Under the pieces are notes generated by a model. The model searched no databases. It was not told the origin of the DNA and saw only the letters and a list, made by a program, of their open reading frames with translations. A DNA stretch of 64,000 nucleotides. It comes from Armatimonadetes bacterium DC (lineage in GTDB: Bacteria; Armatimonadota; Fimbriimonadia; Fimbriimonadales; GBS-DC). This document shows, one piece after another, positions 1 through 64,000 of this stretch. Position numbers and translations under genes: made by a program. Position 1 is the first letter of the stretch. Each line of letters begins with the position of its first letter. The stretch spans positions 1-64,000 of the forward strand of contig LDYB01000020.1 in assembly GCA_001442985.1 (NCBI GenBank). The letters run 5' to 3'.

Positions 1-69
1 GAGGCGGGTTGGATTGTGATTGCGTGTGTGCGGTGGCTGGTGCGTCGGATTGCAAGGCGGAATTCCTAG
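1..69 (+). CDS. C-terminal end of an unidentified protein (partial)
   Basis: The first reading frame is open from the left edge to a TAG at 67-69 and encodes 22 residues, hydrophobic and then basic (VRWLVRRIARR). It ends 8 nt before the stop of the convergent TPR-like gene, which suits a true gene end. Too little is visible to assign a function. The frame may also be open by chance. Confidence 0.4.
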   Translation, partial: EAGWIVIACVRWLVRRIARRNS

Positions 70-77
70 ATCGCTTC

Positions 78-1673
78 TCAGGGGACATCCAATTCCAATT
101 CGGGCGGTAGCTGCATTCTTTGCGAAGCTTTTTCATACGCCATCTGGCGAAAAGTATTCGTAAACCATTCGTTAAGGTCATTAACAGGTATCAGCCAGGG
201 ATGCGACTGTGGTGGTGGCGTTTGCATAGTCGCAAGGATTAGGTCCTCATGTGCGCCTATCTGGAGCATCAAGGATTGCGCGGTAAACCCCGCTTGCACA
301 GAGCTTGTGGAACGACTGTGCGCCCAATCGTTCAGGAAACGGGCAATCCGCTTCTTGTCGGCTGGGGTTAGCTGAAGTATCGACACCACATCTTTTGCGA
401 CAAAGCGACTCCATACCACATTCGTTGTAAATCCGTCTAATATCTCACGCGCCTTGGCTGTTTGCCCTTCACGCAGGTGTTGTAGAAGCGCGGCGACAGT
501 TAAACCACTACCAAAATCAGTGGCTTTAATCAGCTGGAACTCCCTGCGAAATGCGTCCCAATCGCCCTGAGAAAGGTAGCAGAGAGCAATTATGGCACGA
601 ACACCCAGGCGGAATCGGGTATCTCTAACCTGGCTCAGCGCGCGCCGCGCCCACGCCATATCCCCTGCACGGGCGCGGCGAACGGCGAAGGCTGCCAGCC
701 TGTATTCGCGCAACGGGTTACGCGCTGGCATCCGTAAAATCTCCTCATAGACCTCCTCGCAAAACCGCTTCGCCAGTTCACGGTGCCCGTGCTTCTCCAG
801 CGCATCCACAAAGACTACGCGGTCTAACGATTGGGGCGCAGTCTGCCGCATATGCGTGAGCGCCTCCTGCAGGCGCCCCTTCTCTAACGCATGGAGCGCC
901 AGCAGCAGATGTGCATCGCTCCTTTTCGGTTCGTGCAACTGGCTCAGCAGGCTTTCTATTTCTCTGAACTTGCCCGCGCGCGCCATCGAGGCAAGCAGCG
1001 CTGTTCTCATCCAACTATAACCGAACCGCCAATCTTCCGCGAGCGTTTCAAAGACTTCCCGATGATAGCCCAGCGCTATCAGGCGTTCCAGCGCAGGGTA
1101 TTCATCCTCCTCAGAAAAGTACAGAAGACGAATACGAACAGGCAGATTAGGACGAGAAAACACCCGCTTTAGCGTTGTCAGCGCACGCTCGCGCTGACCC
1201 TGCGCCGCATAATGCGCCGCGAGATCCAGTAAAATCAGCCTGTGGAGTGCAGGGTCTGTAATCTCGCGGAGATACTTCTGTGCCCTCTGTTCTTGCCCCA
1301 AACGCGCGCAGGTCGCCCCAAGATAGGCATAAATCAATTCCCTTTGGCTGCGTTCTTGTAATGAGCGGGCGAATTTGTCAAGCAGGGGCACCTCTCGGGG
1401 GTCAATCTCGTAAGCGTGGACGACTCCTGCAATCGCTACGCATTCATATCCCCTCACGGGAACCTTGTGGCGCGGCGGCAGCAGGCGGGTCAGCCAGTTC
1501 TCCGCATACATATGGGAGAGCGCATATTGCACCAGAAGCGTGACTCTTTCCTTCTCTGGCAGAGCATGCAAGTTCTCAGGCAGGGTTGGCGGCGCGTACT
1601 GAAGATAAATCCATACGGCAACCCCCATTATCAGCGCGAAAAATGCTACTGCTATCCCCATCAGGCGGCGCAT
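78..1673 (-). CDS. Membrane-anchored TPR-like repeat protein
   Basis: A 531-residue protein with one N-terminal hydrophobic segment (about residues 5-27) and a long alpha-helical body rich in Ala, Leu, Arg and Glu. Repeated helix pairs (for example ...ALEKGRLQEALTHMRQ...) look like tetratricopeptide or SEL1-type solenoids. The AGGTGA motif 6 nt before the ATG fits a ribosome site. It is probably an inner-membrane protein with an exported or cytoplasmic scaffold domain. No catalytic motif is visible, and neighbours give no clear role. It diverges from the amidohydrolase gene across about 100 nt. Confidence 0.65.
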   Translation of the reverse strand: MRRLMGIAVAFFALIMGVAVWIYLQYAPPTLPENLHALPEKERVTLLVQYALSHMYAENWLTRLLPPRHKVPVRGYECVAIAGVVHAYEIDPREVPLLDKFARSLQERSQRELIYAYLGATCARLGQEQRAQKYLREITDPALHRLILLDLAAHYAAQGQRERALTTLKRVFSRPNLPVRIRLLYFSEEDEYPALERLIALGYHREVFETLAEDWRFGYSWMRTALLASMARAGKFREIESLLSQLHEPKRSDAHLLLALHALEKGRLQEALTHMRQTAPQSLDRVVFVDALEKHGHRELAKRFCEEVYEEILRMPARNPLREYRLAAFAVRRARAGDMAWARRALSQVRDTRFRLGVRAIIALCYLSQGDWDAFRREFQLIKATDFGSGLTVAALLQHLREGQTAKAREILDGFTTNVVWSRFVAKDVVSILQLTPADKKRIARFLNDWAHSRSTSSVQAGFTAQSLMLQIGAHEDLILATMQTPPPQSHPWLIPVNDLNEWFTNTFRQMAYEKASQRMQLPPELELDVP

Positions 1674-1774
1674 AGAGCTTCACCTGCTACCAAGTTCGTT
1701 GCGGATGAGGTTTTTCCTGCATGCAACACCCTTCTGCAGGAAACCGCCCGCAAACGCCTAAACACAAAAGCGCA

Positions 1775-4700
1775 ATGAAACGCTGGCTTTGTTGGTTCGG
1801 TCTATGGCTCACGCTTGTTGGCGTCTTTGCGCAGGACACGCCGTACCGTCTCCCTGATGTGTACGCCATTCGGGGCGCACGGATTGTGCCCGTGTCTGCG
1901 CCGCCGATTGAGAACGGTATATTAGTCGTGCGCAACGGCGTTATTGAAGCCATCGGTGCTGCCGACTCGATCTCCATCCCAGCCGACGCGGAAGTGATTG
2001 AGGGCGAGGGGCTGACGGTTTATCCCGCCTTCATAGATGCTTTCACCAGTCTGGGGATGCCCGCCCAGCCAAATGACCCCGCCTATGCTTCGTATGAACG
2101 AGGCAACACCTATTCGAATCCGCACATTCGCCCGGAGCGCGAGGCGACGGTGCTGTGGCAGCCCGACCCGGCGCAACTGACGCGTTGGCGTCGGGCAGGG
2201 TTCGCCTGCGCCCATGTGGCGCCGCCGCACGGTATTCTCAGCGGTCAGAGCGCGCTGATGAGTCTTGGCGACGGCTCCGCCAGCCAGAGTGTGGTGCGGG
2301 CGCCGCTGGGAACGCTTTTGAACCTGCGTGGGCGCGGCGGCTTCACAGAAGGCTTCGGCGGATACCCCAGCTCGCTGATGGGCACGATTGCGCTGGTACG
2401 ACAGGTCTTTTACGATGCCCAGCATCAAGCGCAGGTGTGGCAGATTTACACCCAGAACCCGAACGGCAAGCCCCGCCCCAGCATAAGCCGCGCTCTGAGT
2501 GCGCTCCAGCCCGCTCTACAGGGGCAGATGCCTGTCCTCGCGCTGGCGAATAACGCGCAGGACATCTGGCGCGTGCTGCGAATTGCCGACGAGTTCGGGC
2601 TGAAAGTGGTGATTGTGGGCGGTCAGGAAGCGGCGAAAGTCGCCGACGAGCTGGCGAAGCGCCAGATTCCCGTGCTACTCTCGCTGGAGATGCCCGAACC
2701 GCTCCGCACCTACGACCCGCTGAACCCGCCGACGCTGACCAGCCTGCGCAACCGCGCGCTGGCGTATCAGAACGCCGCGATTCTGCACGAAAAAGGCGTG
2801 CGCTTCGCCTTCACCACCGAAGGCGTCGGCGACCCGGAACGCGCCCTGCGCAACATCCGAATCGCGATTGCGAACGGCTTGCCCGAAGAGGCGGCGCTTC
2901 AGGCGCTCACGATTGTGCCCGCCCAGATTTTCGGCGTCGCCGACAAGATGGGCACGCTGGAGGTGGGCAAACTGGCGAACTTCGTGGTGGTGCAGGGCAA
3001 GCTCTTTGAGCGCGGCACACGGTTCCGCTACCTGTTCGTGGACGGCAAGCGCTATCGCCTTGACGAGGAGAGCGCCGCCAGCGCGCCCGCGGTGCCCCGA
3101 TTCCGTCGCCCGCGCGACTGGGACGCCGAAAACAGCAGCAGCCTGCTGGAAGCCTCCTGCTGTTTCCATCACGCCGAAGGCTCCACGCTCGTCCATATGC
3201 TGAGCCACGACCACCTCGCCGGGTTGTGCGAGGAGACCTGCACGGAGCATCTGACCGCAGGCGTGCCGCCCCGTCAGGACTCCCCACAATCGCCTTCCGA
3301 ACGGCGCGAGAGCGAAAGCACTTCCCAACAACAGCAGGGCGACGACCTGCCCGTGCTACCGCGCGTCAAACTGGAGCCGATTATGCCCACGCCCCCCGAC
3401 GAACACAACACATGGCTCATCCGCAACGCCACGGTGTGGACGCTCACGCAGGATAAACCCCTGCCGAACACCGATGTGCTGATCGTGAACGGCAGGATTC
3501 AGGCGGTGGGCAGGAACCTGCAGGCGCCTCCTGACGCGCGCGTGATTGACGCCACGGGCAAGCACCTCACGCCCGGCATTATTGACTGCCACTCGCATAC
3601 CGCCATCAGCGGCGGGGTGAACGAGGGCACGAATGTCTGCACGGCGGAAGTACGCATTCAGGATGTGCTGAACCCCGAGGATGTGAACATCTACCGCCAG
3701 CTGGCGGGCGGAGTCACGGGCGCGCTGGTGCTGCATGGCTCGGCGAATGTGATTGGCGGGCAGAGCGCGACCGTCAAATGGCGCTGGGGCAAAACCGCCG
3801 ACCAGATGCTGTTTGAGGGCGCTCCGACAGGCATCAAGTTCGCGCTGGGCGAGAATGTCAAACGCTCCAACTTCCGTCAGGCGGGCGCCCCCACGCGCTA
3901 CCCCGCCTCGCGCATGGGGGTGGAGCAGGTCATCCGCGAGCGGTTCCTCGCCGCGCTGGACTACAAACGCCACTGGCAGGAGTACCGCGAGGGCAAACGC
4001 CCCTACCCACCGCAGCGCGACCTGCAACTGGACGCTCTCGTGGAGATTCTGGAAGGCAAGCGCCTTATTCACTGCCACAGCTACCGCCAGGACGAGATTC
4101 TGATGCTCCTGCGCGTGTGCGAATCGTTCGGCGTGCGGGTGGGCACGCTCCAGCATGTGCTGGAGGGCTACAAGGTCGCCAACGAGATTGCGCGGCACGG
4201 CGCGGGCGCGTCGTCGTTCTCCGACTGGTGGGCGTATAAGATTGAGGTCTACGATGCGATTCCCTACAACGGCGCGCTGATGGCGGAGCGCGGCGTGGTG
4301 GTCTCGTTCAACTCCGACAGCAACGAGCTGGCGCGCCGCCTCAACACCGAAGCCACCAAAGCCATCAAATACGGCGGCTTAAGCGAGGTGGAGGCGCTCA
4401 AGTTCGTGACGCTCAACCCTGCCAAACAGCTGGGGATTGACCGCTATGTGGGCACGATTGAACCAGGCAAGCACGCCGACCTCGCCCTCTGGAGCGACCA
4501 TCCGCTCAGCGGCTACGCCCGCTGTGAGAAGACCTTCATCGACGGCGTACTTTACTTCGACATCGAGCGCGACCGCGCGTGGCGCGAGCAACTGGAGAAA
4601 GAGCGTCAGGAGTATTTGAAAGCGCTACGCCCTGTGTCGCTGTTTGACCGCCCACAACGCGAGGAGCGCCCGGGGCGCGAATCCGCCCGCCCCAGCCGCG

Positions 4701-5011
4701 AGGCGGTCTCGGTGGAAGGCACATGGCGCGGCACCATCACCGGTCCCGACCCCCTCCCTGCAGAAGGGATTGCCTTCACGCTCACCCTGCGTCAGGAGGG
4801 TAATGCGCTCAGCGGCACGCTGGAGACCCCGCTCGGCACACAGAGCTTCAGCGGCGTGGCGTTTGACCCCAGCACGGGCGCTATCCGGTTCACGCTGGAA
4901 GTGCAGGGCATGAGCCTCACAGTGAACGCCACGATCGAGGGCAATCGCATGACGGGCACCATCACGGCGATGGGGATGACATTCAACCTCTCAGCAGAGC
5001 GCGTGCCGTAG
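1775..5011 (+). CDS. Secreted protein with two fused amidohydrolase domains
   Basis: About 1078 residues. The ATG at 1775 is preferred to an upstream in-frame one because it begins a signal peptide (MKRWLCWFGLWLTLVGVFAQ). Domain 1 (about 30-430) has the amidohydrolase beta-sandwich and barrel pattern, but the usual HxH metal site reads FIDAFTS. A low-complexity linker follows (about 430-545). Domain 2 (about 550-940) resembles imidazolonepropionase/prolidase-type amidohydrolases and keeps GIIDCHSH near residue 605, HCHS near 765, QH near 792 and NSDS near 846, so it is probably the metal-dependent catalytic half. The last 90 residues form a beta-rich domain of the kind that follows secreted amidohydrolases. 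The substrate is unknown; related two-domain proteins are annotated only as amidohydrolases. Confidence 0.85.
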   Translation: MKRWLCWFGLWLTLVGVFAQDTPYRLPDVYAIRGARIVPVSAPPIENGILVVRNGVIEAIGAADSISIPADAEVIEGEGLTVYPAFIDAFTSLGMPAQPNDPAYASYERGNTYSNPHIRPEREATVLWQPDPAQLTRWRRAGFACAHVAPPHGILSGQSALMSLGDGSASQSVVRAPLGTLLNLRGRGGFTEGFGGYPSSLMGTIALVRQVFYDAQHQAQVWQIYTQNPNGKPRPSISRALSALQPALQGQMPVLALANNAQDIWRVLRIADEFGLKVVIVGGQEAAKVADELAKRQIPVLLSLEMPEPLRTYDPLNPPTLTSLRNRALAYQNAAILHEKGVRFAFTTEGVGDPERALRNIRIAIANGLPEEAALQALTIVPAQIFGVADKMGTLEVGKLANFVVVQGKLFERGTRFRYLFVDGKRYRLDEESAASAPAVPRFRRPRDWDAENSSSLLEASCCFHHAEGSTLVHMLSHDHLAGLCEETCTEHLTAGVPPRQDSPQSPSERRESESTSQQQQGDDLPVLPRVKLEPIMPTPPDEHNTWLIRNATVWTLTQDKPLPNTDVLIVNGRIQAVGRNLQAPPDARVIDATGKHLTPGIIDCHSHTAISGGVNEGTNVCTAEVRIQDVLNPEDVNIYRQLAGGVTGALVLHGSANVIGGQSATVKWRWGKTADQMLFEGAPTGIKFALGENVKRSNFRQAGAPTRYPASRMGVEQVIRERFLAALDYKRHWQEYREGKRPYPPQRDLQLDALVEILEGKRLIHCHSYRQDEILMLLRVCESFGVRVGTLQHVLEGYKVANEIARHGAGASSFSDWWAYKIEVYDAIPYNGALMAERGVVVSFNSDSNELARRLNTEATKAIKYGGLSEVEALKFVTLNPAKQLGIDRYVGTIEPGKHADLALWSDHPLSGYARCEKTFIDGVLYFDIERDRAWREQLEKERQEYLKALRPVSLFDRPQREERPGRESARPSREAVSVEGTWRGTITGPDPLPAEGIAFTLTLRQEGNALSGTLETPLGTQSFSGVAFDPSTGAIRFTLEVQGMSLTVNATIEGNRMTGTITAMGMTFNLSAERVP

Positions 5012-5034
5012 TGCAGGATTTCGCGCCCCCTCCC

Positions 5035-5069
5035 TTCGGTTCCCCCTGCTCCGCAAGGGGGGAACCGAA
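5035..5069. terminator. 12-bp palindrome after the amidohydrolase gene
   Basis: TTCGGTTCCCCC at 5035-5046 pairs with GGGGGGAACCGAA at 5057-5069 around a 10-nt loop. It lies 24 nt past the amidohydrolase stop. There is no T-tract, so simple intrinsic termination is uncertain. A related core (GGTTCCCCCTGC) recurs at 7450 and a variant at 23276, so it may be an interspersed hairpin family. Confidence 0.5.
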
Positions 5070-5150
5070 CTCTGCCCCGTGCTGGGGTGTGCTACACTCT
5101 GTATTGTGAACTCGCTCGCAGGATGTCCAAAGCACCGCATCTCAAGCTTG

Positions 5151-5245
5151 ACGGCTGAAGCCGTTCCTATAAGACGAAGCCGACCTGCGTCGGCTGTTTT
5201 AGCCAGCGAAGGCTGGCTTTGTCTCATAGGAACGGGTTCACCCGT
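5151..5245. repeat. Four-hairpin palindromic element
   Basis: Consecutive hairpins: ACGGCT/AGCCGT (5151-5164), AGCCGAC/GTCGGCT (5178-5195), AGCCAGC/GCTGGCT (5201-5218) and ACGGG/CCCGT (5232-5245). The spacer TCCTATAAGAC (5165-5175) is also complementary, with one mismatch, to GTCTCATAGGA (5221-5231), closing a cloverleaf. This looks like a REP/MITE-type repeat or structured RNA. The rest of 5012-5301 holds no convincing gene. Confidence 0.6.
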
Positions 5246-5301
5246 CCTGCTCAAGGCGTTTTTGTTTGGGGACGCCCTCCCTCTTCGTACCCTTACCAGC
5301 C

Positions 5302-6420
5302 CTACCCCCTCGCAATCAGCTGCCTGTAAAACGGCACGGTCTGCTCCACCGTGTGGCGGATGTGGAACCTGTCCGCCGACTGGCGAGCGTTTTCGGCTAA
5401 CCGTTGCGCCAGCGCTTTGTCTTTCAGCAGGCGGATAATCGCGTCGGCGAGCGCGTCGGGGTCTTCCACAGGAACCAGCAGCCCCGTTTTCTCATGTTCC
5501 ACCAGCCGCTGGAGCTGGGGAATCTGGCTCGCAATCACGGGCAGCCCGCACGCCATCGCCTCCATAACCGCCAGCCCCAGCCCTGCGTCGCGCGCGGGCG
5601 CCACCAGCACATCCGCCGACACATACAGCTCTTCCACCGCGCTCCAGTAGCCGAAGAAACGAATGTGGTGCGGATAGTGGCTATGCAGGGTCAGGTTCAC
5701 CAGCCGCGCGTTGTCGGGTCCGTCGCCTGCCAGCCAGATGTCCGCCTCAGGGAAAGTCTGCCAGACGCGATTCATGGCACGAATGGCGATATCAAACCCC
5801 TTATGGCGCACGAATCGTCCCACGCACAGCACCACTGGGCGGTCGGGGGGCACATAGAACTGCTGGCGCATCGCCTCGCGGTTCGGCAGGCGCTCAAAAC
5901 GCTCCAGGTCAATCCCGCCCGGCACCACCTCGATGCGCTCCGCAGGGATGCCCCCGCGAATCAGTCCCTCGCGCACGCTTTCGGAGACTGCCAGCACGAA
6001 ACGGGGGTAGCGTGCAATCCAGCGCCAGAGCGCCCGCACCAGCGCGCTCCGATGGAGCAGCAGATGATGTACCGTCCAGACCCACGGGTAGCGGTCGCGA
6101 AACGCCAGAGCGCATACCCAGCCCGCCCGCACCCCATGGCAATGCACGAACGGGAAACCGCTGGCTTGCTGGCGCAGGGTTTTCACCGCCCGCGAGTCGG
6201 CAAGGATGCCGGGGCGGTCGCGAATGAAGTCGGGTCCCGTGAGCGTGGGCGCAAAGCCATGTTCGGGCAGGTATTTAATCAGCCCCTGCACATGGCGGAG
6301 CATGCCGCTGCTGCTGGGGCGCACCACAATCAACATCGGCGTCAGCGGACGCTCGCGCCCATCCTGATATTTCGGCTCGGTCAAAAGGCTTGGTGCCTCC
6401 AGCAAAGTTGGCGCGCTCAT
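5302..6420 (-). CDS. GT4-family glycosyltransferase
   Basis: 372 residues with the GT-B fold of family 4. The nucleotide-sugar side shows VVLCVGRFVRHKGFDIAIRA and the E-x7-E region shows GLAVMEAMACGLPVIASQ. No signal peptide or membrane span, so it is probably a cytoplasmic or peripheral enzyme transferring a sugar to lipid or polysaccharide. Its ATG overlaps the moxR stop by 4 nt (ATGA), so the two are translationally coupled. Donor and acceptor cannot be read from sequence. Confidence 0.88.
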   Translation of the reverse strand: MSAPTLLEAPSLLTEPKYQDGRERPLTPMLIVVRPSSSGMLRHVQGLIKYLPEHGFAPTLTGPDFIRDRPGILADSRAVKTLRQQASGFPFVHCHGVRAGWVCALAFRDRYPWVWTVHHLLLHRSALVRALWRWIARYPRFVLAVSESVREGLIRGGIPAERIEVVPGGIDLERFERLPNREAMRQQFYVPPDRPVVLCVGRFVRHKGFDIAIRAMNRVWQTFPEADIWLAGDGPDNARLVNLTLHSHYPHHIRFFGYWSAVEELYVSADVLVAPARDAGLGLAVMEAMACGLPVIASQIPQLQRLVEHEKTGLLVPVEDPDALADAIIRLLKDKALAQRLAENARQSADRFHIRHTVEQTVPFYRQLIARG

Positions 6421-7376
6421 CGTGGCACAGGAACTGCCTCCAGAAGGGTCATTAAAATTCTATCTGCCGTCAGCCCCTCCACCTCCGCTTCGGGTTTGAG
6501 AATCAGGCGGTGGCGTAGCACAGGGAGCGCCATCTGCTTCACATCGTCAGGAGTCACGAACTCGCGCCCCCGTAGCCCCGCAAGCGCCTTGCTTGTCAGC
6601 AAAAGCGCGATTCCTGCGCGGGGACTGGCGCCCACCAGCAGGTACTCGTTCTGGCGTGTGCGGCGAACAATCTGCAAAATGTAGTGGCGCACCTCGTCAG
6701 AGACCTGAATCTGGCGCACCACTGCACGACAGCGCTCCAGTGTCTCGGCGTCCCACACGGTCTCAATCCCGACTTCCTCCAGCCGATGAGAGCGGAAGCC
6801 CTCGTCATGCAGGCGCAGGATGGCGCTTTCTTCGTCCTCAGCAGGGTAGTCCATCACAATCTTCAGCAAAAAGCGGTCTAACTGCGCCTCAGGGAGAGGG
6901 TAAGTGCCCTCATACTCAATCGGGTTCTGGGTGGCGAACACCATGAACGGCTGGGGGAGTGGGTGCGGTACGCCGTCGATGGTAACACGCCGCTCCTCCA
7001 TCGCCTCCAGCAGGGCGGATTGGGTCTTGGGCGGCGTGCGGTTGACCTCATCCGCCAGCACGATATTGGCGAAAATGGGACCCTTGCGCACGCGGAACTC
7101 GCCTGTGCGCGTATCGAACACGGTCGTGCCAATCAGGTCAGAGGGCATCAGGTCGGGGGTGAACTGCACGCGACGGAACTCCAGTCCCAGCGTCTGTGCC
7201 AGCACGCGCACCAGAAGCGTTTTGGCGATGCCGGGCACGCCCTCCAGCAGCACATGCCCATCTGCCAGCAGGGCGCACAGAGCCTGCTGCAGGGTCGCCT
7301 CCTGCCCGATAATCACACGCCGAATCTGTGCCTGCACGCGCTCGATGGTCTCCGCGAGCAGGCTCACCGTGATCAA
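6417..7376 (-). CDS. MoxR-family AAA+ ATPase
   Basis: 319 residues. Walker A is EGVPGIAKT (about 45-53), Walker B VLADEVNR, sensor ATQNPIEYEGTYPLPEAQLD, followed by the helical lid domain. MoxR ATPases act as chaperones that mature partner complexes, usually with DUF58 and VWA-domain proteins encoded next door. Here the only coupled gene is a GT4 glycosyltransferase, so the partner is unknown or elsewhere. Confidence 0.92.
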   Translation of the reverse strand: MITVSLLAETIERVQAQIRRVIIGQEATLQQALCALLADGHVLLEGVPGIAKTLLVRVLAQTLGLEFRRVQFTPDLMPSDLIGTTVFDTRTGEFRVRKGPIFANIVLADEVNRTPPKTQSALLEAMEERRVTIDGVPHPLPQPFMVFATQNPIEYEGTYPLPEAQLDRFLLKIVMDYPAEDEESAILRLHDEGFRSHRLEEVGIETVWDAETLERCRAVVRQIQVSDEVRHYILQIVRRTRQNEYLLVGASPRAGIALLLTSKALAGLRGREFVTPDDVKQMALPVLRHRLILKPEAEVEGLTADRILMTLLEAVPVPR

Positions 7377-7446
7377 CGCCCGCCTCCTGTCATCGTGTAG
7401 AAATCTTTTCAGCGGGGAGGCGAAATCTCCTGCAGGTTTGGGGAAA

Positions 7447-7478
7447 GTCGGTTCCCCCTGCAGGCAGGAGGAACCGAC
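7447..7478 (-). terminator. Hairpin after the riboswitch-controlled PEP-CTERM gene
   Basis: GTCGGTTCC (7447-7455) pairs with GGAACCGAC (7470-7478), with an extra CCTG/CAGG inner stem. On the minus strand it starts 9 nt after the PEP-CTERM stop and is followed by TTTCCCC. It is a likely weak terminator separating that gene from moxR. Confidence 0.55.
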
Positions 7479-7487
7479 GAGGAATCC

Positions 7488-8498
7488 TTACCGCCGACGC
7501 CTGCTGAACACAAGCCCTGCCAGACCTGCGCCCAGCATCAGCAGGCTCGCGGGTTCGGGCACGGGCGTAATCGCGAACAAGCCGCCGACTTCGGTATACT
7601 CGGCGTTCACAATCAGGATGCCATTCCCCTGAAACGGCTCGAAGCCGTTGCCGTAGTAGGCGATGCTGGTGGGGAACGGGTAGCCGCCGCTGAACTGCCC
7701 GAACGGCGTCGCCTGTGTGCCCCGCAGCAGGGTCAGCGTGCGCTGGGTGGTGGCGATCAGGTCGCCCTCGCTGTCAAAGGCGAAGCTGACCACACCCGAA
7801 CCGCCGCCCCCTGCCAGCGATAGCACATCCACAAGGCTAACCCCTGTGATGAGACCATCGGCGTCAAAGGTGGGCTGGAACCGAAACACCTGACCGGGAT
7901 TGCCCGTAAAGGCAGGGTCGTTGGTGTCGCCTGCATAAATCAAGCCGTTGTGGAACCCCAGCCCGCCCGCGTAGCCTGTACCGTAGGCGTCCACCAGCAC
8001 CGTTGCCGTGCCGTTTGCAACCCGGTAGAGCTTGTTGGCGTTGGGTCCATCCGCGCCGAGCGCCAGCACCTGGTTGCCCACAATCGCCACATCCGCCACA
8101 TTCGGCAAAGACCCCACAGGCGCGAGCGTGTTCACAGTGCTGGTTGTCGTGTCCCACTCCAGCAGGGTATCGAGGTCGCCATTCTCGGCGAACACGAGCG
8201 TGTTGTCGTCGCGCCACGCCAGCCCGCCAAAGAACTGCCACTGCGCGTTGCTGACGGTGGTCAGCACCTGGCGTCCCTGCGGGGCGATACGGTCGTAGAC
8301 GGTGATGGTCGCGCCGCCGCCAAAGCGTCCTGTGGCAACTGCCATCTTGCCAGAGGGACTGACGGCAACCACGCCTGAGGTCAACTCCAGCGAGAAGGTC
8401 TTGAAACCCGTTGGGGGCGTATAGCCCGATACTTGCGCCAGAACAGCCTGTGCGCCAAGCAGCGCACTCCATCCGAACAGGATCAGCATGCGTCTCAT
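7488..8498 (-). CDS. PEP-CTERM exported protein, beta-propeller-like
   Basis: 336 residues. Signal peptide MRRMLILFGWSALLGAQAVLAQ, a repetitive beta-strand body resembling a six-bladed NHL/SMP-30-like propeller (repeats containing DGLITGVS..., EGDLIATT..., NTLVFAENGDLD), and the C-terminal sorting signal PVPEPASLLMLGAGLAGL followed by SRRRR. PEP-CTERM proteins are processed by an exosortase and placed on the surface or in exopolysaccharide. AAAGGAGG at 8508-8515 is the ribosome site. A cobalamin riboswitch precedes it, so expression probably responds to vitamin B12. The precise function is unknown. Confidence 0.85.
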   Translation of the reverse strand: MRRMLILFGWSALLGAQAVLAQVSGYTPPTGFKTFSLELTSGVVAVSPSGKMAVATGRFGGGATITVYDRIAPQGRQVLTTVSNAQWQFFGGLAWRDDNTLVFAENGDLDTLLEWDTTTSTVNTLAPVGSLPNVADVAIVGNQVLALGADGPNANKLYRVANGTATVLVDAYGTGYAGGLGFHNGLIYAGDTNDPAFTGNPGQVFRFQPTFDADGLITGVSLVDVLSLAGGGGSGVVSFAFDSEGDLIATTQRTLTLLRGTQATPFGQFSGGYPFPTSIAYYGNGFEPFQGNGILIVNAEYTEVGGLFAITPVPEPASLLMLGAGLAGLVFSRRRR

Positions 8499-8517
8499 CG
8501 TACAGAACCTCCTTTCT

Positions 8518-8544
8518 GGGCGCGATTAAAAAACCATCGCGCCC
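8518..8544 (-). promoter_or_regulatory. 9-bp hairpin abutting the ribosome site (expression platform)
   Basis: GGGCGCGAT and ATCGCGCCC form a perfect 9-bp stem around a U-rich loop between the cobalamin aptamer and the AAAGGAGG ribosome site (8508-8515). Its position suggests that it, or an alternative pairing with upstream sequence, controls translation start. Which state is B12-bound cannot be read here. Confidence 0.55.
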
Positions 8545-8647
8545 GACCTGGCTGTCAGGCGCGTTCAGCGATGTACGAGCATAGAGTCTATGCTCCCATC
8601 CTGACCGCACCCTGTGCTCGCAGGGCTTCCGCGGCTGCGGAAGCGGT

Positions 8648-8771
8648 CGACCGTGGCCGGGCATTCGGGCTTGTCCCCTCAAAGGGGGCTTACCGCTGCG
8701 GCACAGCGCCGGACTCTCACCGGACTTCCCCCGCTATTTCAGCCCCAATGCGATTGGGGCGCACACGGTCG
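8648..8771 (-). ncRNA. Cobalamin riboswitch aptamer
   Basis: On the minus strand the core GGGAAGTCCGGTGAGAGTCC is followed by GGCGCTGTGCCGCAGCGGTA and, after a short CCCC/GGGG hairpin, by the B12 box AGCCCGAATGCCCGGCCA. These match the conserved blocks of the cobalamin riboswitch family. CGACCGTG (8771-8764) and CACGGTCG (8655-8648) close an exact 8-bp P1 helix, and GCCCCAATCGCATTGGGGC forms an internal arm. At about 124 nt it is compact, with a short P7 region. It leads directly into the PEP-CTERM gene starting at 8498. The 408-nt gap 8499-8906 holds this leader and, at its right end, the promoter of the divergent gene. Confidence 0.92.
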
Positions 8772-8883
8772 GGATTGCGTGCGGCTGAATTTTACCTTAA
8801 CCCACTCCCCCACTCGGAACATCAGGCAGACGGAGTGCGTCTAAAGAGCCAGTCCACGATATGCCTTTCGGCGCAGAGTGTGG

Positions 8884-8889
8884 TACAAT
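8884..8889 (+). promoter_or_regulatory. -10 box TACAAT of the second PEP-CTERM gene
   Basis: TACAAT lies 17 nt before the ATG at 8907. The transcript would have a very short leader carrying GAGAGGAGG. No clear -35 element is seen. Confidence 0.5.
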
Positions 8890-8906
8890 ACGAGAGGAGG
8901 ATCACG

Positions 8907-9773
8907 ATGCGTTTTGGATTGCTTGTTGTGTTCGCCCTGTGGAGTGTCGGCTTGGCTCTTGCAGAGCCATCCTGGCTGGTGCCACGCAACAGCTATATTG
9001 TGCGTCCTGTCGCCAGCGTGCGCGACCTGGCGAACCAGATTCGCACCGAGCCAGTGGTGGCACAGCGCTACGCACGCCACTTTGGACGGAGCGCCTACGA
9101 GCTTGCCGACTACTTTGAGAAAAATCTGGTGCTGGCGAAACTGGAGAGAGCAGAGACCTTCAATGTATACTATGCGCCACCTGATAATCGCCTGCTGGTC
9201 GTGCGAAAGACCCTGCCGAAGGGCACACCCGTGTTTGTAGATAAAAAGACGCGCAAACCCGTGCTGAAAGCGAACTGCGGCAACCCGCTGACTCCCGTGG
9301 TGTCCATCCCCCACCAGCAGGTTCAGACGCCTGCGACGCCGCTGCTGGTCAGCACCCCCGCACCTCACCTCGCTCAGGAAGTTACCCTGCCCGAAGTGCC
9401 CACCGTTGAGCTGGTGGAGCTGCCGCTGGAAGAGGTGGTCGCGGCGGATGTGCTACCCACCGAAGTGATTGCTGAAGTGATGCCCGAGCTGGAGCCAGAG
9501 CCAACCGAAGTGCTGGCGGAGGCGATGCCCGCGCCCGCAGAACCCATGCCGCCTGTTGTGAACCGCGCAGGGGCGCCGTGGTGGCTGCTGATCCCCGTTG
9601 GGGGGCTACTGATACGCGACGAGGGCGATAACCTGCCTCCGATTCCGGAACCGGGCAGTCTGATGGCGCTTGGGGCAGGATTGGGCTTGCTCTACCCGCT
9701 CTCGCGCAGGGCGTTCAGGCGCTCCCAGAAGGTCAGCCAGCGCGGTTCGGCATCCACGACCGACTCGGCGTAG
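8907..9773 (+). CDS. Exported protein with PEP-CTERM-like tail
   Basis: 288 residues. The start at 8907 is fixed by GAGAGGAGG 6 nt upstream and by the signal peptide (MRFGLLVVFALWSVGLALAE). The N-terminal 130 residues are a compact domain of unknown family. A Pro/Glu/Val-rich low-complexity stretch follows, then IPEPGSLMALGAGLGLLYPL and an SRRAFRR basic cluster, the tripartite exosortase signal. Unusually, 15 or so polar residues follow the basic cluster, and this tail lies inside the 3' end of the convergent recO. It diverges from the riboswitch gene. Function unknown. Confidence 0.75.
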   Translation: MRFGLLVVFALWSVGLALAEPSWLVPRNSYIVRPVASVRDLANQIRTEPVVAQRYARHFGRSAYELADYFEKNLVLAKLERAETFNVYYAPPDNRLLVVRKTLPKGTPVFVDKKTRKPVLKANCGNPLTPVVSIPHQQVQTPATPLLVSTPAPHLAQEVTLPEVPTVELVELPLEEVVAADVLPTEVIAEVMPELEPEPTEVLAEAMPAPAEPMPPVVNRAGAPWWLLIPVGGLLIRDEGDNLPPIPEPGSLMALGAGLGLLYPLSRRAFRRSQKVSQRGSASTTDSA

Positions 9774-10438
9774 CCCAACGCGGCGCGCACCAGACGCTCC
9801 GCGCCCACCACAGGTTCCTGCGGCGGTTGTGCCTGCAGGAGCCACCCATGAATGGTCCGCACTTGCTCTGCCGAAAGCGCGGTGAGGTTAGGGCGCGAAG
9901 GCATACATCGGGCACATACGCAGCCGCCTGCGTCCAGTTGCCAGTCGCCGCCTGTGATGGGGTGTCCGCACTCACGACATCGGCTCAGGTCGGGCGCGTA
10001 GCCCAGTATTGCTAGCCAGCGCCAGAGCGCCCAGCCCACAATTGTCGCCACATCGCCTCCCTGCTCCAGCCGCTCCAGCGCCTGAATGAGTGTGAAATAG
10101 GCTTCAGGCTCGGCATGCTCTTCGGCAAGCCAGCGATCCAGCGTTTCACAGAGCGCCAGCGCCGCGCTCAGGCGCTCTAAATCTGTGCGCACCTGCAGGT
10201 AGGTACGCAAAAGGTGCGGTTGAACCAGCAGCCGTTGATGGCGCCCTTCAATCACACGGGCGCTGAGGCGGTTCAGGGGTTCCGTAAGTAATCCCATGCG
10301 ACTGTTGGGTTTTTGCGTGCCCCGCACCCGCAGGCGCAGTTTGCCGCGTTCGGGTGTGAGAAAACTCACCACACGGTCTGCCTCGCCCGAAGTCCAGCGC
10401 CGCAGAATCACCCCCTCCAGCACCTGTTCACGCGCCAT
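9692..10438 (-). CDS. recO: DNA repair protein RecO
   Basis: 248 residues, the usual RecO length. The N-terminal OB-fold begins GVILRRWTSGEADRVVSFLT, a helical core follows, and a zinc-binding site CRECGH...CARC lies near residues 150-175. RecO works with RecR to load RecA onto SSB-coated DNA in the RecFOR pathway. Its last 27 codons overlap the convergent PEP-CTERM-like gene. It starts 3 nt after the aldehyde dehydrogenase stop, so the two are probably co-transcribed. Confidence 0.93.
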   Translation of the reverse strand: MAREQVLEGVILRRWTSGEADRVVSFLTPERGKLRLRVRGTQKPNSRMGLLTEPLNRLSARVIEGRHQRLLVQPHLLRTYLQVRTDLERLSAALALCETLDRWLAEEHAEPEAYFTLIQALERLEQGGDVATIVGWALWRWLAILGYAPDLSRCRECGHPITGGDWQLDAGGCVCARCMPSRPNLTALSAEQVRTIHGWLLQAQPPQEPVVGAERLVRAALGYAESVVDAEPRWLTFWERLNALRESG

Positions 10439-10441
10439 CGC

Positions 10442-11809
10442 TCACCCGATGTAGACCGTCTTGATGTTCACAAACTCATGAATGCCGAACAGCCCCAGTT
10501 CGCGCCCGAAGCCGCTCTCTTTGATGCCGCCAAACGGCAGGCGTGGGTCGGAAAACACGAAATGGTTCACGAAGCAGTTGCCTGCCTCCAGCCTGTCGCG
10601 GGCAATCTCTTCGCCCAGCCGGATGTTCTCGGTGAACACGCTCGCGCCCAAGCCATAGCGCGACTCGTTCGCCCGCTGAACCGCCTCATATCGGCTGGAA
10701 ACAGGCACGATCGGGGTTACGGGACCAAAGGTCTCCTCGTTCCACACGGGCATATCGGGCGTGATGTCCACCATCACCGTGGGGGGATAGAAGTAGCCGC
10801 GTCCTTCGGGGATCTCGCCGCCCAACAGCACGCGCGCGCCCGCCTCGATGCTCTGGCGCACCTGACGATGCAGGTTCTCGCGTAAGTCGGCGCGCGCCAG
10901 TGGACCAATTGTGGTCGCCTCGTCCATCGGGTCGCCCATCACCTGCTGGCGGCTGCCCTCCACAAAGCGCTCCACAAACGCCTCATACAGGGGAGCTTCC
11001 ACCAGAATGCGCTTGGTGGCGATGCAGCTCTGCCCGGAGTTGATGTAGCGCCCCTGCAAACACTGCGCCACCGCCAGCTCTAAATTCGCGTCGCGCAACA
11101 CAATCGCGGGGTCGCTACCCCCCAGCTCCAGCACGCACTTTTTGAGCGCCTCGCCTGCCACCTGCGCCACTGCCCGCCCGGCACGGGTCGAGCCTGTGAG
11201 CGTGACTCCTGCCACCAGCGGATGGCGAATCAGGTCGGGAATCTGCTCCACCTCCACCAGCGCGACCCGCAACAGGTCAAACGGCAGCCCCGTCTGACGA
11301 AACGCCTCCGCAACCGCCAGCCCACATGTGGGCGTGTTGGGCGCAGGCTTGAGCAGAACCGTGTTGCCCGCCATCAGCGCAGGCACAGCGAACCGAAACA
11401 CTTGCCAGAGCGGAAAGTTCCACGGCATAATCGCCAGAATCACGCCCAGCGGCTGAAATGCCACATAACTTTTGCGGGCGTCGGTCAGCACTTCCATCGG
11501 GCGGAGCATCGATTCGGCGTTCTCGGCGAAATACTCACACGCCCAGGCGCACTTTTCCACCTCAGCGCGCGCCTGCGTGATGGGTTTGCCCATCTCGGTG
11601 GTAATCAGCTGCGCATAGGCTTCTTTACTCTGGCGCAGGTGCTGGGCAACCTTGCGGATGGCATCGGCACGCTCCCGAAAACTCGCTTCACGCCACTTCA
11701 AAAACGCCTGATGGAGATGCTGCAGCTGCGACTCCACATAGGCGCTCTCAGCGCTGGCGTACTCTTTCCAGACCTCTTCGGTATACGGATTTCGGCTGAC
11801 GAACGGCAT
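10442..11809 (-). CDS. NAD(P)-dependent aldehyde dehydrogenase (succinate-semialdehyde type)
   Basis: 455 residues from the ATG at 11809; the longer upstream frame is not protein-like. Catalytic Glu in LELGGSDP (about 227) and catalytic Cys in NSGQSCIATKR (about 261) are present, with the Rossmann segment FTLTGSTRAGRAVA-type motif and EETFGPV near the C-terminus. Length and motifs match the short GabD/succinate-semialdehyde dehydrogenase branch, but substrate assignment is inference. TACAAT lies 11 nt before the start, giving an almost leaderless transcript, and recO follows after 3 nt. Confidence 0.9.
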   Translation of the reverse strand: MPFVSRNPYTEEVWKEYASAESAYVESQLQHLHQAFLKWREASFRERADAIRKVAQHLRQSKEAYAQLITTEMGKPITQARAEVEKCAWACEYFAENAESMLRPMEVLTDARKSYVAFQPLGVILAIMPWNFPLWQVFRFAVPALMAGNTVLLKPAPNTPTCGLAVAEAFRQTGLPFDLLRVALVEVEQIPDLIRHPLVAGVTLTGSTRAGRAVAQVAGEALKKCVLELGGSDPAIVLRDANLELAVAQCLQGRYINSGQSCIATKRILVEAPLYEAFVERFVEGSRQQVMGDPMDEATTIGPLARADLRENLHRQVRQSIEAGARVLLGGEIPEGRGYFYPPTVMVDITPDMPVWNEETFGPVTPIVPVSSRYEAVQRANESRYGLGASVFTENIRLGEEIARDRLEAGNCFVNHFVFSDPRLPFGGIKESGFGRELGLFGIHEFVNIKTVYIG

Positions 11810-11820
11810 GGCTATCCAGA

Positions 11821-11826
11821 ATTGTA
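11821..11826 (-). promoter_or_regulatory. -10 box TACAAT of the aldehyde dehydrogenase gene
   Basis: TACAAT ends 11 nt before the ATG at 11809, so transcription would start within a few bases of the start codon. No ribosome site is visible. Confidence 0.55.
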
Positions 11827-11838
11827 CCTGACAGCTTT

Positions 11839-12654
11839 TCAGCCCTGATTCCGCACGAAAAACATCACATATTCGTGTTTGAACACATACAGCCCATCGC
11901 GCAGAGCGCGATAACGCCAGAGCGCATGCTGACCCCGCTTGCCCCGATTCTCCTGAATATCCTTCACGCAGAGACTCTTGAGCGTGTAGCCCAGTCGCAT
12001 CAGGCGCTCCATCGCGTAGAACCCCAGCGGTACCCATTCCCCTTTGGCGTATTTATCCCCGATGACCAGCACCAGATAGCGTCCCGGCTGAAGCAGAGGC
12101 GTGAAGTTGCGGGCGACCTGTTCCAGCTGTGTCAGAAAGGTTTCCACATCGGGCGCATTAGAGAGGTCCTGAGGCGAATCGCTGAAGCGAATAATATCAT
12201 GATAAGGAGGGTGCAGAATGAGCAGATGCGCATGCTCAAATCCCCACTCGTCCATCAGGGTACGCAGACTTTCAACAGTAGCAGGCTGGGTGCTATCGCC
12301 CTGGAGCAGGGCAGTCCGCACCTCATAGGGGTTTGCTTCCGCATGCACGCGCTGGAGACTCTCTTCCACGAGGGTTGGGTTCAATTCCACCCCTATCGCG
12401 TGGCGTCCCAGCCGGCGCGCTTCAATAAGGGTTGTGCCCGAGCCAGCGAAGGGATCGATGACCAGTTCGCCCTGGCGCGTGAATCGACGCATCGCCTGAT
12501 TGGGAATTTGTGGCACAAAGTTGCCCCAGTAGTCGCCTTTGTGTGTGCCCTGATTATCTCGCTTTCCCAGAAGCCACAGGCTGTCGGTAATCAGGTCCGT
12601 GTAGGTACGCCACTGGCTCAGGTCCAGCTCGTGGAAGGGTTCTCGCCCGCGCAT
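11839..12654 (-). CDS. Solitary DNA methyltransferase (N4-C/N6-A family)
   Basis: 271 residues. The SAM-binding motif I DPFAGSGTTLIEARRLGRHA (about 67-86) comes first, and the catalytic motif follows as LHPPYHD near 146-152, a His in place of the usual D/N/S. This order is that of alpha/gamma-like rather than beta-class enzymes. No restriction gene adjoins it, so it may be a regulatory or anti-restriction methyltransferase. The target site cannot be predicted. TACAAT stands exactly 7 nt before the ATG, indicating a leaderless mRNA. Confidence 0.82.
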   Translation of the reverse strand: MRGREPFHELDLSQWRTYTDLITDSLWLLGKRDNQGTHKGDYWGNFVPQIPNQAMRRFTRQGELVIDPFAGSGTTLIEARRLGRHAIGVELNPTLVEESLQRVHAEANPYEVRTALLQGDSTQPATVESLRTLMDEWGFEHAHLLILHPPYHDIIRFSDSPQDLSNAPDVETFLTQLEQVARNFTPLLQPGRYLVLVIGDKYAKGEWVPLGFYAMERLMRLGYTLKSLCVKDIQENRGKRGQHALWRYRALRDGLYVFKHEYVMFFVRNQG

Positions 12655-12661
12655 GGCAAGG

Positions 12662-12667
12662 ATTGTA
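12662..12667 (-). promoter_or_regulatory. -10 box TACAAT, leaderless promoter
   Basis: TACAAT with 7 nt to the ATG of the solitary methyltransferase, so the start codon would be at or next to the transcript 5' end. No ribosome site is present. Confidence 0.65.
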
Positions 12668-12669
12668 CC

Positions 12670-13797
12670 TCAGCCTCTGTACAGGCGTGGGGGGCGCTGT
12701 CCAAGCCGTGTGGTGATTTCATGAGGTGTGGTGTTCAGCCACGCCGCGAGATGCTCCACGCGGATTTCTGCCTCGCCCTCTCTGCCGATGAGGGTTGCCA
12801 CCTCGCCGGGCGCCACTTCGGGCAGGTCCGAGACATCCACCATCAGCATATCCATGCACACACGCCCTACCTGCCGCACGCGCCTGCCCCGAATCAGCAC
12901 CTCGGCGCGGTTGGTCAGCTTAATCGGGTAGCCATCGGCATAGCCCACACCCAGCGTGGCAATACGCCGCGTTCGAGGCGCCCGATAGCACCAGCCGTAG
13001 CTCACGCCCTGCCCCTTCGGGATGGTGCGCACAGAAAGCACCCGCGCCTGCCAGCGCAAGACAGGACGCAACCGCTCACACAGGGGATGCGACTCTGCCC
13101 CGCGCGGCGCCATCCCATAGAGCAGCAGCCCACAGCGTACAGCGTCCAGATGGCTTTCGGGCAGGTTCAACAAGCCTGCACTGGCGCTGGCGTGCAGAGC
13201 CACTTGAGGGAAGCCCGCTTCCCGAAGCCGTTCCAGCGCGGTGAGGAAGCTGCGTAGCTGGGCGCGGGTAGACTCCAGATCGCTATCGGCGTTCGCGAAA
13301 TGGGTGAACACGCTCCGCCAGCGGATAGGGGCGCGCGCCTCCCACTCTTCCAGAAACCCACACAGCGACTCAGGGCGCAGCCCCAGCCGGCTCATCCCCG
13401 TGTCAATCTCGAGGTGAGCGTCCAGCACAATCCCGTGCGCCTGTGCCGTTTTGCAAGCAAGACGGTAGCCCTCCAGGCTATCGATAACGCCCTCCAGACG
13501 GTAGCGGTGTGTTAGTCGCCATGCTTCACTCTCCAGAGGGGGGTAGAGCATCATCATCGGCGCTTCGATCCCCGCCTCGCGCAGGTTGATGGCTTCTTCA
13601 AGGCTGGCGACAATCAGCCGCTGGGGAGGCTTGGGCAAAGCGGTCAGCGCTCGCGCCACTTCTGTCGCGCCGTGCCCGTAGGCGTCCGCCTTAATCACCG
13701 CCCACAGCGCGCAAGAGTCGCCCAGATATGCCTGAACCTGCTGGGCGTTCTCGCGCAGGGCGCCTAAGTCAATCTCCAGCCAGTTTGTTGCCCGCAC
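12670..13797 (-). CDS. alr: Alanine racemase
   Basis: 375 residues from a GTG with AAGGAG 8 nt upstream. The PLP lysine lies in VIKADAYGHGA (about 35) and the second catalytic residue, Tyr, in GVSYGWCYRA. RVCMDMLMVDVSDLP and the C-terminal beta-domain are typical. It supplies D-alanine for peptidoglycan. It follows the DinB-like gene by 20 nt on the same strand. Confidence 0.95.
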   Translation of the reverse strand: MRATNWLEIDLGALRENAQQVQAYLGDSCALWAVIKADAYGHGATEVARALTALPKPPQRLIVASLEEAINLREAGIEAPMMMLYPPLESEAWRLTHRYRLEGVIDSLEGYRLACKTAQAHGIVLDAHLEIDTGMSRLGLRPESLCGFLEEWEARAPIRWRSVFTHFANADSDLESTRAQLRSFLTALERLREAGFPQVALHASASAGLLNLPESHLDAVRCGLLLYGMAPRGAESHPLCERLRPVLRWQARVLSVRTIPKGQGVSYGWCYRAPRTRRIATLGVGYADGYPIKLTNRAEVLIRGRRVRQVGRVCMDMLMVDVSDLPEVAPGEVATLIGREGEAEIRVEHLAAWLNTTPHEITTRLGQRPPRLYRG

Positions 13798-13817
13798 GCA
13801 TGCAACTCCTTTTCACG

Positions 13818-14315
13818 CTACTTTCTGTGTGCCGCAGCGTACATTCCGCGGATGTAGATAATCTGCCCCGCGTGATAGTAGTCATGCTCTGCCAGCATCA
13901 GCAGCAGCTTGCCCGTTTCCATACGCCCCATGCCCCATGTGGGACGCTCCACGAGCAGGTCGTCGTCAGTGAGCGGGGCAAGCACATCGAGCGTGGTTTC
14001 GTAACCTTCCTGTGCAATCTGTAGCGCCGCCTGCAGGTTGCCCCCCATCGCCTTAAAGCGATGCTCCATCGCCACCCAGTCCACTGAGCCTTCACCGAAC
14101 GCAGTGGAGACCTGCACCAGCTTGTCTGCGCCCGTGTGAAAAATTATCTTCAGAATGGAGCCATCCGCCCACGAGTATCCCTTGTAGCCTGTTGGGGGAA
14201 TCCACAGGGCTTCCTCCTCGGTAAGGTTTTGCACCGCTGTTTTGAAGCTGTGGTACTTACTGCCTTCGTAAGCCTGAACAAGCAGTTCTCGGATAAAGTT
14301 CACCTGTGTTCTCAT
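13818..14315 (-). CDS. DinB-like four-helix protein
   Basis: 165 residues matching the DinB/YfiT metalloenzyme-like fold. Candidate metal ligands are His in IIFHTGADK and in AEHDYYHAGQI, the usual three-His pattern. Members include thiol-dependent transferases and stress proteins, and no precise role can be given. TAGGAG ahead of the ATG overlaps the stop codon of the duplicated mscS fragment, so this gene originally followed mscS. Confidence 0.75.
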   Translation of the reverse strand: MRTQVNFIRELLVQAYEGSKYHSFKTAVQNLTEEEALWIPPTGYKGYSWADGSILKIIFHTGADKLVQVSTAFGEGSVDWVAMEHRFKAMGGNLQAALQIAQEGYETTLDVLAPLTDDDLLVERPTWGMGRMETGKLLLMLAEHDYYHAGQIIYIRGMYAAAHRK

Positions 14316-14323
14316 CGCGTACT

Positions 14324-14499
14324 CCTATGCGAGCGGTATCTGGTGTTGTCGGGCGCTCTGCAGGAGATGGGCACGCAGGGCGTCCTGCACAATTGTACCC
14401 GCTGACGGCTCCGCACCCGCTGTGATGCGAAACAGATAACGGCTGGCTTCCAGCGTGAGCGGTCAAACCCAATTTCAATCGCAATCTTCTGGGGGACTA
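14324..14499 (-). pseudogene. Duplicated 3' fragment of mscS
   Basis: Bases 14324-14464 equal 16490-16630 (the last coding bases of mscS and its stop) with one mismatch in 141. Bases about 14466-14499 then resemble 16730-16767 of mscS (TTCAATCGCAATCTTCTG is exact), so roughly 100 bp between the two blocks has been deleted. The fragment joins the end of the endonuclease gene to dinB. It is the left arm of a direct repeat bracketing the R-M genes. Confidence 0.9.
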
Positions 14500-15186
14500 T
14501 TCTGAAAGCCCATGTTCTCGGCGCAAACGCGCTATCTCTTCCCGAATTGCGTCTACCACTTCGGGGTTGGCAATTTGCCTGGTATTATCCTTCTTTATTG
14601 AAAATACAATAAAGACCCGCCCACCCACCTGTTTCTCAAATCGGCGATGCGACTCTGCCATCCACTCATGCCACTTGTGTGCTTCAGGGAGCTGCGCGTA
14701 GCTCACCGGCTTGTTCTGAATACCGATGTAGCGCTCACCCACCTTGATGTAGAAGTCTATGTTGTATTTCCTGTCCCACTCATCAGGCGCAGGTTCCATC
14801 TTAACTTGCAGAAGCGTCTCCAGTTGCTCGTAAACGGTCTTCTTCTCTCTGAGATAACCCTCAAAAGTGCGCTTTATTACCACCTCATACACATACTGAA
14901 TACAGTCTTCTTCGGTAATTGCCTCTATCTCGGCACGGAGCTGTTCACTGATTTTGACATAAAGCCTGCGTCCTATCTCGTTGAGGTGTTCCTCCATCGT
15001 GTCAGCCAGCATCTTTTGCGTGGGACGCACTTTTTCAAAGTAGTAGCGCTCCCATTCTTCCAGTGTGCGGGGGGCACATTCACGGATGCTTTCCGAGAGC
15101 TTGCCCACATAGTGCGGGCGGTTATATTGCCAGCGATTGAAGGCAATATTCAGAATCCACTCCTTAGACGAGCCTCTGGGTTCCAT
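14497..15186 (-). CDS. Type II restriction endonuclease, MjaI-like
   Basis: 229 residues from the ATG at 15186 (MEPRGSSKEWI); an earlier in-frame ATG at 15234 would deepen the overlap with the methyltransferase. YVGKLSESIRECAPRTLEEW and NIDFYIKVGERYIGIQNKPV resemble blocks I recall from the MjaI family (CTAG-cutting). The second has the D...(x)xK layout of a PD-(D/E)xK site, with Asp near 142 and Lys near 158. It overlaps the methyltransferase stop by 23 nt, so the pair is translated together. Specificity for CTAG is inference from family resemblance. Confidence 0.75.
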   Translation of the reverse strand: MEPRGSSKEWILNIAFNRWQYNRPHYVGKLSESIRECAPRTLEEWERYYFEKVRPTQKMLADTMEEHLNEIGRRLYVKISEQLRAEIEAITEEDCIQYVYEVVIKRTFEGYLREKKTVYEQLETLLQVKMEPAPDEWDRKYNIDFYIKVGERYIGIQNKPVSYAQLPEAHKWHEWMAESHRRFEKQVGGRVFIVFSIKKDNTRQIANPEVVDAIREEIARLRREHGLSE

Positions 15187-16450
15187 TTCGTCGTCGCTCC
15201 GCCTCAATAAACCGCTCGCGATAGCGGTACTCACGCTCCCTGTCCGCTTCTGCCAGCCCCATCTCGATCATTTTTCGATTCACAAACAACCGATTGGTCA
15301 GATAAAGGTACACGGGCACAGGCTGTCGTGCGCTTTCAGGGGGGCACTCAAACCGCAATAGCACTCTTTTGCCGACTACATAAGTTTTCAAATATCCTAA
15401 AGCCTGCTCTTGAAGCGCCGCAGGAACCCGCACGCCCAGCAGGGCAACCTGCAGCCCCTCTTCCGTGAGCAGGACAGGGTTTCCTGCCGCAAAATGAGCA
15501 ACCCCCACGACTCGATAGGTCGCCTCAGGTTCCACACGCACCTGCTTCGGCTCTATCAGGGGCGTGGCATCTTTGATACGGGGCGTGTACCCCTCTGGCG
15601 GCTCTACGGGAGGCAGCGCCTCCTCACGCTGGTAAATGCTCACTCTCGGGGGGAGCAGACTGTCCATCCCCAGCCGCTGACGAATCAGGGGCAGGTAGTC
15701 TACCTGTATCTCGTAGCCAATTGCATTACGGTTCAATTCAAGCGCCGCTTTGAGCGTTGTACCGCTCCCTACAAACGGGTCCAGCACAGTTTCCCCCACA
15801 AACGAGAACATCCGTATCAGTCGGCGCGGCAACTCTTCAGGGAACATCGCCTCATGAAACGCCTGCCGCTCGCCAGCAAACTGCCAGTGCCCGCTGAAAA
15901 AGGTTTTCCACTCGTCTGTAGTAAGCGCCGACGCTTCTCGCACTTCAGGCGAAGGAGACGCCCCTTTGCCCGGTTTACGAAACAGCAAGATATACTCGTA
16001 ATCCAGCTCCACGATACCGTTCGGCGGATAGGGAAAAGACCCCATCACCACCGCTCCCCCTGAAGGACGCATCGTGGTCTTCTTTTGCCAGATGATGGCG
16101 CCCAGATAATCAAAGCCTATTGTTTCGCACTGCGCAATTATCTCTGCATGGAGCGGGATCACCTTATATTGCCCATAGATTACTGCGCGGGCGAACTGGT
16201 CGCCGATATTGATGCACAACCGCCGCCCCGGCATCAGCACGCGCCAGCATTCACGCCATACGCGGCTCAAGTCGTACAGATACTCGTGCAAGGTTTGCCC
16301 GTAGCCGATCTGATGGGGCACGCCGTAGTCTTTGATATGCCAGTAGGGGGGCGAGGTAACGACAAGCGCGACGCTTTCACTGGGCGTCTCCACCATGTTC
16401 CGACTATCGGCGAGGTAAACCTTTGCCGCGCAAGTGTCGGTTAGCGCCAT
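15164..16450 (-). CDS. N4-cytosine DNA methyltransferase with nuclease-like C-terminal domain
   Basis: 428 residues. Catalytic motif IV is TSPPYWHIKDYG (Ser33-Tyr36) and SAM motif I DPFVGSGTTLKAALELNRNA lies near 222, the beta-class order; SPPY is typical of N4-cytosine enzymes. The last 115 residues form a separate domain resembling staphylococcal-nuclease OB folds (ALGYLKTYVVGKRVLLRFE, LFVNRKMIEMGLAEADRE, RYRERFIEAERRR), but the nuclease Arg/Glu/Arg set is not evident, so it may only bind nucleic acid. It protects DNA from the overlapping downstream endonuclease. TATACT lies 7 nt before the ATG, a leaderless arrangement. Confidence 0.88.
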   Translation of the reverse strand: MALTDTCAAKVYLADSRNMVETPSESVALVVTSPPYWHIKDYGVPHQIGYGQTLHEYLYDLSRVWRECWRVLMPGRRLCINIGDQFARAVIYGQYKVIPLHAEIIAQCETIGFDYLGAIIWQKKTTMRPSGGAVVMGSFPYPPNGIVELDYEYILLFRKPGKGASPSPEVREASALTTDEWKTFFSGHWQFAGERQAFHEAMFPEELPRRLIRMFSFVGETVLDPFVGSGTTLKAALELNRNAIGYEIQVDYLPLIRQRLGMDSLLPPRVSIYQREEALPPVEPPEGYTPRIKDATPLIEPKQVRVEPEATYRVVGVAHFAAGNPVLLTEEGLQVALLGVRVPAALQEQALGYLKTYVVGKRVLLRFECPPESARQPVPVYLYLTNRLFVNRKMIEMGLAEADREREYRYRERFIEAERRRNGTQRLV

Positions 16451-16457
16451 CCGTAGC

Positions 16458-16463
16458 AGTATA
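16458..16463 (-). promoter_or_regulatory. -10 box TATACT of the R-M operon
   Basis: TATACT with exactly 7 nt to the methyltransferase ATG. The same stretch (GGTGAGGTATA...CTACGGATGG) survives in the decayed cassette at 18315-18344. Confidence 0.65.
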
Positions 16464-16489
16464 CCTCACCGTATGCACAAGCCGTTGCG

Positions 16490-16630
16490 CCTAGGCGAGC
16501 GGTATCTGGTGTTGTCGGGCGCTCTGCAGGAGATGGGCACGCAGGGCGTCCTGCACAATTGTACCCGCTGACGGCTCCGCACCCGCTGTGATGCGAAACA
16601 GATAACGGCTGGCTTCCAGCGTGAGCGGTC
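16490..16630 (-). repeat. Right arm of the 141-bp direct repeat flanking the R-M cassette
   Basis: These bases are the 3' end of intact mscS and match 14324-14464 in 140 of 141 positions (difference G16494/T14328). The near identity suggests a recent duplication. Confidence 0.93.
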
Positions 16631-17294
16631 CCTCGAGGGAGGGTGGAGTCTTCAGGGAAGGATGTTCGAACGCGGCGAGGCTCTGCTCCAGCCACTGACG
16701 GGCGGAGTTCAGCTCTATCGTGCTAGCAATCCCGACTTCAATCGCAATCTTCTGCTCGCCGCGACTATGGTTGATCACACGGGTAATGCTGCTGTTGGCG
16801 AGCGTGATGAGCCTGCCCGAATCGTCGCGAATGCGGGTGATACGCATGCCCATCGTTTCCACCACGCCGCTGACGCCATCAATCGTGACATACTCTCCCA
16901 CCGCGAACTGGTCTTCCACGAGAATAAAAAAGCCGTTCAGCACATCGCGCACAATCTGCTGGGCGCCGAAGCTGATGGCAAGCCCCGCCACCCCCGCCGT
17001 CGCCAGCACAGGACCCAGATTGACCCCCAGAATGCTCAGAATCGTGAAAATCACCACGAACAGCAGCACATAGTTCAGCACGCTCACCAGCAGCGCGGTG
17101 ATGGTCTGCACCTGCGCCTGCCGTCGGGAGGAGAGCTCTATTTTTCGGGTGAGCGCGGCGACGGTCGCCTGAATGGCGCGCCCGCCAATCCAGCGAGCCA
17201 CTGCTGCGCCCAGCAACACGAGCAGAATTTTGCCCGCGCTCGCCAGCACCGTATCGAGATGACGCTCCCATAGCGACTGCACAAACTCCCACAT
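16491..17294 (-). CDS. mscS: Small-conductance mechanosensitive channel (MscS family)
   Basis: 267 residues from the ATG at 17294 (MWEFVQSLWER); the longer frame adds an unlikely N-terminus. Three membrane segments (about 16-35, 62-85, 90-112), the third being the pore helix VLATAGVAGLAISFGAQQIV, are followed by the beta domain VGEYVTIDGVSGVVETMG typical of MscS. It releases solutes during osmotic downshift. TATACT lies 10 nt before the ATG. The last 141 bp are duplicated beyond the R-M genes. Confidence 0.92.
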   Translation of the reverse strand: MWEFVQSLWERHLDTVLASAGKILLVLLGAAVARWIGGRAIQATVAALTRKIELSSRRQAQVQTITALLVSVLNYVLLFVVIFTILSILGVNLGPVLATAGVAGLAISFGAQQIVRDVLNGFFILVEDQFAVGEYVTIDGVSGVVETMGMRITRIRDDSGRLITLANSSITRVINHSRGEQKIAIEVGIASTIELNSARQWLEQSLAAFEHPSLKTPPSLEGPLTLEASRYLFRITAGAEPSAGTIVQDALRAHLLQSARQHQIPLA

Positions 17295-17304
17295 CGCGTG
17301 GGGG

Positions 17305-17310
17305 AGTATA
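17305..17310 (-). promoter_or_regulatory. -10 box TATACT of mscS
   Basis: TATACT 10 nt before the ATG at 17294; only a few bases of leader would remain and no ribosome site is visible. Confidence 0.55.
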
Positions 17311-17398
17311 CCCGTCCGCGGAAAAAGTACCAATTCACCTTGTGACGGAGAAAAGCGGTTTAGAACCTAGCATGACTGCATCTTGGAACTGAACGCCT

Positions 17399-17842
17399 CT
17401 ATTCAGGAAACATCTGAACAGGGTCTAAGCGTCGCACTTCGGGAATGAGGTCAAAGTGCCTGTCCGCCGACACGATGTAAGGGATACTATGGCCCAGTAT
17501 TATGGCTGCATGAATCGCATCGCGTGCATGAACCCCCTGCGACGCATACTGTCTGAATATCTCCATCGCACGCCGCATATCATCCAGCGTCACAGAATAA
17601 ACAACACTCACCAGAGCGATTAGTTTTTCTGCGACTTCCACCGCTTCCCGATACCGCTGCAGAGCTCCGTATCGGTGAAGAATTTCCTGAATAATCTCGG
17701 TATCGATGGCGGCACTCAGCGTCCCGCTCGCGACCGCTTGTAATACCTTCTGGCAAGGAACGCGATAAGGATGCTCCGCACCTACGGCGTACATAACGAT
17801 GTTCGTGTCGAGAAAGACAAGGCTCTGTTGCGGCAGGCTCAT
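17399..17842 (-). CDS. PIN-domain toxin (VapC-like)
   Basis: 147 residues of a PIN-domain ribonuclease. The acidic cluster is visible: Asp in FLDTNIVMYA, Glu in DTEIIQEILHRY, Asp in HARDAIHAA and Asp in VSADRHFDLI. VapC-type enzymes cut RNA in a Mg-dependent way when released from their antitoxin. Its ATG overlaps the stop of the upstream antitoxin gene by 4 nt, the standard toxin-antitoxin layout. Confidence 0.9.
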   Translation of the reverse strand: MSLPQQSLVFLDTNIVMYAVGAEHPYRVPCQKVLQAVASGTLSAAIDTEIIQEILHRYGALQRYREAVEVAEKLIALVSVVYSVTLDDMRRAMEIFRQYASQGVHARDAIHAAIILGHSIPYIVSADRHFDLIPEVRRLDPVQMFPE

Positions 17843-18069
17843 TCTTCAAGCACTCCCCGAATCGTCTCCCGCTCCATCTGCTCCCAGTCCGCCACAGGCA
17901 GGTTCATCGCGAACAGTTCCTGCACGAGGCGCAGGCGCTCTTCAGCAGAGGTCGCTGACTCGTGGTAGTGAATCTCTACCTCTACGGGTGCACCTTCTGG
18001 CAAGCCCGGCTCCGACTCCAGTACGATGGTCTTCCCGACAACTCGTCCCCTGAAAAGTAAAGTGGGCAT
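17839..18069 (-). CDS. Antitoxin of the PIN toxin
   Basis: 76 residues. An N-terminal beta-rich part (LLFRGRVVGKTIVLE...LPEGAPVEVEIHY) resembles AF2212/DUF104 or AbrB-like antitoxins, and a helical acidic C-terminus ends EQMERETIRGVLEE, suited to wrapping the toxin. It precedes the PIN gene with an ATGA overlap. TATACT is only 6 nt before the ATG. Confidence 0.8.
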   Translation of the reverse strand: MPTLLFRGRVVGKTIVLESEPGLPEGAPVEVEIHYHESATSAEERLRLVQELFAMNLPVADWEQMERETIRGVLEE

Positions 18070-18075
18070 ATCTCA

Positions 18076-18081
18076 AGTATA
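18076..18081 (-). promoter_or_regulatory. -10 box TATACT of the toxin-antitoxin operon
   Basis: TATACT with 6 nt to the antitoxin ATG at 18069. It sits within CTCAAGGTATACTTGAG, an exact 17-nt palindrome (18072-18088), a plausible operator for antitoxin autoregulation. Confidence 0.6.
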
Positions 18082-18127
18082 CCTTGAGAGTGTCCGAGAA
18101 CCAGATGCTTCCGACCGCACCAGAAAA

Positions 18128-18344
18128 CGGTTATACTGCCAGCGATTGAAGGCAATATTGAGAATCCACTCCTTAGACGAGCCTCTGGGTTCCATTTTGT
18201 CGTCTCTGCGCGTATTGCCCATAGGCGACCGCGCAGGCGAACGGGTCGCCGATATTGATGCACACCCCCGCCCCGGCATCAGCACAGCGCCAGCATCCGC
18301 GCCATACGCGGCTGGCACCATCCGTAGCCCTATACCTCACCGTG
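18128..18344 (-). pseudogene. Decayed second copy of the R-M cassette
   Basis: Three blocks match the intact cassette in order and orientation. 18128-18210 matches 15119-15201 (endonuclease start). 18213-18312 matches about 16167-16269 (methyltransferase N-terminal part). 18315-18344 matches about 16445-16473 (promoter and start). Two internal deletions of about 0.97 and 0.17 kb removed the rest. Both copies diverge from each other just beyond GTGAGGTATA, which marks one end of the cassette. It fills most of the gap between the antitoxin and alpha-2-macroglobulin genes. Confidence 0.9.
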
Positions 18345-18355
18345 TCAGGGAAGCC

Positions 18356-21300
18356 TCACTCCCGCACCACAATCCGAAACGCCTCGCTGGAGACGCTGAA
18401 CGGCGCATACATTCCCCACAGGCGCGCCGGCAATATGCTGTATTCGCCAGGCACCTCCGCACGCACCAGAAAGGCGAACCGATGAGTATCGTGGTACCAC
18501 CCCCAGCGGGACTGAAAGCTGAGCGCGCGGTCGTCCCGTATCTCGCTGTAGTCGCTCGCCCACCAGCCTGCTTTCAGAAACGCCTCGGTGTCCACGGGCG
18601 CGCAGCCTGCAGGGAATGGCGCCTCCAGCACCGAGTAGTCCCAGTCAGACACATTGCGCGGGCGTGTGAGTTCCACCTCAACCCGAAGGAGCGTGCCCGT
18701 GCGCACGACGCCCCCCAGCGGAATGGGGCGGAGCGTCTCGGAAGGTGTCAGCACATCCTGCGACGGCTGGAGCGCGTAAAGGCGCATTCGGATAACCCCC
18801 GACTGCCTCTCTGCATAGGTGAGCGGATGCCAGCTGGTGAGCCGCGCGACCACAATCGGCACACCGCTTTCCGCACGCAGGCGAATCAGGTTCTCACCCC
18901 TGCGTAGCCACTCGCTCTGCAGGCGCACTTTGCCCTCAAACGCGGGCACGGGTTTGTCGTTCACCCACACCTGCACGCGGGGTTTGCCACGAGCGTCGGC
19001 TCCTTCATAGCGCTGGATATACGCCAGCAGTGCCTCAATCGCGAGCGCACTATCATAAGAGGAGTACCACGCCTCGCCATACTGCGTCAGCACCAGCCCC
19101 AGCACGGTCTTCTCCACCATCTGCCGGTAGCGCCGCGGCGTCAGGTTCAACTCACTCAGGAACGGCTCCAGCTTCAGCAGCAGCCGAAGCGCTCGCGCCT
19201 GACTCGCCACCTTCTTCACAAACAGGTCGTCCCGCTCCTCACGGAACCAGTAGAGGGCGTCGGCGGTCTCGCGGTAGTCGTTCTGCAGGGCGTTCCAGAG
19301 CGTGCGCAAATGCTTCCGGGCGTTGGGCAAATCGGACCAGTGAACCAGCAGCATCATCATCTGCATGCGCGGCTCGTGAACCCAGGGTCCCTGCATGTTG
19401 AGGCATTGCTGGGTCATGCGGTTCAGCAGGGCTGGCTCTTCACGCAGGGCGTCTGGAGCGGGTTCGCCCATCTCCGCAAGGGCTTCCAGCACCTCCAGCA
19501 GGGGGTCTATTGAAGGCGAGGGCAATTCCTGTAGCGCCTCGCGATACTTTCTCACCTCCGAATCTGCCATGCGTTGCAGCACGCTCAGCCCGCGCTCGTA
19601 GAGCGGTTCGGGCACAGGCACGCCCGCTTGCTTCGCCCGGTACAAGCCGCGCATGGCGTAGGCGGTAATCCATGGCTCTGGCTCTTCGGCTTCCCACCAG
19701 CCCCAGCCGCCTTCGGGCGATTCCAGCTCCGCAAGGCGTTGAAGCCCTGCTTTGAGCGCCTCCTCCACGCGCTTTTCCAGTTCAGGGGGCATCGGCTCGC
19801 CCCGCTGCCGATAGACCGCCCGCGCCAGCACCGCAGGCACGAAGCGGCTCACCGTCTGCTCCACACAGCCGTAGGGATACTCTATCAGATAGTCCAGCCG
19901 CGCGGTCAAAAACTGGAACAGGGTCGGCTGAACCTCTATTTCCAGCGTGCCCAGTTCGTGTCGGCTATCGGGAAGCAAGTTCATCACAATCTGGCGTTCC
20001 GCTTTGAGGAGCAGGACGCGCGTGGCGACCTGCGGTGTGGCGGCGGGCTTGACCTCAAATTGGCGTTCTTCGGCGTCGCGGAGCCTGCCGTTGACCTCCC
20101 GCGCCGAAACCCGTATCGTTTGCACCCCCACCTTGCGAGCGCGATAGGGGTAGCTCAGCGTGCGCGAGTCGTTGGGCGCAACGGTCAGCTGCTGGCTCTG
20201 CGTGCCTTCGGGCGTGTGCCAGACCACCTGCACGGTTCGGGGCTGATGGGTGTTGTTGCTCACAATCGCGCTGAGTTCGGTTTTGTCGCCTTCCACCAGC
20301 CACAGGGGCGTGCGCAGGCGCACCATCAGGTCTTTGGCGCTTTTGATGGCAGCTTTCGCATAGCCGATCTGCGTTTTGAGCGTGTGTCCCCACACAGTGA
20401 GCCGCCACTCGGTCAGGTTATCGGGCAGGCGGAAGGTGGTTTGCGCCACGCCCTGGGGGTTGGTGCGCAGGTGGGGCAGCCAAAAGGCAGTGTCGGGGAA
20501 GTCGCGCCGCGTGTCCTCCACCTCGCCCTTGTCGCCCTGTAGCGCCAGATACGGCGCGGAAAAGCTGGTGGACACTCTGTTGAACCTGTGCGCATAAAAG
20601 GCGTGACGCAGCCGGTGTGGGTCGTCTTCCATAATGGAGTAGATGCCCTCGTCCACCACTGCGAGCGACAGCTCCGCAGGCACGGGTCGCCCCTGCGCGT
20701 CGGTCGTTTGAATGCGTACCTGCACCGTGTCGCGTGGCGCGTAGCGGGCCCGATCCGTCTGAACTCTGATGTTGAGGTCGGCGTTTCGCGTGCCTACCGC
20801 CACATCGAGCGTGCGCTGGTAGAGCTGCTTGTTGCGCACCATACACACGCTCACATAGGCGGTAGGGATTTGCGCTGTCGTGAGCGGGATTTTCACGCGG
20901 GTGAGACTCCCCGTCGCTTTCACAACCTGCGACTGGAAAAGCCGCGCCCCCTCCAGACTCACATAGTACACCGCGTCGGGATAGGGCGAACGGATGGCAA
21001 CCTCCACGCTCTCACCGGGCATGTATTGCTCTTTCTGGAGGCGTACCTCCAGGGGGTTTCGAGAATCGGGCACTTCCTGCGCCCAGTAGCGGCGCCCGAA
21101 AATCCAGAGCGTGGTGCTTTCCTCACATCGCCTCCCCGTGGGGTCCTGAGCCGAGACCACCAGTTGCCACTCGCCCGATTCGGGAGGCGTCCACTCCAGC
21201 ACCGCTTTGCCCCGACTGTCGGTCTGGAGGGTCTGGCGGAAGGGATACTCCGTTACGCGATAGCGTCCTGCCCAGGTGAATCGCCCCGCCTTCACCTGCA

Positions 21301-23269
21301 GGGTGGTCTGCACAGGCTGTTTCGTGCGGAGATCCTGCACCTCCACCTCAATACGGTAGGGCTGATTGGGTTCGCCGAACCAGTATTCGGGCTTGATGCG
21401 GATTTCCCACGCGCATGGCGCGATGGAGAACCGCACGCTGGCTTTCGCCGCTTCCCAGCCCTCGCTCAAGCCCGACAGGCTCAGCGTGAAGGGGTATGGC
21501 TCCGTACCGAGCATCCCGGTATCCCCTTCTGGGAGCAGGTCGCGCGCCCGGAAGCGGAGTCTCAGCCGCCCCTGCCCATCGGTCGTCGCCTCGCCTGTCA
21601 GCACCTCCTCGCCGTAAACCCCGCCCACCTCTTGCCATGGCGGTCCGTTGCACACAATACAGCCATAATCGTCCGAAACCCGCGGCTCGCGATAGACCTG
21701 GTACTCTATCTTCGTGTTTGGCACGGGCATCCCGAAGTAGTATTCGGTGTAGACCTCCACCTCTATCGTCTCGTCCTCAAAATGGAGCGTTTTGCTGGGG
21801 CGCGCCTGAATGCGGTAGCTCGGTCTGCGATACGCGCTCACGGGGATGCCCTGATCCACCGTGCCGTAGTCGCCCACTTTAGCGAATAGGATGTAATATC
21901 CTGTGGACGATTCGGGCGACAGGGTAAACTCGCCAGAGAACGCGCCATAGTCGTTGAGCTTGACCTGCTGGGTGGTGTAGGTCTCATCGCGGGGGTCTAC
22001 TACCCCTATCTCCACAGGGGTGTTTGGAGGCGGGACGATATAGCCCTGTGGGGTTTGCAGGCGCACGATGCCTTTGTAGTGGATGGTGTGTCCGGGGCGG
22101 TAGATGGGGCGGTCGGTGTAGATGGCGCCATACAGGGGGTTATCGCCGCGTCCGTAGGCGTAGCCCGACGCCCAGTGAATGAGGCGCGACCCGTCGGACG
22201 CAAATGCAAGCAGGTACAGGCGGTCGCCCATTCTATCCTGAAGCGACGCCTGTGTACGCCAGAACCCCTGCGCATCAGTGCGCCCTTCGCCCAGTTTCTG
22301 GAGTTCGCGCGCGGGCGACTCCCAGAGTTGCAGGCGCACATTCGGTACCGGCTGCCCCGTCTTGAGGTCGGCGCACCAGAACTCCATGCGTTCGCCGTCC
22401 TGCTTGAAAACGATTCCGAAACGGCTAACGACCACCACCGCCGCGCGCTCCAGGGCGCCCATCCTGATTCGGGCGATATAGACCCCCTCTGGCTGGCGTG
22501 GCAGCTCTATATAGCGTGTGAACACCCCTTCTGGGTCGCGCCCCGTGATCGGCATTCGCTGCGTCCACACAAGCTCCAGCGCGTCGGCGAGCTTCTCAAG
22601 CTCGTCCTGCAGCTCTCGTGAGGAGCGCCACCAGCCGTAGCGCAGGTCTTCCAGCAGGCGCATCAAGCGCCGCGAGGGCGCGCGATCGCCCTTGAGCGTG
22701 AGCAGCGCCACCTCCATTTCGTCTTCCTGCGTGAAACCGCGGACGCCAATTTTGAGCGACTCATCGGGGTAGTAGACAGCCTGAGGGTGAATCAACTCCA
22801 TAAAGTCCTCGTTCGGCTGCAGGTAGAGGTCTTGTTCCACGCGCGCGCCTTCGGGGATTGCCACCTCGATCTCCTCATAATGAGGCGGCTGTCTTAGCGA
22901 GTGCGCTTGAGAGTACGCTGTGAGCCGATAGACCCCTGCAGGAATCCCGCGCAGGGCGAACCGTCCATGGGCGTCTGTGCGCACAGACCAGATGGAACCC
23001 ACTTCGTCGCGCTCTTCTTCAATCCAGCCCTGTTCCAGCAGGAGCGCCCTGCGTCGCGCGCCTTCTGAAGATTCTTCGGGCAGGCGTTTCTGCAGAACCA
23101 GCATCACTTCCGCCTTCGGAATGGGCTGAAGCGTACGACTGGAGAACACGCGCCCCACCAGCGTGCCGCGCGGCGGCTCGTTTTGAATCCACTCGGCGAC
23201 CGCATAAAACTGCACCAGCACGAGAATCACAATGCCCAGCAATCCGTGCAGCCATCGTGATGTAGACAT
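18356..23269 (-). CDS. Alpha-2-macroglobulin family protein
   Basis: 1637 residues, typical of bacterial alpha-2-macroglobulins. An N-terminal hydrophobic segment (about 7-26) anchors or exports it; there is no lipobox. Macroglobulin beta-domains follow (DRPIYRPGHTIHYKGIVRL near the middle), then PDNLTEWRLTVWGHT of the ANA domain and the thioester motif GCVEQT (Cys about 1135) in the TED domain. These proteins trap attacking proteases in the periplasm or at the surface. The usual PBP1C partner is not adjacent. The start is preceded by only a weak AAGGG. Confidence 0.93.
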   Translation of the reverse strand: MSTSRWLHGLLGIVILVLVQFYAVAEWIQNEPPRGTLVGRVFSSRTLQPIPKAEVMLVLQKRLPEESSEGARRRALLLEQGWIEEERDEVGSIWSVRTDAHGRFALRGIPAGVYRLTAYSQAHSLRQPPHYEEIEVAIPEGARVEQDLYLQPNEDFMELIHPQAVYYPDESLKIGVRGFTQEDEMEVALLTLKGDRAPSRRLMRLLEDLRYGWWRSSRELQDELEKLADALELVWTQRMPITGRDPEGVFTRYIELPRQPEGVYIARIRMGALERAAVVVVSRFGIVFKQDGERMEFWCADLKTGQPVPNVRLQLWESPARELQKLGEGRTDAQGFWRTQASLQDRMGDRLYLLAFASDGSRLIHWASGYAYGRGDNPLYGAIYTDRPIYRPGHTIHYKGIVRLQTPQGYIVPPPNTPVEIGVVDPRDETYTTQQVKLNDYGAFSGEFTLSPESSTGYYILFAKVGDYGTVDQGIPVSAYRRPSYRIQARPSKTLHFEDETIEVEVYTEYYFGMPVPNTKIEYQVYREPRVSDDYGCIVCNGPPWQEVGGVYGEEVLTGEATTDGQGRLRLRFRARDLLPEGDTGMLGTEPYPFTLSLSGLSEGWEAAKASVRFSIAPCAWEIRIKPEYWFGEPNQPYRIEVEVQDLRTKQPVQTTLQVKAGRFTWAGRYRVTEYPFRQTLQTDSRGKAVLEWTPPESGEWQLVVSAQDPTGRRCEESTTLWIFGRRYWAQEVPDSRNPLEVRLQKEQYMPGESVEVAIRSPYPDAVYYVSLEGARLFQSQVVKATGSLTRVKIPLTTAQIPTAYVSVCMVRNKQLYQRTLDVAVGTRNADLNIRVQTDRARYAPRDTVQVRIQTTDAQGRPVPAELSLAVVDEGIYSIMEDDPHRLRHAFYAHRFNRVSTSFSAPYLALQGDKGEVEDTRRDFPDTAFWLPHLRTNPQGVAQTTFRLPDNLTEWRLTVWGHTLKTQIGYAKAAIKSAKDLMVRLRTPLWLVEGDKTELSAIVSNNTHQPRTVQVVWHTPEGTQSQQLTVAPNDSRTLSYPYRARKVGVQTIRVSAREVNGRLRDAEERQFEVKPAATPQVATRVLLLKAERQIVMNLLPDSRHELGTLEIEVQPTLFQFLTARLDYLIEYPYGCVEQTVSRFVPAVLARAVYRQRGEPMPPELEKRVEEALKAGLQRLAELESPEGGWGWWEAEEPEPWITAYAMRGLYRAKQAGVPVPEPLYERGLSVLQRMADSEVRKYREALQELPSPSIDPLLEVLEALAEMGEPAPDALREEPALLNRMTQQCLNMQGPWVHEPRMQMMMLLVHWSDLPNARKHLRTLWNALQNDYRETADALYWFREERDDLFVKKVASQARALRLLLKLEPFLSELNLTPRRYRQMVEKTVLGLVLTQYGEAWYSSYDSALAIEALLAYIQRYEGADARGKPRVQVWVNDKPVPAFEGKVRLQSEWLRRGENLIRLRAESGVPIVVARLTSWHPLTYAERQSGVIRMRLYALQPSQDVLTPSETLRPIPLGGVVRTGTLLRVEVELTRPRNVSDWDYSVLEAPFPAGCAPVDTEAFLKAGWWASDYSEIRDDRALSFQSRWGWYHDTHRFAFLVRAEVPGEYSILPARLWGMYAPFSVSSEAFRIVVRE

Positions 23270-23281
23270 CCCTTCGGTTCC

Positions 23282-23313
23282 CTCCCTGTTGCGCTACGGA
23301 TTCGACGAGGGAG
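23282..23313 (-). promoter_or_regulatory. Leader hairpin before the alpha-2-macroglobulin gene
   Basis: CTCCCT (23282-23287) and AGGGAG (23308-23313) form a stem around a 20-nt loop containing the plus-strand sequence GGATTCG, 12 nt before the gene start. A similar stem and loop precedes the STN-domain gene at 25359-25390. The rest of 23314-23401 shows nothing clear. Confidence 0.4.
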
Positions 23314-23401
23314 TGCAAAGAACGCTTCACATGGGCGAGTCGCAGGGGTGGAGGCATCGGGGTACGATGCCTTTGAGTGGAACACCGCCTGCAGGCAGGC
23401 T

Positions 23402-25351
23402 TCACTTGAGGGGCAACTCCAGCGCAATCTCCCGCTTATCCTCACCCCAGCGCAGTTCAAACCGCCACACCTGAAAGCGTAAGGGAACCTTTTCGAGCCT
23501 TACCTGACGGTGATAGCGTTTCCAGTCTTCCAGCGTGCGGATGGGGGGCTTCTGGTCAGCGGGGATACGCACGCCCTCTTTGACACGAGTCTCGCTCATA
23601 AGGCGAATGGAAGCGCTTTGCATCCGTGCCTGCAGCTGGGCTGGCGGCAGCCAGAAATCGTCCAGCGTCAGCAAGTTGCCCCGCGTGTACGCCAGCAAAA
23701 ACAGCCACTGCTGGGCTGGGGTCAGCTGGCTGAATGGAATGCCCCCTGCCCGCAGCTGGGTGCGCTGGGCAGGCTTAAGCGTAGCATAAAGCTGCATCGC
23801 CTGCAAAATGCCCTCTTCAGGCTCCCGCGAGGGTGTTGTGGAGCCACGCTCCCACACGAACCCTATGAGCGTTCTCTGGGCGTGCAACAACCCCCCGTGC
23901 AGGAAATCCAGCTCCGCAGGAACATAGGGGACCCCTTCAAGCAGGTCATGCAGAGACCCAAAAGACTGGATATACATATAAAGTGCATCTCTTTGACGCG
24001 ATGAAAGCGCTGCCACCTCGGCGCACTCATCGAAAGTCAGTACCCCGCGACGATTGGGCTTGAACAGCCAGCGCTGTAGGGTGGGATGGGGGATGTCGTT
24101 CTCACGGGCGTAGCGGCGCTGACGACTCTCTATCACCACCCAGCCAGAATCGTTCAGCCGAACACGATACCCAAACCCCCGTAGCAGGCTCTGAAACGCA
24201 TACCAGTCCTGTGGCAGGCGGGGGCGGTAGTTGTTCCAGTCCTGCATTATCAGGGTATCCGTTTGCAAGGGGTAATACTCCGCTGCCAGCGGCGCGTCGG
24301 TCGCCTCCGCCATCTGCACCATCAGCTCGGAAAGCCACTGGAACCAGTCGTCGTGCGGACCTGGCTCGTTGAACTGTGTGAGTTGACGCGAAAGCACAGG
24401 ATGTTTTGCGGGCAGCGGCGGCTCAGGCTCCACATTGGGCGACTGGTACCCAGGCTCGTTTGCGCTCCACAAGGAGATTTCGGGGCTTGCATACTGCGAG
24501 CCATCCAGAACAACCTGCTTTCCATCTGCCAGCGCCTCGTAAGCAACTTTGAGGGCTTTCTCGTTTGCGTCATAGCGCACCATCGCGCGCAGCTCGTTAA
24601 CCGAATCCATTTTTTCCATCTGGCGCTGGCGACTTTCGTTGGCGCCGTATTCTCTTTCATAAAACTTTATCTGCTCCCGCATCACGGCTTTCCAGTCGTC
24701 TATGGCTCTGGGCGCAATCTGATTGGGGAAGCGCGTGCTGAAAAAGAGCGCCTCGCCCCGTGCCAGCCGACGCCATTCCTCCTCCCCCATCTGACACAGC
24801 GCATACCACACAGCGATATGATGCAAATCTACCGAACGGTACACGGGCATCAGCGCCTCGAGCTCTTTTGGGGAAAGCGCGCTCCTCCCCTGTTCTGCTG
24901 CCTGCATAAGCTGTTGAAACCGCGCCTCTATCGGCGTCTGCAATTGGGCACACACAGGCGCCAGCACCTTCTCGCGAAACTCGCGCAGGTCACCCTCGCG
25001 AGTCTGAGGCTTCTCTTCAGGCGGCGCGACAAGGCGGTACTGATAGGGCGCCTCTTCGGAAGGTTTCTCGCGTTTCCATTGGAACCCGAACGCCCCCGCC
25101 AGATGGCTCAAAATCTCGTGCAGGGGCTTGTCTTTTGCATACAGGCACGCGCGATATTCCTGCATGGCTGGCTCCACTTTGAGCGCGACTTTTGTGCGCT
25201 GACTCAGTTGCGTCAGCAGGTCGCGTAACGGTAGCCCCACCGCGCGGACAGTAAGCTTCTGGCTCAGCCTCTCGTCTTCACCGGGATTCAACTCGTTTTG
25301 TGCCCACAGGGAGGCACAGAGCAGTCCCACAAGCAGCAGTGTCCATCGCAT
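23402..25351 (-). CDS. Secreted protein with N-terminal STN-like domain
   Basis: 649 residues with signal peptide MRWTLLLVGLLCASLWAQ. Residues about 33-95 (LTVRAVGLPLRDLLTQLSQR... and PLHEILSHLAGAFGFQW) match the STN fold found at the start of secretins and TonB receptors. No secretin barrel or TonB-receptor barrel follows. The remainder is helical and Trp/Arg-rich with no recognised motif. It lies upstream of the alpha-2-macroglobulin gene on the same strand, so joint expression is possible. Confidence 0.6.
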   Translation of the reverse strand: MRWTLLLVGLLCASLWAQNELNPGEDERLSQKLTVRAVGLPLRDLLTQLSQRTKVALKVEPAMQEYRACLYAKDKPLHEILSHLAGAFGFQWKREKPSEEAPYQYRLVAPPEEKPQTREGDLREFREKVLAPVCAQLQTPIEARFQQLMQAAEQGRSALSPKELEALMPVYRSVDLHHIAVWYALCQMGEEEWRRLARGEALFFSTRFPNQIAPRAIDDWKAVMREQIKFYEREYGANESRQRQMEKMDSVNELRAMVRYDANEKALKVAYEALADGKQVVLDGSQYASPEISLWSANEPGYQSPNVEPEPPLPAKHPVLSRQLTQFNEPGPHDDWFQWLSELMVQMAEATDAPLAAEYYPLQTDTLIMQDWNNYRPRLPQDWYAFQSLLRGFGYRVRLNDSGWVVIESRQRRYARENDIPHPTLQRWLFKPNRRGVLTFDECAEVAALSSRQRDALYMYIQSFGSLHDLLEGVPYVPAELDFLHGGLLHAQRTLIGFVWERGSTTPSREPEEGILQAMQLYATLKPAQRTQLRAGGIPFSQLTPAQQWLFLLAYTRGNLLTLDDFWLPPAQLQARMQSASIRLMSETRVKEGVRIPADQKPPIRTLEDWKRYHRQVRLEKVPLRFQVWRFELRWGEDKREIALELPLK

Positions 25352-25358
25352 CGGATAA

Positions 25359-25390
25359 CCCCCTCGCGCTTAGGATTCGTATCGAGGGGG
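25359..25390 (-). promoter_or_regulatory. Leader hairpin before the STN-domain gene
   Basis: CCCCCTCG (25359-25366) and CGAGGGGG (25383-25390) form an exact 8-bp stem with a 16-nt loop containing plus-strand AGGATTCG, 7 nt from the gene start. It matches the layout of the hairpin at 23282-23313. The remaining stretch to 25508 has no gene that I can see. Confidence 0.45.
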
Positions 25391-25508
25391 CGATTTCCTG
25401 CCAGTAAACGCTGGGGCTTGTGGCTGGATGCACTGTGAGAAAGGTATACAGTTTTGTAGGGGTTTTCAGGGTCCTATCGCTGAAAGGTGTACGAGCGGTG
25501 TTGAGTTG

Positions 25509-25793
25509 CTAACCACCTTCATTGCTATCAAAGGTTTCTATCGTCGCAAAATCTGCTTCCGCGTCCGCGGCAGTATAGTTCCAGAAGACCCCATGTTTTG
25601 CCAGCAACGCTGTCATCTCGTAGCGTGTGGCAACCCCAGCAACCTCCGCCGCCTTCCCCAGAGAGAGCCGACCTTGACGGTAAAGCTCCACGGCAATAAC
25701 CTCGCGAATGAAACCCTCCAGTTCCTGTTGCTGCAAGCCTGTCGCCACAAGCACGGACTGCGGTATCGCCACCGTCACCGTGATGGTTCCCAT
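25509..25793 (-). CDS. UPF0175-family antitoxin-like protein
   Basis: 94 residues. The core VELYRQGRLSLGKAAEVAGV...MTALLAKHGV is the winged-helix signature of UPF0175, a family usually paired with a PIN or DUF3368 toxin. No toxin gene is adjacent on either side, so this is an orphan. GGGAG lies upstream of the ATG. Confidence 0.8.
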   Translation of the reverse strand: MGTITVTVAIPQSVLVATGLQQQELEGFIREVIAVELYRQGRLSLGKAAEVAGVATRYEMTALLAKHGVFWNYTAADAEADFATIETFDSNEGG

Positions 25794-25834
25794 CGTTCAC
25801 TACTCCCGATGTTATAAGATACCCTACTGTGGCG

Positions 25835-27601
25835 CTAAAACTTCCAGAAATAGGGTATCAGCAGGCTGGCGAGGAGCCAGAAGAGCAGGTTCAACGGTGC
25901 GCCCACGCGCAAAAAGTCGCGGAACTCATACTGCCCCACGCCGAATACCATCGTGTTGGTCTGATAGCCCACGGGCGTCATGAAGTCGGAGGAAGCGGCG
26001 TAGGCGACCGCGAACAGAAACGGACGCGCGTCCACGCCCAGCGTGCTGGCAACCTCAATCGCCAGCGGCGCCATCAGCACCGCTGTGGCGTTATTGGACA
26101 TCACCGCGGTCAGCAGCGAGGTGAGCAGGTAAAGCGCCGCCAGCACGACATACGGTCCCAGCCCGCCTAAGGTGTGCATAATTTGCGTGGTCAGCCATCG
26201 GGCGGCGCCTGTGGTCTCCATCGCCGTGCCCAGCGCCAGCATGCCGCCCAGCATCACCATCAGCCGCCAGTCCACTGCCTGAACCGCCTCTTCAGGCGTG
26301 AGGCATCGGGTCAGCACCATCAGCAGTGCGCCAGCCAGCGCCGCGACCGCCGTCGGCTGCCACCCCAGCGAGGCGACCACAATCACGCCCGCCATAATCG
26401 CGCTCGCCAGCAGCGCCTGCCCCGTTCGTGCAGGACTAAACGCCCGCTGAGAAATCAGCAGGAAATCGGGGTTCTGGGCAATCTCTGCAAGGCGCTCGCG
26501 TGGGGCGCGAATCAGCAGGGTATCGCCTGCTTGCAGGGGCACCTCAGCAATCTGTTCCAGCAGCGTCTCCTGACGGTGGCGCAACGCCAGCACAGTGGCG
26601 CCAAAGCGGTTACGAAACCGCGCCTGCTTGAGCGACTTGCCGATAAGCGAGGCGTTCGGGGTAATCACCACCTCGGCAAGCAGGTAGTCCTCTGGCTCCT
26701 CGTGGAACTGCGCGGCGGGCAGGGGCGTCAGTCCGTAGCGTGTCTGCAACGCCTCCAGTTTGTCCAGTGGACAGCGCACCCGCAACACATCCCCCGCCTG
26801 AATCAGGCGGTCGGGCAACGGCAGCAAGCGGATGCCGTTGCGCCAGATGTCCAGCACCTCCACGCCCAGCTCGCGCACGAAGTCCGCCTCCATCAGGGGG
26901 TTGCCTGCCGACTTCGCCTCCTCGCTCACCACCACCTCCATCAGATAGCGCCCCAGCTGATACGCCTGCGCTGGGTCTGCCTGCGCGCGGCGGTCTGGCA
27001 GCAGACGCATGCCGATTGTCAACAGATAGAGCATGCCGACGCCCGTGAAGATCAGCCCCAGCGGCGCGAACTCAAACATCCCCAGCGGTGTCAGCCCCCG
27101 TTGCTCGGCAACCCCGCTCACCAGCAAGTTGGTGGAAGTGCCAATCAGCGTGCAGACCCCGCCGAACATCGAGGCGTAAGAAAGCGGTATGAGCCAGCGC
27201 GAGGGACTCTGGTTCGCCGACTGCGCCAGATTCAACACAACGGGGATGAGCAACGCCACGACGGCAGTGTTGTTCATAAACGCCGACAGTGCCGCCGCGC
27301 CCAGCAACAACAGCACCATCGCCAGCCAGAGGCTCCGACGCCCTATCCGCTCCAGCAGGCGCACAATCTGCTCAATCACGCCCGTGCGTCGCAATCCCTC
27401 GCTCAGCACGAACATGCCCGCAATCGTAACCACCGCAGGGTTGCTGAACCCCTTCAAACCCTGTTCTGGCGAAACGAGCCCGCCCATTAGGAGCGTGACC
27501 AGCAGGATAAGCGCCACAACCTCAGGGGGAAACCGATTGCTGATAAAAAGCGCGATTGCCGCAACCAGCAGCCCCAGCGTCAGCCCGATTTCCAGCGTCA
27601 T
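25835..27601 (-). CDS. SLC13/DASS-type anion permease with two TrkA-C domains
   Basis: 588 residues. Two blocks of membrane helices (about 1-200 and 390-588, including [12 protein letters not shown] and [15 protein letters not shown]) surround two cytoplasmic TrkA-C regulatory domains (about 210-290 and 300-375). This is the architecture of bacterial sodium-coupled or proton-coupled sulfate/dicarboxylate carriers. The substrate is not determined. It starts 3 nt after the GNAT gene stop, the last gene of a four-gene operon. Confidence 0.88.
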
Positions 27602-27604
27602 CGC

Positions 27605-28675
27605 TCAGAATGAGTCGACAGGCGAGTAGCAGGCAGGGCGCGGCGGCAGCAGAGTGTAGAGTTCATCGGGGATTTCGGGCAGCTCCAGCCCGAACAGCCA
27701 CGCGAGCGCCAGCGCGGGGGGCAGTTTCTGCGCTGCCGTCCGCGCTTGAGCGCCAAACGGCTCAAACGCCTCCCACAAACGCTCCGGAACACCAACCCGC
27801 ACCATCGCGCTCCCCATCGGCTGGGGCGCCACATCGGGCAAAAAGGGGCGTACCCAGCGCTCCACATCGCTTCGGGGCAGGAAAAAGCGAATCGCTTCCG
27901 CCTCAGCACTCACCGCCATCTGGATTGCGAAGCCAATCAATTTCTGAAACGCCTCTGTGTCGTTGGGCGCGGCGCCCACCTCCTGAACCGAGATGGCGGA
28001 TACCCTGCGTGTGCCATCCGGGAGCGTGCAATGATGGGTCTCCAGCACCACATAGCCACGAGCGGTGAGGGAATCTTCGGCAATATAAAACGCGCGTCGC
28101 CAGTTCGGGTCGTCCCAGCGCGTCCAGATGCGCCAGTAGGCATCGTCGCGCACCACGCTCAAGGGATGGTCGGCGTAGCTCTGGGCGTACCAGACCTGCA
28201 CCCGCGGCAAATCGTCGGGTTCGGCGGTGCGGAACCGCCAGCCGTCCAGCGCGAGGGGCTGGGGCGTCGCGCTCCACAGGGGGAACGGCACGCGCTCCCA
28301 GCCCAGCCGCGCATAAAAGTCATGGATGCCCGTGAACAACAAGCCGAACAGGAAGTCTTCGGCGTCCATCACGCGCTGGGCGTCGCGCATCAGCTGGGTA
28401 GAGAACCCGCGCCCCCGGTATTCCGGCAGAGTCGCCACATTCGCGATTCCTGCCATCGGCACTGCCTGACCGTTCAGGCGCACAGCACGGCGCACAATCT
28501 GCACCGCCGATACCAGCCGCCCGTCTACCTCGCAGACGCGCGTGTATTCGGGCTTCCACAGCGGCTCTTCAAAGTAGCGCACAAAGTAGTCCGCGCCCGG
28601 CGAGAACACCTGCGTCCAGAGCTGCAGACACGCAGGTTGCTCGTGCGGTTCCAGAGCGCGGAACTGGGGGGTCAT
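27605..28675 (-). CDS. GNAT-family N-acetyltransferase
   Basis: 356 residues. The acetyl-CoA loop appears as ATLPEYRGRGFSTQLMRDA (about 75-95), followed by a second GNAT-like and SCP2-like C-terminal half as in Eis-type enzymes. It transfers an acyl group from CoA to an amine; the acceptor is unknown. Its start overlaps the stop of the zinc-ribbon gene by 4 nt. Confidence 0.82.
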   Translation of the reverse strand: MTPQFRALEPHEQPACLQLWTQVFSPGADYFVRYFEEPLWKPEYTRVCEVDGRLVSAVQIVRRAVRLNGQAVPMAGIANVATLPEYRGRGFSTQLMRDAQRVMDAEDFLFGLLFTGIHDFYARLGWERVPFPLWSATPQPLALDGWRFRTAEPDDLPRVQVWYAQSYADHPLSVVRDDAYWRIWTRWDDPNWRRAFYIAEDSLTARGYVVLETHHCTLPDGTRRVSAISVQEVGAAPNDTEAFQKLIGFAIQMAVSAEAEAIRFFLPRSDVERWVRPFLPDVAPQPMGSAMVRVGVPERLWEAFEPFGAQARTAAQKLPPALALAWLFGLELPEIPDELYTLLPPRPACYSPVDSF

Positions 28676-28956
28676 TCGGCTTCTGGCTCTTCTTCTTCAG
28701 TGTCAAACAGGTCGTCGCCCAGCAGACGCTTGCGGTCTTCTTCCGCCAGCTCCTCGAGGCTCACTTCACCCTCCACAAACGGACGCTCCTGATCGTCCTC
28801 AGGCAGGATTTTCTCCTCTTCTTCGTCTACCGCGGCGGAGAGCCAGATGCTGGGATTGACCTTCCGGCAATTGTCGCACACAAAACGGATGGCGACCGTC
28901 TCGAACCAGAGCGGTACTTTTTCCAGTGGTTTGCCACACTCGGCGCATCGAATCAT
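28672..28956 (-). CDS. Small zinc-ribbon protein with acidic tail
   Basis: 94 residues from the ATG at 28956, chosen for the AGGAGG 10 nt upstream. CAECGK and CDNCRK form a four-Cys zinc ribbon, and the C-terminal half is strongly acidic (EEEEK, ...EEEEPEAE). It may be a nucleic-acid or protein adaptor, but no named family is recognised. Both ends overlap neighbouring genes by 4 nt. Confidence 0.75.
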   Translation of the reverse strand: MIRCAECGKPLEKVPLWFETVAIRFVCDNCRKVNPSIWLSAAVDEEEEKILPEDDQERPFVEGEVSLEELAEEDRKRLLGDDLFDTEEEEPEAE

Positions 28957-29213
28957 CGGCTTGGAACCTCCTGTTGGCTGGCTTTCTGAGATTGCTTCGC
29001 TTTTTCCGCTTCCAGATCGCGCAGGTGCTGGCGATGGGAGAGGATGCCGTTCACCACCATAATCACCCCCGCGAGCAGGTAGAGCCACGCAAGGCGGGGG
29101 TCCACATCCTGCCCGGGGTCGGCAATTGCCTCGTTACCGCGCGCCAGCCCGATAATCCCTATAATGAAAAGGACAAGCGCAATCCAGAAGTCGGTCTTCT
29201 TCCACCAGCCCAT
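28953..29213 (-). CDS. Small two-span membrane protein
   Basis: 86 residues from the ATG at 29213. Two hydrophobic helices (about 9-25 and 44-60) and a basic-polar C-terminus. TATAAT lies 10 nt before the ATG. First gene of the operon leading to the zinc-ribbon, GNAT and SLC13 genes. Function unknown. Confidence 0.7.
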   Translation of the reverse strand: MGWWKKTDFWIALVLFIIGIIGLARGNEAIADPGQDVDPRLAWLYLLAGVIMVVNGILSHRQHLRDLEAEKAKQSQKASQQEVPSR

Positions 29214-29223
29214 GATAGGGGAG

Positions 29224-29229
29224 ATTATA
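29224..29229 (-). promoter_or_regulatory. -10 box TATAAT of the SLC13 operon
   Basis: TATAAT 10 nt before the first ATG of the four-gene operon, giving an almost leaderless mRNA. Confidence 0.6.
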
Positions 29230-29269
29230 CCTGAGAGACACCCCTTGCACAGCGCAAGAGCCAGTAAAC

Positions 29270-30733
29270 CTATACCGCCACGGTAGTCTGTTCGCTCACC
29301 TGCATCAGTCGGGGCGCAACAGGAAACACGCACACAAATTGCGTTCCCTTCCCTAACTCGGAATGAACCTGCACGCTGGCGCCGTGTTTTTCCAGAGCGC
29401 GACGCACCAGCATCAGCCCAATCCCGCTGCCGCCCTGCTTTGTGGTAACGGATTGTTCGAAAAGATGGTCGCGCACCTCGGGCGGAAGTCCCGGTCCCGT
29501 GTCGCTCACGACCAGAATGGTCTGTTCAGGGTGTTCCACCCAATCGAACTCGATACGCCGTTCGCCGTGCCAGTTTTTCATCGCCTGCATCGCGTTCAGT
29601 GTGAGGTTCAGGAACATCTGCATCAGGTAGCGGCGGTCGGCTTCCATCACCAGCGTGCGCGGGATGCGGTTCACAATCTCCACTGGCGGGTTCATGAGTC
29701 GCGCGCCCGAGAGTTTCGCCACCTCGTTCACCACCGCCGCCACCTCCACAGGTTCCATGTGAAGCTCGCTCTCCTCGCGGGTCATCTCCAGCAGGTCCAG
29801 CAGATACTGGTGCGCCCGGCGCGTGGATTGCCCAATATTCTCAAAATATTTCTCTGCCTGAAACGCAGGGTCGCGCTGTGCCCGCATAATCCCCACATCC
29901 GCCAGCGACTGAATCGTGTTGAAAAAGTTTTTCAGGTCATGCACAATCCCGCGCACCACCTGTCCGATTGTGCTCAGGCGCTCATGTTCAATCATTTGCC
30001 GATACGCGCTCTCCAGCTCGGCATTCGCCTGCTCCAGTTCTTGCGAGAGCCGGTAAATCTGCAAGTTCAGGTGAATCGACATCGCAATCGCCAGCACCCA
30101 GTAAGCGATATTCCAGGTGGGGACGAAAGCCAAAACCCCATAGTAGACCAGCATATCCACCAGCACGATCGGAATCATCACGCTCATTGCGCCCAGCGTG
30201 ATTCGGGCATCAGCGGTGAGCCGTCGCCAGTTCCCAAACGCCACCCCAAACACCCAGAGAAAACTCCCCAGATAGAGCAACGAAAAGGCAACTCCCAGCC
30301 CGCTGCTCTCGCCATGCCAGTAGTAAGTTCCTACCAGGGGCAGGTAAAGACGCTTCAGTTCCGGTTCTATGACCCATCCCATCAGGCTGAAAGCGGTCAG
30401 CGGCGCCAGCGAAAACCACAGCCAGCGCACCCCACGCCAGAGGTTCAGCTGGTACAGGTCGCTCATTATCTCCACAAAGAAAACCGCACATATTGAAGAC
30501 GCCACGAACTGCCCCACCGTAAGCCAGTAGGCATACGGGGGCGGAACAGGAGCCGTTTGATAGAGCATGCTGTCTACCAGCGAAAAAATCAGGCTGGTAA
30601 CCAGAAAGCCCACAAGGTGGAGATTAATCGCACGCTGGCGTGAGAGGTATGCCTGCAGGCTGTGATGCACAATCAGGTAGCCATACAGCCCCACCGAGAG
30701 CCACAAAACCGCGCTGACCCATCCACAAGCCAT
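29270..30733 (-). CDS. Sensor histidine kinase with multi-span membrane sensor
   Basis: 487 residues. About seven membrane helices fill residues 5-235. A coiled segment and HisKA follow with the phospho-acceptor in VRGIVHDLKNFFN (His about 265), then N-box NLTLNAMQAM, G1 DTGPGLP and G2 GGSGIGLMLVRR. It autophosphorylates in response to a membrane or small-molecule signal. No response regulator is encoded nearby, so it is an orphan kinase. Confidence 0.9.
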   Translation of the reverse strand: MACGWVSAVLWLSVGLYGYLIVHHSLQAYLSRQRAINLHLVGFLVTSLIFSLVDSMLYQTAPVPPPYAYWLTVGQFVASSICAVFFVEIMSDLYQLNLWRGVRWLWFSLAPLTAFSLMGWVIEPELKRLYLPLVGTYYWHGESSGLGVAFSLLYLGSFLWVFGVAFGNWRRLTADARITLGAMSVMIPIVLVDMLVYYGVLAFVPTWNIAYWVLAIAMSIHLNLQIYRLSQELEQANAELESAYRQMIEHERLSTIGQVVRGIVHDLKNFFNTIQSLADVGIMRAQRDPAFQAEKYFENIGQSTRRAHQYLLDLLEMTREESELHMEPVEVAAVVNEVAKLSGARLMNPPVEIVNRIPRTLVMEADRRYLMQMFLNLTLNAMQAMKNWHGERRIEFDWVEHPEQTILVVSDTGPGLPPEVRDHLFEQSVTTKQGGSGIGLMLVRRALEKHGASVQVHSELGKGTQFVCVFPVAPRLMQVSEQTTVAV

Positions 30734-30775
30734 GAGCGTGCCTCACCGAACTTATTCCACAGGGCGCGGTGAAAT

Positions 30776-31585
30776 TCAAACGCGCGCTCGTGCGCCCGCC
30801 TCCAGCGACGCCAGCAGGTCCAGAAACCGCTGAAAGTAGTCGCGGCGCGGTTCTACCTGTTCTAAGGTATCGGCAAGCACGAGCGGAATCTTGAGGATTC
30901 GTGCAAGCGTCGCCCCTACACCGCGCTCGGTATGGCTCAACACAAACAGCACCGGCTCCCGGCGCGCCCTCTGGATGACCTCACGCAGTTTTTGCAAGTT
31001 TGGCGGCGTTTCTTCATCAGGCTGCAGGCTTCCCAGCGAGCGCATGCCAAGCGTTTCCGTGAGCGGGCGGTAAGCGTCATGCACCGCAATGTAGGCTTTG
31101 CCCTGCACCAGGGGGCGCAGGTTTTCAATTGCGCCCTGCAACTGGCGGAAGCGCAACTGCGTCCTGCGCCAGCCGGAGCGCACCGGCGCCCCGGCAAGCC
31201 CATCTGCCTCTGCCCAGTTGAAAATGTGTTCACAACTTGTGTACGCCCGCTTCACATCGAGCCAGAGATGCAGAGAGGCAGGCGCGTGAGGGTGGCGCGT
31301 GTGAGCATGATTCAGGAGTGAGTCATGGTGGGAGTGCCCCTCCGTGATTGCAGCTAACTCCATAATGGGAATATGCGCGGGGCGCAGAATGCGACGGAGC
31401 GCGTCCAGATAGCCCTCCAGCCCGCCCCCAATCGCGATAACACGGCGGCAGCGCAACGCTTGCTGAACCATCCGCACGGGGAGCGCCGCCTCGTGCGCAT
31501 CTACCCCGCGCGGCTGGAGCAACTGGACAGGCAGGTTAAGCGCCCGAACCCAGTCGGCAATCACGCCCAGCGTCGCGCCATACAT
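30776..31585 (-). CDS. ZnuA-like metal-binding protein lacking a signal peptide
   Basis: 269 residues resembling periplasmic zinc/manganese-binding proteins of ABC importers. Ligand motifs are PRGVDAHE, LHLWLD, AVHDAYRPL and LADTLE, and a His-rich loop (EGHSHHDSLLNHAHTRHPH) lies between. The frame begins one base after the lysS stop, so no export signal is encoded. It either acts in the cytoplasm or has lost its N-terminus. No permease or ATPase gene adjoins it. It is co-transcribed with lysS. Confidence 0.72.
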   Translation of the reverse strand: MYGATLGVIADWVRALNLPVQLLQPRGVDAHEAALPVRMVQQALRCRRVIAIGGGLEGYLDALRRILRPAHIPIMELAAITEGHSHHDSLLNHAHTRHPHAPASLHLWLDVKRAYTSCEHIFNWAEADGLAGAPVRSGWRRTQLRFRQLQGAIENLRPLVQGKAYIAVHDAYRPLTETLGMRSLGSLQPDEETPPNLQKLREVIQRARREPVLFVLSHTERGVGATLARILKIPLVLADTLEQVEPRRDYFQRFLDLLASLEAGARARV

Positions 31586-31586
31586 C

Positions 31587-33077
31587 CTAACCCTCGCGCA
31601 TCTGCGGGAAGAATATCACTTCACGGATGGAGTCGGTTCCAGTAAGCAACATCACCATGCGGTCAATCCCGATTCCCAGACCGCCTGCAGGGGGCATGCC
31701 ATACTCCATCGCGTGCAGGAAGTCCTCGTCGTAGGGGTGGGCTTCCTCGTCGCCTGCCTGACGGAGCGCCAGCTGCTGTTCAAACCGCTCACGCTGTTCA
31801 AGAGGATCGTTCAACTCGGAAAAAGCGTTCGCGACTTCCTTGCCAAACACATAACCCTCAAACCGTCGCGTGAAGCGGGGGTTATCGGGCTCGCGCTTGG
31901 CTAATGGGGAAGTTTCTATCGGAAAGCTATACACAAAGGTCGGTTGCTGGAGATGTTCGGCGACACACTTCTCCAGCACCTTCTCGATGATCCCGCCCAC
32001 CGTATCTTTGCGCTCGATGTGAATGCCCAGCTTCTCGGCAGCCTGTGCGGCGCGTTCCAGTGTCTCAAAATCGGCTTCGGTGAGACCCGTATACTCGTGA
32101 ATCGCGTCCATCAGGCGCACGCGCCGCCACGGCTGGCTGAAATCCACCTGCACGCCGTGCATTTCAAAAACGGTCGTGCCGAAAACGCGCTCCGCCACCG
32201 TGCGGAACAGGCGCTCCACCAGCTCCATAATGTCTTCCAGATTCGCATACGCCTGATAGAGCTCCAGCATGGTGAACTCGGGGTTATGGCGCGTGGAGAT
32301 GCCCTCGTTGCGGAAGACGCGCCCAATCTCGAACACCTTGTCGATGCCCCCAATCAGCACCCGCTTGAGGTAAAGCTCCAGCGCAATTCGCAGCTGGAAC
32401 TCGCGCTGGAGCGCGTTATGATAGGTGATAAAGGGGCGCGCCGCCGCCCCACCTGCCATCGGCTGCAACACAGGGGTTTCCACCTCAATAAACCCTTCCG
32501 ACTCCAGAAAACGCCGAATTTCAGACACAATGCGGCAGCGTGCCAGCAGGCGTCGGCGCGATTCGGGGTTCACCAGCAGGTCCAGATAACGCTGGCGGTA
32601 GCGCTGCTCCACATCGTGCAGCTCAAACCAGCGTTGCTCCCCCTTCTCTTTCGGGAATGGCACAGGGCGCACCGCTTTGGCTAACAGCGTGAACTCCTGC
32701 ACATGCACCGTAATCTCACCCGTGCGGGTACGGAACACAAACCCCTTGACCCCCAGATAGTCACCCAGGTCCCACAGGTCTATCAGCGAGTAGCGTTCGC
32801 CCAGCTCGTCCGCCTTAAGATAAATCTGGAGTTTGCCCGTGGTGTCCATCAGGTGCGCGAAGGTGGCGCGTCCCATCTGGCGAATAGAGAAGATGCGCCC
32901 TGCGACACATACTGTTTGCCCTTCCAGGGTCTCAAACTGCTCATGAATCGCTTCCAGCGGATGGGTGATCGGGTAGCGCTCTACGGCGAACGGGTCTAAC
33001 CCCATCGAGCGCAACTTTTGCAATTTCTCCAGACGCACCTGCACCAGCGGGTTCTCTTCGTCAAAGTGCCGACTCAT
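31587..33077 (-). CDS. lysS: Lysyl-tRNA synthetase (class II)
   Basis: 496 residues. An N-terminal OB-fold anticodon domain (VCVAGRIFSIRQMGRATFAH) is followed by the class II core with motif 2 GRVFRNEGISTRHNPEFTML and motif 3 GLGIGIDRMVMLLTG. It charges tRNA-Lys. TACAAT stands exactly 7 nt before the ATG, with no ribosome site: a leaderless housekeeping gene. Confidence 0.97.
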   Translation of the reverse strand: MSRHFDEENPLVQVRLEKLQKLRSMGLDPFAVERYPITHPLEAIHEQFETLEGQTVCVAGRIFSIRQMGRATFAHLMDTTGKLQIYLKADELGERYSLIDLWDLGDYLGVKGFVFRTRTGEITVHVQEFTLLAKAVRPVPFPKEKGEQRWFELHDVEQRYRQRYLDLLVNPESRRRLLARCRIVSEIRRFLESEGFIEVETPVLQPMAGGAAARPFITYHNALQREFQLRIALELYLKRVLIGGIDKVFEIGRVFRNEGISTRHNPEFTMLELYQAYANLEDIMELVERLFRTVAERVFGTTVFEMHGVQVDFSQPWRRVRLMDAIHEYTGLTEADFETLERAAQAAEKLGIHIERKDTVGGIIEKVLEKCVAEHLQQPTFVYSFPIETSPLAKREPDNPRFTRRFEGYVFGKEVANAFSELNDPLEQRERFEQQLALRQAGDEEAHPYDEDFLHAMEYGMPPAGGLGIGIDRMVMLLTGTDSIREVIFFPQMREG

Positions 33078-33084
33078 ATCAGGG

Positions 33085-33090
33085 ATTGTA
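33085..33090 (-). promoter_or_regulatory. -10 box TACAAT of lysS, leaderless
   Basis: TACAAT with 7 nt to the lysS ATG. It lies in the 60-nt gap shared with the divergent tolC-like gene. Confidence 0.65.
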
Positions 33091-33137
33091 CCCGAATTGG
33101 GCAGGAATCGCCCACGGGGCGTGGAAACAGACTGGCT

Positions 33138-34412
33138 ATGAAACCGAATCGACTATGGGTTCTGACTATCGCAAGCGTATGGTATGGCGTGGCATCAGCG
33201 CAGGAGGTTTTAACTCTGGAGGGGGCAATCCAGCAGGCGTTGCAGAATAACGGTCAAGCCCGTGCGTTGTTTGAGGAGCGCGTCGTCTCGCGGGCGCGGC
33301 TGGAATCGGCACGCGCCAGCCTGTTTCCCAGTTTTGATATTGCCACCTCATCCACGCGCACGCGCCTGGAACAGGGCGGCACCACAACCGAACTGACTCA
33401 GCGGCAGACTGCGTTGAATGTGGAGTGGCTCCTGCTGGATAACGGCGTTCGTAACCTTCGCATTCGGCAGGCGTCGCGTTCTAACGAGGGGGTCTTCTAC
33501 TCCACGCAGGATAATCTGCGCACGCTGATTTTGCAAACAGCGCGCGCCTACTTTGAAGTGCTTCGCCGTCAGGAGCTGTTGCAGGTCGCCGACGAGACGG
33601 TGCGCCGCGCCGAGACGATTCTGCAGGCGGTTCGGGCACAGGCGGAGGTGGGCACCGCGCCCGCCAAAGATGTGCTTCAAGCAGAGGCGGACCTCGCGAA
33701 CGCGCGCGTGCAACAGATTCAGGCACGGAACGCCCTGCGACTGGCAGAGACCGATCTGAAACGCCTGCTTGGCTGGAGCGCGGAAAAGCCACTGCCCGCC
33801 CTGCAGAAGGTGGAGAACCCCGCAACTGCCCCCGTGAGCGAAACCCTGCAGGCGCTCTGGGAGCAGGCGCGTCGCCAGCGCCCTGACCTGAGGGCGACGG
33901 AGCTCTCAGCGCAGTCGGCTCGGCTGGCGTTAGAGATTGCCCGCATGAACAGCCTCGTGCAGCTGCGACTCAGCGTGAGCGGCTTCCGTGAGTTTGACCC
34001 CGACACACGCACACAGGGACAAATCCAGATTCTGGCATCGTATCCCCTGTTTGATGGGGGACTGTTGCGAGCGAATCTGCGCGAAGCGGAAGCCAGTTAT
34101 CGAGGCGCCCTGTTCCGCCTGACGCAGGCGGAGCGCGATGCGTATGCGGAGGTAGAGAGCGCCTATCTGAGCGTGCAGGAGACCCGCGAACGCCTGAGCG
34201 CGGCGCAGCTGGCGCTGGCTGCCGCCCAGCGCAATTACGAAGCCGCCCGCGACGCCTTCCAGGAAGGTGCCGGCACCCTGATAGAGGTGCTGACCGCCCA
34301 GCTGGCGCTCACCACCGCCCAGACGAACTTCGTGCAGGCAGTCTACGACTCGGCGCTGGCGGACCTCCAGCTGCGCTATGCCACAGGCGCACGCCTGCCC
34401 GCCGAACCCTGA
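33138..34412 (+). CDS. TolC-family outer-membrane efflux protein
   Basis: 424 residues from the ATG at 33138, which begins the signal peptide (MKPNRLWVLTIASVWYGVASA). Two repeated helical-barrel halves contain LTLEGAIQQALQNN and the mirrored TLIEVLTAQLALTTAQTNF. TolC proteins form the outer-membrane channel of efflux pumps and type I secretion. No inner-membrane pump is adjacent; it heads a same-strand envelope block. Confidence 0.9.
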   Translation: MKPNRLWVLTIASVWYGVASAQEVLTLEGAIQQALQNNGQARALFEERVVSRARLESARASLFPSFDIATSSTRTRLEQGGTTTELTQRQTALNVEWLLLDNGVRNLRIRQASRSNEGVFYSTQDNLRTLILQTARAYFEVLRRQELLQVADETVRRAETILQAVRAQAEVGTAPAKDVLQAEADLANARVQQIQARNALRLAETDLKRLLGWSAEKPLPALQKVENPATAPVSETLQALWEQARRQRPDLRATELSAQSARLALEIARMNSLVQLRLSVSGFREFDPDTRTQGQIQILASYPLFDGGLLRANLREAEASYRGALFRLTQAERDAYAEVESAYLSVQETRERLSAAQLALAAAQRNYEAARDAFQEGAGTLIEVLTAQLALTTAQTNFVQAVYDSALADLQLRYATGARLPAEP

Positions 34413-34414
34413 GG

Positions 34415-34420
34415 TATACT
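34415..34420 (+). promoter_or_regulatory. -10 box TATACT before the ECF sigma gene
   Basis: TATACT just after the tolC stop and 57 nt before the GTG at 34478. It would give a leader of about 50 nt with GAGGAAG at 34461-34467. Confidence 0.5.
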
Positions 34421-34477
34421 TAATCCGAAACCAAAACTGTTGGCACGAGTCTAACACAAAGAGGAAGTGATGCGGGT

Positions 34478-35044
34478 GTGCAATGGATGAGCGACGCGGA
34501 TGAGTTCGAAGCGCTGGTCGCCACTTACGAGCGACGCATTTACAACCTGCTCCTGCGCATGGTCAACGACCCCGAAGATGCCGCCGACCTGACGCAGGAG
34601 ACTTTCTACCGCGCCTTCCGCGCTTACGAACGATTCCGCGGCGACTCCCAGCCCTACACATGGCTCTATCGGATTGCGGTGAACTTAGCCAACGACCACC
34701 TTGAAAAGCGCGCCCGCAGACGCAAACGCGAAATTGATTTAAGCACGCTGGAAACCGACGAATGGGGCGAGCCAGTGGAATGGGAGCCAGTAGACCCCGG
34801 TCCCAGCCCCGAAGAGTATTTGCTGGAGCAGGAGCTCATCGAGCGTGTGCAACGCCTGATCCAGCAAATGCCACCCGACTACAAGGAGATTATTATCTTG
34901 CGTGAATACGAGGAGATGTCTTACGAGGAGATGGCGGAGGTGCTGGGCATCTCGCTGGAAGCGGTGCGCAGCCGACTGGCGCGCGCTCGCGCATGGCTCC
35001 GCACGCGGCTCGCACCCTACATACATCAGGAGGAGGAACGCTGA
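34478..35044 (+). CDS. ECF-type RNA polymerase sigma factor
   Basis: 188 residues from GTG at 34478 with GAGGAAG 10 nt upstream; ATG at 34487 is the alternative. Region 2 is seen in DAADLTQETFYRAFRAYERF and region 4 in YEEMAEVLGISLEAVRSRLARAR. It directs transcription of a stress or envelope regulon. Its stop overlaps the bamA start (TGATG), and no zinc-finger anti-sigma gene follows, so control may be by other means. A six-codon frame (ATG 34470 to TGA 34490) ends over the alternative ATG. Confidence 0.9.
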   Translation: MQWMSDADEFEALVATYERRIYNLLLRMVNDPEDAADLTQETFYRAFRAYERFRGDSQPYTWLYRIAVNLANDHLEKRARRRKREIDLSTLETDEWGEPVEWEPVDPGPSPEEYLLEQELIERVQRLIQQMPPDYKEIIILREYEEMSYEEMAEVLGISLEAVRSRLARARAWLRTRLAPYIHQEEER

Positions 35045-36822
35045 TGTTCACAAAGCGTACAGTGGGATGGATTCTGCTGGCTGTCTTGTGCTGTACAACG
35101 GCAACAGCGCAAACACGCCGAATTGAATCGGTCTCGATTCGCGGCTTGCGCAATGTTTCCGAAAACGCAGTGCTGACCGCGCTTCGACTCAAGCCGGGCG
35201 AAGTGTTCAGCGAGTCTTTGCTGGAATCGGATCGGAATGCGCTGATCGGGATGGGACTCTTCTCGGCGGTGCGCCCGCGCGTGGAACAGACCGAAACAGG
35301 CGTGCGCATCCAGTTCGAAGTGGTGGAAAACCCCCTCATCAAAGAGGTACAGTTTTTCGGCAACACCGTGTTTCGGAGCGAGCAATTGCTGGAGCTGATT
35401 CGCAATAAGCCTGGAATGGTGTTCAACACCAACTTTACTCGTATTGATGCAGAAGAAATCGTGCGCGCCTATGCGAAAGAGGGGTACGCTGCGCTGATCG
35501 AGGGAATCGTGCCCGATGAAGAGACAGGCACGGTGCGCGTGTATATCACCGAGTTGAAGGTCAACTCCATCCGGGTGGAAGGCAACACCAAGACCCAGCC
35601 GTATGTGATTCTGCGCGAGGTGCGTACCAAGCCGGGCGACCTGTATAACCTCAATCGCTGGCAGCGCGACCTGAATCGTATTCTCAACACGGGCTACTTT
35701 GAGACCGTGCAATACGAGGAGAACATCAGCGAGGGGGGCGCGACCGACCTCATTATTCGCGTCAAAGAGCAACCGACGGGACGCCTGAATGTGGGATTCG
35801 CAGTCGATTCGCGCCGCCGCCTGATTGGCTTGGCGGAGATTTACGAAACCAATTTCCGCGGGCGCGGGCAAACTGTCGGGCTGAACTTTCAAAGCACAGG
35901 CGGACGACGGGGCAATAGCATCGAGCTCCTGTTCAGCGAACCCTATCTCGATTCGCGAGGCACGCGCCTTTCCGTCTCGCTGTACGACAAACTGGTCTAC
36001 CGTTTCACCTCCAACTTCTTCGGGGGCGCGATTGACCCGAATCTGGAACAGCAGTACGACGAGCGCCGTCGCGGCGTCTCGCTCAGTCTGGGGCGCCCGC
36101 TGAACGACTTCTTCTCCGCCACGATCGGCGTGCGCACCGAAGATGTGAACACCAACCGGGTCGCGACCTCCACCAGCGGCGGCTTCATCCGCCAGGACGG
36201 CTCGATGTGGAGCCTGAGCCTGCGCGGTGTCTACAACACCCGCGATTTTGATTTGGATCCAGCCACAGGACAGTACCTCTCGCTTACGCTGGAGCCGGGG
36301 CAAACGAACATCCGCTCGGTGGAACAGCAGTTTCTGGACGCGGGCGTGGTGCGGCTGGGGCGCTCCAACTTCCTGCGAATCGGGCTGGACTACCGCTTCT
36401 ACTACTCGCCCCAGGGTGCGCGCCGACAGCCTGACGACCGCCGTCAGGTGCTGGCTGTACGCTTCTACTACGGCACTATTTCTGGCAACATCCCGTTCTT
36501 TGAGCAGTTCTTTATCGGTGGCGCCGAAACCCTGCGTGGCTATCCCGAAGACCGCTTCTGGGGGCGCAACGCCGCGCTGCTGAGCTTCGAGTGGCGCCAG
36601 CCCATCGAAAAGTCCTTCACAGGCGTGCTGTTCGTCGATATCGGGCACGCATGGGGCGGATACCCCACCGTGAACCAGTTCACGCAGTCGGGCAGCTTCA
36701 AACCGCAGGTGGGCTTTGGCTTCGGCATTCGCGTGCGCACCCCCATCGGTCCGCTCCGCGTGGATTACGGCATCGGGCGCGACGGCGGACGCACGCATTT
36801 CAGCATCGGACAGCAGTTCTGA
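35044..36822 (+). CDS. bamA: BamA/Omp85 outer-membrane assembly protein
   Basis: 592 residues from ATG 35044, preceded by AGGAGGAGG. Signal peptide, then about three or four POTRA domains (VSIRGLRNVSENAVLTALRL; KEVQFFGNTVF; VNSIRVEGNTKTQPYVIL) and the Omp85 barrel with the conserved loop GGAETLRGYPEDRFWGRN. It folds beta-barrels into the outer membrane, which shows a diderm envelope. Shorter than proteobacterial BamA because of fewer POTRAs. Translationally coupled to the ECF sigma gene. Confidence 0.93.
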   Translation: MFTKRTVGWILLAVLCCTTATAQTRRIESVSIRGLRNVSENAVLTALRLKPGEVFSESLLESDRNALIGMGLFSAVRPRVEQTETGVRIQFEVVENPLIKEVQFFGNTVFRSEQLLELIRNKPGMVFNTNFTRIDAEEIVRAYAKEGYAALIEGIVPDEETGTVRVYITELKVNSIRVEGNTKTQPYVILREVRTKPGDLYNLNRWQRDLNRILNTGYFETVQYEENISEGGATDLIIRVKEQPTGRLNVGFAVDSRRRLIGLAEIYETNFRGRGQTVGLNFQSTGGRRGNSIELLFSEPYLDSRGTRLSVSLYDKLVYRFTSNFFGGAIDPNLEQQYDERRRGVSLSLGRPLNDFFSATIGVRTEDVNTNRVATSTSGGFIRQDGSMWSLSLRGVYNTRDFDLDPATGQYLSLTLEPGQTNIRSVEQQFLDAGVVRLGRSNFLRIGLDYRFYYSPQGARRQPDDRRQVLAVRFYYGTISGNIPFFEQFFIGGAETLRGYPEDRFWGRNAALLSFEWRQPIEKSFTGVLFVDIGHAWGGYPTVNQFTQSGSFKPQVGFGFGIRVRTPIGPLRVDYGIGRDGGRTHFSIGQQF

Positions 36823-36849
36823 AATGGAACTTTCTGCGTACCAAGCAGG

Positions 36850-36855
36850 TATACT
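36850..36855 (+). promoter_or_regulatory. -10 box TATACT of the ompH-like gene
   Basis: TATACT 24 nt before the ATG at 36880, placing the transcript start near the GGAGG ribosome site (36867-36871). Confidence 0.5.
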
Positions 36856-36879
36856 TCGAAGGACATGGAGGTCAAAACG

Positions 36880-37500
36880 ATGAGAACATGGATGCTTTTG
36901 ACGCTAAGTATCGCCAGTCTGACGCTGGCAGCCGCCCAGAACTTCGGCGTCATCGACGAGCGCCGGATTCTGGAAGAGTCCAACTATGTGAAAGCCATCA
37001 ACCAGCAACTTCAGGCGGTTCAGGCGCGCTTCGTTCAGGCATTACAGGCGCTTCAGGAAAGCCCTGTTTTGAACACGGAAGAGCGCGATACCCTGTTTAA
37101 TCTCCTGCTGAAAGAAAACCCGACCGAGGCGGAGCGCCAGCAGGTACAGCAACTGATTAACACGGCGCGCCAGCGCGCGGCGGAACTGGCAACCCTGCGC
37201 CAGAAGAGCGAGCTGAGCGAAACCGAAAAAACTGCTCTGGAACGCTTTACCCAGATGGAGCGTGAAGGACGCGAAAACCTGCAGGTGCGTGCCCAACAGC
37301 TCGAGCAACAGCTCCAGCAACAGGTTCAGCAACAGCGCGAGGCGACCGAGAAGCGCATCCGTGAAATCGTCGCTCAGATTGCTAAAGAAAAGAAACTGGT
37401 GATGGTCTTTTCCAGTGATGTGGTCTACTACGCCGAGAATGACATTACCAGCGAGGTGATTAAGCGATTAGACGCGCAGCAGCCCAATCAGCGGCGCTGA
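36880..37500 (+). CDS. OmpH/Skp-like periplasmic chaperone
   Basis: 206 residues from ATG 36880 (GGAGG 8 nt upstream). Signal peptide MRTWMLLTLSIASLTLAAA, then NFGVIDERRIL and a long Gln/Glu-rich coiled coil, ending with VMVFSSDVVYYAENDITSEV, the usual Skp C-terminal strand. Skp holds unfolded outer-membrane proteins in the periplasm for BamA. Its place next to bamA supports this. Confidence 0.88.
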   Translation: MRTWMLLTLSIASLTLAAAQNFGVIDERRILEESNYVKAINQQLQAVQARFVQALQALQESPVLNTEERDTLFNLLLKENPTEAERQQVQQLINTARQRAAELATLRQKSELSETEKTALERFTQMEREGRENLQVRAQQLEQQLQQQVQQQREATEKRIREIVAQIAKEKKLVMVFSSDVVYYAENDITSEVIKRLDAQQPNQRR

Positions 37501-37501
37501 G

Positions 37502-38468
37502 ATGCTTCTCAAGGGGGAACGCGAGAACCGCTCGCGTCCCCTCCCACCTCACCCTGCTCTGCACTCTACTGGCTTCCGCTCTGTGGCTGGGGGGATGTGG
37601 CTCGCAACCAGAGCCGGTGCAGGTTCGCCTGCCAGACTCTCAAGCGCCCTCCGTTGCTCCGTTTCCTGCTCTCCCTTCTCTGTCGGAAGCGTTGCCGCGC
37701 ACGGGAGCGATTCTTGAATCGCTGGAGACGCCTCCCTTGCCCGAATCGGTGCGCCAGCGCAGACAGATTGCCATAGAAAGCATTCTGCAACAACGCGCGG
37801 CAGTCCGCGAGCAGCTGCTGGCAACCCGACTCGAAATCCTGCCCCAGATGGAAGCACGCTGGCGTGCAGAAATCGAGTCGGAATACGACCTCGCCGCGCT
37901 CTACCGCGAATGGGACGAGGCATGGTTTCAGGCGTTTCAGGCGTATGGACGGGAGCGGTTCCTGCCCCTGTTTGAAACCCTCTATTTTGCGCCCGATTCG
38001 CCTCGCTATCAGCAAGCCAAGCAGCGGCTGGCGCAACTCGACCAGCAGTTTGCCCAGCAGGAGCAGGCGCTTCAGGGGGCGTTTCAGGAGCGTCTCCAGC
38101 GAATTGAGCAGGAGATAGCAGTCCGCCTGCGGGCGAAACGGCGCGAGTTCGAGCGCCAGATGGAGCAGGAGGTAGACCAGATACTCGCCAGCCAGCCCGA
38201 TTTACGCGAGCTTTACCTGCCTGTGCTGGAGCCGCTATCGCCTGCAAGCGCGGTGAAGGTTCAGATTCCACCCCTTCAATTGCAGGTTTCAGGCGAAAAC
38301 CTGAACTCTGTGTTCGCCGAGCGACAGGCGCGGGCACAGCGTATGCGTGCTGAGCTCCTCCAGCGGCTGGCGCAGGAATGGGCAGAAGGCAAAGGGTATC
38401 GCCTCTCTCATTCGCCCACCGCCCGCGATGCAACGGCGGAGCTGGAGCGCTATCTCTCTATAAGGTAG
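37502..38468 (+). CDS. Coiled-coil lipoprotein with an apparent frameshift at a G5 tract
   Basis: The main frame is clear from about 37518 to 38468 and encodes the lipoprotein signal TLLCTLLASALWLGGC then GSQPEPVQ. It has no ATG, GTG or TTG in a suitable place. The ATG at 37502, 1 nt after the ompH stop, is in another frame and enters the main frame only if one G of GGGGG (37513-37517) is skipped, giving MLLKGNARTARVPSHL followed by the signal. Mature part: about 280 residues of charged coiled coil, like the neighbouring OmpH-like chaperone. It may assist outer-membrane assembly. Its end overlaps the convergent GH2 gene by 19 nt. Confidence 0.7.
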
Positions 38469-41068
38469 TGCAGGAGCGCGTAAAGCCAGTACTGCCCCGC
38501 GGGATGATAGCGAAGCGTTCGGGGCGTATCGCCGTGTTCCCCTGTGAAGTGGAGCGTCGTGAAGAGCGCCTTCCCCTCCCCTACTGCTTCTTCGTGCAGG
38601 TAGGCGTGGCAGTAACCTGTGCGTGTATCGACCCGCTGCCAGAGGGGGGTATATTGCTCGGCGGAAGGCAGACATGCCTGAGGCAGAAGGGCGTAATCGG
38701 TGCTGAAAGCGAAAAGTCGCTCGTTCAGATGTTGGGGCATCCAGCCGAGCCGTTCCCAGACAGGGTGCGGCAAAAACCGATGGGTCGCCTCGCGCCAGAA
38801 GGGCATCGCCTGCGTGTGGCTTTTCAGCGGGGGCAACAGCACAAGGCATCGTCCGCCCTGTGCCACCCAATCGTCCAGCCAATCGGGGAGCGCGGTGGCA
38901 AGCAGCACAGACTCCCTCTCTGGGGGCTGAGCGCAACGCCGAAAGACTTCTGTGGGTAGCTCCCATTCCTCAAAGCAAAAGGCTGGCTCGTAGAGGGCAA
39001 CCTGTCCCAGCGTTTCCCACTGCGGGCGCGGATAGATGCCCCACCGCCAGCGGTTTCGGGCAATCACCTCCCCTGCGCCTTCCACCTTCACCATAAAAAG
39101 CGCGTGCGTGAGGTTGGAAACCGGAGGTATTTCCACGCTGAGCTGGCACAAAAACAGAGGTGACTCGCCAGAGGGGGTCGGTATGAGAACTTCTCCGTGC
39201 CCCACCTGAGTCTCCCCCAGCCATAGCTCCCAGCACACTTTAAGTTGCGATGGCAGCGGCTTGCCGAAGTGAGAGAGTAAGATGCGGGGGTAAAGCGTCT
39301 GCCCGCCGAAGTGATTATAGGGGTCGGGGTTCGCGGGGCGGTCGCCCCCTGCTTGCCACACGCGACGCCGCGCCCAGTCTATCAGCACCACCGTGTCGGC
39401 GTTGAAGTCGCGATACGCCTCTAAAGGCACTTTCGGCTCGCCCCGTTCGTCCAGCAAGCCCGCTGTGGCAATCGGGGTGTCTTTCAGCCCTGTAACCACA
39501 TAGCCCGAAGTGCCCCGCAGCGAGCGCATCGTTTCCAGCACGATTTTGTGGTAAGCCACCATCTCCCTGCGTGAGTTTTCCACCAGTGTCGGCAGGGCGT
39601 CCCACAGCCCCTGTGCTTTCAGGCGGTCTTCCACATAGGGGGTCTCATAAAACCAGCGCACGCCCTGGGGGTTCTCCTGTGGGTCTTGCGAGAGCCACCA
39701 GAGATGCTTGGGTGCAACTTTCTGGCGTAAACTTATAAAGTCGCGCATCGTGTCGTGGTCGGCAAACTCACCCTGAAGCCACGGCTGGGGCGGGCGCGGC
39801 GCTTCCAGAAACGCGCGGAAAGTGGTGCGGGCGTAGTGTGCGTCGCCATAAAGATGATAGTCCGCGAAGTCCGCATACTCCTGAAGCGAACCGCCGTAGC
39901 ACTCGCCACCGCCGCTGTTGTCGCGCACTAAGGGGCTACCCGTGAGTGCCTTGACGCGCTCATATAGCACGCGCAATCCCTCGGCGGGGAATCGTGCGGA
40001 AAGCTCACACCCCAGTGTCCATAGCACGATGCAGGGATGATTTCGCACCTGACGCACGATGGCTTCGTATTCGGCAACCACCTCCTCCAGTCGTTCGGGC
40101 GGAATCTGCGGGAGCCACAGGGGCAGCTCCAGCCAGACGGCGACCCCCCTCAAGTCGCAATAGGCGAGGTACCAGTCAGGAGGAACCCACAGGCACGCCT
40201 TGAGCATGTTGAAACCTGCCTCTTTGAGAGTTAGCAGCTCCTTGTGTGCCTGCTCGCGGGATGGGTTCGGCGCGTGGGTGTCCAGATACCACCCCCAGTG
40301 GAGCAGTCCGCGCGGGTAAAACGGAGTCCCGTTCAGATAAATCTGGCTCCCCTGCACCTCCACCGTGCGCAAGCCAAAAAGCAGGTCTACATAATGCGAA
40401 TTCTCCCCGACCTCCACGCGACACCAGTAAAGATTGGGCGTCTCTGGCGACCATGCCCGAGGCTCAGGAAGCATAATTGTATGCGCAAACGCGCCCCGCG
40501 CTTTCAGTTCTGCACGATAGGGATTATCCCATCTTCCTTTCAGGGGATATATGTTTAGGGTGAGCGGCACGCGGCGCTTGCTCACCACAGAGCCAGAGAT
40601 GTGAACCGTGCCGTCCGCCTCACCGTGTATCCACAGGTCGCTGAGCCACGCCTCACCTGTATCGAAAAACCGCACAGGCTGCCACAGCCCTCCGAACGGC
40701 GAGGACACATACGGGAGAAACCCGCTCAGCACTTCGGGGACGGGGAATCGCGCGCCGCCGTTTTTCGTGATATGCACGGTCAGGTAGTTCTTGCCACGAC
40801 GCAGGGCGCGTGTGATATTGATGGTGAAGCCATCCCAGATTCCCCGATGGGTTCCCAGCGGCTTGCCGTTCAGCTCGACGACAGCCTCATAACTTGCGCC
40901 ATCGAATCGGAGCCAGTAGCGCCGCCCACGCTGGGGATACCACTCGAACTTCAGGGTATGGGTGTGGGGTCCTTCAAAGTCGCGGGGCATGCCCGTGTCT
41001 TCCCACACCTGCGGGTCGGTTAGCGTAAGTGCGTTTAAAGGGCAGAGCGGAGGGGGAGCGGTGGACAT
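38450..41068 (-). CDS. Glycoside hydrolase family 2 protein
   Basis: 872 residues with a GGAGG ribosome site. A sugar-binding jelly roll (about 30-150), an Ig-like domain (about 150-250) and a TIM barrel follow. The acid/base Glu is in LGCELSARF (about 355) and the nucleophile Glu in LQGEFADHD (about 434), with GFNMLKACLWVPP between domains. GH2 covers beta-galactosidase, beta-mannosidase and beta-glucuronidase; which applies is unclear. No signal peptide. It follows the ABC ATPase gene by 12 nt. Confidence 0.88.
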   Translation of the reverse strand: MSTAPPPLCPLNALTLTDPQVWEDTGMPRDFEGPHTHTLKFEWYPQRGRRYWLRFDGASYEAVVELNGKPLGTHRGIWDGFTINITRALRRGKNYLTVHITKNGGARFPVPEVLSGFLPYVSSPFGGLWQPVRFFDTGEAWLSDLWIHGEADGTVHISGSVVSKRRVPLTLNIYPLKGRWDNPYRAELKARGAFAHTIMLPEPRAWSPETPNLYWCRVEVGENSHYVDLLFGLRTVEVQGSQIYLNGTPFYPRGLLHWGWYLDTHAPNPSREQAHKELLTLKEAGFNMLKACLWVPPDWYLAYCDLRGVAVWLELPLWLPQIPPERLEEVVAEYEAIVRQVRNHPCIVLWTLGCELSARFPAEGLRVLYERVKALTGSPLVRDNSGGGECYGGSLQEYADFADYHLYGDAHYARTTFRAFLEAPRPPQPWLQGEFADHDTMRDFISLRQKVAPKHLWWLSQDPQENPQGVRWFYETPYVEDRLKAQGLWDALPTLVENSRREMVAYHKIVLETMRSLRGTSGYVVTGLKDTPIATAGLLDERGEPKVPLEAYRDFNADTVVLIDWARRRVWQAGGDRPANPDPYNHFGGQTLYPRILLSHFGKPLPSQLKVCWELWLGETQVGHGEVLIPTPSGESPLFLCQLSVEIPPVSNLTHALFMVKVEGAGEVIARNRWRWGIYPRPQWETLGQVALYEPAFCFEEWELPTEVFRRCAQPPERESVLLATALPDWLDDWVAQGGRCLVLLPPLKSHTQAMPFWREATHRFLPHPVWERLGWMPQHLNERLFAFSTDYALLPQACLPSAEQYTPLWQRVDTRTGYCHAYLHEEAVGEGKALFTTLHFTGEHGDTPRTLRYHPAGQYWLYALLHYLIER

Positions 41069-41080
41069 CGCTCTGCCTCC

Positions 41081-41809
41081 TTAATCTAACACGGGGATTT
41101 TTTCCAGCTCTACAGCGGCTTCGCGCGGGTTGGGCACAGGCTCATCGGAGACAATCTTGCCGTCGCGGAAGCGCACGATGCGTTTTGCATGCTCGGCGAT
41201 ATCGGGCTCGTGGGTAACCAGCACAATGGTGCGCCCTTCGCGGTTCAGCTTCTGGAAGATTGCCATAATCTCCTCGCTGGAGCGCGAGTCGAGGTTTCCT
41301 GTCGGCTCGTCCGCCAGAATCAGCACGGGGTCTGTTACAATCGCGCGGGCAATTGCAACACGCTGCTGCTGTCCACCTGAGAGCTCGTTCGGGCGATGGT
41401 GCATGCGCTCGGCAAGCCCCACCATCTCCAGCGCGCGCTTGGCGCGTTCGGTGCGGTCGCGTACCCCTGCATATAGCAGGGGCAATTCCACATTGCGCAG
41501 CGCGCTCATGCGGGGCAGCAGGTTGAAGGTCTGGAACACAAACCCGATATAGCGGTTGCGGATGCGCGCCAGCTGGGCATCGCTCATCTGGCTAACAGGT
41601 TCACCGTTCAGGTAATACTCCCCGCTCGTGGGGCGATCCAGACAGCCAATCAGGTTCATGAAGGTGGACTTGCCCGAGCCAGAGGGTCCCATAATCGCCA
41701 CGAACTCGCCCGGCATCACGGTAAGGTCTACCCCACGCAACGCATGCACAATAACGCTCCCCATCCGATAGTCTTTCGTCAGATTGCGCACTTCAATAAC
41801 GGGTTTCAT
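41081..41809 (-). CDS. ABC transporter ATP-binding protein, MacB/LolD type
   Basis: 242 residues. Walker [10 protein letters not shown], signature [14 protein letters not shown], Walker [13 protein letters not shown] and H-loop VTHEPD. The sequence is of the MacB/LolD group, which powers lipoprotein release or antibiotic efflux with an FtsX-like permease. No permease gene is adjacent, so it serves one encoded elsewhere. TATACT is 9 nt before the ATG. Confidence 0.93.
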
Positions 41810-41818
41810 ATCGCCTGA

Positions 41819-41824
41819 AGTATA
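41819..41824 (-). promoter_or_regulatory. -10 box TATACT of the ABC ATPase-GH2 operon
   Basis: TATACT with 9 nt to the ATG at 41809; no ribosome site between. Confidence 0.6.
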
Positions 41825-41851
41825 CCCCAGCGCCCTCAGGTTTCGCGGCTC

Positions 41852-42463
41852 TCACCAGTCCTGTTCGTCTTCGTCCTCTTCTGCTTCCGATTCGAGAGTG
41901 AACTCTTGGCCGTACCCCAGCACGGTCTGACAGATTTCTATCGCGTCCGCCCAGTTCTCTCTTGTTCCATCGCTTTCGACGCTCATGTTTTCGCCAAGAT
42001 AGTGCTTCGCAATTACGAGGAAGACGCATACGGCGAGGTCATATGGCTTGAAAGCTGTTTTGCAGAAGTCCCAGGCAAGCGATTCTTCTGAGTCGTTGGC
42101 AATTCGGGGGAAGTAGAATGTTTCGTGGGAGCAGTCGCCGTCGCAGCGGCGTGTGGCAAGCAGAGCGCCAAAATCCGACCATTCCGCGATGGTTTCCACC
42201 TGAGGGTTCCCGTTCCAAACGCCTTTTGCTTCTTCGGTTGGCCATGCGACTCCCAGCTCCACTCTGGGATGTCCACAGTGTTCTACACCGTTGAATGCCA
42301 CTTCGTCGGTGGTTATGACGGGTTCGCCGCTGCCATCAGGTCCTGCGAGGGCAACTTCCGCTGCCTGAATCGCGGGCAGCGTCTTTCTGAAATCGGCAAC
42401 GATGCGATTAAAAATCGGTTGCGGAATCTCCTTAACCCGACTCCAGTAATGAGTGTAGCCCAT
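41852..42463 (-). CDS. Conserved hypothetical protein beginning MGYTHYW
   Basis: 203 residues from ATG 42463 with AGGAGG upstream; the longer frame is not protein-like. The start MGYTHYW and the paired motifs FNGVEHCGHPRVELG and CDGDCSHETFYFPR are a recurring pattern in uncharacterised proteins of bacteria, plasmids and phages. The Cys/His residues could bind a metal. The C-terminus is very acidic. No function can be given. Confidence 0.72.
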   Translation of the reverse strand: MGYTHYWSRVKEIPQPIFNRIVADFRKTLPAIQAAEVALAGPDGSGEPVITTDEVAFNGVEHCGHPRVELGVAWPTEEAKGVWNGNPQVETIAEWSDFGALLATRRCDGDCSHETFYFPRIANDSEESLAWDFCKTAFKPYDLAVCVFLVIAKHYLGENMSVESDGTRENWADAIEICQTVLGYGQEFTLESEAEEDEDEQDW

Positions 42464-42553
42464 CTCTGTTTTCCTCCTTGCGGGAATTGACAGGTCAACC
42501 GTGCGGTCTGCACGCTCTCTCCATTTTACCGTATGGCTTCTGGCGGTCTGGAG

Positions 42554-42559
42554 TATACT
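42554..42559 (+). promoter_or_regulatory. -10 box TATACT of the small Cys-His protein gene
   Basis: TATACT with 8 nt to the ATG at 42568 and no ribosome site, a leaderless arrangement. Confidence 0.55.
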
Positions 42560-42567
42560 CTCGGGTG

Positions 42568-42819
42568 ATGGGCAGGGAGACGCTGCGTCGGCTTGCGGCT
42601 GGGCTGGCAATCCTCTGGCAGCTGACGATTTTGTCAGCCGAGTTGTTGCACGCCCAGATTGGGGACTCAAACCTCGCGGCGCAACGGCAGTGCCCCGTAT
42701 GTCTGTTTCACAAGACCCATGGGCATGTGCCCCAGCCTGAGCTGGTTCTACAGCCTGTGCTGAAGGTGATTCTGGTGGAGATTCTGCCTTTACCAGTCTC
42801 CCCCCTTGTCTTCCCTTAA
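42568..42819 (+). CDS. Small exported Cys-His protein
   Basis: 83 residues. An N-terminal hydrophobic helix (about 9-27), then CPVCLFHKTHGH, which could bind a metal such as copper or haem, and a hydrophobic C-terminus. Possibly a small periplasmic or membrane metal-binding protein; no family is recognised. The start is set by the -10 box 8 nt upstream. Confidence 0.55.
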   Translation: MGRETLRRLAAGLAILWQLTILSAELLHAQIGDSNLAAQRQCPVCLFHKTHGHVPQPELVLQPVLKVILVEILPLPVSPLVFP

Positions 42820-42943
42820 AGGGGTAGGTTTCTTCGGGGGTAGCCCGACACACAAAAAAAGAGAGCCGCCGACCGAGGCGTTTTTCAGGGTTTTTGGTGG
42901 TGTTGGGGAGGCTGGTTTGTGCCCCTGCAAAAAACCTACCCCT
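42820..42943. repeat. 124-nt inverted-repeat element
   Basis: AGGGGTAGGTTT (42820-42831) and AAACCTACCCCT (42932-42943) are exact 12-bp inverted ends. Inside, GGGG...GCCCC and AGCC/GGCT can extend the stem. It starts right after the stop of the small Cys-His gene and may be its terminator or a MITE-like element. Confidence 0.55.
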
Positions 42944-42959
42944 ATAAGACCTGAAGGAG

Positions 42960-43040
42960 GGGGGCATCGTGGGTTCCATCGGGCATCTTTGCGACAGAGC
43001 GGCTTTAGCCGTCGCTCTTTCGGGGGCATCGTGGGTTCCA
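42960..43040. repeat. Pair of 19-nt direct repeats around a hairpin
   Basis: GGGGGCATCGTGGGTTCCA occurs at 42960-42978 and 43022-43040. Between them lies GAGCGGCTTTAGCCGTCGCTC, an imperfect hairpin. No gene is evident from 42820 to 43089. Confidence 0.55.
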
Positions 43041-43089
43041 GTCGGTAGCGTGGTTGGCTGGTATTCGTCGAATGATACCTTTTCGCAGC

Positions 43090-44496
43090 TTACCGTCCCC
43101 GCAACTGTCTCTCTATCGCCTCTATCTGACGGTCAAGGTCTCTTTGCACCAGCGAAGTCCACACACGCACCAGCAACACGCGCACAACCTCGTCCTTCTC
43201 ACGCTCCGAACGCTCACGCATCTCCGACGCATAACTCAACAGCCACTCCCACGAAGCCGGCTCCTTGAAGTATAAAGGATGAAGTGCCTCCTCTAACAGC
43301 CACGCTGCACTCCGCCGCACCTCCGTCGCCCGATCCGCCTCCAGAAACCGCTCCACCACCCGAACCCAGGACTCTACCACCTCCGCAGGATCGTATCCGT
43401 ACAGATCGTCATAGACCCCTACTATCCTGAGCCCAAACGCCTGCAAAAGCGGCTCCGACAACCCCTGCAGGTAGGTCAAGAACTCTATCGTGCGCTCCGT
43501 GCGCACACGACTCCGCGCCACATGATACTCCAACTCAGGATACAGCGCCTTCAACCGCTGAGAAAACTTCTCACTCTCCTCCTCCTCAAAGCGAAGATAC
43601 GCAAGGTACAAATAAAGCACAGCCCGCTGGCGCTGCCACAGAGGCAGGCTTCTGTCTTCCACCCGCTGCTTCGCCCACTGCAAACGCTGCGCATAGTCGG
43701 TCAAACGATAGTAGGCGCTCTCTTCGTCCAGCACACGCAACAACTCGGCAGACGGCTCCTCTATCCGCATCGCTGGAGACCAGGGCATTCTGAGAACCGT
43801 TGCTTCATTTCCTATTGAGGAAGACTCTGGTGCGATGTTATAGACTGATCTGCCACGGATGCTAAACCAACAATCGCCCCATCCAATCACCAGCCAGAGT
43901 TTGTCCAAAGAGGGATTGTCCCAGAAAGCCCCCCACTCAGGGCTGTTCGGCAACGCCCTGATCCTCGGAAAGCCCAGCCTAATGAGATACTCTTTCCCCG
44001 TCTCCCAGATGAGCGGGGCAGGCACTTCGTATCCCTGCTCGTCCTTCTTGCAGCCAATCCAGAGCAACGAGAGGGTCATCCCCGCTCGCAAAGGAAACTC
44101 GATGTGGTTCATACGCAGTCGGCTCGCCCAGGTCTTGACCACTCGCGCTTGCAACTCGTAGTAAGGAAACCCCTGAGGCGAGTCGGGGTAGTAACGCATC
44201 ACCTCTGCGTCCACGCGCCGAATGCTTTCGATGCGCACCAGCAGCATTTCACGGGCGACGCTGGGCTGGGGCAGGTCGGATTGAATGAGCGGTTGTTCGC
44301 GCCACTGCTCTACGGCTTTCCACCGGTATGTCCAGAGGAACATCAGCTGGTTGCTTTGTTCTTTGAGTTGCGCTTTGCGCTGTTCGAGTTGTTCCCGGCT
44401 CAGCCCTGCGAGCGTCTCTTCGGGTTGCCCCCACGCCACGAGCCAGAGGCAACCGAGAAGTCCGATGCTGATGCGCAAATTCATTCCACCTTGCAT
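43090..44496 (-). CDS. Secreted protein, paralogue of the next gene upstream
   Basis: 468 residues with a signal peptide (MNLRISIGLLGCLWLVAWGQ from the second Met). It shares a whole-length pattern with its upstream neighbour: RRVDAEVMRYYP, LSLLWIGCKK, AELLRVLDEESAYYRL, WAKQRVEDRSLPLWQRQRA, GLSEPLLQAFGLR, and a C-terminal DRQIEAIERQL. The helical second half suggests a solenoid. No known family. The first start codon lacks a ribosome site, so the exact start is uncertain. Confidence 0.7.
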   Translation of the reverse strand: MQGGMNLRISIGLLGCLWLVAWGQPEETLAGLSREQLEQRKAQLKEQSNQLMFLWTYRWKAVEQWREQPLIQSDLPQPSVAREMLLVRIESIRRVDAEVMRYYPDSPQGFPYYELQARVVKTWASRLRMNHIEFPLRAGMTLSLLWIGCKKDEQGYEVPAPLIWETGKEYLIRLGFPRIRALPNSPEWGAFWDNPSLDKLWLVIGWGDCWFSIRGRSVYNIAPESSSIGNEATVLRMPWSPAMRIEEPSAELLRVLDEESAYYRLTDYAQRLQWAKQRVEDRSLPLWQRQRAVLYLYLAYLRFEEEESEKFSQRLKALYPELEYHVARSRVRTERTIEFLTYLQGLSEPLLQAFGLRIVGVYDDLYGYDPAEVVESWVRVVERFLEADRATEVRRSAAWLLEEALHPLYFKEPASWEWLLSYASEMRERSEREKDEVVRVLLVRVWTSLVQRDLDRQIEAIERQLRGR

Positions 44497-44545
44497 TGCC
44501 GTTAATTAGTTTAGCAGATGACGAAATCTCACGCTCTGCCTTCAA

Positions 44546-45946
44546 TCAGCGCTCAGCACGCTTCAGCCCCTCCAACTGGCGGTCTATCTCCACAATCTGG
44601 CGATCTATATCCTCAAGCAAAATCTCCATCCACACGCTTCCCAGGTAGGCGCGTACAATCCGATCCGACTCCTGCTCCCACTGCGAGCGCACTTCCTCCG
44701 CATACGCCAACGCCCGCTCACGCGCCGTACCCCAACGCGCAGGATATACCAGGCAGTAGCAGAGCACCGCCGCTGCCTCACGCCGTACCTCCACAGGGCG
44801 ATTCTGCGCCAAAAACGGCTCCAACGCTGACAGCCATACTGCAAACGCCTCCGGCGAGGATTGATACATCCGTCCACTATAACACCGCAACATCGCCCGC
44901 AATCCGAAGGCTTGCAACAACGGCTCTGACAGACCCCACAAAAAGCCGAGATACTCTGCTTGCTGCCGCGCGTAAGCCTGACCACCGGATTCCTCGCCCT
45001 TAAGTCGAGCCGCCTTCTCTTCTGGGGCAAAGAACCAGTAGACCAGCGCCCGTTGACGCTTCCACAACGGTAAACTCTTGTCCTGTACCCGCTGCTTCAC
45101 CCATGCTAACCGTACGGAACGCTCCTCAGGTAACTGATGATACCCCGCCTCCTCATCCAGCACCTGCAGCAGTTCCGCAGGCGGCGACACCACGCGCAAA
45201 GTCGGTTCCCGCACCACCTCCCACGCCCGCAGATACCAGCGGGAAATTTCCAGCTGGGCACGGTACAGCACATCGTCAGGCGCACTCCATCGTGGTAAGC
45301 GCCCGCAATCGGGTGTGTCGATTACCCACCAGTAATCGCTCAAGTTCTCTGACAGATACGCGGCACCAGACAAATAATCTCCCGACTTAGGAAGAGGTAC
45401 CAACTCATAGACCAGACACACCTGCCCCTCCTGCCAGATTGGCTCTGCGACGACCTCTCTCCCGTCCCTCAGGCGTTTGCACGCCACCCACAACAACGGC
45501 AACACATCCCCCGCACGCACCCGAAACGGCTTGTGGGGATTGTACCACTCTTTATGCCAGACTTTCAGCACACGTGCCTGCACTGCGTAGTAGTGTAGCT
45601 CAGGGCGAGAACCGGGGTAGGCGCGCAACACCTCGCTGTCTACCCGACGCACCGCTTCCACTTTCACCAGAGCGACATAGCCGCGCGGAGGCAGAGGCGC
45701 CTGAGGGAGGTCAGTTTGTAGCAGACGACGGGTTTCCAGATAGTCTTCGGCTTCCTTGTCGCGCTCTTCTTCGCCACTGCTGCGCGCAAGCTCCAGGATA
45801 GCTTCTTTCTGCTGTTGGAGCGCCGCTTTTTGCCGGAGCAGCTGTTCTCGCAGAGGGGCAGAGGCGCTCTTGTTCGGTTGTGCGCTGGCTCCCTGAACCC
45901 AGAACCCTATCGTGATAGTTATAATCCACAAAAGCCATTTTCTCAT
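44546..45946 (-). CDS. Secreted protein, paralogue of the downstream gene
   Basis: 466 residues from the second Met (GAGGTGA correctly spaced). Signal peptide MRKWLLWIITITIGFWVQGASA, a Gln/Lys/Glu coiled segment, then the same motifs as its neighbour (RRVDSEVLRAYP, LPLLWVACKRL, AELLQVLDEEAGYHQL, WVKQRVQDKSLPLWKRQRA, GLSEPLLQAFGLR). Tandem duplication is clear. It follows the PKD protein by about 36 nt on the same strand. Function unknown. Confidence 0.72.
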   Translation of the reverse strand: MRKWLLWIITITIGFWVQGASAQPNKSASAPLREQLLRQKAALQQQKEAILELARSSGEEERDKEAEDYLETRRLLQTDLPQAPLPPRGYVALVKVEAVRRVDSEVLRAYPGSRPELHYYAVQARVLKVWHKEWYNPHKPFRVRAGDVLPLLWVACKRLRDGREVVAEPIWQEGQVCLVYELVPLPKSGDYLSGAAYLSENLSDYWWVIDTPDCGRLPRWSAPDDVLYRAQLEISRWYLRAWEVVREPTLRVVSPPAELLQVLDEEAGYHQLPEERSVRLAWVKQRVQDKSLPLWKRQRALVYWFFAPEEKAARLKGEESGGQAYARQQAEYLGFLWGLSEPLLQAFGLRAMLRCYSGRMYQSSPEAFAVWLSALEPFLAQNRPVEVRREAAAVLCYCLVYPARWGTARERALAYAEEVRSQWEQESDRIVRAYLGSVWMEILLEDIDRQIVEIDRQLEGLKRAER

Positions 45947-45982
45947 GGTCATTCACCTCGCTGAGTATGTTTACTGCTGTGC

Positions 45983-48526
45983 TTATCGCCGAAACCTCCA
46001 TTTTATCATGCTGTTGTACGGACCGAACCCTGTCTCTGGCTGCTGTAAACTGGGGGTGTATTGGTCACTGGCGCCAGCGTTTTGATTAGCCATGTACTGC
46101 ATTGCACCGGTGACAGGATCGTAGGATGCCGTGCCGTTAAAGTTGATTTTCCAGCCGCCTGTTTGAACCACGGGTACATAGCTAAAGGGGAAGAAGTATG
46201 TGCGCATGGCAACCGAAGTGTAAAAATAGAGCGTGGGAGTCTGCGACTGCGTGCTACTAATAGTAAATGGGCCGTTTGTGGGCGGTACAACGAAGGCAGG
46301 TGAGTCACGCCAGCCGATCCGAGCCAACCAACCCCTTTCTGGCTCCTGCCCTTCTGCCACCGGTGGTATTTCTGCCCCTGGGCACTCGCTGAGCAACCGA
46401 TAGCTTTGGTAGTCTCCTCCTACTCTCATCGGTCCTCCTCTGTCGGCATACCAAGCATGGCTAATTGCATCATTCGGACATGAAAATGTATCCAGTAAAG
46501 GTGGGGGTATTTGCAGATAATAATGAAGACTGCCGTTTGGGTACCCAAAGGAACCTTCATCGAACCTCTCCACAGACTGCACAGCACCCACCTGTATCAG
46601 CGCCCGATGTGCCAGCGCTTTCTCGCATTGCCACCTATCGTTCGCACCGGAACAATCCCCTATGTCAACTCTTGGTGGCGACCACCACGGGTGAGAAATG
46701 AAAATATCGTAACGCGCCACATAGGCAGAGGTATCCCTTGTCCCTCCAATCAGCAGGTAACTTGACGCTCCTGTGCAGGGATCTCTTTCGAGAAACCATG
46801 AAAGTGTTGGATTGGTATCGACATCGCCACCTATACTTTTCGCCTCTACAACAGTTGTTGCTGCTAAGTCCCAGCTCTCCATCCACCCGAGCTTTGCCGT
46901 TACCCGCAAAACACTCAACCCTTTCTGGCTTAACGGGCATGCACTGTTTGTCCAGTAGTTCCACCAATACGCCTTCGCGCTCGTAGAGCGAACCCGTGCA
47001 TTCAATGGCCAAAGATAAGTGTTGTCTGGCACCCACCAGACCCCTCTGGGACCCCAGCCGTTACTCCAGCCTCCTCCATGCTCCTGAACCATCACCTGTC
47101 CTGTCTGCTTTATCGAGAAACCCGCCAACTGTAGCACAGGAAGGAGTTCCATCGTCCCCCATATTGGATCCACCCGCGGATACTGAATCAGGCGTTGAGT
47201 TCTCTGGTGGGTATACTCGTAAGGAAGCGTTTGACCTTTTACAGCCACACAAACAATCTGGGCGGGATACCTGGCACCTGCATGGAGATAATCATAGGGC
47301 TGAATCTGCTCCGGTGTCCAGCTGGGGTCCGCCAGCCCCTTATTCTCGCCCTCCCGAATATACTCGCGCAATGGCACATACATCGACATCGGGCTACCTA
47401 ACCGCACTGCCAAACCCACATGCACCCACATCGAGGCAGAACCTCGTCGACCATCGCTGTCCGTCACCTCCACTCGAACCAGATACCGATACAACTGCTT
47501 GTAAAAGTAGTGAACCGTGTCTGCAGTATCGTCGCGTTGACGCTCCACAACTTTGTTCGGGTCGTCGCCAAATGTCCACCTATAGGTGAAAGGGGGGGTA
47601 GGAGCATTTTCCCCGTCGCACAAGTCCAATTTCGCCGTCAGAGTAATCGTTTGCCACACTCCCGCAGGCTCAGGAGCCGCCTCCAGAGAAACCGCCAGTT
47701 CATCATCGCGCTTCACACGCGCAAAGGCGTAGGCGGTCGCCTCCCCACACGCGACCTCCGTGCCGTCCGACAGTCGCCCATAAGCTCTGACTGTGCAACT
47801 GATCCGAAAGCGTTTGCCCGCGTGCGCCGCCGTGAATAAAAATCCACCTTCGGGCCATCGCGCCCCGCCTTCCTCAGGACCCCGTTCCGTCACCCACCTA
47901 TCACCCTCTCGCCGCTCAATCTTCCAGGTATAGGTTAGACGACTGACTTCGGGATTTTCACAGTCGCCTGGCGGGTCGCCCGGTGGATAACCCGGTGGCC
48001 ACGGTTTACCCGGATCGCCAGGTGGCTTTGGCGGCATGGGCGGCTGCGGCGGATAGGGATAGGGCGGGTCGTTTGGACCTTCTGGCGGCGGATCGCCTGG
48101 TTTCTGGGGTGGTAGAACAGGTGAAGGGTCGTCCCCCACTTCAACTGGCTTATCTCCTAGTTCTGGAGCTATCATTACAATCCGTTGTGGCTCAGGGCAG
48201 TCGCAGTCGGCGTCAGCAATGCATTCCCAGGTGACCCGCTTGCCAGGACAGACAACGATACTTTGAGGTTTAATGCGGGCAACGACGCCAGAATGGACGG
48301 GGGCAGCCCAGCAGAAGCAGGCGAGAGCCAGAAGAAGACCACGCTTTCCCCTCTCGACAAGTGAACGCACAGTCAACGAAGCTTGCGCAAAAACTGCTCG
48401 CTGGTCGCTCAACAGCCTCTGCCGACATGTAGCACGGGCAACCGCCGACATCTGCCAAGCAGTAGAGGCTTTACCCTCCTCACGCGCTTCCTGACCCGCC
48501 ACGGAACCCTTGCTTATCGCTCGCAT
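45983..48526 (-). CDS. Single-pass membrane or secreted protein with PKD domain, next to an ECF sigma gene
   Basis: About 847 residues from ATG 48526, chosen because AGGAGG lies 8 nt upstream; this overlaps the sigma gene by 47 nt. A 62-residue Arg-rich N-terminal part precedes one hydrophobic segment (LLLALACFCWAAPVHSG). Then come a Pro-rich stretch (about 130-195), an Ig-like domain (about 195-290), a PKD domain (FTYRWTFGDDPNK...YRYLVRVEVTDSDG) and a large C-terminal region of unknown fold. The N-terminal tail plus one membrane span is how membrane anti-sigma factors are built, so it could sense an outside polymer and hold the sigma factor. That role is inference. Confidence 0.65.
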   Translation of the reverse strand: MRAISKGSVAGQEAREEGKASTAWQMSAVARATCRQRLLSDQRAVFAQASLTVRSLVERGKRGLLLALACFCWAAPVHSGVVARIKPQSIVVCPGKRVTWECIADADCDCPEPQRIVMIAPELGDKPVEVGDDPSPVLPPQKPGDPPPEGPNDPPYPYPPQPPMPPKPPGDPGKPWPPGYPPGDPPGDCENPEVSRLTYTWKIERREGDRWVTERGPEEGGARWPEGGFLFTAAHAGKRFRISCTVRAYGRLSDGTEVACGEATAYAFARVKRDDELAVSLEAAPEPAGVWQTITLTAKLDLCDGENAPTPPFTYRWTFGDDPNKVVERQRDDTADTVHYFYKQLYRYLVRVEVTDSDGRRGSASMWVHVGLAVRLGSPMSMYVPLREYIREGENKGLADPSWTPEQIQPYDYLHAGARYPAQIVCVAVKGQTLPYEYTHQRTQRLIQYPRVDPIWGTMELLPVLQLAGFSIKQTGQVMVQEHGGGWSNGWGPRGVWWVPDNTYLWPLNARVRSTSAKAYWWNYWTNSACPLSQKGLSVLRVTAKLGWMESWDLAATTVVEAKSIGGDVDTNPTLSWFLERDPCTGASSYLLIGGTRDTSAYVARYDIFISHPWWSPPRVDIGDCSGANDRWQCEKALAHRALIQVGAVQSVERFDEGSFGYPNGSLHYYLQIPPPLLDTFSCPNDAISHAWYADRGGPMRVGGDYQSYRLLSECPGAEIPPVAEGQEPERGWLARIGWRDSPAFVVPPTNGPFTISSTQSQTPTLYFYTSVAMRTYFFPFSYVPVVQTGGWKINFNGTASYDPVTGAMQYMANQNAGASDQYTPSLQQPETGFGPYNSMIKWRFRR

Positions 48527-49088
48527 CACCATCGCCTCCTGTTTCCACCGAGGGGCTGTCTGTCCCCTCTACCTCTATTAACGACTCAAAAGCCCGATTC
48601 GATGGGTCATAACCGAAAAACGCCACAAAACGCGCCCGCAATTCGGGCAGATACCCCCGTAAAGTGCTGGCTTTCACGCCCAGTTGACGCGCAATCGCCT
48701 CCCACGAAAACCCCTGCAAGCGCAGCTGCACCACCGCCCGCAATCGCGGCGGCAACTGCGCCACAAACGCCTCGCCGTCCACATCCCCCTGCACCTGTTC
48801 AGCAATCTCCACGCACGCGAGGCTTTCAGGCGCTTCCTCCAGCGACAGCGACGGATGGCGCTGGGCGTGGCGGTGCGCGTCGGCGGCAAGCGCCCGCAAC
48901 TTCAGGCAACACCACCGCCAGGCGTGGAGCGGGTCGGCATATTCCCACGGATAACAGGTGAAGTGGTTCACAAAGGCAATGAGGCAATCGTGCGTAAGGT
49001 CGGCAGCATCGTCGGCGCATGCAGTGAACCGACACGCGCGCCGCTGGAGATGCACGAGCCATTCGGCGTCGTCCCAATCTTCGCGCAT
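48480..49088 (-). CDS. ECF-type RNA polymerase sigma factor
   Basis: 202 residues. Region 2 shows DDAADLTHDCLIAFVNHF and region 4 LPPRLRAVVQLRLQGFSWEAIARQLGVKASTLRGYL. The last 50 residues are a low-complexity tail that overlaps the PKD-protein start. AAGGAG overlaps the stop codon of the cytochrome-like gene, so translation is coupled to it. Confidence 0.85.
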   Translation of the reverse strand: MREDWDDAEWLVHLQRRACRFTACADDAADLTHDCLIAFVNHFTCYPWEYADPLHAWRWCCLKLRALAADAHRHAQRHPSLSLEEAPESLACVEIAEQVQGDVDGEAFVAQLPPRLRAVVQLRLQGFSWEAIARQLGVKASTLRGYLPELRARFVAFFGYDPSNRAFESLIEVEGTDSPSVETGGDGDASDKQGFRGGSGSA

Positions 49089-49094
49089 CCAACC

Positions 49095-51965
49095 TCACTC
49101 CTTCGTAATCGTTTCATCCAGATTGAGCATCACATGCGCCACTATCGTGAGCGCGGCGAGGGGGGGGTCGTCTTTGCCCACGAGTTTGCGTGTCGCGTCA
49201 GGATTGGCGCGATAGCTCTGGAGCATGCGGTCGTACAGCTGGCGCAGGCGGTTCAGCTCCTGCGGTTGCGGGTAGCGTGCAGTGCAGCAGCGGAATCCGT
49301 ACTGGATGGCTTTCTCCACCGAGCCGCGCCCTGCTTTCTGCATGCGTTTCGCCAGCCCCTGCGCCGCCTCGATATACACCGGATCATTCAGCAACACGAG
49401 CGCCTGCAGCGGTGTGTTGGTGCGTGGGCGGTTGGCGGTGCAGACCTCGCGCGAGTTGGCATCAAACGCTACAAACGACGGATAGGGCGCCGAGCGTCGC
49501 CAGAAGGTGTAAATCCCGCGCCGATAGCGGTCTTCGCCCTCGCTCATCACCCAGCGGTCGGCGTTGTAGGGGATGTCCCACACGCCTTCAGGCTGATAGG
49601 GAAACACGCTCGGACCGCCAATCTTGCGGCTGAGCAGCCCTCCAATCGCGAGCGCGTTATCGCGAATCAGCTCGGCTTCGAGGCGGTGGCGCGGTCCGCG
49701 GGCGTAGAGCGCGTTTTTGGGGTCGCGTTCCAGCAGTTCGGGCGTGATGCGCGACGACTGGCGATAGGTGGAACTGGTTACAATCAGCCGGTAAATCGCC
49801 TTCATGCTCCAGCCGCGTTCCATGAACTCCACCGCCAGCCAGTCGAGCAGTTCGGGGTGCGTGGGGTAGGCGCCCTGTGTGCCGAAGTTGTCGCTGGTTT
49901 CCACAATCCCGCGCCCGAAGCACGCCTCCCACATGCGGTTGACCTGCACGCGGGCGGTGAGCGGGTTCTCACGCGACACAAGCCACTTCGCCAGCCCCAG
50001 TCGATTGCGCGGCGCATCGGGCGGCAACGGATGCAACACCGCAGGCGTGCCCGCCTCCACCTCTTCGCCCGGGTTGGTGAACTCGCCCCGAATGCGGATG
50101 GCAGCCTTCAGCGGTCCGTTTTGCGGGTTATCTTCCATCACGAGCGTGGTGGGGATTTGCGCCTCCAGCTGGCGCTTCGCCTCCTCCACCTCGTGAATCG
50201 CCAGCGCTTCGGAGCCAGAGGCGCGGATGCGGAACCGCCCCAGCACATGCTGTTTCCAGCGCTCCGACTCGAAGCGCAGAGTGAGACTCAGCACGCCTTC
50301 ACGCCGAATGCGGATAGGTTTCTCAAACAGCAAGCCCAGCGTGTGGGGTTCTTTCACGCGCGGCACAATCGCCCAGCCCTGCTCTTTTTGTGGCTCGTCG
50401 CGCACCAGCACGCCGATATTGAAACCGTCCTGTACGAAGTCGGCGAAAGCCGTGCGCAGGCGAAGGGGCTTGCCGTCTACCGCCACCGAGACCCCTGTGA
50501 GGATAAAGTTCCCGCTATCGGCGCGTCCCGAACCGCCTTTGGGGAACGCTTCGTCGGGAATCGCCTCAATCTGCACGGCACGATAAAGCCCAGCCGGCAG
50601 GCGGAGCTTGAGATGGTAAACCTCCTGAGCGGGCGCGTCACCTTCGGCTTTGAGCGAGCCGTCGGGTAGCAGTTGCAGCTGGCTTCCCTTCTCCGCTTTC
50701 GCCTCCAGCACAGAGAGCGTTCGCCATTCGGGCGGGTTCGGGTAGCGCTGGCGCAGCTGGGCAAGCTGTTTTTCAAATGCCTCCAGCTGGCGTTGTTGCT
50801 CGCGTGTGGGCGCTTTGATTTGCGCCTCCAGCCACTTCTCCTCGCTCACGCTGGCGTCGCCGACGGGATAAATCTTCGAGTTGTTGAAAAACGCCAGCAT
50901 CGCGTAGTAATCGCGCTGGGTGAAGGGGTCGTACTTGTGGTCGTGGCATCGGGCACACCCAAAGGTAATACCCAGCCACACGGTGGCGGTCGTGTCCACC
51001 CGATCCACCAGTTTCATAAAGTGCGCTTCTGCCTGATCCACGCCCCCTTCCAGATTCTGCATCGTGTTGCGGTGGAACCCTGTGGCGATGCGCTGTTCCA
51101 GCGTTGGGTTCGGCAGCAGGTCGCCCGCGATTTGCTCAATCGTGAACTGGTCAAACGGCATATCTTTGTTGAACGCCTCAATCACCCAGTCGCGGTAGCG
51201 CCAGATGGAGCGTCGGAGGTCTTTTTCGTAGCCGTCGGTGTCGGCGTAGCGGGCGAGGTCCAGCCAGATTCGCGCCTGACGCTCGCCGTAGTGGGGCGAC
51301 TGGAGCAGCCGATCCACCAGCCGCTCATAGGCGTCGGGGCGCTTGTCGCGCAGGAAGGCGTCCACCTCTTCGGGGCTGGGCGGGATGCCAATCAAATCCA
51401 GATAGACGCGCCGAATCAGCACCTCTTTGGGCGCTTCGGGCGAGGGTTGTAGCCCCTCCTGCTCCAGCCGATGCAGGATAAACGCATCAATCGGGTTGCG
51501 CACCCACGCGCGGTTTTTCACTTCGGGGATGGGCGGGCGTTGCGGCTTGAGAAACGCCCAGTGCTTGGCGTTCTCAGCGCCCTCGGGCCACTCTGCGCCT
51601 TCGTTAATCCAGCGTTTAATGGTCTCAATCTGCTCTGGGGATAGGGCGGTCATGCCTTTGGGCATGCGGGGACCTTCCGAATCGCCCGTGATTCGTTTCA
51701 CCAGCAGGCTGGCTTCGGCGTTGCCGGGGATAATCGCGGGTCCGCTGACACCACCCTTGAAGGCGTCCTCGCGGTTGGAAAGGCGCAATCCCCCGTTGCG
51801 TTTGGTGGGTCCGTGGCAGGGGAAGCACGAGGCTTTGAAGATGGGTAGTACCTCGCGGGCGAAGTCCACCTTGCGTTGCGTCGGCGCAGGCGCTTGCCAC
51901 GCCAGCCCCATCAGCAGGGCGGGCAAAACGCCGTACAACCACCCCAGCGTGACGGCGCTTTTCAT
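49095..51965 (-). CDS. PSCyt1/DUF1549/DUF1553 planctomycete-type cytochrome protein
   Basis: 956 residues. Signal peptide, then the haem-binding CFPCHG (about 53) of PSCyt1 with KRITGDSEGPRMP, DUF1549 with a second CARCHDHKYDPFTQRDYY, and a C-terminal DUF1553 (PSD1) domain with RVQVNRMWEACFGRGIVETSDNFG and NRPRTNTPLQALVLLNDP. These proteins are common in Planctomycetota and some Armatimonadota, and their function is unknown. The usual DUF1501 partner is absent; a sigma factor gene follows 6 nt later. The start is ATG 51965 after an in-frame GTG. Confidence 0.92.
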   Translation of the reverse strand: MKSAVTLGWLYGVLPALLMGLAWQAPAPTQRKVDFAREVLPIFKASCFPCHGPTKRNGGLRLSNREDAFKGGVSGPAIIPGNAEASLLVKRITGDSEGPRMPKGMTALSPEQIETIKRWINEGAEWPEGAENAKHWAFLKPQRPPIPEVKNRAWVRNPIDAFILHRLEQEGLQPSPEAPKEVLIRRVYLDLIGIPPSPEEVDAFLRDKRPDAYERLVDRLLQSPHYGERQARIWLDLARYADTDGYEKDLRRSIWRYRDWVIEAFNKDMPFDQFTIEQIAGDLLPNPTLEQRIATGFHRNTMQNLEGGVDQAEAHFMKLVDRVDTTATVWLGITFGCARCHDHKYDPFTQRDYYAMLAFFNNSKIYPVGDASVSEEKWLEAQIKAPTREQQRQLEAFEKQLAQLRQRYPNPPEWRTLSVLEAKAEKGSQLQLLPDGSLKAEGDAPAQEVYHLKLRLPAGLYRAVQIEAIPDEAFPKGGSGRADSGNFILTGVSVAVDGKPLRLRTAFADFVQDGFNIGVLVRDEPQKEQGWAIVPRVKEPHTLGLLFEKPIRIRREGVLSLTLRFESERWKQHVLGRFRIRASGSEALAIHEVEEAKRQLEAQIPTTLVMEDNPQNGPLKAAIRIRGEFTNPGEEVEAGTPAVLHPLPPDAPRNRLGLAKWLVSRENPLTARVQVNRMWEACFGRGIVETSDNFGTQGAYPTHPELLDWLAVEFMERGWSMKAIYRLIVTSSTYRQSSRITPELLERDPKNALYARGPRHRLEAELIRDNALAIGGLLSRKIGGPSVFPYQPEGVWDIPYNADRWVMSEGEDRYRRGIYTFWRRSAPYPSFVAFDANSREVCTANRPRTNTPLQALVLLNDPVYIEAAQGLAKRMQKAGRGSVEKAIQYGFRCCTARYPQPQELNRLRQLYDRMLQSYRANPDATRKLVGKDDPPLAALTIVAHVMLNLDETITKE

Positions 51966-51974
51966 CACAGAATT

Positions 51975-51980
51975 ATTTTA
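51975..51980 (-). promoter_or_regulatory. -10 box TAAAAT of the cytochrome-sigma operon
   Basis: TAAAAT with 9 nt to ATG 51965; a near-leaderless start for a block that may run to the PKD and paralogue genes. Confidence 0.45.
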
Positions 51981-52056
51981 CACCACCTGCGCCAATTTTC
52001 CTGCCAACTTACGGGTCGAATCTGCTCCAAAAGTCGATGCGCGGCGAATTGCTCAT

Positions 52057-53979
52057 TCAGTGAGCAGTCCAGCGCCAGACGATAATGTCATCATCGCCCC
52101 AAGGTGGGGGCTCGATGCGAACTCGCAAAGTGGTGCAAGGCACCCGATGCCCGTAGCGCGGGGAGTACCAGCCCACCTCCGGCGAATCTCCTTTGCCCTG
52201 CACAAGCGCGCTCTCTGCACCTGCGGGCAGCCCCTCCACCGTGAGCCGACACACCGTCTCCCCGTCTGAAATGAGCCAGCCGTTCTCTGCAGGTTGCACC
52301 GTCCAGCGAGGGTGGAAATGCCAGTACCAGGTGGCACGGGAACCCCTATCTACAGTGATGGTGTCGCGGATTTCCAGCGTATCTCCCTGCAGGCGCACCG
52401 TGCGTGTATGCTTGTCAGGCAGATAGCCATCGTGCGTGCCTTCCACCATCCCTGCCGTGAGGTCAGAAGAGGTGAATGACGCTCTCGCCTTATGCCCCCA
52501 CAGGAACGGTCCCAGAATCTCCGATTGGTTGTGGTCATCTATCTGCACGGTGTTATGCGCCGCAGTGCCACGAAAGTGGTCGCGCCACGCGGGGTCTTCG
52601 TGGTAGGCGTAAGTGCCTGTGTCAATCAGCAGCGGCTTGCCATCCAGCGACGCCCACACAGAAAGCGCGTCGGCGTGCCCGTGCGCCGCGAGGCTCCCTA
52701 ACCCCAGCGGACCTGCATCGAAAAGTACCTGCCAGCGCGGGCTATGCAACACGGCATAGCCGCCATCGGGATAAAGCCGCGACTCAGTCAGGCGCGATCC
52801 TGCTGTCGCTGGCGTCCCAAACAGCCAGCATGTCAACGAGTCGTCCGCCTCGTGATAGGCTGGCGGCGGCTCGCATTCCAACAGCGCCGCCAGCACCCGC
52901 CCCACCACCCGATGGCGATCCGCGGACTCACTCCAGAGCGGTACGACCGTGCCCTCATCCTCGTCGCCCACCTGCGGCACATAGCCTGAGGCGTCCATCA
53001 CATTCCGCACGAACTCGATGCTGTGCATCAATCGTTCCCGAACAGCGTCGGGCATCGACTGCAGTCGGTAAGCGTGCAGATAAAACTCCCACACGAACGG
53101 CAGGTAGCCAAATGCCTGCTCGGCGTTCACCCCATCTGGGTAAAACTGGCGCAATGCTTCGCGCTCCAGAATCGCGTAACCAACCCTGCGCCAGCGCAGT
53201 GCAAGGCGGCATTCGGGCAGCAGGTTCCCCAGCACTGCCAGCGCGGCGACTTCCCCGATCAGGTGGTTGTTCGCCGACGAGCCAGGCGAAAGGTGGCGCT
53301 CAATATATTCCCCGTGCTGAATCAGCGCCCCGCCCAGTTTGGGCAGGGTGGGCTGTAGAGGGGCGTAGTCGGCTAACAGGCGCAGGCAGTAGAACCACAC
53401 CAGCACGCGAATGGCATGCTCCAGCGCACTCGTCCAGTGAATGCCCCAGCCGCGGGGGTTGCGCTTTATCCAGTCCAGCCACCACGCGAGACACTTTTCG
53501 GCGTAGCGTGGGTCGCCCGTAAGCGCGTAGGCTTGCGCCAGCCGCAAGAGGGGTTGATGGCGCGAGAGTTCCCATACATACTTCACGCCGCCTGCAATAT
53601 CATTTCGGCGATAGTCAACCTGCTTTGCGGGGGCTTCGATCCAGTCTTTGCCCAAAAGATAGTTGCGGTTCCAGCAGGGGGGGTCGTCTAACTGCACGGG
53701 GTAGCCAAACAGTGTCCATTTGCCCTGCATCAGCGCGTTGGCTTCCGAAATTAAGCGTTCGCGCTCGGCGTCGGGCATCGCATGGGGGTGCAGAGACAGC
53801 TGTTGCACCAGTGCTTCGAGCCACTGAGGTGCGTTGAAGCCATAGCGCTGCCATGTGGCTTCGGGCGGCTCTTTGGGCAACGGCGCAAGGCGTTCCCGAA
53901 TCGCACGAAGCGCGCGTGTAGCGATTTCATGGAGGCTCATCGCCCGCAGGCGTCTCACCTTCCACCGCCAGCTACTCAT
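52057..53979 (-). CDS. Heparinase II/III-like polysaccharide lyase
   Basis: 640 residues from ATG 53979. An N-terminal (alpha/alpha) toroid (WGIHWTSALEHAIRVLVWFY; SSANNHLIGEVAAL) is followed by the heparinase II/III C-terminal beta-sandwich (GHADALSVWASLDGKPLLIDTGTYAY; FRGTAAHNTVQIDDHNQSE). The family breaks acidic polysaccharides and is frequent in exopolysaccharide loci. No signal peptide is evident. TACAAT lies 9 nt before the ATG. It diverges from the methyltransferase gene that begins the sugar locus. Confidence 0.9.
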   Translation of the reverse strand: MSSWRWKVRRLRAMSLHEIATRALRAIRERLAPLPKEPPEATWQRYGFNAPQWLEALVQQLSLHPHAMPDAERERLISEANALMQGKWTLFGYPVQLDDPPCWNRNYLLGKDWIEAPAKQVDYRRNDIAGGVKYVWELSRHQPLLRLAQAYALTGDPRYAEKCLAWWLDWIKRNPRGWGIHWTSALEHAIRVLVWFYCLRLLADYAPLQPTLPKLGGALIQHGEYIERHLSPGSSANNHLIGEVAALAVLGNLLPECRLALRWRRVGYAILEREALRQFYPDGVNAEQAFGYLPFVWEFYLHAYRLQSMPDAVRERLMHSIEFVRNVMDASGYVPQVGDEDEGTVVPLWSESADRHRVVGRVLAALLECEPPPAYHEADDSLTCWLFGTPATAGSRLTESRLYPDGGYAVLHSPRWQVLFDAGPLGLGSLAAHGHADALSVWASLDGKPLLIDTGTYAYHEDPAWRDHFRGTAAHNTVQIDDHNQSEILGPFLWGHKARASFTSSDLTAGMVEGTHDGYLPDKHTRTVRLQGDTLEIRDTITVDRGSRATWYWHFHPRWTVQPAENGWLISDGETVCRLTVEGLPAGAESALVQGKGDSPEVGWYSPRYGHRVPCTTLRVRIEPPPWGDDDIIVWRWTAH

Positions 53980-53988
53980 CGGAAAGGG

Positions 53989-53994
53989 ATTGTA
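53989..53994 (-). promoter_or_regulatory. -10 box TACAAT of the heparinase-like gene
   Basis: TACAAT with 9 nt to ATG 53979; no ribosome site. Confidence 0.55.
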
Positions 53995-54102
53995 CCCGAG
54001 GCAACCCTTTGGCACAGATGGCGAACTGGATAGGGATGCAACTCACGCCCTTTGCTCTCTGCAGGGCAGGCAGCTTCCGAACCAACTGCCCGAGTCAAGG
54101 GG

Positions 54103-54108
54103 TACAAT
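54103..54108 (+). promoter_or_regulatory. -10 box TACAAT of a methyltransferase gene
   Basis: TACAAT only 6 nt before the ATG at 54115, so the mRNA would begin at the start codon. Confidence 0.6.
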
Positions 54109-54114
54109 TGGAGT

Positions 54115-54816
54115 ATGCAATGGCTCAAACAAGCGATTCTGCGTCAATCGCAAAAGGCACGAGCGCGCCGCGGTGAACTGTTCCGCAAGCTCCTGCAGCC
54201 GACCGAGAACGATAAGATTCTGGATCTGGGCGGTGGAGACGGTTCCCATATCGCCTCCATCCTTCCTTTCCGCCAAAATGTGACGATTGCCGACATCGAT
54301 ACGAAAGCTTTGAAGCAGGCAAAGGAGCGGTTCGGCTTCCAGACCGTGCGAATCCCAGAAAGTGGGCAGCTTCCATTCCCGGACCAGTATTTCGACATCG
54401 TTTTCTGCTCCTCTGTGATCGAGCATGTGACCGTTCCGAAGGCGGAAATTTACCTCTGTCGTAACGGGCGGGAGTTTGCCCGGCGTGCGTTTGAGAGTCA
54501 GAGGCAGTTCGCGGAAGAAATCCGGCGCTTGGGGAAACGCTACTTCGTTCAGACCCCCCATCGCTATTTTCTCATTGAGTCCCACACATGGCTTCCCCTA
54601 CCTGTCACCTTGCTTCCTCGCCCGTTCTTGCTTAGACTTATCCCGTTTCTCAATCGCTTCTGGATTAAGCGAACCCAGCCCGACTGGCATCTATTGACCC
54701 CTAACATGATGAAACATCTCTTCCCTGAGGCTCAAATATGGATTGAGCGGTGGTATGGTTTTCCTAAATCTATTGTTGCTTTCAAAAATACGAATGAACG
54801 GAATGATTCAACTTGA
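54115..54816 (+). CDS. SAM-dependent methyltransferase
   Basis: 233 residues from ATG 54115. SAM motif I is ILDLGGGDGSHIASILPF (about 36-53), motif II ADIDTKALKQA, and DIVFCSSVIEHV marks a Methyltransf_11-type fold. The C-terminal half is like sugar-locus methyltransferases that act on O-antigen or lipid-linked glycans. The target is unknown. The following 92 nt to the next gene is AT-rich with no gene. Confidence 0.82.
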   Translation: MQWLKQAILRQSQKARARRGELFRKLLQPTENDKILDLGGGDGSHIASILPFRQNVTIADIDTKALKQAKERFGFQTVRIPESGQLPFPDQYFDIVFCSSVIEHVTVPKAEIYLCRNGREFARRAFESQRQFAEEIRRLGKRYFVQTPHRYFLIESHTWLPLPVTLLPRPFLLRLIPFLNRFWIKRTQPDWHLLTPNMMKHLFPEAQIWIERWYGFPKSIVAFKNTNERNDST

Positions 54817-54908
54817 CAATAAATACTTAGTGCATGGGAAGCGGTTTGGCTTTGTTCGTGGTTTGCTTATTTTCCCAGCTTCCTCTCAGATGGTGGAAAA
54901 TGTGGCTT

Positions 54909-56009
54909 TTAAGAATTTAGCAACAGTTTTAAATACTGACTAACTACGCGTTCTTCTTCAAACTTTTCTAACCACTCACGAGGCACAGGTTTGCGCTCAC
55001 CCCGTAGCACACGCAGAATCGCCTGTGCCATCGCTTCGGCATCCCCCACAGGCACTAACTCGCCATACTTGCCGCCGTCCAGAATTTCCTCGGGTCCACT
55101 GCGACAGTTCGTGCTGACCACTGGACAACCGCACGCCATCGCCTGTATCAACACATTCGGCAGCCCCTCATACTGCGAAGAAAGCACAAACACATCGGCG
55201 CGCGCCATATATCGGAACGGGTTCGGGTCAAAACCAGGCAGGTCAAAATCACCCTGAATGCCCAGCTCGGCAGCTAACTGCTCAAGCTGGGGGCGCAGCT
55301 CCCCCTCGCCGAGAATCACCAGTCGGGCAGGCATCTGACGACGAACACGCGCAAACGCATGAAGGAACGTAGGAAAATCTTTCGGGGGGGTGAGCCGTCC
55401 AACCCCTAACACAATAGGGAGATGCTTATTAACAAACCAGGGATGCTCCACCGATGCATCGCGCAGCTGGTACAAATCACGGGTGATTGCAGGATTGTAG
55501 ATTACATGGACCTTCGATTGGGCGCGGGGTATCAGGCGTGTCAGATCTTGTTGTACGCCTGCAGAGACTGCTATAATAGCATCTGCCAGCGGATAGCACA
55601 GGGGGATAAGGCGACTCGCGAGGCGCTTCTTCCGCGACGCGCTTTTCCGAAAAGCGGTTGTGGGAGTGGTGGCTTCGCGTATCACCAGCCGTATGGGACA
55701 GCGCGCGAGGCGTCGGGCAATCACGGCGACAATATTCGCCTCTCCCAGTGTGGACAGAAGCGCTATGGGCGGATTGCGCCGCAGATAACGCGCCAAAGGC
55801 ACAATCGTGCGCCACATCGCGCCCGACTGGAGGCGCACGATCGGAACATCGCGATGAAGCAGGTGTGCATGCTCACCTTCGATGGTCTTCGCCGTGATGA
55901 CGCAGGTCTCGATGCCCCGCTGGTGGAAGGCGTTCGCCAGCGTGAGCATCACCCGCTCGGCACCGCCCCCTTCAAAGCTAGGCACAAACAGTGCAACCTG
56001 AGCCATCAC
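54909..56009 (-). CDS. GT4-family glycosyltransferase
   Basis: 366 residues. FVPSFEGGGAERVMLTLANAF at the N-terminus and [25 protein letters not shown] near 260 are the GT4 signature. Its C-terminal third is closely similar to the partial gene at the right edge of the window. Its start overlaps the stop of the preceding secreted glycosidase-like gene by 4 nt. Confidence 0.9.
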   Translation of the reverse strand: MMAQVALFVPSFEGGGAERVMLTLANAFHQRGIETCVITAKTIEGEHAHLLHRDVPIVRLQSGAMWRTIVPLARYLRRNPPIALLSTLGEANIVAVIARRLARCPIRLVIREATTPTTAFRKSASRKKRLASRLIPLCYPLADAIIAVSAGVQQDLTRLIPRAQSKVHVIYNPAITRDLYQLRDASVEHPWFVNKHLPIVLGVGRLTPPKDFPTFLHAFARVRRQMPARLVILGEGELRPQLEQLAAELGIQGDFDLPGFDPNPFRYMARADVFVLSSQYEGLPNVLIQAMACGCPVVSTNCRSGPEEILDGGKYGELVPVGDAEAMAQAILRVLRGERKPVPREWLEKFEEERVVSQYLKLLLNS

Positions 56010-58060
56010 TGGACGCGCACGGTAAATCGTAGAGTTCCTGTGCCGTTAACGGGAATATTCGGCACCACCCACACCACCTGCCCGTTCTCCACGGTGGCGG
56101 TGGGATTAGAGCCGACTAAGGTCATTCCGTCAGGCAACGGCACCGCGATTCGTACATTTGTGCCCGGCGCTGTGCCCGTATTGCGATAGGTCACGGTGAA
56201 CTGAACTGTCTCGCCGGGTAATACCTCTACGCTGGTTGGCGAGAGTGAGATGCTAATATCGGGCGCTGACCACAATACAAGCCCTGTGTGCGGCTCGATC
56301 GTGAGCTGCGTGCCTGCACGAATCAGGTTCCGATCCCAGTCGTACAGGTCGCGCGGCACGGTGAAAGTGTAGCTGCGGTCGTGGCGTGGATTCACCAGCA
56401 CAATCCCGTTCTGATAGTCACGAATGAACAGTCCTCCGACGATAATGTCGCCGTCCTGAATCCGGAAGTTGCCAATCGGCTTACCCAGAGGGATAAACAG
56501 CTCGGGCGGGTAGTAACCTGTAGGGTAATCATTCTTCTGAAAGCGTGGGTCGAGGTGGACATAGGTGTTCTCGTGCTGCACAATCAAGCAAAGAGCTATT
56601 GCATAGCGCACATGTTTCTGGCTGTCGGGTAAACCCAACCAGAACGTGGGCATCAGGGCGGCTATCTTGTCTGGGTTTTCCGTGACCAAGCGGATCGAGT
56701 CGCGCAGCAGGCGTCGGTTCCAACTCTGCGGGCCACTCGAGCCGGACGCAGCTCCATACGACGGGACCGAATTCCGATTGTCGCGTTCGGCTTTTACGGC
56801 GAAATGTTCTAAGAGCCATCCCCCAATGTAGGGAAGCGTGGCTACTCCAGGCGCATCAGGATAGCCCGGAAGCCCACGATTCCAGAATCCAGGCGCCCAT
56901 GCAGCGTTCGGCACAAAAGTAGCGCCGAATTCCTGTCGCATGCGGCTCCCCACATACTCGAACCATCCAACGACGGCGTTCACCCACGCTTCGTTGGTGG
57001 GGTAGTTGGGCGGGTTGAAACGATTGGGACCCACCAGCATATCCGTGTTATCCAGATAGACATAGCGTGGGCGTCCACAGCGATTCAGGAAATCGCGCAG
57101 GCTCTGCCACGCCCGCTCTCGCACTTCCGGACGCCCTATGTCCACATAATAAGAATAGTCCACGGCGATACGCTGTCCATTCTGATCTAGCAGGAACCAG
57201 TCTGGATGATTTTGAACCAGATCGTCATAGTTGTAGAGATCGGCGTTGTGTCGATAACCTTCGGTCCAAAGGGTGCCCGCGAAATAAGTATACGGCGCCC
57301 ATATAGTGTCTGGATAATGATACTGCAGAACCCGTCCTATCGCGTCAGATCCTAAAACCAACTTGATAGGAGCACCGCTAAGGTACGCATAGGGATCGCC
57401 TACCGGCCACGCACTACCTAAACAGATTTTCATTCCGTTAGGCAGCGTATCAGCTCGTGCCGCAGCTCGGGAGGAGAGCACACATGCCTCATCAAACCAG
57501 AGAACCCCCCTTGCTGCGCCTTCTTGTACCGATATCCGGATGGAAAGCGAGAAGCTCGGTCTGCCGGATTGGTTTAGTTCTACGGGTGCAACTACCGCTA
57601 ACTGTTGCCAGCCACCTGTATCCTGGCTAGATTCGGGCAACAGATTCACTTCTCGCCCTCCTGTGGAGAGGTATACACGGTAAGTTGCGTTCTGAAATCC
57701 CTCAGCCCTGACAGCAACCCTTACCAGAAGCGGCTCGCCTACTTGAGGCGCAAAGGATGAATCGAAGCTTACAGGAGCGAAAATCGAAAACGAGCCTGAC
57801 GCCCCGCTGGTGCGCTGGAGTCGAATTCGCTGGCTGGCAGTTCCTGAGAATCGAATAGTATGATCTAAGCTCAACTCCACATGCTCACTCGAGACACCTT
57901 GACTGTACCTGGCGTACCAGCCATCACTGCACCCATCTTTGTTAGCGTCTGCTTCACACGCAGTGGCACGCGCAATATAGTTGATGGACACACCCTGCTG
58001 TGTCCAGAGCGCATTATTTAAACAGGCTCCCAACAGCCCCATAAACAAGAGTCGTCTCAT
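56006..58060 (-). CDS. Secreted glycosidase-like protein with DUF11 repeat
   Basis: 684 residues. Signal peptide, an N-terminal beta-sandwich (about 25-205) resembling carbohydrate-binding modules, a barrel-like middle region (about 205-590; PRYVYLDNTDMLVG, NPDKIAALMPTFWLGLP) of the putative glycoside-hydrolase superfamily without a certain catalytic pair, and a C-terminal DUF11 domain (VEVLPGETVQFTVTYRNTGT). It probably binds or trims surface glycan. GGAGGGACAGAG precedes the ATG. Confidence 0.65.
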   Translation of the reverse strand: MRRLLFMGLLGACLNNALWTQQGVSINYIARATACEADANKDGCSDGWYARYSQGVSSEHVELSLDHTIRFSGTASQRIRLQRTSGASGSFSIFAPVSFDSSFAPQVGEPLLVRVAVRAEGFQNATYRVYLSTGGREVNLLPESSQDTGGWQQLAVVAPVELNQSGRPSFSLSIRISVQEGAARGVLWFDEACVLSSRAAARADTLPNGMKICLGSAWPVGDPYAYLSGAPIKLVLGSDAIGRVLQYHYPDTIWAPYTYFAGTLWTEGYRHNADLYNYDDLVQNHPDWFLLDQNGQRIAVDYSYYVDIGRPEVRERAWQSLRDFLNRCGRPRYVYLDNTDMLVGPNRFNPPNYPTNEAWVNAVVGWFEYVGSRMRQEFGATFVPNAAWAPGFWNRGLPGYPDAPGVATLPYIGGWLLEHFAVKAERDNRNSVPSYGAASGSSGPQSWNRRLLRDSIRLVTENPDKIAALMPTFWLGLPDSQKHVRYAIALCLIVQHENTYVHLDPRFQKNDYPTGYYPPELFIPLGKPIGNFRIQDGDIIVGGLFIRDYQNGIVLVNPRHDRSYTFTVPRDLYDWDRNLIRAGTQLTIEPHTGLVLWSAPDISISLSPTSVEVLPGETVQFTVTYRNTGTAPGTNVRIAVPLPDGMTLVGSNPTATVENGQVVWVVPNIPVNGTGTLRFTVRVQ

Positions 58061-58109
58061 TCTCTGTCCCTCCGTCCGAATTGTTCCACGTCTGCAGGGT
58101 AGGACGCCC

Positions 58110-59219
58110 TCAATTGTACCTGCTCGTGCCCAACAGCACCTGCTCGTAGATATGGTACAGCTGCTGGCGATAGTTCTCTACGGAGAGCGGCTTCACACGC
58201 TGACGGGCGCGTTGCCCCATTTGACGGCGAAGCGCAGGCGACTCAGCCAGCCGCTGGATGGCTGCGCTGATTGCCGCGATGTCGTCGGGCGGCACGAGAA
58301 AGCCTTCCTGACCGTCGTCGACCCATTCAGGAATACCTCCAACCGGACTGGCAATCACCGCCTGTCCATATGCCATCGCTTCCAGCATCGCCATCGGTAG
58401 TCCCTCCGCCCGCGAGGGCAGGATAAAGACATCGCACTCGCGTAGCCAGCGCTCTTTCTCCGCCCCCTCAATCCACGAGCGGATATCGACTTGGGACTCT
58501 ATCCCCAGACGACGCGCCATTACTCGCATGCTCTCTACTGCGCCGTCACCCGCCATTCGAAGACGCACTCGAGTCCGCACATCCTCTGGCAGCTGCGCGA
58601 GCGCTTGCAAAACACGATCACTCCCTTTGTGCGAACCCAATCTGCCCAAAAACAGGAGGTGTACCCCCTCCAATTCCTTGGGACACTCCTGCGGCCACAC
58701 AACAGGATTTGGCAGCAGCCACACGGGACGGTCGGCAGGAACCAACTCACGGCGATGAAACTCTCGCATCGGTTCCGATAGCACAATAACCCCTGCTGCC
58801 TGCTGGAAGATATATTGCACTCTTGCCTTCATCAGATTCGGCAAGCGGTTGTAAAACATGCGATACATGCCTCCGTGATTATGCAGTATGAGAGGAATGG
58901 CACGTCCACTCAGTGTTCTGACCACAGCATACTTGCGCACAGTGCTGCCGTAAGAAGAAATGTGCACATGGGCTAAATCAGCATTTGAAGCCATTGTTCG
59001 GATGCTTCTTATTGCGTACAGGAAATGTAGCATGTTTCGAACGACTTTAATGTAGTAGCGCGGGTGCCAGCGCGGCAGGTGTGCCGCCGCTCCTGCCCTA
59101 GTAAGTGTTGGCAGCATCATGTAATGGACGCCTTCTGGAGGGTATTGTAGTATCAAACGGATAACACTCGACACCCCTCCCTGCAGATCCGTGCCAGGCC
59201 CGATCATCAGCACGCGCAT
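58110..59219 (-). CDS. GT4-family glycosyltransferase
   Basis: 369 residues. The start MRVLMIGPGTDLQGGVSSVI and the E-x7-E region LPSRAEGLPMAMLEAMAYGQAVIASPVGG are typical. TATAAT lies exactly 7 nt before the ATG. Sugar specificity unknown. It is about 50 nt before the secreted glycosidase-like gene on the same strand. Confidence 0.9.
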   Translation of the reverse strand: MRVLMIGPGTDLQGGVSSVIRLILQYPPEGVHYMMLPTLTRAGAAAHLPRWHPRYYIKVVRNMLHFLYAIRSIRTMASNADLAHVHISSYGSTVRKYAVVRTLSGRAIPLILHNHGGMYRMFYNRLPNLMKARVQYIFQQAAGVIVLSEPMREFHRRELVPADRPVWLLPNPVVWPQECPKELEGVHLLFLGRLGSHKGSDRVLQALAQLPEDVRTRVRLRMAGDGAVESMRVMARRLGIESQVDIRSWIEGAEKERWLRECDVFILPSRAEGLPMAMLEAMAYGQAVIASPVGGIPEWVDDGQEGFLVPPDDIAAISAAIQRLAESPALRRQMGQRARQRVKPLSVENYRQQLYHIYEQVLLGTSRYN

Positions 59220-59226
59220 ACTCTGG

Positions 59227-59232
59227 ATTATA
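59227..59232 (-). promoter_or_regulatory. -10 box TATAAT of a GT4 gene, leaderless
   Basis: TATAAT with 7 nt to the ATG at 59219. Divergent from the TATAAT at 59266. Confidence 0.65.
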
Positions 59233-59265
59233 CCGCACGGTCAGGCTGAAAGCATCATCGTAAGG

Positions 59266-59271
59266 TATAAT
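59266..59271 (+). promoter_or_regulatory. -10 box TATAAT of a methyltransferase gene
   Basis: TATAAT 29 nt before ATG 59301, leaving a short leader with GGCGGAG. This is the leadered counterpart of the divergent promoter. Confidence 0.55.
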
Positions 59272-59300
59272 TGCATAGGAGGCATGAAGGCGGAGTTGAG

Positions 59301-59975
59301 ATGGAAGATATTCACTTTGGCATTAGGATGTTTCTGGAATACGCTATGACAGAGGTGCAGCCGTTAACGCGCATCTTGGTCGCAGGCTGCGGTGCGGAAG
59401 GGCGTGAGGTAATCGATATAGCGCAGCGCGGCGCTTTCGAGGTGGTTGGCTTCGATATCGCCTTGAAGCCCGAACTGCATCAACAGCGGGGAACCAACTG
59501 GCTCCTACTAAACGCCGATGTGCTGCAACTACCATTCGAAAACTGTTTTTTCGATGCAGTGTTATACTATCATGTGATTGAGCATGTCCCTAATCCAGCG
59601 CAGAGCATTTCAGAGCTGGCGCGCGTGATGCGCCCAGAGGGTGGAATGTTCATCGGCACGCCCAACCGTGCCCGGTTAGTCGGCTATATTGGCTCACGCA
59701 CCTCTTTGCGAAAAAAAATCACACGGAACTGGGTGGAGTGGAAGTACCGACTCAGGGGCAGGTTTCGCAACGAGTGTGGCGCGCATGCGGGATTCACCGA
59801 GAAGGAGCTGGACGCGCTTCTACGCCCGTACTTCCGTGAAGTGCGCTGGGTGACCCGCGATTACCTGGCGCGCAAGTATCAACATCGTCTACCGAACGCC
59901 TTTCTGCGTCTTATGCTTTGGCAGCCAACCCTCAACCGAATTGCGCCTGCTATCTACGCTTGGGCGAAGAAGTAG
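59301..59975 (+). CDS. SAM-dependent methyltransferase
   Basis: 224 residues from ATG 59301 (GGAG 6-7 nt upstream). SAM motif ILVAGCGAEGREVIDIAQRG (about 24-43), LPFENCFFDAVLYYHVIEHV and MRPEGGMFIGTPN identify a class I methyltransferase, type 11. Probably modifies a sugar or lipid in the polysaccharide locus. Confidence 0.82.
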   Translation: MEDIHFGIRMFLEYAMTEVQPLTRILVAGCGAEGREVIDIAQRGAFEVVGFDIALKPELHQQRGTNWLLLNADVLQLPFENCFFDAVLYYHVIEHVPNPAQSISELARVMRPEGGMFIGTPNRARLVGYIGSRTSLRKKITRNWVEWKYRLRGRFRNECGAHAGFTEKELDALLRPYFREVRWVTRDYLARKYQHRLPNAFLRLMLWQPTLNRIAPAIYAWAKK

Positions 59976-60015
59976 CGCACTCAACAAGCAGCTCCAGAAT
60001 CCCGCTTGCTTGCGC

Positions 60016-60021
60016 TATAAT
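60016..60021 (+). promoter_or_regulatory. -10 box TATAAT before the leader ORF and GT2 gene
   Basis: TATAAT with 9 nt to an ATG at 60031 that opens a 35-codon frame, in the leaderless layout seen elsewhere in this window. Confidence 0.55.
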
Positions 60022-60030
60022 TCATATACG

Positions 60031-60138
60031 ATGGCACTTCAATCGACTCGGAAGATGCCGCAGGCGCCCATTCCCTGTGTTTGGGGGTGCGGAGTGCCTC
60101 GCCAGCAACACGCTCCAACACGGAGGGAATCCAAATGA
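60031..60138 (+). CDS. Possible 35-residue leader peptide overlapping the GT2 gene
   Basis: ATG 60031 opens a 35-codon frame whose TGA (60136-60138) overlaps the GT2 ATG by 4 nt. The peptide is basic with a central CVWGCG. It has no ribosome site but a TATAAT 9 nt upstream, as for leaderless genes here. Likely role, if translated, is coupling to the glycosyltransferase. It could be non-coding. Confidence 0.45.
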   Translation: MALQSTRKMPQAPIPCVWGCGVPRQQHAPTRRESK

Positions 60139-61115
60139 AACCCCTTCCCAATCAGCACCCCACCTTCACGGTCTTCGTGCCGACCTACAATCGGGCGCAC
60201 CTGCTGCCACGCCTGCTGGAAAGCATAGAAGCCCAGACCTTTCAGGACTTCGAACTCCTGATTGTGGACGACGGGAGCACCGACGAAACCCAAGATTACC
60301 TGCAGGCGTACCAACCCAAAGGCGCGTATACGCTGCGTGTGTTCCGTCAGGAGAACCAAGGCAGGCATATCGCGTTCAATCTGGCGTTTGAGCAGGCGTG
60401 CGGGTTCCTGTTCACCACAATCAACTCAGACGACACGATGCCCCCTAATGCGCTGGAGCGCTTCTGGTACTGGTGGAACTACGCGCAGGAACATTACCCC
60501 ACCGAGCAGATCGTGGGGGTCGAAGGGTTATGTGCAGATATGGACACTCACGAGATTATTGGGGACCCCTTTCCGCAAAGCCCGATGGTTTCGGATAGGG
60601 TGGAGATGCATTTTGTGCATCGGCGCCACGGAGACAAAGTGCGCGCCGTGCGCACCGATATTATCGCCCAGTACAGATTCCCAAAAATCCCAGGCGAAAA
60701 ATACATTCTCCCTTCGTATCTCTGGCACCAGCTGGGCTTTGACAGACACCGTCTTTTATTCGTCAACGAAGTCCTGTGCTACAAAGAGTACCGTGAGGAC
60801 GGCATTACCAAAAATCGGTTTCGAACGCTCTCTCGGAACCCGCGCAGTATTGCGTACTGCCATAGATCCTTCATAGAGCGGGCCTTACAGGATGGGCGTG
60901 TCCCTCCAGAGGAAATCCTCTCGGCATTCGTTTATTGGGTCCGCTTCACTCTTTACACAGAACCCCTTTACGCCATGGTTGTTCAATCGCGCCGTTTTCG
61001 GCTCCCCATGAGGATGTGGCTAAAGGGGTTGCTTGTGGGACTTCGCCGCCGATTGAGAGACATAAAACGGTTACGACACGAAGCGAGCGAGATTGGCTCA
61101 CCACTTATATCATGA
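60135..61115 (+). CDS. Family 2 glycosyltransferase
   Basis: 326 residues from ATG 60135 with GGAGG upstream. GT-A motifs FTVFVPTYNRAHLLPRLLES, LLIVDDGSTDETQDYL and TINSDDTMPP (the DxD-like metal site) are seen. It transfers a sugar from a nucleotide donor. It begins a four-gene run with the polymerase and FkbM genes. Confidence 0.92.
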   Translation: MKPLPNQHPTFTVFVPTYNRAHLLPRLLESIEAQTFQDFELLIVDDGSTDETQDYLQAYQPKGAYTLRVFRQENQGRHIAFNLAFEQACGFLFTTINSDDTMPPNALERFWYWWNYAQEHYPTEQIVGVEGLCADMDTHEIIGDPFPQSPMVSDRVEMHFVHRRHGDKVRAVRTDIIAQYRFPKIPGEKYILPSYLWHQLGFDRHRLLFVNEVLCYKEYREDGITKNRFRTLSRNPRSIAYCHRSFIERALQDGRVPPEEILSAFVYWVRFTLYTEPLYAMVVQSRRFRLPMRMWLKGLLVGLRRRLRDIKRLRHEASEIGSPLIS

Positions 61116-61128
61116 CGGAGGCAAACAG

Positions 61129-62772
61129 ATGGCGACACGAGGGTTGGAGAGGGAACGAGTACCTGCTCGTTTTTGGATGTTACCGATAGAGTGGGCATAT
61201 GGCAGATTGTTGCGTCTGTTGGGATGGTTAAATGAGGAGCAGCGGACGCTCTTGCTGACATTATTGGCACTTTTAGCATCAAATAGTATTATTCTGTTTT
61301 TCATGCTGCATGGTCAGGATAATCGCGCGATTGCCTATACCTTGTTGGTGCTGCTTGCGCCCCTGGCATGGGTAATTCCCGAATTGAGCATAGCGTTGTT
61401 TCTGATTGCAGGCAGTCGTCTAATTGTCAACGCGATGTACTACGCATCGCCCTTGCCAGGTACAGGAGAGCGCACTATAATCCTGCTGTTCTTCTTTATC
61501 GTTTCGGCGCGCGCAGTGTACGAATGGATGCGTACTCCAAGGGAAGAGCGTCCTCGCTTGGCGAGCTGGCTCACAGCCATTCTGGCACTTTTCTGGGGAT
61601 ATTACATGCTCCATGTTGCGTACATTTTTATCTTCAGATATCATGAAACGCGCGTTGACAATGTAGAAGCAATTCTTGGATATTACAAGCCTGGTATTAT
61701 TCGCCACTTTGATGCTCATATGCTCTGGATCGGAGTGTTGCCCCTAATCGTTGTTTTGCGTGACCTGCGCCGTTGTTTGCGAGTGCTCACGATCGTGGGG
61801 ATTGTGGTCGCGTTGGGGATTTTTACGCTGATTCTGGAGTATTTTACACCACTTCCTGAAGTGTGGAAGATTGTGTTTCAGATTCGCGATGCAGGAGAAT
61901 CAGCGGAAGGCTATCGTGTCCGCGACCCAGCGGTGATGTATCTGATGGTGATAGTACTTTTTACGGCAATCTACGCTTTGGGATATCTGAGGGGTTGGCG
62001 GAACAGCCTTGCTGTTCTACTGATTCTCGCCTCAGTTTACGGAGTTTTGATTACGAAGAACCGTGCCCTTTGGGCGGCACTGATAGCAGTTCTGCCTTTC
62101 GCCTTGTTCTGGAAACCGCCAGCCGTACTGGCGCGTCAAGCACTTACTCTGGGCGTAACTGCGCTTCTACTGGGCGCTGGAATGCTTCATCCTGCGTTCA
62201 ATCGTGCGATCACCCAGAAGGTAAACGAAGCAGCCGAGCGCTGGCAGCGCAATTACATCTACGGAGGCGACCCGCGAAACGATCCGTCGTATCAATTCCG
62301 TCTTCGTGAAAAAGAAGCGTGGGAGGCGACAATCTCTCGCTTCACCCTGTTGGAGCGCTTCGTGGGTCGTGGATTAGAAGAGCCATATGGTTTCTACCTA
62401 CCCTTATCTGTTAAGGGTTATCCTGCTCAACGGTTCAAAAATGTATACTTCGAAAAAATCAATATGCATTTTCCCTGGCTCGCGCGCCAGACCCAGATTG
62501 GGTGGATTGGCGTGGCGTTATTGGCCCTAACACTGGCGGCGGGACTGGCGCGAATCGGGCACGCCTTTATTGTGGTTAAGCATCCCCTTACGCGTGCCCT
62601 TCTAATGGGTGTTGGTGCAGGCACCCTTGCAGCGATTGGGTACGATGCAGTGCATTCGGGTCCGCTCGATTCTCCTCCCGTGCTTCCGGTTATCCTGCTT
62701 TGGTCGCTGGCGGAGTTGACCTTCCACTGGCATCGCACGGGGCAACTTCCCGAACCGGGAGGGAAGCCATGA
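61129..62772 (+). CDS. O-antigen ligase/Wzy-like polymerase
   Basis: 547 residues from ATG 61129 with GGAGG 7 nt upstream. About 10-12 membrane helices are split by a soluble loop near 340-440. The ITKNRALWAALIAVLPFALF segment and the overall layout match the Wzy/WaaL O-antigen polymerase-ligase group, which joins repeat units in the periplasm. Its base composition is less GC-rich than neighbouring housekeeping genes, as is common for such loci. Confidence 0.78.
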   Translation: MATRGLERERVPARFWMLPIEWAYGRLLRLLGWLNEEQRTLLLTLLALLASNSIILFFMLHGQDNRAIAYTLLVLLAPLAWVIPELSIALFLIAGSRLIVNAMYYASPLPGTGERTIILLFFFIVSARAVYEWMRTPREERPRLASWLTAILALFWGYYMLHVAYIFIFRYHETRVDNVEAILGYYKPGIIRHFDAHMLWIGVLPLIVVLRDLRRCLRVLTIVGIVVALGIFTLILEYFTPLPEVWKIVFQIRDAGESAEGYRVRDPAVMYLMVIVLFTAIYALGYLRGWRNSLAVLLILASVYGVLITKNRALWAALIAVLPFALFWKPPAVLARQALTLGVTALLLGAGMLHPAFNRAITQKVNEAAERWQRNYIYGGDPRNDPSYQFRLREKEAWEATISRFTLLERFVGRGLEEPYGFYLPLSVKGYPAQRFKNVYFEKINMHFPWLARQTQIGWIGVALLALTLAAGLARIGHAFIVVKHPLTRALLMGVGAGTLAAIGYDAVHSGPLDSPPVLPVILLWSLAELTFHWHRTGQLPEPGGKP

Positions 62773-63647
62773 AGGGTGTGAGGTTTATCCAAACACTGTG
62801 GGGCTACTACAAAGCGGGGCAAAAAGAGAAAATCCTGCGCGCTATTACCTACAAGCTGATTACGCGAACAGGCTTGTCCGAGAAGTTCAGTGTAAGCTAT
62901 CGCGGAGCGCGTTTCCATCCCTTCAGAAGCTCGTTGTCACGTGGAATCTGGATGATGCGAGAAAAATTCCACCGCAAAGATTTGGACTTAATCCTAGATT
63001 TTTTGCGTTCCGGCGACTGCCTGATTGATGTGGGCGCGAATGTGGGCACGCACTCCATATGCGCCTCCGTGAAGTTCGGCGGGGGGTTGTGCGTGTTCAG
63101 CTTTGAACCTCATCCAAGAATCTATGGGTATCTCGTCAAGAATATAGCCCTGAACAAACTGAGCAATATCCAGAGCTTCAACCTTGCCTTGGGCGACTGT
63201 GAAGGCGAGGCGAGACTTCAAGAAGATAGAACAGACGACACCAGCTGGATTGACCCCAAAAATCAGGAGACAGGCTATCTTGTTCCCGTAAAACCGCTGG
63301 ACGCACTGCAGTTAGCGCTGGATGGGCGCGTCACAGCTGTGAAGATTGATGTAGAGGGGTACGAGCTGTATGTGCTTCAGGGGGGCGCTGAAACCCTGTC
63401 CGAGGCGCATTTCCTGTGTCTTGAGATGGGCGATCGACACTCAGTGCGCGTGGGATATTCGGCGCAGGAGTTGATGCGTTCTCTCGAGCAAGCCGGCTGG
63501 CGTCTTTTTCGCACCCCTGAGGCGCAGTCGCTTGTCGAGATTCGTTCGGACTACAATCCGCCTGATGTGGAAAATCTGGTGGCTGTCCGAGATTTGAGCC
63601 TGTTGCGCGAGAGATTGCCCACTTATCAGATAATTGTTTCAGGCTAA
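62769..63647 (+). CDS. FkbM-family methyltransferase
   Basis: 292 residues from ATG 62769, overlapping the polymerase stop by 4 nt. [20 protein letters not shown] is the SAM motif, followed by [20 protein letters not shown] and [19 protein letters not shown], diagnostic of FkbM. It O-methylates sugars or related groups. Its stop overlaps the convergent GT4 gene by 4 nt. Confidence 0.9.
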
Positions 63648-64000
63648 TCGGGGAGTAGCAAGTTGAGATACTGCTGCGCCACCTGATCTAACTCAAACTG
63701 CTGAAGCCACTCGGCGGGAACAGGTTCGGGTGGCTCGCGTAGCGCCCGCACAATCGCGCGCGCCATCGCCTCTGCATCGCCTACAGGCACAAGCGCGCCG
63801 TACCGACCGCCATCCAGAATCTCAGACGGACCACTGGGGCAATCCGTACTCACTACGGGACACCCACATGCCAGCGCTTGAATCAATACATTCGGCAATC
63901 CCTCATACCACGAGGAGAGCACAAATACACTCGCACGCTTCATGTACCGAAATGGGTTCAGATCAAACCCTGGCAGTTCCACATCCGCGGCAACCCCTAA
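63644..64000 (-). CDS. GT4-family glycosyltransferase (partial, C-terminal part)
   Basis: The last 119 codons of a gene running past the right edge. [20 protein letters not shown] followed by [20 protein letters not shown] resembles the GT4 at 54909-56009 residue for residue in this region, so the two are paralogues. Confidence 0.88.

Follow-up and report, generated by a model that had tools for sequence, protein, structure and literature searches.

A MjaI-family type II restriction-modification (R-M) cassette, bracketed by direct copies of the mscS 3′ end, probably inserted at the mscS/dinB junction without a transposase and with a long duplication of its target; we put the probability of this reading at about 0.6. 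The window, meaning the whole 64-kb stretch of DNA analysed here, carries the following features around the cassette:

13818..14315, minus strand: DinB-superfamily gene, downstream of the mscS remnant (PF12867, DinB_2, 4.8e-10)
14324..14464, minus strand: dinB-side copy of the mscS 3′ end, 141 bp (140/141), with the mscS stop and the start of the dinB Shine-Dalgarno-like AGGAG
14465..14491, minus strand: further diverged mscS remnant abutting the R stop (25/28 over 14464-14491 to 16727-16754)
14497..15234, minus strand: R gene, MjaI-family restriction endonuclease (RE_MjaI, PF09568, 2.3e-46; ORF start GTG 15234)
15164..16450, minus strand: M gene, beta-type N4-cytosine/N6-adenine DNA methyltransferase, overlapping R (N6_N4_Mtase, PF01555, 7.1e-41)
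16451..16489, minus strand: cassette end upstream of M, with a leaderless-type -10 box, GGTATACT, plus 17 bp
16490..16630, minus strand: mscS-side copy of the 141-bp repeat
16491..17333, minus strand: intact mscS (PF00924, 1.2e-18)
17399..18069, minus strand: VapBC-like toxin-antitoxin pair (PIN gene 17399-17842, PF01850, 1.5e-11; antitoxin-like ORF 17839-18069, which has no Pfam match)
18101..18126, minus strand: possible decayed duplicate of the alpha-2-macroglobulin gene 3′ end, abutting rm1 (20/26 to 18447-18472)
18128..18343, minus strand: rm1, a decayed second R-M copy (R 5′/M 3′ piece, M N-terminal piece, M start and upstream sequence)

The two copies of the 141-bp repeat, reported in the initial annotation and re-found here at the same identity, start 2166 bp apart. 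Of the two, the right one is the genuine end of the intact mscS, and the left copy has the same mscS stop codon 9 bp ahead of the next gene, which confirms that dinB directly follows the copied stop; this "dinB" belongs to the DinB_2 superfamily and is not DNA polymerase IV. The sole mismatch (T at 14328, G at 16494) is a synonymous change in the final codon of mscS. The more diverged mscS sequence described beyond the left copy is a 28-bp piece (10.7% diverged), in which the codon changes are conservative (EVGI to EIGF) and from which the 141-bp copy is separated by the absence of 96 bp of mscS. The 28-bp piece, the 96-bp gap and the 141-bp copy add up to an original duplication of 265 bp or more. 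At a cut-off of at least 95% identity over at least 50 bp, the 141-bp repeat is the only near-identical direct repeat in the window, and chance is excluded as its source. A 248-bp direct repeat of 75% identity (55003-55250 and 63738-63985) is probably paralogous coding sequence.

The R and M genes lie between the 141-bp copies, as had been claimed; they overlap and are the only genes there, and Pfam domain assignment of the ORFs revealed no transposase or integrase. Neither this cassette nor its homologue in JP3_11, described below, has terminal inverted repeats (inverted-repeat test, p = 0.48). R and M are both apparently intact; comparison with the JP3_11 homologue makes ATG 15186 a more likely R start than GTG 15234, and the M protein contains the motifs SPPYW and DPFVGSGTT. 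TATA boxes similar to GGTATACT occur upstream of M in two relatives (G008 and G011), and the 17 bp adjoining mscS at this end of the cassette match neither flank copy. The cassette resembles the MjaI/MthZI family of type II R-M systems, whose specificity we take to be CTAG, in that R matches PF09568 and M is an SPPYW-type methylase, and by analogy CTAG is its predicted target. The window contains 11 CTAG sites against 79 expected, a scarcity that is uninformative as a sign of specificity because the loci of the relatives are similarly CTAG-poor. No relative of R with a solved structure was found by sequence. Plasmid-borne members of the MjaI family are about 26-30% identical to R, including the enzyme of the Methanothermobacter plasmid NC_001337 (30%), whereas the window cassette is chromosomal. 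A phage or virus was considered as a vehicle and rejected, since the cassette has no match in phages or viral contigs and plasmids yield only these 26-30% relatives. Elsewhere in the window, a further N6_N4_Mtase-type methylase gene (11839-12654, minus strand) is flanked by the genes for aldehyde dehydrogenase and alanine racemase, and no neighbouring endonuclease was recognised.

The initial annotation made no mention of rm1, which lies between the alpha-2-macroglobulin gene and the vapBC-like pair, 1.7 kb from the cassette. It consists of three pieces, matching the intact cassette at 94% over 84 bp (15119-15202), 89% over 102 bp (16167-16267) and 86% over 35 bp (16438-16472), and has shrunk by internal deletions while keeping the order and orientation of the intact copy; no further R-M copy of comparable strength was found in the genome. 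The two differ at 19/219 sites (about 9%). All codon positions are affected, the pattern that neutral decay would produce from the separation of the copies onward. The possible alpha-2-macroglobulin duplicate beside rm1 is a weak, suggestive match of a kind reached by roughly 1% of background windows, and the sequences of relatives do not strengthen it. Divergence in the 28-bp mscS piece (3/28) is like that of rm1, and the 141-bp repeat (1/141) is significantly less diverged than either (Fisher p = 0.015 and 0.0007, respectively). It follows that the repeat either arose later than the rest or has been homogenised by gene conversion or unequal crossing-over, and its 140/141 identity, being younger than the remaining structure, does not by itself date the insertion.

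The sequence of events that we favour would begin with entry of the M and R genes, a type II cassette of about 2.0 kb, into the mscS/dinB junction without a transposase. With 265 bp or more from the mscS 3′ end duplicated in the process, neither mscS nor the beginning of dinB would have been disrupted. Later an internal deletion would have removed 96 bp from the dinB-side copy, whose terminal 141 bp may have been kept near-identical to mscS because the repeats recombined with each other, by gene conversion or by unequal crossing-over. In this order of events rm1 would be an older cassette copy, which may have decayed by deletion because the second copy supplied the same methylation. The support for insertion comes from the repeats themselves, an uninterrupted junction in the relative HRbin15, the JP3_11 cassette, the lack of inverted repeats and of a shared target core, the scatter of cassettes over unrelated loci in relatives, and precedent in other bacteria. 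Against it, rm1 is collinear with the cassette, in the same orientation and less than 2 kb away, which would be rare for an independent insertion in a 2.85-Mb genome. The insertion reading also needs an extra homogenising step, as the 28-bp piece and rm1 look to be of the same age and the 141 bp do not.

Family relatives, labelled Fimbriimonadales or Armatimonadetes in the collection, provide one uninterrupted counterpart of the junction. In HRbin15 (G002), which belongs to another genus of the family, mscS and a DinB-family gene are adjacent and 39 bp apart, and its own R-M cassette is found at another locus. This junction may favour insertion, but at genus distance and not at strain level: MscS is 58% identical to that of the window and the intergenic sequence is different. 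In the remaining family genomes examined, mscS and dinB lie apart.

A second bracketed cassette is present in the MAG JP3_11 (G009, locus L100), of the same family and another genus. The homologous R-M pair lies between a cysteine desulfurase gene and uvrC, flanked by a 75-bp direct repeat of the desulfurase 3′ end (75/75, 100%). The uvrC-side copy runs in-frame to a different ending (GTSQA and a stop) that overlaps the uvrC stop codon, and the desulfurase gene copy now ends in KAPVTP; ends of this kind are expected if the cassette entered among the last codons of the gene and duplicated 75 bp. The repeat spacers are 2025 bp in the window and 2056 bp in JP3_11, each holding one cassette. The 570 kb of DNA from the family that were scanned are a non-random sample, retrieved around cassettes and the genes beside them, with much of it unrelated to R-M genes. 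Five near-identical direct repeats of at least 50 bp were found in it, and the window and JP3_11 repeats are the only ones among them with spacers of 1-4 kb. The 141-bp and 75-bp targets have no common core. A desulfurase-uvrC junction without a cassette, the presumed empty site of JP3_11, was not found in the relatives examined: the uvrC loci of eight genomes lack the desulfurase, and the genome closest to JP3_11 (G011) has no full match to desulfurase or uvrC. JP3_11 is the cleaner instance and raises the probability of insertion in the window; two cassettes bracketed alike at different genes suggest that the cassette genes insert themselves without a transposase.

The initial annotation had offered a tandem duplication of the R-M/vapBC/mscS block with reciprocal loss as the other reading, which we regard as possible and less probable than insertion. 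The cassette would first have stood between the alpha-2-macroglobulin gene and vapBC-mscS, and the block would then have been duplicated in tandem; the first R-M copy would have decayed to rm1, and from the second block vapBC and the greater part of mscS would have been deleted, leaving 28 bp and 141 bp ahead of dinB, the latter homogenised afterwards. This account gains from rm1, which sits in the predicted place, order and orientation, collinear and upstream of vapBC-mscS, from the agreement in neutral divergence between rm1 and the 28-bp piece, and from the spread of rm1 differences over all codon positions, which fits decay from the duplication onward. The window thus holds R-M and mscS remnants in tandem order, and no remnant of a second vapBC was found in it. 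However, the account requires a deletion of roughly 1.3 kb with one end only a few bases from where R terminates, the 17 bp that separate the cassette from mscS match neither expected flank, and the JP3_11 cassette is just as tightly bracketed with no R-M remnant nearby. A broader version, in which the "long target duplications" of R-M genes are generally the last trace of tandem duplications with no insertion involved, seems to us doubtful. If it were true, the addictive R-M genes and a gene end would be the sole survivors of such events, and the window would display the process half-way, with the reciprocal remnant kept.

Capture of the cassette from a related strain appears improbable. Here incoming DNA with R-M beside mscS would have recombined homologously at mscS, while its other end was joined illegitimately, and mscS would have been left duplicated. 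With the 28 bp as a donor allele, this would account for conservative codon changes beside a near-identical 141 bp, and also for a second copy adjoining rm1, yet the donor arrangement was found in no relative and no other family genome examined has the cassette beside mscS. Integration by a site-specific integrase, with the repeats as attachment sites, is very improbable: both duplicated stretches are gene 3′ ends, a usual position of such sites, but the copies enclose no integrase, the window contains no tRNA and the two repeats have no core in common. Least probable of all is an assembly artefact, since, even though the genome is a draft (2.85 Mb, 26 contigs), the copies and their flanks differ, both lie inside a 293-kb contig, and a second, separately assembled genome has the same arrangement.

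For the insertion reading there is precedent. Long duplications around R-M genes have been inferred from genome comparisons, first in Helicobacter. Nobusato et al. in 2000 reportedly described R-M insertion with long target duplication in Helicobacter pylori, and Furuta et al. in 2010 are said to have described the same mode; we know of no resolved mechanism for the movement of transposase-free R-M genes. In the present cases, as in those insertions, an R-M unit that lacks both a transposase and terminal inverted repeats is bracketed by a direct duplication of host sequence in the order of 100 bp, and targets and duplication lengths vary (here 141 bp remaining of at least 265 bp, and 75 bp); the differences are the Fimbriimonadales host, the MjaI-family cassette and the decayed second copy alongside. 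Insertion of R-M units with target duplications that are long, in the order of 100 bp, and variable is documented (PMC3874152; PMC3031569), and is the mode that Kobayashi and colleagues described (PMC3874152; PMC3031569; PMC1643837). Amplification of R-M genes between direct repeats has also been described (PMC3031569); the window repeats would allow tandem amplification or clean excision by unequal crossing-over, a process that could explain the homogenised 141 bp, and in contrast to the published amplification no amplified R-M array is present in the window's genome assembly. The transposase-free mode is thus already known in other bacteria, and what is new here are the Fimbriimonadales and MjaI-cassette instances; a full-text literature search found no paper on such an insertion in Fimbriimonadales. 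With one cassette family bracketed in this way at different genes of a single bacterial family, and a decayed sister copy adjoining one of the two cassettes, the window and JP3_11 form a small system where the sequences of close strains can distinguish insertion from duplication.

MjaI-type R genes were detected in 18/291 genomes of the phylum (E <= 0.001), seven of them in the family, and among relatives the cassettes occupy unrelated loci with no informative synteny between genomes. Between G009 and G011 the flanking chromosomal DNA is 88-92% identical and the R-M DNA only 72%, and the two cassettes are therefore not one inherited locus. No flanking repeats above 18 bp were found at the family cassettes of G001, G002, G004, G008 and G011, and none that convinced at ten more distant MjaI loci of the phylum. 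A 26-28 bp flank pair in G003 was rejected as a target duplication, as it resembles a dispersed palindromic element; in that genome, palindromic-type dispersed repeats (GCCAGGC...GCCTGGCGTTCCG) lie on both sides of the MjaI-type R-M pair (L179, 6434-6486 and 9090-9171). Other repeats near cassettes are an 862-bp direct repeat, 100% identical, to the right of the G011 cassette (L098, 10624-11485 and 17140-18001), and a 104-bp tandem duplication (99%) about 3 kb from the HRbin15 cassette (L093, 5048-5256).

Cassette fragments were found in G012 (L238, 3853-4207), G016 (L239, 4818-5060) and G007 (L108, 603-1007), the first of which has collapsed by internal deletions in the manner of rm1. In G004 (L095, 7661-8946) M is frameshifted near its end and no R is detectable, and from its sequence this cassette may be losing its endonuclease. 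A counterpart of the G011 cassette flank in G009 (L236, around 901-950) appears to retain some 50 bp from the 3′ end of R, inside which the alignment stops, and is perhaps the remnant of a lost cassette.
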